From a virus, in the IMG/VR virus record IMGVR_UViG_3300047323_000134, positions 1-25,500 of that record: DNA of 25,500 bases. One strand, 5' to 3'. Under the pieces are notes generated by a model, which saw nothing but the letters and a program-made list of their open reading frames with translations, searched no databases and was not told the DNA's origin. Positions 1 to 25,500 of the stretch are shown here, piece by piece; the stretch's first letter is position 1, and every line of letters begins with the position of its first letter. The position numbers were made by a program, and so were the translations under genes.

Positions 1-37
1 GTTTGCCGCCCATCCAAGGGATGATGGGTGTAGACAT
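1..37 (-). CDS. dam: DNA adenine methylase, N-terminal fragment (runs off window)
   Basis: Only the first 12 codons are in the window, starting at ATG 37 and reading left: M-S-T-P-I-I-P-W-M-G-G-K. The P-W-M-G-G-K stretch matches the extreme N-terminus of D12-class N6-adenine methyltransferases (Dam family), where this segment helps form the S-adenosylmethionine pocket; family members are common near the lysis end of Pseudomonas prophages. An AAAGG element about 12 bases upstream of the ATG is a plausible but distant ribosome binding site. A LexA-type box at 55-70 lies directly upstream, so the gene may be SOS-induced. The family call rests on few residues but they are characteristic; the rest of the protein and the catalytic DPPY-type motif cannot be seen here. 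Confidence 0.7.
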   Translation of the reverse strand, partial: MSTPIIPWMGGK

Positions 38-54
38 AGAGAGCAAGACCTTTA

Positions 55-70
55 CTGTATGGATAAACAG
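55..70. promoter_or_regulatory. LexA (SOS) box
   Basis: The 16-mer CTGTATGGATAAACAG has the CTGT-N8-ACAG architecture of the LexA operator of gammaproteobacteria. It is centred about 26 bases upstream of the methylase start codon. A TACAGT -10-like element on the minus strand overlaps the box, as expected for a repressible promoter, but no good -35 accompanies it. On the plus strand TTTACT (51-56) and TAGGCT (75-80) are an alternative weak promoter with an 18-bp spacer overlapping the same box. Confidence 0.75.
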
Positions 71-120
71 GTGCTAGGCTCGCCGCGCTTCGTGCACGGA
101 GTAAGAGCCTTGGCTGGACT

Positions 121-142
121 TGCAGGGACAATCTGCAGGGAC
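121..142. repeat. Short direct repeat TGCAGGGAC x2
   Basis: TGCAGGGAC occurs at 121-129 and again at 134-142 (13-bp period) in the intergenic region between the spanin genes and the methylase, immediately beside the stem of the plus-strand terminator. Function unknown; it could be a protein-binding site or chance. Confidence 0.5.
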
Positions 143-143
143 G

Positions 144-188
144 GCGGTCGGGTTGGATGTTGACGCATCCACCCCGACCGCTCTTTTT
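144..188 (+). terminator. Rho-independent terminator on the plus strand
   Basis: A 9-bp perfect GC-rich stem (144-152 with 173-181) continues after one mismatch into a further 6-bp stem (154-159 with 166-171) around a 6-base loop, and is followed on the plus strand by TCTTTTT. On the minus strand no T-run follows the stem, so it is orientated to stop rightward transcription. It faces the end of the leftward late operon and its T-run ends at the spanin stop codon. The only room for a plus-strand transcript is the 100-150 bases to its left. Confidence 0.7.
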
Positions 189-730
189 CACTTCGGTGTT
201 GAGATTTCTTTGGCGTAGGCCTGACAGGCCGCGAGGGCAATCAGCCCCCGGTCGCCGTCATCGGTGATGGCGATAATTCGTTGAGCATGCGCTGGGTCAA
301 GTTGGGCTCTTGTGGGGCCATGAACCACGCCGCCGGTGGCGGCGGTGCCTGGCACTGAGTCGGCGTCGGCAACGGCGGTGGAGTCGAGTAGGACTGACAG
401 GCGCAGATCAGCAGTGGCAAGGCGGTCGCGCAGGCGACCTTGATCACGTTGGGCATCGCTCAAGACTCGGTAATGGGTTTGTTCACTGGCCGAGAGCCGT
501 TGCTCCAGGGTCAGGCGCTTGTCCTGCTCGGCTTGTTGCTGAGTCGCCGCCGCCAGCGTCTGTTGGTTGAGGGCTTCCGCCTGCAGGCGGGCTTGTTGCT
601 CCAGCTGCTGACCGTAACGCCAGTCCTGAACCTGCCACGCCAGCGCGGCAGAACCAACGGCCAACGCGGCCAGCAGCATCCCTTTGACGAGCAACTGATA
701 CGGTGCCGGGATCAGGTCGACGAGACGCAT
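188..730 (-). CDS. Rz: Rz-like inner-membrane spanin (i-spanin)
   Basis: A 180-aa protein starting at ATG 730. A signal-anchor membrane segment at about residues 14-34 (rich in L, A, V and G, ending before WQVQDWRYG) is followed by a long Gln/Glu/Arg-rich coiled coil at about residues 40-110, the layout of lambda Rz. After endolysin has cut the peptidoglycan, i-spanin and o-spanin bridge and fuse inner and outer membranes. The start overlaps the endolysin stop by 19 bases and is preceded by an AGGG element; a longer upstream start at 754 lacks a comparable site. The outer-membrane partner Rz1 is encoded entirely inside this gene in another frame, which supports both calls. Together with the upstream endolysin it forms the lysis unit at the end of the late operon. 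Confidence 0.88.
   Translation of the reverse strand: MRLVDLIPAPYQLLVKGMLLAALAVGSAALAWQVQDWRYGQQLEQQARLQAEALNQQTLAAATQQQAEQDKRLTLEQRLSASEQTHYRVLSDAQRDQGRLRDRLATADLRLSVLLDSTAVADADSVPGTAATGGVVHGPTRAQLDPAHAQRIIAITDDGDRGLIALAACQAYAKEISTPK
241..456 (-). CDS. Rz1: Rz1-like outer-membrane spanin lipoprotein, embedded in Rz
   Basis: A 71-aa reading frame lying wholly inside Rz in a different frame. It begins M-P-N-V-I-K-V-A-C-A-T-A-L-P-L-L-I-C-A-C, a short lipoprotein signal peptide with a lipobox-like I-C-A-C at residues 17-20, so Cys20 would be the acylated residue. The mature part is very proline-rich (PPPLPTPTQ, PPPPAA at about residues 26-43), the hallmark of Rz1 o-spanins. It is expected to be sorted to the outer membrane and bind the periplasmic C-terminus of Rz. 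Full embedding is the same arrangement as in lambda. The short length and overlap mean it is easily missed by gene finders, but signal, lipobox and proline content agree. Confidence 0.83.
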   Translation of the reverse strand: MPNVIKVACATALPLLICACQSYSTPPPLPTPTQCQAPPPPAAWFMAPQEPNLTQRMLNELSPSPMTATGG

Positions 731-1275
731 AGCACCGCCCTCGCTCGGCCCCACAACTCCAGCCGATCCGCCAAACCATTGAGGCCGCCATTGATCTTGC
801 GGGTGATCGCGTCGAACTCATCCCGATCCGCCAGGGCGTTCAGCTCGCGCACCCACCAGAACCACGCCGCCGACTCGGCGGCCCACTGCGGCAGCTCGAG
901 CAACTCCGGGGTGCGCAGCAATCGTTCATCGCCGAACAGTGCCAGGCTGCAGCGCAGGTAGTTGTTGCGACCGGTGATCTGAATCAGCCCGCGACCGCGA
1001 TAACGCTGGCCATCCCCGTCCGCTTCCGGGGTATTGCCCAGTTTCGCGGCCAGGTTGCCGGTGTCATATTTGCTCAGGTACTGATCGCCACCCAGCTCGC
1101 GGACGTACTGCAGCTGGCCTGACTCGTGGCCGATCTGCGCCAGGAACGCGGCTTGGCGTTTCGGCGTGTTGATCTGCCGATGGGCCATCGCCGTGTTCAG
1201 CGCGGATACAAAAACGCCCGCTTGGCGGCGGGCGTTGGGCATGATGCGTTGCAGCTGTTGTTCAGTGACGGACAT
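712..1275 (-). CDS. Endolysin, glycoside hydrolase family 19 (chitinase-like)
   Basis: A 187-aa protein starting at ATG 1275 behind TCTGGAG at 9 bases; the longer reading frame from 1290 has no such site. The GH19 core is clear: I-G-H-E-S-G-Q-L at residues 48-55, where Glu51 is the expected general acid, Glu60 in the following helix as likely second catalytic residue, and Y-R-G-R-G-L-I-Q-I-T-G-R-N-N-Y at residues 92-106, the substrate-groove signature. GH19 enzymes in phages cleave peptidoglycan glycan strands. There is no signal peptide or membrane anchor, so it is a canonical cytoplasmic endolysin that needs the holin. That holin lies some 21 kb upstream at 22261-22605. The gene follows tail gene D and overlaps Rz by 19 bases. 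Confidence 0.9.
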   Translation of the reverse strand: MSVTEQQLQRIMPNARRQAGVFVSALNTAMAHRQINTPKRQAAFLAQIGHESGQLQYVRELGGDQYLSKYDTGNLAAKLGNTPEADGDGQRYRGRGLIQITGRNNYLRCSLALFGDERLLRTPELLELPQWAAESAAWFWWVRELNALADRDEFDAITRKINGGLNGLADRLELWGRARAVLCVSST

Positions 1276-1290
1276 AAAAACTCCAGACAT

Positions 1291-1312
1291 AAAAAAACCC
1301 CACTCAGGCGGC
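1291..1312 (-). promoter_or_regulatory. Degenerate hairpin/T-run leader before endolysin
   Basis: On the minus strand the gap between gene D and the endolysin reads CGCCTGAGTGGGG followed by seven Ts, then TCTGGAG and the start codon. The T-run and Shine-Dalgarno match the leader cassettes of the capsid and sheath genes, but the stem is imperfect, so termination here is doubtful. Confidence 0.35.
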
Positions 1313-1323
1313 GATGGGATGCG

Positions 1324-2370
1324 TCACAGCTTCTCGATGGCCACGACCTTGAGCGGTTTGGTTTCCTTCTTTTTCTTGCCTTTGGATTTGCCTTGCTTGC
1401 CGGCATTGCACTCGACCGTGGTCGACCAGCCGGATTGGGTGAACACCTGCTCGACCGAATCCGCCAGGTACTCGCCATCAAGGCCGACCTTGAATCCCTG
1501 GGCGATGATCGGCCGCTCGGCAAAGATGTCCGTGCGGCCGGGCATTTCCAGGCGTACATCAGCGGTCGAGCGGTTGAACGCCGCCAAGCGGGCCTTGGCG
1601 GCCGACTCGGCGGCGCTCTTGTTCGGGTAGATATGCCGGTCGGTATGCACCGCTGGCAGGCCGTCCGGGGCGTCGTCGTTGTCGATGGTGACCACCGCGA
1701 GCTTGCCGTTTTTCTTGTCCTGGTGTTTGGTGGCCACGGCCTTGTGCGAGTTGCGATCGCCGAGGCTGAACTGCCAGCGACTGAGATCGCTACGGGTCAG
1801 GGTGATCGCGCCGAACGTCTTGCCGCTGGCGGTCTGGCCACCTTGGCGCGGCATCACCAACAGCTTGCCGTCGGCCACCTTGGCCGTGCAGTCGTATTGT
1901 TTAGCCAGCCGAGTGATGAAATTAAAATCGGACTCGTTGAGCTGGTCCACCCGCGCGACCTTGGTCGCCACCGGACACACCGGCTGCCAGCCATTGCGCG
2001 CCGCGATGTCGGCCACGATCTTCGACAGCGGCACGTCCTCCCAGCTTCCGCTGCGGATGGTTTTGCCACTGCCGCGCATGTCGCTGGCTTTGCCCTTGAT
2101 CACGATGGTGTCCGGTGGACCCGACACCTCGACCGTGTCCACCGCGTAACGCCCCAGGCGCGCCAAGGACGTTTCGGCGTAGCCCAGGTAGATCTCGATG
2201 GAACTGCCACGCCGGGGCAGCTGCACCTGGCCGTCGCGATCATCAATGCGCAACTCAAACTCGTCGGAGTCCATGCCTGGCTTGTCGGAGGTGCGCAGCA
2301 GCAACAGCCGATCATTGATCAGGGCCGTGATATCGGCGCCATCGGCCACGATTCGAAACGTAGGGGTCAT
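1324..2370 (-). CDS. D: Tail protein D (P2 gpD / late control D family)
   Basis: A 348-aa protein starting ATG 2370 with only a weak GGA element upstream. It matches the phage late control D family: N-terminal P-T-F-R-I-V-A-D-G-A-D-I-T-A-L-I, then the beta-barrel region with S-I-E-I-Y-L-G-Y at about residues 53-60 and V-V-I-K-G-like I-V-I-K-G-K-A-S-D-M at about 90-100. A later R-S-G-S-W-E-D-V-P-L segment fits LysM-like linkers of this family. In P2-type tails gpD forms the hub of the baseplate, on which the gpV spike sits, equivalent to T4 gp27. The lysine-rich stretch near residues 325-338 is unusual and probably disordered. It follows X, as in P2, and closes the tail module. No ogr-like activator gene follows, unlike P2. 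Confidence 0.9.
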   Translation of the reverse strand: MTPTFRIVADGADITALINDRLLLLRTSDKPGMDSDEFELRIDDRDGQVQLPRRGSSIEIYLGYAETSLARLGRYAVDTVEVSGPPDTIVIKGKASDMRGSGKTIRSGSWEDVPLSKIVADIAARNGWQPVCPVATKVARVDQLNESDFNFITRLAKQYDCTAKVADGKLLVMPRQGGQTASGKTFGAITLTRSDLSRWQFSLGDRNSHKAVATKHQDKKNGKLAVVTIDNDDAPDGLPAVHTDRHIYPNKSAAESAAKARLAAFNRSTADVRLEMPGRTDIFAERPIIAQGFKVGLDGEYLADSVEQVFTQSGWSTTVECNAGKQGKSKGKKKKETKPLKVVAIEKL

Positions 2371-2381
2371 GAATTTTGTCC

Positions 2382-2406
2382 AAAAAAAACCCGCACAAGG
2401 CGGGCT
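2382..2406 (-). terminator. Intrinsic terminator-like hairpin before gene D
   Basis: Minus strand: AGCCCGC, five-base loop CTTGT, GCGGG, then eight Ts (5 perfect pairs plus one G-U and one A-U pair). It stands between X and D, about 12 bases before the D start codon. Confidence 0.65.
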
Positions 2407-2448
2407 AGAAAGTCAGGAGTTTGAAGTGAACGAGAAAAGTGTAGTCCA

Positions 2449-2655
2449 TCAATCCCACAAGCTGATCCCTTCCTCGGTCGGGCTGGGCAGATCCGGCAGG
2501 ACGATGATCACACCCAACCGAAACGGCTGTGGCTCATCGGCCAGCCCCTGATTGGCATCCAGCACGGCCTCGACGCTGCCGTTCAGATGGCCGTACACGT
2601 TGTTGCAAATGACATCGAGCATGTCGCCGTCAGACGTCCTGCATGTCGTCGCCAT
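2449..2655 (-). CDS. X: Tail protein X (P2 gpX family, LysM-like)
   Basis: A 68-aa protein, from ATG 2655 (M-A-T-T-C-R-T-S-D-G-D-M-L-D). The D-G-D-M-L-D-x-I-C segment followed by V-L-D-A-N-Q-G-L and a terminal I-I-V-L-P-D-L-P is the standard gpX signature, a single LysM-like fold of the P2 tail module. The start overlaps the last 26 bases of U in a different frame, the same overlap as in P2-like phages, which supports both starts. The role is tail completion or baseplate-hub associated assembly; a peptidoglycan-binding contribution is possible from the fold but is an inference. Confidence 0.88.
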   Translation of the reverse strand: MATTCRTSDGDMLDVICNNVYGHLNGSVEAVLDANQGLADEPQPFRLGVIIVLPDLPSPTEEGISLWD

Positions 2656-3475
2656 AGCGCGCAAACTCCAAAGTAAACCCCTGTTTGCGGGGGATCCCGC
2701 CGTGCATCAGCGTGGCCTGTTCTTCGTTGATGCTTTTCAGGCACCACGTTCCGATCACCTCGCCGTAGCCCGTGGTCAGGGTCAGCGGCTGAAGCCTGGC
2801 CCCGATGGACCGCAACGCATCGAGCTGCTTGAGGCCACCTTTAAAGCCCGGGTATATCGTGCCCTTGAGCGTCAACTTTTCCTCACCGATGCCCACGGCC
2901 TGCTGCGCCGGGCGGCGCGTCAGACGCTCCTGTGAGGCCCAGCGGAATTCGGTAGAACGACTCAGCTCGTCGAACGCCGCCGTGTCCAGGTTGAAGTAGT
3001 ACGGCTCAATCTTCGGATCGCGCGGTTGAATGATCAGCAGGTGCGGGAACGGCTTCACCGCCTCCGGCGCCGGCGTGGCATCCACGGCAAAGGAACTGGT
3101 GGGCATGATGTTAGCCAGCGACGGGCTGACCTTGCCGGCGACGTTATTGATCGCCGTGGCCGCCTTGCCCGCCTGTTCCTTCAACGTGCCTAGCCGCTCC
3201 TGCACTTCGGCGGCCGCCCGAGTGGCGCGGCCGTACACCGCCACCACCTGACCGACCTTGGCCTGAGCCGCGTCGACGCCGCGCATCACCCGCTGAAGCT
3301 TGGCGCCGATTGCCGGCCCCACAAACGGGATGTTTTCCAGCTCTGAGGCCGCGCCGGTCAGTTCGCGGATCGCACCATTGACCGGGGTCAGCATGCCGTC
3401 AGCACTGCGCCGGCCGGTTTCTGCTGCTTCTATCAGGTACTTCAGGCCCGATTGCATGCTCTCCATATAAGCCAT
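2630..3475 (-). CDS. U: Tail protein U (P2 gpU family) with long N-terminal extension
   Basis: A 281-aa protein starting at ATG 3475 behind a strong AAGGAGG at 7 bases that overlaps the tape-measure stop codon. The C-terminal half (from about residue 150 to 281) is recognisably gpU: paired F-x-L-D-T-A-A-F-D-E-L-S-R, G-I-G-E-E-K-L-T-L-K-G-T-I-Y-P-G, and G-G-L-K-Q-L-D-A-L-R, ending G-F-T-L-E-F-A-R-Y. P2 gpU is about 150-160 aa, so about 130 residues at the N-terminus are extra. These look helical and Ala/Val-rich, with no membrane segment. gpU terminates the tail tube near the tape-measure end in P2. The extension could interact with tape measure or baseplate. Gene order T-U-X-D is as in P2. 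Confidence 0.85.
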   Translation of the reverse strand: MAYMESMQSGLKYLIEAAETGRRSADGMLTPVNGAIRELTGAASELENIPFVGPAIGAKLQRVMRGVDAAQAKVGQVVAVYGRATRAAAEVQERLGTLKEQAGKAATAINNVAGKVSPSLANIMPTSSFAVDATPAPEAVKPFPHLLIIQPRDPKIEPYYFNLDTAAFDELSRSTEFRWASQERLTRRPAQQAVGIGEEKLTLKGTIYPGFKGGLKQLDALRSIGARLQPLTLTTGYGEVIGTWCLKSINEEQATLMHGGIPRKQGFTLEFARYGDDMQDV

Positions 3476-3484
3476 GAGGCCTCC

Positions 3485-6145
3485 TTAAACATGGGGTTCG
3501 TCGTACAGCTTCGCTGCGTTCTGCTTCGCCGCGCCTTCCATCATTCGCTGCATGTGCGGCATCAGGTCCTGGGCCAGGCGCTGCGGGTCTTTGACATCCC
3601 CCTGCACTGTGACTGGCATGTTCAGCGAATACTGGAACTGCTGATCCACCTTGGCCGGTACCGGCTTCTCCGGCTCCTTGGGCTGAATGGCCAGCGCCGC
3701 CGACTTGAGCGGCGCCGTCACCGCCATCGAGCGCGCGACATCCCCCAGCACCGGGCCTTGCTGCGCCGCTGCCGCCATCATGAGCGGTGTGGTCGGCACC
3801 GCAGCCTTTGGCTTTTCCTCGGGCTTTTCATCCTCGCCACCAAACAGCGATTTACCCAGGGAACCGCCCAGCGCCGCGCCGCCCTGACTGCCGAGGTACG
3901 CACCGATCAAGCCGCCAATGGCCGTGCCGATGATCGGCACCACCGAACCGATGGCTGCCCCTGCCGCTGCACCGGCCATGGTGCCCGCCAGATTGCCAGC
4001 GGCCGCGCCGTAGCCCTCGGCTTTTTTATCCTTGGTCTTGGCGTTTGCAAAAGTCTCATAGGCCATGGCCCCGGACTCCAGCAGCGTACCGCCGGGAATC
4101 ATCTTGCCGACTTTGCCAACCTTGCCGACGGCCTGCACGACCCCACCCAACTTGGCCATCGCACCGGCTGGCACTGGTGGCACCGGAGGAATCGGCGGCC
4201 GTGGCACTGGAACGGGCGGGCGCGACACCGGCGGACGCGACGACCCGGGGCGGGGTAACGGCCGACGCCGCGAGGCATTGCGCCGTGACCCGCGTCCACG
4301 TCGGCGGGCTTCTCCCGGGGCATCTGCGCCGCCGCCACCGCCGCCCATGGCGTTGGCGTTGACGACGAAAACCTTCTTGACCGCGTCGTCACCGCTGCCC
4401 GCCTCGCCCTCTCCGCTACCCGAGGCTGCTTCTTTGGCCAGCGAAACGGCTTTAAGACCGGTCGCGACCAGGTCGAATTTTCCGGGTTTCTTGTCATCGC
4501 CATCCACCGGCGTTCCCTTGAACGCTGCGCCGGCCTTGCCACCCCCCATGGATCCGCGCGCCAGGTTGAACAGGCCTTTGCCGATCTTGAACGAGCTTAA
4601 AAGACCCTTGAGGGCAATCAACCCGCCGCCGACCGCGACGATGCCCCCCACCACCCCGGGGGCGCTGTCAGACAGCGAGGTGATGCCCTTGGTGACCTTG
4701 GTCAGCGTCTCGGCGACGGTGTCCGTCACCGGGCGCAGCGCATCCCCCACACTGCGCATGGCGTCATCCATCGACTGGGCCATCTCGGCCCACTTCTGCG
4801 ACGACGACTCGCGCCGTTCGCTGAGGTTTTTATCGAGGATCCCGGTCGCATCGCGCGAATCGTTTTTCAGTTGAGCGTACAGCGCCTTGTTCTGCATGAA
4901 GGCCGACAGCGCGGCCTTGACCTGCATATCAGCGAACAGGTCGCCCGTGCGCAGGGATTTCTCCAGCGAGTCCATCATGGCCTTGGCTTTTTCAGGATCG
5001 GCCTGCTCGCTGATTTTTGCCGTCGCCTCGGCCATGGCCGCCGCGCGTTTCGGATCGGTGGCCTGAATGTATTTCTGAGCCAGCGCCATACTGGTTTCAA
5101 GCGTCGACATACCGTTTTGCAAGCCGGTCTGCATCGATCCCTTGTAGTCAATGCCGGCTTTTTCATAGGCCTTGACCGTGTCGGTCGAGCCGATTTTACC
5201 CATCCAGTTTTTCAGGTTGTTGGCTGCTTCGTCCGAACTGCCGGCCTGCTTCATCTGCACCTGCAGCATGGCGCCTAATTGGGTCACCGCGTCCATGCCG
5301 GTGATGCCAATGCTGCCCATGTTGGCCAGCAGCTCGGGGAACCACTTGGCCATGTCGGCCGCTTCAAAACTGCCCGCCTGGCCTTGGTAGGCGATGGCCT
5401 CAAGCGCCTGCTGCATCTGTTTCGGGTCGGTGATCTTGGCGTTTTGCCCCAGGGCGTTGATCATCTTCGCGGTGTCGACACCGCTTGACCCCTGCCCCAC
5501 GACAAACTTGGCCGCGACCGGCGCGTACTCCAGCGCCTTACTCAGTTCCATGCCGGCGCCGACCAACTGGTTGACCACGTCGGCCACGTCGTTGCGCGCC
5601 ATACCGGTGTCGCGCGAAGTGTCGATGATCTTGCGCGACATCTCCTGCTCTTGTGGCTTGTTGGCAATGCCGGCCTTGATCGCGATGTCCCGCACAATGG
5701 CGCCGAAATCCGCGCTGACCTTGGTTGGCACCGCCAGCGCACCGACACCCACCACCGCCGCACCGACTGCGCTCTTCATGCCGGACTTGCCGGCATCAAG
5801 TTGCTGATGTCCTTTGGCTTTCAGTTCGGCTTTGTTGGCCGTCTGCCCCATGGAGCGATAGGCTTTTTCCAGCCTGCCAACTTCGATCCCCTGCTTTTTC
5901 AAGCTGTCGAGGTTCGAGTTCAGACGGCTGAGCAACTTCGACGCCCCGGCAGCGCCGCTGTCGTGGGCCTTCTTCCATTCTTCGCGCAGGCGAATGGTGT
6001 CGCCAATCGTGCGTTGCAGCACGCGCGCTTTGTTGCCTTCCGCCTCGAGGCGCTTGATGCGCCCGGTCACATCCTTGAACGCGGCGCCGACCGTCGAACT
6101 GACGGCCCCGCCGATCACCAGCCCGAGGGCGAGTTTGTTTGCCAT
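3485..6145 (-). CDS. T: Tail tape measure protein T
   Basis: An 886-aa protein, start ATG 6145 behind GGGGGCC. The N-terminal third is helical (R-I-K-R-L-E-A-E-G-N-K-A-R; L-L-S-R-L-N-S-N-L-D-S-L), typical of the TP901/P2 tape-measure family. The region at residues about 140-330 has the conserved phage-tail-measure core with D-I-A-I-K-A-G, Q-L-V-G-A-G-M and W-F-P-E-L-L-A-N. It sets tail length and is threaded inside the tube; at roughly 0.15 nm per residue a tail of about 130 nm is implied. Residues about 597-660 are an unusual Gly6 plus Arg/Pro-rich linker, followed by a Gly/Ala-rich hydrophobic stretch (about 720-765) that could act as a membrane-active segment at injection. It follows the E/E' chaperone, as in P2. 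Confidence 0.93.
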   Translation of the reverse strand: MANKLALGLVIGGAVSSTVGAAFKDVTGRIKRLEAEGNKARVLQRTIGDTIRLREEWKKAHDSGAAGASKLLSRLNSNLDSLKKQGIEVGRLEKAYRSMGQTANKAELKAKGHQQLDAGKSGMKSAVGAAVVGVGALAVPTKVSADFGAIVRDIAIKAGIANKPQEQEMSRKIIDTSRDTGMARNDVADVVNQLVGAGMELSKALEYAPVAAKFVVGQGSSGVDTAKMINALGQNAKITDPKQMQQALEAIAYQGQAGSFEAADMAKWFPELLANMGSIGITGMDAVTQLGAMLQVQMKQAGSSDEAANNLKNWMGKIGSTDTVKAYEKAGIDYKGSMQTGLQNGMSTLETSMALAQKYIQATDPKRAAAMAEATAKISEQADPEKAKAMMDSLEKSLRTGDLFADMQVKAALSAFMQNKALYAQLKNDSRDATGILDKNLSERRESSSQKWAEMAQSMDDAMRSVGDALRPVTDTVAETLTKVTKGITSLSDSAPGVVGGIVAVGGGLIALKGLLSSFKIGKGLFNLARGSMGGGKAGAAFKGTPVDGDDKKPGKFDLVATGLKAVSLAKEAASGSGEGEAGSGDDAVKKVFVVNANAMGGGGGGADAPGEARRRGRGSRRNASRRRPLPRPGSSRPPVSRPPVPVPRPPIPPVPPVPAGAMAKLGGVVQAVGKVGKVGKMIPGGTLLESGAMAYETFANAKTKDKKAEGYGAAAGNLAGTMAGAAAGAAIGSVVPIIGTAIGGLIGAYLGSQGGAALGGSLGKSLFGGEDEKPEEKPKAAVPTTPLMMAAAAQQGPVLGDVARSMAVTAPLKSAALAIQPKEPEKPVPAKVDQQFQYSLNMPVTVQGDVKDPQRLAQDLMPHMQRMMEGAAKQNAAKLYDEPHV

Positions 6146-6183
6146 GTCACGGCCCCCATGTGCCCAGCACTACCGATGGCGGC

Positions 6184-6301
6184 TCAATCCGTGAGCCACC
6201 ACACCATGTCCGCGAATGGCATCGACTGGATCTCGGCAGCGGAAAACCCGGTTTCCGCCGCCAGACGTTTCGCGGCCATCTTGATCACGTTGGGATCAAA
6301 G
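6184..6301 (-). CDS. E': E'-like C-terminal extension of the tail chaperone (reached by frameshift)
   Basis: Reading from the CUU UGA at the end of E, a +1 shift opens 37 further codons (D-P-N-V-I-K-M-A-A-K-R-L-A, ending M-P-F-A-D-M-V-W-W-L-T-D) to the stop at 6184. In P2-like phages E is extended by a ribosomal frameshift into E', giving the E+E' chaperone that coats the tape measure. The Trp-Trp rich, acidic end and the position directly before the tape-measure gene fit E'. Independent initiation is unlikely: the in-frame GTG 6288 and ATG 6279 have no Shine-Dalgarno element. Unlike the P2 case (-1), the frame relation here is +1 (or -2). Confidence 0.65.
6296..6301 (-). other. Candidate programmed +1 frameshift site CUU UGA
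   Basis: E terminates GGG-CUU-UGA at 6304-6296. Slippage of the CUU-decoding tRNA by +1 onto UUU would continue GAU-CCC-AAC in the E' frame. CUU UGA is the codon pair used for RF2 (prfB) autoregulatory +1 frameshifting. The RF2 internal AGGGGG element is not present; only GGG directly precedes CUU. Confidence 0.55.
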
Positions 6302-6895
6302 CCCGTTGTCGTTGTCCATGCGAAAATAGCCGGCCTGCAAGCGGTTGAAATCCACCAGCTTGAGGCCCTCCAGATCAGCCACCGGTGCACCGGCCAACCC
6401 GGCAAACAACACCAGTTCGCGCTGTTCGTCGTCACCGCCGGCGTCACGATTGGCCGCCCGTACATCGCGCACGGTAGGCGAACGCAGGGCCAGCTTATCG
6501 ACCGTCACACCGTTGATTTCGCTGGGGCACGACAACGTCACCAGCACCTGATCAGTGGTGAGCGACAACCACGACGGCGTCGACGTCGAGTAATCGGTGG
6601 AGGGCACCAGGTGCGAATAGGCCGCCTGCACCCGGCGGTAATCCGTCAGCTTGAGGCCCTCCAGATCCTTCAGGCCAACCTCGGCCAAGCCCGCGAACAG
6701 CATCAGCTCGCGCTGTTCGTCGTCGCCATTGGCGGCGCGGTCGGCCGACCGCACCTCACGCACAGTTGGAGCACGCAGGGTCAACGTGTCGACGTCGATG
6801 CTGTTGGCTTGACTTGGGCGGGAGAGGGTCACGACAGCACTGAGCGCACTGATCGACAACCAGGCCGGCAGGTTTTTAGCAGTTGCTTGAGTCAT
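6296..6895 (-). CDS. E: Tail assembly chaperone E, internally duplicated
   Basis: A 199-aa protein starting ATG 6895 after AAGGGA, positioned exactly where P2 has E, between the tube and tape-measure genes. It consists of two copies of one domain: residues 10-97 and 107-194 align without gaps with a 97-residue period and about 50 identical positions of 88 by eye. Shared blocks include P-x-W-L-S, L-R-x-P-T-V-R-x-V-R, G-D-D-E-Q-R-E-L-x-L-F-A-G-L-A and D-L-E-G-L-K-L. Tail chaperones bind tape measure during tube assembly; two linked copies would make a built-in dimer. The C-terminus is the candidate frameshift site to E'. The single-domain family size is about 90-110 aa, so this is an approximately doubled member. 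Confidence 0.85.
   Translation of the reverse strand: MTQATAKNLPAWLSISALSAVVTLSRPSQANSIDVDTLTLRAPTVREVRSADRAANGDDEQRELMLFAGLAEVGLKDLEGLKLTDYRRVQAAYSHLVPSTDYSTSTPSWLSLTTDQVLVTLSCPSEINGVTVDKLALRSPTVRDVRAANRDAGGDDEQRELVLFAGLAGAPVADLEGLKLVDFNRLQAGYFRMDNDNGL
6314..6868 (-). repeat. Tandem duplication inside gene E (291-bp period)
   Basis: The two halves of E are still similar at DNA level; for example the 20-mer AGCTTGAGGCCCTCCAGATC (plus strand) occurs starting at 6357 and at 6648, exactly 291 bp apart, and CTCGCGCTGTTCGTCGTC is likewise repeated at the same distance. Confidence 0.9.
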
Positions 6896-6908
6896 CTGGA
6901 TCTATCCC

Positions 6909-7412
6909 TTACAGGCCGAGCGCATTGCGCACTTCGAGGAGTTGGTCTTTGCCGTCGATCACCTGAATGCCGGCGACCATGTCGATCTCGTACATCAGGC
7001 GGCCGTCGATTTCGAGCTTGTAGTACGTGACCGCAATCGCGTGTTTGATCTCGGCCGGATCCCCCGCCTTCCAGTCGCCCAGGTCGATTTCTTTGAGCCG
7101 ACCGCGCAGGGTGGCCACTACCGCTGTCACCGCGCCCTTGTGCCCCTTGAAGGCGCCACGGAACGTTGCGTTGAACGCCGTACCATCGGCCAGACCGAAA
7201 TATTTCAGCGACTCACGGCGCACGCCCTTGGTGACAAAGGACGCCTCCATTTTTTCCAGCCCCTGATCCATCTCGATGGGGCCGGCCATGCCGCCCCCGC
7301 GATACTCATCGGTCTTGGTGGTCAGTTTGGGCAGCGTCAGGCTCGGCACGTCGCCGGAGAAGTTCACGCCGTCGACGAACAGATTGGTGTTAAACAAAGT
7401 CTGAGGAATCAT
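6909..7412 (-). CDS. FII: Major tail tube protein FII
   Basis: A 167-aa protein starting ATG 7412 behind AAGGGGG. The P2 FII family signature is plain: M-I-P-Q-T-L-F-N-T-N-L-F-V-D-G near the N-terminus, L-P-K-L-T-T-K-T-D-E-Y-R-G-G-G-M-A-G-P at about residues 27-45, and a C-terminal Y-Y-K-L-E-I-D-G and E-I-D-M-V-A-G-I-Q-V-I-D-G-K-D. It polymerises into the inner tube that the sheath surrounds. It follows the sheath gene by 13 bases and shares its transcript; sheath plus tube define the tail as contractile. Confidence 0.93.
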   Translation of the reverse strand: MIPQTLFNTNLFVDGVNFSGDVPSLTLPKLTTKTDEYRGGGMAGPIEMDQGLEKMEASFVTKGVRRESLKYFGLADGTAFNATFRGAFKGHKGAVTAVVATLRGRLKEIDLGDWKAGDPAEIKHAIAVTYYKLEIDGRLMYEIDMVAGIQVIDGKDQLLEVRNALGL

Positions 7413-7425
7413 TTGCTACGCCCCC

Positions 7426-8592
7426 TTAGGCTGCTTCAAGCACTTCGGTCATCCATTGATCGGTGACTTCGAAAAGGAAATTCGGGTTTTCCGCCGGCGG
7501 CACGTCGGTGAAACGAATGCGCCAATACACCTTGCCTTGGGCGATCTGGCTGGCCGTGTTCAGCTCGGTGTCGGGGTACACTTCGAAATTGATGATTGCG
7601 CCCTGGGCCTTCAGATCGCCCATGAACGCATCCAGACCATTGGTCACATCAGTGACGTAGGTCTTGGTGATCGAGCGGTCGACCGCCCACTTGTGCCCGG
7701 CCTGCACCGCGTCCATGAGGATGAACAACGTGCGAACGCGGGTAACGAATGCCCACTTCGGATCGCTGGACAGCGTGCGGTTGCCCCACAGGCGGTAGCC
7801 GTCATCGCGAATGATCGTGGTGATATTGGCGTTGTTGAGCAGGTTGGCCCGGCAAGTCTCGTCGCCGTCCAGATACTCGACCGCGCGCCCCGTGCCGGTA
7901 ATGCCGGTCAATTCCTTGTTCGACGGCGATGCCCAGAAGCCATATTCGGCATCCGTCCACGCGAACAGGCCCGCCGCCCAGGCCGAGCCAGGCGCGTCGA
8001 CCGTCTTGCTGGTGACGGTGTCCCAATACTTGACGCCCGGGTCGACCATGAACAGGTTGCGGCTACCGAAGTTATCGGCGTAGGCCATGGCGGCCTCGTC
8101 GGTCGTGCCTGGGCCGTCGATGATGCCAATGGCGCGCAGCTTCTGCGCCAGGCTATCGAGCGCGGTCGCCACCGCCTGAGTGGCCGTGTGGCCCGGCGCA
8201 ATCAACAGCCGCGGCTGGGCGTTAAACAGGCTTTTGCCGTCGAGCAGCGCCTGCAAGCCGGTACGCTGGCCAGAGGCCAGGACGCCGCCAATGATCGCCG
8301 AGGTTTGCAGCGCAGCATCTTCCAGCTTGGGCACGCCGATGGCGACGATCACCGCCTTGGCTTTGACGTAGATCGCCTGACAGGCCTTGGTGATCGCCGA
8401 GTCGGTGCCAAAGGCGGCAATGGCTTCGCGCTCAGTAGTGATCAACTTCAGCTCGCCGGCCTTGGCTGTGCCGCCGCCGAGAACGCCTGGGGCGAAGGTG
8501 TCGCACAGGCCGATAATCGACGACGACGGCAACGTGATGGTGCGCGCGCCGGTATCGACCGATGTGGTCGTGACGCCGTGGAAAAAACTCAT
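7426..8592 (-). CDS. FI: Tail sheath protein FI
   Basis: A 388-aa protein, start chosen at ATG 8592 (M-S-F-F-H-G-V-T-T) because TCTGGAGA lies at 9 bases. Longer in-frame starts (8661, 8601) either include the hairpin region or overlap that site. The sheath family is recognised by the N-terminal F-H-G-V-T-x-x-x-V-D-x-G-A-R-T-I, the central N-L-F-M-V-D-P-G-V-K-Y-W-D-T and the C-terminal R-T-L-S-S-D-P-K-W-A-F-V-T-R-V-R-T-L plus I-N-F-E-V-Y-P-D. It contracts to drive the tube through the cell envelope. It is expected to be one of the most abundant late proteins, and its leader shares a 17-bp sequence with the capsid leader. Confidence 0.95.
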   Translation of the reverse strand: MSFFHGVTTTSVDTGARTITLPSSSIIGLCDTFAPGVLGGGTAKAGELKLITTEREAIAAFGTDSAITKACQAIYVKAKAVIVAIGVPKLEDAALQTSAIIGGVLASGQRTGLQALLDGKSLFNAQPRLLIAPGHTATQAVATALDSLAQKLRAIGIIDGPGTTDEAAMAYADNFGSRNLFMVDPGVKYWDTVTSKTVDAPGSAWAAGLFAWTDAEYGFWASPSNKELTGITGTGRAVEYLDGDETCRANLLNNANITTIIRDDGYRLWGNRTLSSDPKWAFVTRVRTLFILMDAVQAGHKWAVDRSITKTYVTDVTNGLDAFMGDLKAQGAIINFEVYPDTELNTASQIAQGKVYWRIRFTDVPPAENPNFLFEVTDQWMTEVLEAA

Positions 8593-8601
8593 AAGGCTCA
8601 T

Positions 8602-8637
8602 TCTCCAGAAACGAAAAAACCCCGCATAAGCGAGGCT
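8602..8637 (-). terminator. Hairpin/T-run leader of the sheath gene
   Basis: Minus strand AGCCTCGC, loop TTAT, GCGGGGTT (8 pairs including two G-U) then a T-run, followed by a CG-TTT-CTGGAGA Shine-Dalgarno segment. Bases 8602-8618 are identical over 17 bases to 16227-16243 in the capsid leader. Confidence 0.7.
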
Positions 8638-8671
8638 GTTAGGGATGTTCGTGTGACGCATAACGGAAAAG

Positions 8672-8696
8672 AAAACGCCCCGTCAGTGCGGGGCGT
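8672..8696 (-). terminator. Intrinsic terminator after the tail-fibre chaperone
   Basis: A perfect 8-bp stem (8675-8682 with 8689-8696, ACGCCCCG/CGGGGCGT) with a 6-base loop is followed on the minus strand by TTTCTTTT. It begins directly at the stop codon of the chaperone gene, so it marks the 3' end of the fibre unit. Confidence 0.75.
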
Positions 8697-9101
8697 CTAT
8701 GGCGCTTGGCTGTCCACCCATTCGGGCACCACAGGCCGGGATTCCTCGGCCGGGAATTCGGCTGTCGCCGGCCAATCCCGCAGAGCCTTGATGTACGCCA
8801 ACAGCTCGACGTACTGCTCGGCGCTGATCGTCGTTTCGGCGCCCATTTCGACCTCATCCCGATGCCGATCACGCAGCCAGGTCACGCGGACGATTTCAGC
8901 GTCTCGCCAAGCCCGAGCCACGTCAGACACTTGCTCGCCCGCAGACGGCAAACGACGGGCGTCGATATAGGCCACGTAGCGCGGATCATCTTCAGCAATG
9001 GCGCCCTGATTCGGCCAAACATCCGTGTCTTGCTGCGGCTCTCCAAAGACCGCGCACACTGCAAGCTGCTGCTCGTCCGTAAACTGGACATAGATACTCA
9101 T
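8697..9101 (-). CDS. G: Tail fibre assembly chaperone / tail assembly chaperone
   Basis: A 134-aa protein; ATG 9101 is preferred over GTG 9107 because GAGGGAG then has correct spacing. The N-terminal half is variable; the C-terminal part I-S-A-E-Q-Y-V-E-L-L-A-Y-I-K-A-L-R-D-W-P followed by F-P and P-E-W-V is the conserved end of the phage tail-assembly-chaperone family found after tail fibre genes (P2 gpG position). Such proteins help trimerise or attach the distal fibre and coevolve with it. It follows the fibre gene by 10 bases and is closed by a strong terminator. Symbol by position only; sequence similarity to P2 G is not obvious. Confidence 0.75.
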   Translation of the reverse strand: MSIYVQFTDEQQLAVCAVFGEPQQDTDVWPNQGAIAEDDPRYVAYIDARRLPSAGEQVSDVARAWRDAEIVRVTWLRDRHRDEVEMGAETTISAEQYVELLAYIKALRDWPATAEFPAEESRPVVPEWVDSQAP

Positions 9102-9111
9102 GTGCACTCCC

Positions 9112-11052
9112 TCAGAATTTGTAAGCCGTGACGTTCACAGTGAACGTTGCAACACCTGTCGTAGCCGACAGAATGTGATGAAGGGTCTGAGCCGTCGTTA
9201 ATGGAATGAATGGGAATGGATGCTGTACACCACCGTTCACCCCTCCAGACGGGTTTGAGGCGAAACCTAAGCCGCCTACCCCACCAACGCCGCCAAGCCC
9301 CGCGTAAGAGTTTGCGCCAGAGAGTGAGTTTTGAAGAACAACATAACCCTGGCACTGCTTGGCGTTCATTGGGACAGCACTAGCAACCGTGAAGGCGGCA
9401 TAAGCCAGCTGCGTGACGGTAGTAGAAAGCACTTGTTTCCCGTTATACGAGAACACCCGATCCTCTTGAAACCCCACAGGAAATTGCCCACTGCCATTAG
9501 TCGGCCATACGCCGACAAGCGCCGAAAAGGTATAGCCTGCCAGCGCCGCCGTACCGCCATAGGTGACCGGCGCCACCACCGACGTGCAGTTAAAGGCCAT
9601 GGCGCCCTGCACCTTGGTGTCGGGGTTGTAGAACGCATACAGGGCCACATAGCCATTAACAGGCGCCGCCCCCACGTCCATGGCCCCAAGACCTTTTGTG
9701 GCCGACGACAGATCAATCAACTGGCTGAAGTTTCGCAAGGTGCGGGTTTTGCCGGTGGCATTGCTGACAATGACCTCGTCAACCTTGATCGTCGCGCCCG
9801 CCGAAGCAGCCGCTACCAGCATTCTGTCGCCGCGCATGTTCCCGGCGATCGGCCCGTTATCAGCGAACGCCTCGACCATCGCGGCCAGTGCGGCAATATC
9901 AATGTTTCCCTGATTGATCGGCGCGTTCCAGGCCTTGATACACCACATCACCGCCAAGTTACGCGGGCGGGCTGAGCCGCTCACCGCCACGTTGCTTGAC
10001 GCAGTCGCTGCACTTGAGAGAGCTGTAACCTGCGACGGGTAGTCTGCAAGAGCGATAGGATCGATACCGTAGCTCGCCAGAGGCAGTGCGGCGTTTGCTC
10101 CGAGGCCGATGACTGTAGATCCATCACCTGAACCAGTGGTGTCGGCGCTAACCATCGTACCTTTCTGCCAACTGCCCACAGCTCGGCCAGCGTCCACACC
10201 GCGACCATGATCCCAGCCACGCAGGAACTCGCCTCGCGATTCCGGCAAGCGGAAGTTACCGGCGCCCTCGTCGCCCTTGTTAAAGGCCGTGCCGAGGAAC
10301 GTCGCCAGATCCGGATAGGCCGCAATGCTTTTGATGCTGCCGTCCAGCTCCAGAAACCCGGGAGCGACCTTGTCCAATGGAAACGCCACCGTGGCCCCTA
10401 CTGGCAAGGCCGAGGCCTGCGCAATCATCGCCTCGATTTGGGCCTTGGTAAATGCGTCCGTGATGCCCATCCCGGCCAACGTGCTCGGGTTATCACCCGA
10501 CACCACAAGCCCCCGATCGTTGGTCTTGACCCGGGTCCATTCGCCAGGCGTCTTGTTCTTCGGCAGAACGGTATTGATTGAGTCATCGACATATTGACGA
10601 GTCGCCAGGACAACAGAAGGATCGATTTTCAACTGTATGTTCGCGGTACCGCTGGTGATGATATGCATCCGCACCACCTGATTACGCCCCGACCCTTGAG
10701 CCAGCAAAGGCTTGTAACTCGGTGCCGCGTTAGCCACCGCTGAAAACACACCATCCTTGTCTTCCAGTGCCAGCTCGCGAATCCACCAGCCCCCCACGTC
10801 CGGAGGCAACACCAGCTCGGCAATCAAGATATTGTCGTCGGTGGGAGAGACACGCAACTGATTGAGCTGCGCCCGATAGACCTGATTGACCAGCTTAGTT
10901 TGCGATGGGCTGGGCACCGGATCGGTGCCGTTCGCGTCACCGATCAGCATGTAACGCGGCTCCCAGGGGATACCCAGCGCGTCACAGTTGGTTTTCTTGG
11001 CGGCGCCCTGAGTCGTGAGCATGCCGCCGAAAATAGAGTTCTTATCAACCAT
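9112..11052 (-). CDS. H: Tail fibre protein (collar type, P2 gpH position)
   Basis: A 646-aa protein, start ATG 11052 overlapping I by 8 bases. Residues 1-150 are the tail-collar fibre N-terminal domain (Q-G-A-A-K-K-T-N; P-P-D-V-G-G-W-W-I-R-E-L-A-L-E-D) that docks on the baseplate. Residues about 215-290 hold the collar motif P-V-G-A-T-V-A-F-P, P-G-F-L-E-L-D-G and F-R-L-P-E-S-R-G-E-F-L-R-G-W-D-H-G-R-G-V-D. In many fibres the collar region ends the protein near W-C-I-K-A-W-N; here about 270 more residues follow, with Gly/Ala/Ser-rich beta-type sequence and a poly-Gly G-L-G-G-V-G-G-V-G-G-L-G near residues 585-600. This last module is the likely receptor-binding tip and looks less GC-rich than the rest. 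Confidence 0.88.
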   Translation of the reverse strand: MVDKNSIFGGMLTTQGAAKKTNCDALGIPWEPRYMLIGDANGTDPVPSPSQTKLVNQVYRAQLNQLRVSPTDDNILIAELVLPPDVGGWWIRELALEDKDGVFSAVANAAPSYKPLLAQGSGRNQVVRMHIITSGTANIQLKIDPSVVLATRQYVDDSINTVLPKNKTPGEWTRVKTNDRGLVVSGDNPSTLAGMGITDAFTKAQIEAMIAQASALPVGATVAFPLDKVAPGFLELDGSIKSIAAYPDLATFLGTAFNKGDEGAGNFRLPESRGEFLRGWDHGRGVDAGRAVGSWQKGTMVSADTTGSGDGSTVIGLGANAALPLASYGIDPIALADYPSQVTALSSAATASSNVAVSGSARPRNLAVMWCIKAWNAPINQGNIDIAALAAMVEAFADNGPIAGNMRGDRMLVAAASAGATIKVDEVIVSNATGKTRTLRNFSQLIDLSSATKGLGAMDVGAAPVNGYVALYAFYNPDTKVQGAMAFNCTSVVAPVTYGGTAALAGYTFSALVGVWPTNGSGQFPVGFQEDRVFSYNGKQVLSTTVTQLAYAAFTVASAVPMNAKQCQGYVVLQNSLSGANSYAGLGGVGGVGGLGFASNPSGGVNGGVQHPFPFIPLTTAQTLHHILSATTGVATFTVNVTAYKF

Positions 11053-11656
11053 GGGGATAAACGTCCAATTCGTCGAGGATGTATTCGCTAACGCCGTGGT
11101 GCCCCTGAATCACCACGTCAATATCCGGGTTGCTCCAGGGGTATACATCGATTTCGTCGCCGTCATAAACAGCGAAACCGACATAGGCGTTTAAACGGGT
11201 TTCCAGCGTTATATCGAGCCCACTCAAATGTCGGGTTACGGGTTTGGCGTCGTCGATCAGGCGCTCTAGCTCCTGATACATCTCCTCGGTGATACCGGTG
11301 TCGAGAACACCGACCTTCAGGGCGAAGGTGCCCGGCACACCCTCGGGCACCGTGTTGAACCACTCGATGATTTCAATCAGGTAGCCCAGCGGCTCGACCA
11401 CCCGACGCAACGCGCCGATGGTCCCTTTGTGGGCATGGATGTAATACGACGCCTTGATGGCCGCGCGCTTGATCGCTTCCGTCCACCGGTAATCCCAGCG
11501 ATCCACTGACCAGGCCCACGCCAAATGCGGCAGCAGATGCACCGGGCAGGTATCGGCGTTGTAGAGGTCGCGTAGCGGGACAATCGTTTTCTCGTAAAAC
11601 GCGGCCTCCATGGCCCGTTCCAGTTGCGTGCTGTTGAGCGGCAGTAGACTTTTCAT
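11045..11656 (-). CDS. I: Baseplate / tail protein I (P2 gpI family)
   Basis: A 203-aa protein starting ATG 11656. The family signature is clear: L-L-P-L-N-S-T-Q-L-E-R-A-M-E, then L-P-H-L-A-W-A-W-S-V-D-R-W-D at about residues 42-55 and A-S-Y-Y-I-H-A-H-K-G-T-I-G-A-L-R-R-V-V-E-P-L-G at about 70-92. gpI, like T4 gp7 fragments, is part of the baseplate wedge and anchors the fibre. The stop of J is 2 bases before its start and the H start overlaps its end, so J-I-H are translationally tied. Confidence 0.92.
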   Translation of the reverse strand: MKSLLPLNSTQLERAMEAAFYEKTIVPLRDLYNADTCPVHLLPHLAWAWSVDRWDYRWTEAIKRAAIKASYYIHAHKGTIGALRRVVEPLGYLIEIIEWFNTVPEGVPGTFALKVGVLDTGITEEMYQELERLIDDAKPVTRHLSGLDITLETRLNAYVGFAVYDGDEIDVYPWSNPDIDVVIQGHHGVSEYILDELDVYPHG

Positions 11657-11657
11657 A

Positions 11658-12539
11658 TTAGCCCGCCTGCCTCACGTTGTAGCCCGTGCAGAACGCCGCC
11701 TGAGCTTTGGTCGGCGCCAAGTCCTGCCAGGCGACCAACTCAACCCGGGCAACGCCAGCAACGTGTAACTGAGCATCCACAGCGGAACGGGCAACTTCGA
11801 CGCCCAGCCGTTTGCGCGGGTTGATCCAGGCCGCCAACCGGCTTTTCGCCTCGGCCAAACTGGCATCCGCTTCGGGTCCGGCGCCGGCCATGTGCAAGAT
11901 TGCGTCAATCTGGTAGCGGATCACCTGCGCGCTCTGCACGGTCACGCGGTCACCGACCGGCCGCACATCGTCGTCATTCAGCGCAGCGGCGACCGTGGCC
12001 AGCACCGCCGGCGGCGCCTCGCCTTCCCCGTCCAACCCCAGCACCGTTACCGTAACGTAACAAGGTGCCGGGCTCTCGGCCGTGGCATCCGCCACCAACC
12101 CAGAGGCATTGCGCGCATGCAGGATGTAGCTGTTACGCGGGCCGGCCGTGGTCAACCCCTCATAGGCCAACTGGATGCGCTCACGAAACGGGTCGTGATC
12201 TTCTTTGATCTCCGGCACCGGCGGCACCACCGTCAAATCCTCCGCCTGAATCACCAGGCGCTTCAGATTGACGTTGGCCCCCAAGTGGTCGAGGTCGCTG
12301 CCAATGGCATGGGCCAGTAACAGCGCCTTGGCTCCGTCGTTGACCCGGGCGCGGTTCCCGACCTTGATGTAAGCCCCGACCTCGATCACTTTGGTGACCG
12401 GGTCACTTTCCAGTGCGGCCGTCCAGTTGCCGCCCATGTACCCGCGAAACACGCCCAGCCCTTCCTGATAAACCTCTTCGAAGTCCAGTGGCTCCAACAC
12501 CGTTGGAGCCGGCAACGACGACAGATCCACGATACTCAT
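11658..12539 (-). CDS. J: Baseplate assembly protein J (T4 gp6-like)
   Basis: A 293-aa protein starting ATG 12539 and overlapping W by an ATGA. Recognised by the N-terminal I-V-D-L-S-S-L-P-A-P-x-V-L-E-P-L-D-F-E, the central E-D-H-D-P-F-R-E-R-I-Q-L-A-Y-E-G-L-T-T-A-G-P-R-N-S-Y at about residues 128-155, and C-terminal N-P-R-K-R-L-G-V-E-V-A-R-S. gpJ forms the inner ring of the P2 baseplate wedge with W and I. Full length for the family, no anomalies. Confidence 0.93.
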   Translation of the reverse strand: MSIVDLSSLPAPTVLEPLDFEEVYQEGLGVFRGYMGGNWTAALESDPVTKVIEVGAYIKVGNRARVNDGAKALLLAHAIGSDLDHLGANVNLKRLVIQAEDLTVVPPVPEIKEDHDPFRERIQLAYEGLTTAGPRNSYILHARNASGLVADATAESPAPCYVTVTVLGLDGEGEAPPAVLATVAAALNDDDVRPVGDRVTVQSAQVIRYQIDAILHMAGAGPEADASLAEAKSRLAAWINPRKRLGVEVARSAVDAQLHVAGVARVELVAWQDLAPTKAQAAFCTGYNVRQAG

Positions 12540-12862
12540 GCGGCCACCTCCAACGTGACGCCGTCGCCCAGGTAATGCCCGACGATCTTCAGATTGATTT
12601 TCCCGCCAATGACGGAAATGACGCGCACCTGATCCAGCTTCAAGCGCGGTTCCCAGCGCCCTAGGGCGCGGGCAACTTCAGCCTGCACGGCGCTTTTCCA
12701 GCCCTCGTTAACGGGCAAATCGACAAACCGTCGAAGCTTGCTGCCGTACTCCATGCGATGCCGGCGGCTGCCCAGCGGCGTGCCCAAGATGTCCGCGATG
12801 GATTGCCGCAAGTGCTCAATGCCGGAAATGGGTTGGCCGGTGTGGCGATCCATTCCGATCAT
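12536..12862 (-). CDS. W: Baseplate wedge protein W (gp25-like)
   Basis: A 108-aa protein, start ATG 12862 after GAGTGA. It contains the GPW/gp25 core: I-E-H-L-R-Q-S-I-A-D-I-L-G-T-P-L-G-S-R-R-x-R-x-x-Y-G-S at residues 15-41, including the EPR-like position in W-E-P-R-L near residue 70. W starts sheath assembly at the baseplate. The gene follows an unrecognised 83-aa gene and overlaps J by 4 bases. Confidence 0.93.
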   Translation of the reverse strand: MIGMDRHTGQPISGIEHLRQSIADILGTPLGSRRHRMEYGSKLRRFVDLPVNEGWKSAVQAEVARALGRWEPRLKLDQVRVISVIGGKINLKIVGHYLGDGVTLEVAA

Positions 12863-12867
12863 CTAAT

Positions 12868-13119
12868 TCACTCCTTAAACGGCTCGAATTCTTCGTTGGC
12901 TTTCAGGAACTTCACGGCGTCGGTGTCGGATGCCGGCACCGCGACCACCGCCTTGTCGACCGGATAGGAGCGGTCTGTGCCGGGAACGATCAACAATCGC
13001 GACGTGTAGAGCTTGTCGCGGAACTGCAAAAACTCCGGAGCAGAAAAGATTGAGGATCCCACCACCGATTCAATGGACGCCTGTCCCTCGGTGACAGACG
13101 TGTCGACGATTTTGGCCAT
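12868..13119 (-). CDS. Small conserved tail-module protein of unknown function
   Basis: An 83-aa protein starting ATG 13119 (M-A-K-I-V-D-T-S-V) with CTGGAGA at 6-8 bases; the longer frame from 13149 would run through the preceding hairpin. I do not recognise a family. It is acidic at the C-terminus (N-E-E-F-E-P-F-K-E), contains F-L-Q-F-R-D-K-L-Y and S-Y-P-V-D-K-A-V-V-A-V-P, and has no membrane segment, signal or cysteine. It is located between the spike V and wedge W, where P2 has no gene, and has its own hairpin leader like capsid and sheath, hinting at high expression. A small structural or baseplate-accessory role is a guess from context. Confidence 0.72.
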   Translation of the reverse strand: MAKIVDTSVTEGQASIESVVGSSIFSAPEFLQFRDKLYTSRLLIVPGTDRSYPVDKAVVAVPASDTDAVKFLKANEEFEPFKE

Positions 13120-13128
13120 GTGTTTCTC

Positions 13129-13159
13129 CAGGCAAGAAAAAGCCCGCACTGGGCGGGCT
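13129..13159 (-). terminator. Hairpin/T-run leader before the 83-aa gene
   Basis: Minus strand AGCCCGC, 5-base loop, GCGGGCT, then T-run and CTTGCCTGGAGA. A perfect 7-bp stem (13141-13147 with 13153-13159). Same architecture as the capsid and sheath leaders. Confidence 0.7.
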
Positions 13160-13171
13160 GTTGTGAATGAA

Positions 13172-13738
13172 TTAATGCGTGTGGTGGTTGCTGTTGCCGC
13201 CGGCGTCGATAATCGCTCCGGCGCTGGTGATGCCCTTGGTGACGTGCAACGCGCCGTCGATCATCACTGCTGCTTTCAGATTGATGTTGCCCGTGGTCAC
13301 GTTCACAGCACTATCGGTTACGACTGCTTCCGTGCTGGCGACTTTGATGGTGACCGTTCCGCTTGGCAGAGTGATGCTGTAACTCTTCGCCTGCCAGTCG
13401 TAGATCAGCGAGCCACCATCATCAAAACGCCAGACCTCGACATGGTCGCGGTTATCCGGCGGCGGGCCGGCATTGCCATACAGGCCCGGAACAAATGTAC
13501 CTTGCGACACGTCACCGCTGGGACTGATCAAACTGCCCTGCTCGCCCATGGACGGCGCTCGCCAGTGCCTGGCCTTGCCGGCGGCGATACTGTGCCAGCG
13601 CACCCAGGCGCTGACCCAATCACTCCCATCCGACACCCGACACACCGGCGGCGATGCGGACAGATCCACCGCGACCACGTAGCAAGCCTTGACCGCCCCC
13701 GCGATCATGCGGTCATGCTGTGCGCTTGCGTAACTCAC
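13172..13738 (-). CDS. V: Baseplate spike protein V
   Basis: A 188-aa protein with a GTG start at 13738 that overlaps the upstream stop (GTGA). The N-terminal OB-fold region (V-S-A-W-V-R-W and R-A-P-S-M-G-E-Q-G-S-L-I-S-P-S-G-D at about residues 42-80) is followed by a beta-helical spike with short repeats (I-T-L-P-S-G-T-V-T-I-K; V-T-T-G-N-I-N-L-K) and ends N-S-N-H-H-T-H. That terminal H-x-H matches the metal (iron)-binding tip of P2 gpV, where a trimer coordinates one ion to form the membrane-piercing point. Full length for the family. Confidence 0.93.
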   Translation of the reverse strand: MSYASAQHDRMIAGAVKACYVVAVDLSASPPVCRVSDGSDWVSAWVRWHSIAAGKARHWRAPSMGEQGSLISPSGDVSQGTFVPGLYGNAGPPPDNRDHVEVWRFDDGGSLIYDWQAKSYSITLPSGTVTIKVASTEAVVTDSAVNVTTGNINLKAAVMIDGALHVTKGITSAGAIIDAGGNSNHHTH

Positions 13739-14247
13739 GGCAGATCCTCGGGCCTGAATGGGCCGTCGCCTGTTTCAACGTCAAACACCAACGTTCCTGG
13801 CGGTTCGTCTGGCCACGGCCATTCCTCAACGCCGAGATAGACCTGTTGAGTCCATTCCACCAGCCACACGGTGTAGCCATCCAGGTGCGGCTGGGTCCAG
13901 TCCTGCAGCGCTTGCACAAACTCGGCGGGTTCAACTGCTAACCCCCACGTCTGCGCGCGCAGCAGCACCGCCAACTGAGTCGCCAATTGCACGGCCTGTT
14001 GGTGATGGTGCGGCTTGATCGGGTCGACGATGATGCGGGCCTCGAACTTGCAGACCAGCGAGGTTTCGCCGGTGCCGATATCCGTACCCGGCTCGATCTC
14101 GGCCAGTTCCAGAAACACCGCCGGCAACACCACGCGATCCGCAACGTTCGGCCAGGCTCGGACTGAGTACACGCCCGGCAGCTGGGAATGCAGCTGCTGT
14201 TCAACCGCCTGATACAGTTGGTCCAGGCTGAAGGGTTCGTCAGACAT
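13735..14247 (-). CDS. Probable tail terminator / head-tail completion protein
   Basis: A 170-aa protein starting ATG 14247, overlapping the gpZ-like gene by 8 bases and V by a GTGA. There is no motif I can name with certainty. The layout (N-terminal helix L-D-Q-L-Y-Q-A-V-E-Q-Q-L, then beta strands and a central helix Q-Q-A-V-Q-L-A-T-Q-L-A-V-L-L-R) fits the small alpha/beta fold of tail terminator or tail-completion proteins such as lambda gpU, and similar proteins lie here in other Pseudomonas prophages. Rich in Trp. Its place between the minor tail gene and the tail module fits a role at the head-tail junction. Function is inferred from position. Confidence 0.6.
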   Translation of the reverse strand: MSDEPFSLDQLYQAVEQQLHSQLPGVYSVRAWPNVADRVVLPAVFLELAEIEPGTDIGTGETSLVCKFEARIIVDPIKPHHHQQAVQLATQLAVLLRAQTWGLAVEPAEFVQALQDWTQPHLDGYTVWLVEWTQQVYLGVEEWPWPDEPPGTLVFDVETGDGPFRPEDLP

Positions 14248-14905
14248 TGCCTATCCTCTTGAGGTACTTCTGCAGCTCAAAGTTGAGTTCTTGTTTGAGA
14301 ATCACCAGCAGGATCTCATCCGCCTTTTTGACCCAGCTTTCGAAATGGGGCCGGGCTTGTTCCAGCGACACCTTGGCCTTGGCCAAGGGGAAGCGACTGC
14401 CGTGTTCGGCGACCCACCCGGAACTCGGCCCGCGTCCCGGTGACACCGTGCTGTCCGGATAATCGTCCGCGTTGAAGTGCTTGCTCGCCGTGCGGATCCA
14501 GATGTCGGCCTTGTTGCCGTAGACCTTTTTGAGGAAGGCCCCTTGGTAACGCCGTCCCGCCACTGACACGCCGCTGCCCGTTTGCCGCGCCCGGCCGATC
14601 CGACTCGATTCGATAGCGTTCAAACCGAACCACAGTTTTCCGCTCGCAGCGCCGCCGGAAACCGGATAGCTGCGCAACCGCTGACGCACCGCCGCAACGG
14701 CAATGCGTTCTTGCCGGCTGACGGCTCGGGCGATGTGCGTGCGTAACCTTCCCAACGTCTTGTTGATCGCGCGCCGATGCGCCGCTGCTGCTGCCTTGGG
14801 CACCAATTTGGCAAAATCCTGAAACGCCTGAAAGTCTGTGGCCGAGGACTGGATGGAGATCATCCCGCCGCTGGCCGAGGGTTTGAAATAGCTGCCGACA
14901 CTCAT
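14240..14905 (-). CDS. Z: Minor tail protein, gpZ-like
   Basis: A 221-aa protein starting ATG 14905 with ATGA overlap to the preceding gene. It carries the Prophage minor tail protein Z pattern: A-A-A-A-H-R-R-A-I-N-K-T-L-G-R-L-R-T-H-I-A-R-A-V-S at about residues 40-64, a central G-A-F-L-K-K-V-Y-G-N-K-A-D-I-W-I-R near 125-142, and a basic helical C-terminus. lambda gpZ acts late in tail completion so that heads and tails join correctly and DNA is positioned for injection. Its presence with lambda-type head genes ahead of a P2-type tail marks the module border. Confidence 0.75.
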   Translation of the reverse strand: MSVGSYFKPSASGGMISIQSSATDFQAFQDFAKLVPKAAAAAHRRAINKTLGRLRTHIARAVSRQERIAVAAVRQRLRSYPVSGGAASGKLWFGLNAIESSRIGRARQTGSGVSVAGRRYQGAFLKKVYGNKADIWIRTASKHFNADDYPDSTVSPGRGPSSGWVAEHGSRFPLAKAKVSLEQARPHFESWVKKADEILLVILKQELNFELQKYLKRIGNV

Positions 14906-15222
14906 GGGCGCAACCTCAGAATCAAGGCGACCAGACCGTCACCGCTCGGCTCGAGCTGAATCAGGTCGTAGTCACCGCCGCCATCCAAGGCAGGCAAGTC
15001 GACGCTGACCAGCAGGCCCTGTTCCAGGCCTTGCGAGTCGCTGACGCGGATCTCGAAGCGCGGCTCGCGCAAACCAGTGTTGAGCTTGCCGAACTTGGGT
15101 TGCAGCCAGGGAGCGGCGAACATGCCGAACACTGGTTCTTCGCGGCCCTCGATCCGTGCAGTGTCGCCCAGCGTTTCGAACACCACCGCGTCCACCTCGG
15201 CGATCAGATCGCGAAAGCCCAC
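14902..15222 (-). CDS. Head-tail joining protein (gpFII-like position)
   Basis: A 106-aa protein. GTG 15222 (M-G-F-R-D-L-I-A-E-V-D), two bases after the capsid stop, is the likely start; ATG 15264 would bury 14 codons in the capsid gene. It is a small beta-rich protein: V-D-A-V-V-F-E-T-L-G-D-T-A, P-R-F-E-I-R-V-S, V-S-V-D-L-P and a D-Y-D-L-I-Q-L-E-P-S-G-D-G segment. These features and the slot just after the major capsid protein fit the head-tail connector (lambda FII-like) group common in Pseudomonas and enterobacterial prophages. No strong Shine-Dalgarno; translation may be coupled to capsid termination. Confidence 0.68.
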   Translation of the reverse strand: MGFRDLIAEVDAVVFETLGDTARIEGREEPVFGMFAAPWLQPKFGKLNTGLREPRFEIRVSDSQGLEQGLLVSVDLPALDGGGDYDLIQLEPSGDGLVALILRLRP

Positions 15223-15224
15223 GG

Positions 15225-16220
15225 TCAGAGTTCCAGCAGGATCTGGGCGCGCGGTCGAGTGCACAGGTGCAGCGGGTTGGACTGGGCTTCACCCGCCATG
15301 CCTTTGTTGAACGGCAGCGGCTCGATCATGCTGTAGTAAGGGATTCCCTGAGTGTTGACCGTTTCCATGTAGTCCGCCGGAGCAAACACCGAGATGTACA
15401 GATCAGGCACACCCTCAGGGACCAGCAACGCTTTGTCGTCGTGGACGAAAGACACACCGGCGACCTTGCCACGGTAGCGCTCCCAGATGATGCCGCCGAA
15501 TTCGAAGCTTTCCCGGGCGTCACCCCGCAAGGCGGCCGCCTGCTGACTGTTGAGGTAAGTTTCCTTGACCGACTTGTGAACGATCAGCTTGTTCCAGAAG
15601 TGCTTGCCGCAGAAGGCGCGGGAGCCGGTGCTGGTCACACTGCCGAGTGCGTCTTCCTGCAGGTCCAACGCTTCGCCGCATTTAACCCGCAGCTCAGTAC
15701 CCGCGTCAGCCAGTCCCATGGACAGCTTCTGACGCTGCACACCGAAGCGGTCATACAGGTCCAGCAGCACCGTCGACCCGTCAGCGTCGAGGATCAGGCC
15801 ATTGAGTGCGCCCATGCGCTGGAATTCATGCGTGGCGTCCAACTGACGACGCGCTTTGGCCAGGCGGGTATTGACCACATCCTGCACAGCTTGCAGTTCG
15901 GTGCGAGTGCCGAAGGCGCGAATGCCTTGGATCTCATCCGCCTTGATGGTAAAGCGCTCGGGCAGATGCACGGTGTTGAACGGGATCAGATTGCGCTTGC
16001 TGGCTGCAACTACCAGACCAGATCCGCCGCGTTCGCCAGCAGGTACCAGTGCAAGGGTGTCACCGTCCTTTTCAATCTGCACCGTCAAGGTGGTGATGCC
16101 TTCCTCGCGAAAAAGGCCCAAGGCACTGATGCGGCCCGGCAGGTACGGTTGATCATTGAGTGCAGCGGTCAGCGCGGTAACGGTAAACGCTTCGTCGTCA
16201 AAAATGGCGATCTCGGCCAT
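15225..16220 (-). CDS. E (lambda-type): Major capsid protein, lambda gpE family
   Basis: A 331-aa protein; ATG 16220 (M-A-E-I-A-I-F-D-D-E-A-F) is chosen since CTGGAGA sits at the proper distance, whereas 16265 would include the leader hairpin. Family features: N-terminal F-T-V-T-A-L-T-A-A-L-N-D-Q-P-Y-L-P-G-R, a central Q-D-V-V-N-T-R-L-A-K-A-R-R-Q-L-D-A-T-H-E at about 115-135, and a C-terminal G-E-A-Q-S-N-P-L-H-L-C-T-R-P. It forms the icosahedral shell and is preceded by a gpD-like cementing protein, exactly the lambda order D-E. It should be the most abundant phage protein; its leader hairpin is shared in design with the sheath gene. Confidence 0.93.
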   Translation of the reverse strand: MAEIAIFDDEAFTVTALTAALNDQPYLPGRISALGLFREEGITTLTVQIEKDGDTLALVPAGERGGSGLVVAASKRNLIPFNTVHLPERFTIKADEIQGIRAFGTRTELQAVQDVVNTRLAKARRQLDATHEFQRMGALNGLILDADGSTVLLDLYDRFGVQRQKLSMGLADAGTELRVKCGEALDLQEDALGSVTSTGSRAFCGKHFWNKLIVHKSVKETYLNSQQAAALRGDARESFEFGGIIWERYRGKVAGVSFVHDDKALLVPEGVPDLYISVFAPADYMETVNTQGIPYYSMIEPLPFNKGMAGEAQSNPLHLCTRPRAQILLEL

Positions 16221-16226
16221 GGGTAC

Positions 16227-16261
16227 TCTCCAGAAACGAAAAATCCCGCACGCGGCGGGAT
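16227..16261 (-). terminator. Hairpin/T-run leader of the major capsid gene
   Basis: Minus strand ATCCCGC, loop CGCGT, GCGGGAT (perfect 7-bp stem, 16243-16249 with 16255-16261), then TTTTCG-TTT-CTGGAGA. Seventeen bases (16227-16243) are identical to the sheath leader. Confidence 0.72.
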
Positions 16262-16282
16262 GCAAATAAAGGAAGGAACGTC

Positions 16283-16627
16283 TTAGCGGACAATCAGCGA
16301 GCGTGCGGCCAAAGCTTTCTCGGCGGCAGGATCGAGGCCAGTCAAGTGCGCTTCGCTGACCTCGGCCAGCCGCACCACGGCGCGACCGCGACGAACCACG
16401 TCGGATTCGCCGAGCGGGCCATAGAGAATCGCGGCAGCGTTTTCAGTGCCGTCCTCGGCAGTGGGATCGTACGGCGCAAATTCGCTAGTCGTGGTTACCA
16501 ACCCGAGGATTTGTCCCGGCCACAATGCTGGACCGGCCGCTACATTGATCGCCTCACGCGAAATGGTGCCGGCGCCCTCGGAGAGCAGGAATTCGCCTGC
16601 GTGCATTGGTTCCCGTTTGATGGTCAT
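16283..16627 (-). CDS. Head decoration protein, lambda gpD family
   Basis: A 114-aa protein starting at ATG 16627 (M-T-I-K-R-E-P-M); the AAAGGAG is 7 bases upstream, while ATG 16633 overlaps that element and the protease stop. Recognisable by E-P-M-H-A-G-E-F-L-L-S-E-G-x-G-T-I-S-R-E at residues 6-25, A-G-x-A-L-W-P-G-Q-I-L-G, and A-A-A-I-L-Y-G-P-L-G. gpD trimers lock onto the expanded capsid at three-fold sites and stabilise it. The position between protease/scaffold and major capsid is the same as in lambda. Confidence 0.92.
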   Translation of the reverse strand: MTIKREPMHAGEFLLSEGAGTISREAINVAAGPALWPGQILGLVTTTSEFAPYDPTAEDGTENAAAILYGPLGESDVVRRGRAVVRLAEVSEAHLTGLDPAAEKALAARSLIVR

Positions 16628-16629
16628 GC

Positions 16630-17778
16630 TCATGCTCCTTTCGCGCGCTGCGCGGTTCCAGTTTGAGCCGCTTGTCGAGCAGCCCAAATCGAGTTGGGGT
16701 CAGGTTGTTTGGCCAGCACCTTCGGCACTGGGTCGTCCGCCAGCGGCAGACTGTTGTCGATTTCAAAGCCTTTGCCGCTGGTGACAATCTTGTCGAACAG
16801 ACGCGCCCGCACCGCCGCAGCATCCAGACCGGCTGCGACATACTCGGCGCTGAATTCCGGCAGTCGCGCGGCCACACAAAGGTCATTCACTGCCTTGGCG
16901 CGGGCCAGGCCAGCCAGCACGATCTCCTCGCTTTCAAGCTGGGTTGAACTGAGCAGCGGTTCGACCAGGTTGCTGATGCCTGCCGCCGTGCAGCGCTGAG
17001 TGATCATCAGTGCCAACTTGGCCGAGTCGACTACGGGCGGTATCAGCGGGCGATCGTCAGGTTCCAGCTCCGGATCCGGTTCCGGTGGCTCGTCGAGCTG
17101 GGCCAGCAATTCGGCCGGAGCGTGCTGGTACCGCTGCAGCACCGCGCCTTGACCAAGACAGGCTTTGACCTTGACGCCGTCACCGACTTCATCGGCCAGC
17201 CCCAATGCCACGGCTTCGTTGGCGGTCAGCCAAGTTTCGGCCGCTACCAGGCGCCGCAGCTCGGCCTCGTCGATGTCCGGCGCTTTGGCCTTGTACGCCG
17301 CGATAATCGCTTCCATGGTCTGGTCGAGGACGTCGGCCACCTTGCGGAAGTCTTCCGCGTCACCGGCGGCGTAGGTCCATGGGTTGTGGATCATCAACAT
17401 CGCGTTGGAAGCGATCACCACACGGTGTGCACCACACACGGCAACACTGGCCGCACTCGCTGCCAGCGCATCGATCCGACCGGTGCAGCGTTCGCCCAGC
17501 CGCGATAGCGCGTTGTGCATGGCCAGCCCGTCGAACAGGTCGCCGCCGATGCTGTTGAACGCGGCGACCACGGGTGATACACCGTCATCCATGGCGCGCA
17601 GATCCTGCACGAACTGATTGGCGGTGATGCCCCACCCGCCGATCTCGCCATAGACGAAGACTTCGATCACTCGCTCGGTCGCCTCGCCGCTGGCTTGTAC
17701 GGCATACCAGGTCTTGTCCAGTACCTCGATGCGTTTGCCTGCGCGGTTGTAAATGCGCGGTCGCGCTTGCTTGCTCAT
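16630..17778 (-). CDS. Head maturation protease / scaffold, ClpP (S14)-like
   Basis: A 382-aa protein, start ATG 17778 overlapping portal by 4 bases. Residues 30-200 form a ClpP-like serine protease: oxyanion G-G segment N-S-I-G-G-D-L at 75-81, nucleophile Ser108 in A-L-A-A-S-A-A-S, and His131 in M-L-M-I-H-N-P. The acidic residue is less sure; Glu181 in E-T-W-L-T-A-N-E-A is the positional candidate. Residues about 205-382 are a lower-complexity helical region likely to work as scaffold, as in lambda C/Nu3. The protease trims portal and scaffold in the prohead. An internal scaffold-only start may exist but I could not pin it down. Confidence 0.9.
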   Translation of the reverse strand: MSKQARPRIYNRAGKRIEVLDKTWYAVQASGEATERVIEVFVYGEIGGWGITANQFVQDLRAMDDGVSPVVAAFNSIGGDLFDGLAMHNALSRLGERCTGRIDALAASAASVAVCGAHRVVIASNAMLMIHNPWTYAAGDAEDFRKVADVLDQTMEAIIAAYKAKAPDIDEAELRRLVAAETWLTANEAVALGLADEVGDGVKVKACLGQGAVLQRYQHAPAELLAQLDEPPEPDPELEPDDRPLIPPVVDSAKLALMITQRCTAAGISNLVEPLLSSTQLESEEIVLAGLARAKAVNDLCVAARLPEFSAEYVAAGLDAAAVRARLFDKIVTSGKGFEIDNSLPLADDPVPKVLAKQPDPNSIWAARQAAQTGTAQRAKGA

Positions 17779-19256
17779 GTTTGCTCCTTGTCGTCGTTGG
17801 TTTCGACGGCATCAAGGGTGTTGTAGTTGAGGCCCAGTGCTGTGGCCCGCGCCAGATCGGCGGCGTTTTCCAGATCGACCGTTTCGGCGTCGTAGCCGGT
17901 GCGCAGGACCATCTCGCTGCGCGAGGCAAAGCCGGCTTGAACTTCCATCCGCCGTGCCTGCACGTCCTGCACTGGCTGGATGTAGGCCCAGCCTTGCGGC
18001 ACCCATTGGGTACGCAGGTAGTTGCGACGTTTTTGCGCGTAATCGTCCAGCACCAGGACACCCGACAACACCGCCATGTCCATCCACGCGGCCCGCACTG
18101 GTCGGCAGAGTTGATGGACGTACACGCTGAATTGCAGTTGTTCCAGGCGGCGCCGAAACTCGTTGAGTACCACCCGCAGCGCACGGTCGTTGATCCCACG
18201 CATGTCGCCGGTGAGGATCTCGTAAGGCGTGCCGGACCCAGCTGCTGCAGCCATCAGTTGCTGTCGCATGAAGTCCGGATAGTTGTTGCCCGCGTCCGGC
18301 GGCTTGGAGAACTCCACCTCCTCACCTGCCCCCAGCTCTTGCATGGTGCCGGGTTCGAGCGCGACCATCGGGGTGAAGCCGTCGCGATCCAGATCCAGCA
18401 ACGCGCCGGTGACTGGATCCCGTGGCGTCTGTCCCGACTCCGGCGCCGGACGCTTGATGAAACCGGCGAACAGGTTGGCCACCTCTTGGCGGAACAGCAC
18501 CGCGTCGTCGTAGTTGTCGAGACTGCGCAGGCGTTTCAGCACCGGCGACAATCGCGGCACACCGCGCAACTGGCCCGGTTCGACCGGTTCGAAGATGTGC
18601 AGCACCTGGGCAGCTGGCACGCGGACCAACTGGTTGTAGCCAGCGTTCAGTGAAGCCGCGTCGCGCGGATGCGACAGGTACATCCAGTACGCCACCCGCT
18701 TGCCGCCCGGGGTGAATTCGATCCCGGCACGGATGATGTTGCCGGTCTTGGTGGTCTCGAACTTGTCATGTGGCACGAACTCCGGCGCCAGAATCTGCAA
18801 CTGCAGCGGAACGGCCAAGCCTTCATCCAGCGCGCGAGGACGCAACCGCACAAAGCACTCACCCGAGGTTTCAACCGTCCGCGCCACCAGCGCCTGCTGG
18901 CCGTAGAAATCGGTACGGTCATCCGCGTCCGACTCATCGACCCAATCCCCCCACAGCTCCTGCAGCAGCTTGCGCAAAGCATCATCGTCGGTCGTCGGCC
19001 TTGGAGTGATGCCCGTGCCGATCAGGTTGCTGACGCGCTTGTCGATTACGTTGAAGGCATACGGGTCATTGCGAACCGCTGCCCGGGAGCGCGACCGCAG
19101 GTTGCGCAGTGCCGGGGTGTTGATGCTGTTGATCCCATTGTCGGGAGCGTCCCAACCAGTGGAGCGGCGCCCTTCTCCAGCGCCTTCGTAACTGGCTTTG
19201 ATGTTGGACGGCAGCACAAATCCGTTACGGGTCAGCGTGGGAAACTGGCGGGCCAT
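17775..19256 (-). CDS. Portal protein, lambda gpB family
   Basis: A 493-aa protein; ATG 19256 shares one base with the upstream stop (TAATG). Lambda-type portal features: D-P-Y-A-F-N-V-I-D-K-R-V-S-N-L-I-G-T-G-I near residues 64-84, D-G-L-A-x-P-L-Q-L-Q-I-L-A-P-E-F-V-P, V-L-H-I-F-E-P-V-E-P-G-Q-L-R-G-V-P-R-L-S-P and G-T-P-Y-E-I-L-T-G-D-M-R-G-I-N-D-R. The dodecameric portal sits at one capsid vertex as DNA gate, terminase dock and head-tail connector base. It follows the gpW-like gene directly and is normal in length. Confidence 0.95.
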   Translation of the reverse strand: MARQFPTLTRNGFVLPSNIKASYEGAGEGRRSTGWDAPDNGINSINTPALRNLRSRSRAAVRNDPYAFNVIDKRVSNLIGTGITPRPTTDDDALRKLLQELWGDWVDESDADDRTDFYGQQALVARTVETSGECFVRLRPRALDEGLAVPLQLQILAPEFVPHDKFETTKTGNIIRAGIEFTPGGKRVAYWMYLSHPRDAASLNAGYNQLVRVPAAQVLHIFEPVEPGQLRGVPRLSPVLKRLRSLDNYDDAVLFRQEVANLFAGFIKRPAPESGQTPRDPVTGALLDLDRDGFTPMVALEPGTMQELGAGEEVEFSKPPDAGNNYPDFMRQQLMAAAAGSGTPYEILTGDMRGINDRALRVVLNEFRRRLEQLQFSVYVHQLCRPVRAAWMDMAVLSGVLVLDDYAQKRRNYLRTQWVPQGWAYIQPVQDVQARRMEVQAGFASRSEMVLRTGYDAETVDLENAADLARATALGLNYNTLDAVETNDDKEQT

Positions 19257-19462
19257 TAGACTCCCTTGCCCCCGTGGTACAGCCGAACCACGCGCGAACG
19301 TGGCCCGGCAGCGCTGACCAACGACGAACGTATTTCCTCGCGAGCCTTGAGCAGCTCGTCGACCGTGCGGTATTCCACGGTGCGGTCGGTGTAGCGCACA
19401 GTTTTCTCACCGCGAGCAATGGCCGCCTCAACCGCGTCGAGGTGCTTTTTCGTAAAGGACAT
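19256..19462 (-). CDS. W (lambda-type): Head-tail joining protein, lambda gpW family
   Basis: A 68-aa protein starting ATG 19462, one base after the large-terminase stop. It has the gpW pattern of two helices around a hairpin: L-D-A-V-E-A-A-I-A-R-G-E-K-T-V-R-Y-x-D-R-T-V-E-Y-R-T-V-D-E-L-L-K-A-R-E-E-I. gpW plugs below the portal to retain packaged DNA and permit tail joining. The terminase-W-portal order is as in lambda. Not to be confused with the P2 baseplate W at 12536-12862. Confidence 0.9.
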   Translation of the reverse strand: MSFTKKHLDAVEAAIARGEKTVRYTDRTVEYRTVDELLKAREEIRSSLVSAAGPRSRVVRLYHGGKGV

Positions 19463-19463
19463 A

Positions 19464-21485
19464 TCAGCGTCTCTTCAGGTAGCCGCTGGCAGAGCTGCGG
19501 CGTTGAGGGGATGCTGCAGCCGGTCGCGGTGTCGCGACCGGTGCAGCAGGTTGCGGTGCGGGTTGCGCGGTGACGGCGACCGGAGGTGGTGCTGCACTGG
19601 CGACACGTTCGCCCTGAACGGGCTTGATGCCCAAGGCGTCGTCGAACAAACCAGACTGCGCCAGTGACTGTCGGACCCGCTCCCAGTCGTGTTCCTGATA
19701 GCGGTTAATGCCCAAGTAGTGGGCCATGGCCAGGCAGTACACCATCAGGTCGAGCGCTTCGTTGCGCTCGGCCTTGCCCTTGACCCACTCGATGCGCTTG
19801 TGACCGCGCACGTAGCGGGCGACCTTGCGTTCGGCGACGCACTGGGCGAAGAACTCGTCCGGCAAGTCGTTGGCAAAGTGCAGCGATCCCGGCCCATCCG
19901 GGAACGGGTAGCGGTTGTAGATCCAATCTTTGGCGGTGTCGGTACCGACGAACCACAGCTCGGCGCCGTGGCGTTCGGTCTGACCTTTCCACGTCACATC
20001 GACCATGGACGGGCGCTGAGCGATTACCGGTCTACCCGGCTTGCTTGCGCCCTTGATGGCGAAGACGTTGCGCCAGCGACGGACGCGGCAGAACTGGTAG
20101 ACCTCGTCGGTGTGGTGCCCTCCGGAGTCGACGCCGATTGCGAGGATCGCCAAGCCGACGCCACACGGATGCCGATACCGCGCCTTGAGTTTTTCATCCA
20201 ACACCGCCCAGGTGCGCTCGTCGGCCGGGTCACCCCAGATCACCTGGTGATCCACAACCCAGCGTTCCATGCCGACGCCAAAACCCATCACCATCAGCTC
20301 CAGGCGGTTGGCCTGGACGTCGACAGCGCCGGTCAGCATCAGCACGCCGACCGGCATCGCGCCGAGGGTGTAGGTTTCGAGACGCGCCCGAGCGATCAGC
20401 ACTTCGGCCTTGGTTTGTTCCTGCGCACTGTCCCAGACCTTGGCCAGACGGGTGTTGTAGAACACCTGCATCAGGCCCATATCGCCTTTCGACTGAGCCT
20501 TTTTCGCTTCTTCAAATTCCTCAGCGAGCGTGCCCCAGGTCATCCAACCGGTCGGCGAATACAAGGCATTCAGATGAAAGCCGACCGTCTTGCCATCGCC
20601 TTTACCGTGGGCACGCCACTCGCCCCGCACGAGCATATCGCCCTTGTGGTGTTCCTCGATCAGCACGTCGCATTCAGACGCAGCACACTCGTAATGCACG
20701 GTGCTGAAGTCTTTGCTGTAGTGCAGCCGCTCCCATTCCAGCACCTGCATATGACCGCAGGTGGGGCACGGCACGTAGTAGTGTCGCTGGTCGCTGGATT
20801 CGAACAGATCGGCGATCCGCGAAGCGCCCTTGATCGTCGGCGAGCTGGAAAAGTAGATCTTGGCGTTGCGACCGAAGTTGGTCGCTCGCGTTTCCGCCAG
20901 GGCAATGGGATCGCCCTCCTGACCGACGTCGTTCTCCCAACGATCAACCTCATCGCCGTAGATGTAGCGCGCCGACAGCTCCGAAAGGTTGGCTGCCGAG
21001 CCGGCGGTGGTGACGTACAGCGAACCGCCTTCGAATTCCTTGGTGTCCATCGTGTTGCGCGCATCCCGTGAGCGAGTCGCCGCGACACGCTCACGCAGAA
21101 CCGGCGTGGCCTTGATGGTCTTGCTGATCCGACCGGAGACCCGCTTGGACAATCCGAGGCTCGGTAGCAGCGCCAGAATGTTCGACGGCGCCATGTGGAT
21201 CAAACCGCCCATCCAGTTCAGGGCGATCTGGGTTTTCATCAACTGCGAGGCCACCATGGTGACCACGCGTCTGCAAGGGTGAGCCGGCGACAGGCAACGC
21301 ATCGGCTCTCGGGCATAAGGTGTCCGCGAGGTGCGGTACTGGCCTGGCTCAGGGGCGCCGGTGTCTCGCGGGATCCGCATGTACTCATCGGCCCACTCAT
21401 CGATCCAGAGGTCTGGATCAGGGCGCAGTCCACGGAAATAGTTCTCACGGTACACCTTTGCACCGTCAGAAAATTCCGTGTGCAT
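19464..21485 (-). CDS. Terminase large subunit, lambda gpA family
   Basis: A 673-aa packaging motor and nuclease starting ATG 21485. ATPase: V-A-S-Q-L-M-K-T at residues 78-85 in the Walker-A position (a lambda-type deviant loop), and Y-I-Y-G-D-E-V-D-R-W at 174-183 as Walker B with Asp178-Glu179. A zinc-ribbon-like C-P-T-C-G-H (240-245) pairs with Cys267 and Cys272. Nuclease: Asp389 in G-A-V-D-V-Q and Asp453 in G-V-D-S-G-G are the expected metal ligands. The last about 60 residues are Ala/Pro-rich and probably flexible, ending in a basic Y-L-K-R-R. With the Nu1-like small subunit this predicts cos-type packaging. Upstream ribosome binding site is weak, suggesting coupling to the small subunit. 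Confidence 0.95.
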   Translation of the reverse strand: MHTEFSDGAKVYRENYFRGLRPDPDLWIDEWADEYMRIPRDTGAPEPGQYRTSRTPYAREPMRCLSPAHPCRRVVTMVASQLMKTQIALNWMGGLIHMAPSNILALLPSLGLSKRVSGRISKTIKATPVLRERVAATRSRDARNTMDTKEFEGGSLYVTTAGSAANLSELSARYIYGDEVDRWENDVGQEGDPIALAETRATNFGRNAKIYFSSSPTIKGASRIADLFESSDQRHYYVPCPTCGHMQVLEWERLHYSKDFSTVHYECAASECDVLIEEHHKGDMLVRGEWRAHGKGDGKTVGFHLNALYSPTGWMTWGTLAEEFEEAKKAQSKGDMGLMQVFYNTRLAKVWDSAQEQTKAEVLIARARLETYTLGAMPVGVLMLTGAVDVQANRLELMVMGFGVGMERWVVDHQVIWGDPADERTWAVLDEKLKARYRHPCGVGLAILAIGVDSGGHHTDEVYQFCRVRRWRNVFAIKGASKPGRPVIAQRPSMVDVTWKGQTERHGAELWFVGTDTAKDWIYNRYPFPDGPGSLHFANDLPDEFFAQCVAERKVARYVRGHKRIEWVKGKAERNEALDLMVYCLAMAHYLGINRYQEHDWERVRQSLAQSGLFDDALGIKPVQGERVASAAPPPVAVTAQPAPQPAAPVATPRPAAASPQRRSSASGYLKRR

Positions 21486-21489
21486 AGGT

Positions 21490-22092
21490 TCAATCCGGCT
21501 TCAGGGCATGTTCAAGATCTGCTGAAGAGAGACGCTCGGCCTCTTCCAGCGTTTTACGAAACGTGGCCGCTAGATGTTTTTCGATCAGCCAGGGATCGGT
21601 CATGGTGGCAAGGTCGTGGGACAGCTGCGGCAGCGGCCCGAACAACTGATCGCGCAGCAGTCGACCGGCGTCGTAGGCGCCAGTCTCGACCGCTTTCTTG
21701 GAAACCAGCGCCCCCTGAGCCTTCAGCCGCTCGATCTCGGCAAGCATGGCCATGTTGTGCTCGCGCAGGGCGCGGGATTTTTGAAAGTCCGGCTGCTGGC
21801 CATCGGCGGTAATGAGTTGCTGCGGCGCAGCCGTGGGAGTCGGTGCTACCGAAGTAGACAGTTGGCTGTAAACGTCGCGCTGAATCCGGTCCTGTTGGTG
21901 GCGTTCGGCAACGGCGGCCTTGCTCGGGTCAGCGGTGTCGCGAATCAGCGCTTCGGTGGCATGCACATCAATCTGTTTGCCGTTGGGTGAAAGCACCAGC
22001 CGGTTGTTGTCTTTCAGCCAGGTGATGTAACTCGGAGACCTGCCGAGTCGGGCCGCGAAGGCGCTCTTTGACAGGTAGGTTGGTTCTGTCAT
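21490..22092 (-). CDS. Terminase small subunit, Nu1-like DNA-binding protein
   Basis: A 200-aa protein. ATG 22092 is preferred because AAAAAGGAGG lies at ideal distance; the frame from 22119 has none. Residues 5-45 form a winged helix-turn-helix as in lambda Nu1 (L-S-K-S-A-F-A-A-R-L-G-R-S-P-S-Y-I-T-W-L-K, then I-D-V-H-A-T-E-A-L-I), followed by a charged coiled coil (A-L-R-E-H-N-M-A-M-L-A-E-I-E-R-L-K at about 110-126) that would contact the large subunit. It recognises the packaging site; clustered TTGAAA repeats lie within 60 bases upstream of its start. Confidence 0.88.
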   Translation of the reverse strand: MTEPTYLSKSAFAARLGRSPSYITWLKDNNRLVLSPNGKQIDVHATEALIRDTADPSKAAVAERHQQDRIQRDVYSQLSTSVAPTPTAAPQQLITADGQQPDFQKSRALREHNMAMLAEIERLKAQGALVSKKAVETGAYDAGRLLRDQLFGPLPQLSHDLATMTDPWLIEKHLAATFRKTLEEAERLSSADLEHALKPD

Positions 22093-22103
22093 GAGCCCTC
22101 CTT

Positions 22104-22150
22104 TTTCAACGTATTTCAATGAATCCTTTCAAGATTTCAATGATTGAAAT
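22104..22150. repeat. TTGAAA repeat cluster with 17-bp palindrome (candidate cosB / operator)
   Basis: TTTCAA/TTGAAA occurs five times in 47 bases (22104, 22114, 22127, 22135 and, inverted, 22144). ATTTCAATGA is present twice, 21 bp apart (22113 and 22134), and 22134-22150 is a perfect 8+1+8 inverted repeat ATTTCAAT-G-ATTGAAAT. It lies immediately upstream of the small terminase, where lambda has its terminase-binding R sites. Confidence 0.65.
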
Positions 22151-22260
22151 TTCAGTAAGCTGGCAGCCCTGCGGCTAACAGTTTCCCGCGGGTTTCCGAC
22201 CCCGTACCCCTCGGATAACCCCAGGGTCCCCGGCGATTTTCGGCGCCCCGGAACGGTGCA
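22151..22260. other. GC-rich non-coding stretch, candidate cosN region
   Basis: The 110 bases between the TTGAAA cluster and the holin stop carry no gene. They contain CCCGCGGG (22185-22192) and five C4 runs (22200, 22207, 22219, 22228, 22246; G4 on the coding strand). In cos phages with Nu1/gpA terminases the cohesive-end site lies here, just before the small terminase. The nick positions cannot be read from sequence alone. Confidence 0.45.
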
Positions 22261-22605
22261 TCACCCCTGTTCGCCGCCTGCCGGCGGCATCTCGCTGACG
22301 CCCAGCCGCTTGGCGGCCCAGCGTTCGTAGAGGCCAATGGCGACATCGGCGCCGGCCATTGCCGTCAGGCAACCTAAGCTGCCCGCCGTCCAGATCGACA
22401 TGCCCGCCGCGATCATCAGCATCATCGCCGACACGCCGCAGACGATACAGGCACCGGACCGCAGAGCCAGGCGCCGCAACAACGCCCAGCCCCGCGCCCC
22501 GTCCTTGTCGGCGCGCCACATCTCTCCCGACACGCCGCCGACCAGGGCCAGGATGATCACCAACCAGATCGGCATCTCTGCCAGCGCTTGCTGCTCGTTC
22601 GTCAT
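22261..22605 (-). CDS. Holin
   Basis: A 114-aa membrane protein starting ATG 22605 (M-T-N-E-Q-Q-A-L-A-E-M-P-I-W) after GGGGTAGGG; the frame from 22626 would add seven residues without a better site. Three hydrophobic segments at about residues 12-29, 50-71 and 74-93 are followed by a charged tail ending A-K-R-L-G-V-S-E-M-P-P. Size, topology and sequence style fit the phage holin family seen in Pseudomonas prophages and tailocins. Holins time lysis by permeabilising the inner membrane for the endolysin. It stands ahead of the terminase genes, far from the endolysin at 712-1275, so it is probably the first late gene transcribed. Confidence 0.82.
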   Translation of the reverse strand: MTNEQQALAEMPIWLVIILALVGGVSGEMWRADKDGARGWALLRRLALRSGACIVCGVSAMMLMIAAGMSIWTAGSLGCLTAMAGADVAIGLYERWAAKRLGVSEMPPAGGEQG

Positions 22606-22624
22606 CGCCCTACCCCATAAACGC

Positions 22625-22650
22625 AAAAACCCGGCGCAATGGCCGGGTTT
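22625..22650 (-). terminator. Intrinsic terminator-like hairpin before the holin
   Basis: A perfect 9-bp stem AAACCCGGC/GCCGGGTTT (22627-22635 with 22642-22650) with a 6-base loop, followed on the minus strand by TT to make a five-T run, lies 20 bases upstream of the holin start. It is a candidate site of antitermination control of the whole late operon. Confidence 0.65.
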
Positions 22651-22776
22651 GGTGTGTGGTGCCTGCAGCTCTCTGCGGTCGCACCTATCGAAGATGTGTA
22701 CTTTTTACAGGCGGAGTTTCCTGGCAGCAAGCACCTTTTAATGCCACCGAGCAATACGGGTGCAACGTGGGTGTGA

Positions 22777-22798
22777 CGCAGGTACAACGCAGGTACAA
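22777..22798. repeat. 11-bp tandem repeat CGCAGGTACAA x2
   Basis: CGCAGGTACAA is repeated exactly at 22777-22787 and 22788-22798, with a looser relative (GGTGCAACG) just upstream at about 22759. Iteron-like or chance duplication. Confidence 0.7.
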
Positions 22799-22830
22799 CG
22801 CATTCAATCGGCTATCGCTTCTGGTGCCCC

Positions 22831-23107
22831 GTCCTACCTGTCCCACTATGCAGAGTCGAAGTAGGACAGCTACAGGCGCCTAAATTCGGGGCTCTGCCCT
22901 ACTGTCCTACCTTATTTAACTTTCTCTTGTGTATAGAGAGAAAACTAAAAGCACGCATGCGCGCCATGGGCGCGACTACGTGCCCGCTATGCTTACGTGT
23001 GCATGGGGCGGGCAAAGGTTGGACAGTAGGACAGCCCGGTAATGGCGCGGCCTGCACTTGTCCGACTGCTCTAAATGGCAGTCGGACAAGGCCGGACAGT
23101 AGGACAG
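22831..23107. repeat. GGACAGTAGGACAG motif array
   Basis: The 14-mer GGACAGTAGGACAG occurs exactly at 23021-23034 and 23094-23107. Related sites are GTCCTACCTGTCC at 22831-22843, GTAGGACAG at 22861-22869 and CTACTGTCCTAC at 22899-22910. GGACAG or its complement appears seven times in 277 bases. Candidate operators for a phage regulator. Confidence 0.75.
23057..23090. repeat. Perfect 13-bp inverted repeat (stem-loop)
   Basis: CTTGTCCGACTGC (23057-23069) is exactly complementary to 23078-23090 around an 8-base loop. No T-run follows on either strand, so it is not an ordinary terminator. It lies 42 bases after the Q-like gene stop and next to a GGACAG site. Confidence 0.8.
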
Positions 23108-23131
23108 TGGCACGCGGAGTGATACCAGGGG

Positions 23132-23497
23132 TCACGCAGCCTTCCCCATCAACATGCCTGCAATGTGCAGGTGCGCTTCGTGCAGACGTTGGTAATAGGT
23201 ATCGCGACTGCAACCGCAGTGGGTGTACTTCTGCGAGAGGAAGCTTTCGTGATTGCAATAGTGCTCCCGCACCACCACCGACAGCTGCGCCGGCAGATGC
23301 TTGTTCACGATCAGCTCGATATCCGCCGATTCATCCAGCAGCACCCGGCTCCCGCGAGTTCCGCGTATCAACTCGCCCTTGCACTCCATCAACATCGCAA
23401 TCATGTTGCCGCCACCAGATCCGGCAAAGTCGGGGTTCATCGGAGAATGCAGATCCTGCGCCCAGAGCTTGAGCATCTCATCAATACGTTTAATCAT
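23132..23497 (-). CDS. Q-like putative late-gene regulator (antiterminator type)
   Basis: A 121-aa protein, start ATG 23497 overlapping the primase stop by 8 bases. The C-terminal 50 residues (V-V-R-E-H-Y-C-N-H-E-S-F-L, then C-G-C-S-R-D-T-Y-Y-Q-R-L-H-E-A-H-L-H-I) look like a sigma-region-4-type helix-turn-helix, as in small antiterminators and late regulators (Q, ArpU, RinA groups), with three clustered Cys/His residues. Its location, after replication genes and before holin and terminase, is the usual place for such a regulator, and several intrinsic terminators within the late operon would need one. The family itself is assigned by pattern and position, not by a decisive motif. Confidence 0.6.
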   Translation of the reverse strand: MIKRIDEMLKLWAQDLHSPMNPDFAGSGGGNMIAMLMECKGELIRGTRGSRVLLDESADIELIVNKHLPAQLSVVVREHYCNHESFLSQKYTHCGCSRDTYYQRLHEAHLHIAGMLMGKAA

Positions 23498-25500
23498 CGA
23501 AGCAAGGCTCCTCTACCAGGGGCGCCTGCAATGCGGACGCACGTCCCCAGGTCGCGGGCTTCTGATAGGCCCATTGCCGGATGCCGCTCTTTGCCAACGC
23601 CGGCATGCGCTTCTTCCGCCAGCCCAGGCGATGCATGATTGCACCGACCCGCATCTGCTCCGGCTTGCCCCAATGGCCGACGTCTAACTTGAGAGCCTGA
23701 ATCAAGATCTCGTTACCGGTAGCGGTTTCACCGATCTGCGACTCCTCCAACCAGGTCAGGATCGGACCTTCCCACTCGTCAACAACGAAGCGCTCGTCTT
23801 GGGCTTCGGCGAACATCCAAGACTCGTCCTTCGTCACCCACCAAATATCGCCGGCCTCGAAGCAGAACACTGCCTCAGCCCACAGCTGATCACGAATCTC
23901 ACGCAGCGCTTCCAGGTCGACCTTGTTGCAGAACACTGGCCAGTAACGCCGGTTACCAGTGGCATCCTTGAGGTATTCCTCTTGGTTGGTGGTACCCACG
24001 AACACACACTGGCGTGGCACGTCATTCGTTCTGCGGCCGTAGCTCTCTCGGTAGGTGTCGGTGGATGCCGAGAAGAACTGTTTGGCCTTGGTGCTTTCGG
24101 CCTTGTTGAAGCTGTCCAGCTCCCCCAGTTCGACGATCCATTTTCCGCGTATCGCCTGGAAGCTGTCCTTGTCGCCAAGGGCAAAGGGCGTGTCCATAAA
24201 CCACTCGCCACCGAGAATGCCCATGGCGGTGGACTTACCCTCACCCTGTCCGCCTTCGAGGATCATCACCGAGTCGGCCTTGCAGCCCGGGCGCATGACC
24301 CGAGCCACCGCAGAGATCGGCCAACGCTTACCGACCTTGGCCGAGTACTCACTGGCCTGGACACCCAGCACATCGGTCAACCAGCTTTCCAGCCGAGGCA
24401 CGCGGTCCCACTCAAGCTTCTCCAGATACTCGCGCACCGGGTGAAAAGAATGGTCGTGGGCAACCACACTGACCGCCTCGATCACATGGGACGCTTTGAC
24501 ACGCAGGTTGTATTGCTGCGCGAGCCATTTCATCACCCGCATGTCATCGATGTCGGCCCAATCACCGGCACCGCCGCCAAAGGGAGCGGACCGAAGTTTG
24601 ACGATCTTGGAGCTGAATACGCTATACCCAATGACACCGGCCCAGCGTTCGTCATTGCCTAGGATCAGCTCAACGTTTTGCATATGCGCAATCAGGGAGC
24701 CGTTTTCAGTGCGGGCCAATTGATCCTTCCAACCACCAGCTGCAGGGGGTTTGACCACCGCCAACACCTGGCGGCGGACAGCCTCCAAACCTTCGGCAAT
24801 GTGCAGGTCGTTGAAGTCGGTCCACTTGATTTCACGCTCACCAGAGAAGACTGGCGCGACCACTTGGCCGCCGACGATCAACGCGGCGTTGTTGGCCTTT
24901 TCCTCACCAGGGTTCCATGGCTCGCCATTCGGGCGCTTCGTTTTCCAGTCATCATCCCGGCAGAGGATTAGCGGGCAACCGGGGAAACGCTCCCTCATGG
25001 CCTTGGAGACAGGAAGCAAGTTGCCCGCATCGAACGCAATTGCGACCGTCAGCGAGGTCGCCATGTGCAGACTGGCGCCTGTGGCGTACCCCTCACACAC
25101 GAGTACTGGCTCACCCGGCTCAGGGTGCGGGCCGATCAAATGGAAAGCGCCCTCTTTCGACATGCCGTAGGGCCAGTAGGCTTTGTCGCGACCAGTGTCT
25201 TCTTGCTTTGCCGGGAAAATCACCTGCAGGCCGACGATCTGATCCCGTACGTTGCACATAGGCACCAAAAATGCGCCGGTACGTGGCGCATAGCGAACCT
25301 TGAACCCAACGATCTGTTTTCGATCCAGATAGGCGCTCTTGCCCTTTTCCGGCATGCGCTTGAACAATCCGGCGGCACGGTTGGCTGCTCGCCGTGCCGC
25401 GTTGGCCGCTACCTCAGCGGCCTTACGCTTGGCGTCTTCCTGCCGAGCGCGCATGACTTCACGCTCTTCCGGGCTCATGCGCCCGGCCTTCACCTTGATC
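23490..25500 (-). CDS. Primase/helicase (TOPRIM plus VapE-like ATPase), 5' end outside window
   Basis: The reading frame stays open to the window edge (codons I-K precede GTG 25493), so the N-terminal part, probably a zinc-binding region, is missing. In the visible 667 residues: an Ala/Arg-rich helical linker (about 8-45); TOPRIM with C-E-G-Y-A-T-G at 133-139 and C-R-D-D-D at 178-182, the metal-binding acidic residues; then a VapE/superfamily 3-like helicase domain with G-G-Q-G-E-G-K-S at 414-421 (Walker A), W-I-V-E-L-G-E-L-D at 452-460 (Walker B) and F-V-G-T-T-N-Q at 498-504 plus G-N-R-R-Y-W-P-V at 513-520 (sensor). Such fused proteins start prophage DNA replication. It lies just before the late region and overlaps the Q-like gene. 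Confidence 0.92.
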   Translation of the reverse strand, partial: IKVKAGRMSPEEREVMRARQEDAKRKAAEVAANAARRAANRAAGLFKRMPEKGKSAYLDRKQIVGFKVRYAPRTGAFLVPMCNVRDQIVGLQVIFPAKQEDTGRDKAYWPYGMSKEGAFHLIGPHPEPGEPVLVCEGYATGASLHMATSLTVAIAFDAGNLLPVSKAMRERFPGCPLILCRDDDWKTKRPNGEPWNPGEEKANNAALIVGGQVVAPVFSGEREIKWTDFNDLHIAEGLEAVRRQVLAVVKPPAAGGWKDQLARTENGSLIAHMQNVELILGNDERWAGVIGYSVFSSKIVKLRSAPFGGGAGDWADIDDMRVMKWLAQQYNLRVKASHVIEAVSVVAHDHSFHPVREYLEKLEWDRVPRLESWLTDVLGVQASEYSAKVGKRWPISAVARVMRPGCKADSVMILEGGQGEGKSTAMGILGGEWFMDTPFALGDKDSFQAIRGKWIVELGELDSFNKAESTKAKQFFSASTDTYRESYGRRTNDVPRQCVFVGTTNQEEYLKDATGNRRYWPVFCNKVDLEALREIRDQLWAEAVFCFEAGDIWWVTKDESWMFAEAQDERFVVDEWEGPILTWLEESQIGETATGNEILIQALKLDVGHWGKPEQMRVGAIMHRLGWRKKRMPALAKSGIRQWAYQKPATWGRASALQAPLVEEPCFDD

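Follow-up and report, generated by a model that had tools for sequence, protein, structure and literature searches.

In phage P2 the tail proteins E and E+E' result from an established −1 frameshift at TTTTTTG (PMC3091744). Forward shifts at stop codons are represented by prfB, whose cassette consists of CTTTGA followed by C, with AGGGGG three bases upstream (PMC12421855), and according to the PRFect study every CUU-stop forward site in RECODE belongs to prfB (PMC10885494). Among phages, the tsh gene of the Listeria phages PSA, A118 and A500 carries a +1 frameshift at CCC_UGA, and a +1 shift is suspected in the tail chaperone of the haloarchaeal virus HSTV-2 (PMC5009743); forward-shift tail chaperones also occur among the SEA-PHAGES actinophage annotations (PMC10885494). 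Tail chaperones with a forward shift are thus not in themselves a novelty. A series of sites in which a codon NTT directly precedes the stop codon (NTT-stop), including in Pseudomonas P2-like tails, was not found described in the open-access literature.

Here we analysed a window of 25,500 nucleotides from an IMG/VR virus record, for which a first-pass annotation had noted that the tail chaperone gene E ends with GGG-CUU-UGA and that 37 further codons, up to WWLTD, are open in the +1 frame ahead of the tape-measure gene. This is correct at positions 6895-6296. The features of the region are:

7426..8661, minus strand: tail sheath gene (FI-like); PF04984, phrog_23
6909..7412, minus strand: tail tube gene (FII-like), upstream of E; PF04985, E 1.6e-59
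6296..6895, minus strand: gene E, tail assembly chaperone, 199 aa, with two tandem Phage_TAC_7 domains; PF10109, E 2.5e-39, in two stretches; phrog_166 tail protein
6296..6301, minus strand: predicted +1 frameshift site CTT-TGA (CTT 6301-6299, stop TGA 6298-6296, slip target TTT 6300-6298)
6184..6297, minus strand: E', +1-frame extension of 37 codons (DPNVIKMAAKRLAAETGFSAAEIQSMPFADMVWWLTD) plus stop (stop codon 6186-6184)
3485..6145, minus strand: tape-measure protein gene (T-like), 886 aa, downstream of E'; phrog_794, E 3e-195; PF10145

On the minus strand, the last codons of gene E are AAC GGG CTT TGA. The +1 frame runs from GAT at 6297 through 37 codons with WWLTD as the last residues, and the tape-measure gene starts at 6145, 38 nt beyond the E' stop. 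The PF10109 chaperone sits between tail tube and tape measure, as a P2-type E/E' demands. Gene finders miss E' here, which on its own has no match in Pfam or PHROGs; a search of solved structures by sequence found none, and an Rfam search returned a single weak match below threshold.

The phage itself is a mosaic, with a lambda-family portal and large terminase combined with a P2-like contractile tail (1324-21485). Its tube gene is 71–73% identical to that of phage PS17 and of record OQ658366. For this gene (6909-7412) the PHROG 55 label is 'head closure', whereas Pfam assigns it to the tail tube FII; the PHROG label looks wrong and has been copied into the record of Klebsiella phage KA2-1. 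Gene E (6296-6895) is a tandem duplication, with its two Phage_TAC_7 domains 58% identical and spaced by 291 nt in one open reading frame. Among the 244 relatives described below, the motif searched for is present in two copies in at least 82 and in one copy in about 152. A perfect inverted repeat, GGCTCA-CGGAT-TGAGCC (6181-6197), spans the E' stop codon; many relatives share it, and a few, such as L239 and L262, have it disrupted.

Relatives were drawn from IMG/VR, from species genomes, in which all hits were to Pseudomonas, and from genomes of the same bacterial family; removal of identical junctions left 244 distinct homologous junctions. All of them have an E' of exactly 37 codons in the +1 frame, and the E stop falls exactly 8 codons past the YF motif of E. 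An NTT-stop is found in 243 of the 244 junctions (CTT 152, GTT 77, ATT 11, TTT 3), the sole exception being L320, which reads GTG-TAA and sits on the longest branch. The stop codon is TGA in 132, TAA in 103 and TAG in 9. CTT-TGA proper, as in the window, is present in only 89, so that the alignment of related prophages proposed in the first-pass annotation bears out the frame relation and not the conservation of CUU UGA. The preceding codon also varies (GGG 131, GAG 68, GAA 32, GAC 10, three others), and the GGG before CTT pointed out earlier is not required. Directly 3' of the stop, 191 junctions have C, 52 have T and one has A; as had been noted correctly, the window has T instead of C at this position and no AGGGGG. 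In one relative, the prophage copy L121 of P. neuropathica P155, an early interruption breaks the E reading frame.

Chance expectation was taken from 400 kb of a Pseudomonas fluorescens chromosome comprising 275 genes. NTT-stop gene ends occur in 15 of these genes and CTT-TGA ends in 2, indicating that a CTT-TGA end at one locus alone is weak evidence. Even the combination of NTT-stop with 37 open +1 codons is seen in 6 of the 275, which leaves some room for the idea that this is an ordinary gene end in GC-rich DNA that happens to be followed by a long open +1 frame, or an assembly error. However, frame and length agree across 244 distinct junctions from many assemblies, and 243 homologous junctions with an NTT-stop and a 37-codon +1 E' are far beyond chance; we regard the probability of this explanation as negligible.

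To see which positions are held constant, we used a tree of 242 junction regions, built with the junction columns left out. The first base of the last E codon changed at least 23 times on this tree, the codon before it at least 15 times and the stop codon at least 14 times. In contrast, the three T columns (−2, −1 and 0) show 0, 1 and 0 changes. Columns −2 and −1 are the informative ones, since all stop codons begin with T and column 0 is fixed anyway. A third base that is locked while the first is free inverts what codon evolution ordinarily produces, and the final T of NTT runs counter to host codon usage, NTT making up 16% of NTN codons in the P. fluorescens sample. This pattern matches what selection for a UUU slip target would leave behind. 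In E', codon positions 1, 2 and 3 of the +1 frame changed on average 7.2, 5.7 and 18.3 times, a substitution pattern that is the mark of a coding frame. The corresponding values for E in its own frame are 6.1, 2.9 and 16.1, and E is under frame-0 constraint right to its end. A further invariant position lies within E: the phenylalanine codon −9 (6323-6325) is TTT in all 191 of 191 junctions, with no third-position change on the tree, whereas another conserved phenylalanine of E is encoded by TTT in 120 and TTC in 96 cases. This TTT is possibly a relic of a −1 site.

The conserved junction is very probably a site of programmed +1 slippage, at which the peptidyl-tRNA would shift from NUU to UUU at the stop codon and yield a minor E+E' fusion. 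Most ribosomes would terminate at the E stop and produce E, the tape-measure chaperone. A minority would stall there, with NUU, the last codon, still occupied by the peptidyl-tRNA and the stop codon waiting in the A site; the tRNA would then move one base forward onto a UUU formed by two codon bases and the leading U of the stop. Translation would resume in the +1 frame for 37 codons to give E+E'. Judged by lambda gpG/gpGT and P2 E/E+E', binding of the tape-measure protein would fall to E and recruitment of tube subunits to E', and it is because of these split roles that the E/E+E' ratio should matter. That ribosomes slip here in vivo, how efficiently they do so and what this does for assembly are inferences from the comparative evidence, which supports a +1 frameshift well. 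Once slipped, tRNAs on GUU and AUU would keep only two of their three base pairs. In tests of prfB, CUU_U is reported to have far surpassed all other sites in efficiency (PMC5009743), and GUU and AUU sites may therefore be weak. The gpG:gpGT ratio of lambda is about 30:1 (PMC5009743), and if the ratio matters here as it does there, even a weak site, GUU-stop or AUU-stop for example, could be enough.

Stimulatory elements of the known kinds were looked for on both sides of the site. Upstream Shine-Dalgarno pairing amounts to −3.0 kcal/mol in the window, compared to −10.7 kcal/mol for a prfB-type element and a background mean of −3.9 kcal/mol; it is at background level and is ruled out as a stimulator. 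Downstream RNA structure is ruled out likewise, as RNAalifold gave 0 kcal/mol for the region from the stop to +115 in 33 representatives. The host prfB reads CGGGGGTATCTTTGAC; it was found by family search and does not match the exact AGGGGG pattern. Two other recoding routes were ruled out by inspection: transcriptional slippage, since the T run is just three in most sequences, and a −2 slip as in Mu, since there are no repeated bases for re-pairing two bases back.

In ten named phages with a homologous E (Mica, Mano, FoX1, ep3, PT1, Persinger, KA2-1, Arya, PPpW-3 and AcaML1), E' lies in the −1 frame, and their −1 sites are A-AAT-TTT, G-GGT-TTT or TTC, or longer T runs. The +1 and −1 E' tails are homologous (hhalign probability 96.7, E 3.8e-10, 36 of 37 columns aligned), as would be expected if a single fusion product is made by two routes. 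Thus, one chaperone family apparently gains the same extension by opposite shifts, and the spread of −1 sites suggests that the +1 state is derived. Among the −1-phage records examined, the frameshift product is annotated only in Mica and Mano; the records of ep3, PT1, Persinger, KA2-1, Arya, PPpW-3 and AcaML1 (L267, L269-L274) leave the −1-frame E' unannotated between E and the tape-measure gene.

A third state is seen in 19 distinct Pseudomonas junctions (L082:1780-1930 and loci within L299-L322), which lack an NTT-stop; here E continues in frame 0, and E' again occupies the +1 frame. In 18 of the 19 an ATG is present at the same place in the E' frame, and this conserved ATG suggests that E' has its own start in this group. 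The group includes the 18-kb P. aeruginosa record OQ658366 and may represent R-pyocin-like tailocins with E' translated from its own start.

These 19 junctions, like the deviating L320, count against slippage at NTT-stop, and the ATG shared by 18 of the 19 favours a reading in which E' of the main clade, too, would be a separate small protein, made by coupled restart after the E stop, with no fusion. Many sequences of the clade indeed have GTG or ATG at E' codons 3, 4 or 6. There is, however, no common start position: a conserved E' start codon was not found among the 244 junctions, and 131 of them have no ATG, GTG or TTG in E' codons 0–9. Restart would also leave unexplained why TT is kept before the stop while the first base of the last E codon varies, and we consider it very unlikely. 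Alternatively, the ribosome could shift further upstream, by +1 or −2, with TTT kept only as a phenylalanine codon of the fusion. In each of the 191 junctions examined, no stop codon interrupts the +1 frame over at least 56 nt ahead of the E stop, so that stop codons alone do not fix the shift site. Yet apart from the NTT-stop site no nearby codon re-pairs one base on in all sequences, codon −2 being GGG, GAG, GAA, GAC, TGG, AGC or CGG and codon −3 nearly always GAC. Together with the frame-0 constraint up to the end of E and the stop directly after NTT in all junctions except L320, this makes an upstream shift most unlikely.

The first-pass annotation took the site to be RF2-like, with an E:E+E' ratio that could respond to the level of release factor 2 through CUU-UGA, as in prfB. 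Part of this holds: E' is in all probability added by a +1 shift at the E stop, and the site is chemically prfB-like in that the slip would be onto UUU before a stop. CUU-UGA as such is not the rule; NUU plus any stop is. The window and 88 other junctions do carry CTT-TGA, the prfB core, and C follows the stop in 191, again as in prfB. UAA is read by both RF1 and RF2, and UAG by RF1 only. Sites with TAA or TAG, found in 103 and 9 junctions, thus cannot rest on RF2 alone, and with all three stop codons in use and repeatedly exchanged on the tree no special RF2 dependence is expected. Moreover, the Shine-Dalgarno element is missing and the window itself has T following TGA. The many relatives without CUU UGA speak against the RF2-specific claim; E' in unrelated frames, which would have spoken against the frameshift, does not occur within the clade. 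A ratio tuned by RF2 is therefore very unlikely, and the proposed link to RF2 is not supported.

Taken together, programmed +1 slippage at NUU-stop would make this clade a stop-codon +1 site outside prfB whose rule can be read from evolution: U is required at codon bases 2 and 3 and at the start of the stop codon, with freedom at the first codon base, in the choice of stop and in the flanks. We lean slightly towards a broader reading, in which a minimal +1 site consisting of NUU and any stop codon serves several hundred tail genes of phages and prophages, with evolutionarily free first-position pairing and no need for a cis stimulator. This site would have arisen by a switch of direction in a chaperone gene with −1 relatives, and as the same extension is made by opposite shifts within one family, selection would keep the fusion product and not a given mechanism. 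The natural variants are a ready-made series on how P-site pairing and stop identity set +1 efficiency.

Compared to described systems, the locus resembles tsh of Listeria phages PSA, A118 and A500 in that a phage structural gene has its +1 site, here a predicted one, at the last codon before the stop, but that gene encodes the major tail protein and uses the proline codon CCC, a different gene and codon class. HSTV-2 and the SEA-PHAGES cases likewise place a suspected +1 shift in a tail chaperone, in unrelated hosts and with no NTT-stop shown there. With prfB it shares the predicted slip from CUU to UUU with a stop in the A site, and the window has the CTT-T slip site before its stop, while the clade as a whole has NTT-stop. 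Unlike prfB, the first codon base is free (C, G, A or T), TGA, TAA and TAG all serve as stops, including TAG, which RF2 does not read, pairing at the place of AGGGGG, 3 nt upstream of the slip site, is at background level, C after the stop is common in relatives and absent from the window, and the product is a tail chaperone instead of RF2. In gene order and product the locus is P2-like: a PF10109-family E between tail tube and tape measure, probably frameshifted near its 3' end into an E' in another frame that is homologous to known E' tails. P2, compared here from the literature, makes its −1 shift on a T run ahead of the stop, whereas the clade has no −1 shift on a slippery heptamer or T run and would shift +1 at NTT-stop. 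Mica, FoX1 and the other −1 phages share both a homologous E and a homologous E' with the window, and differ in that their E' is in the −1 frame.
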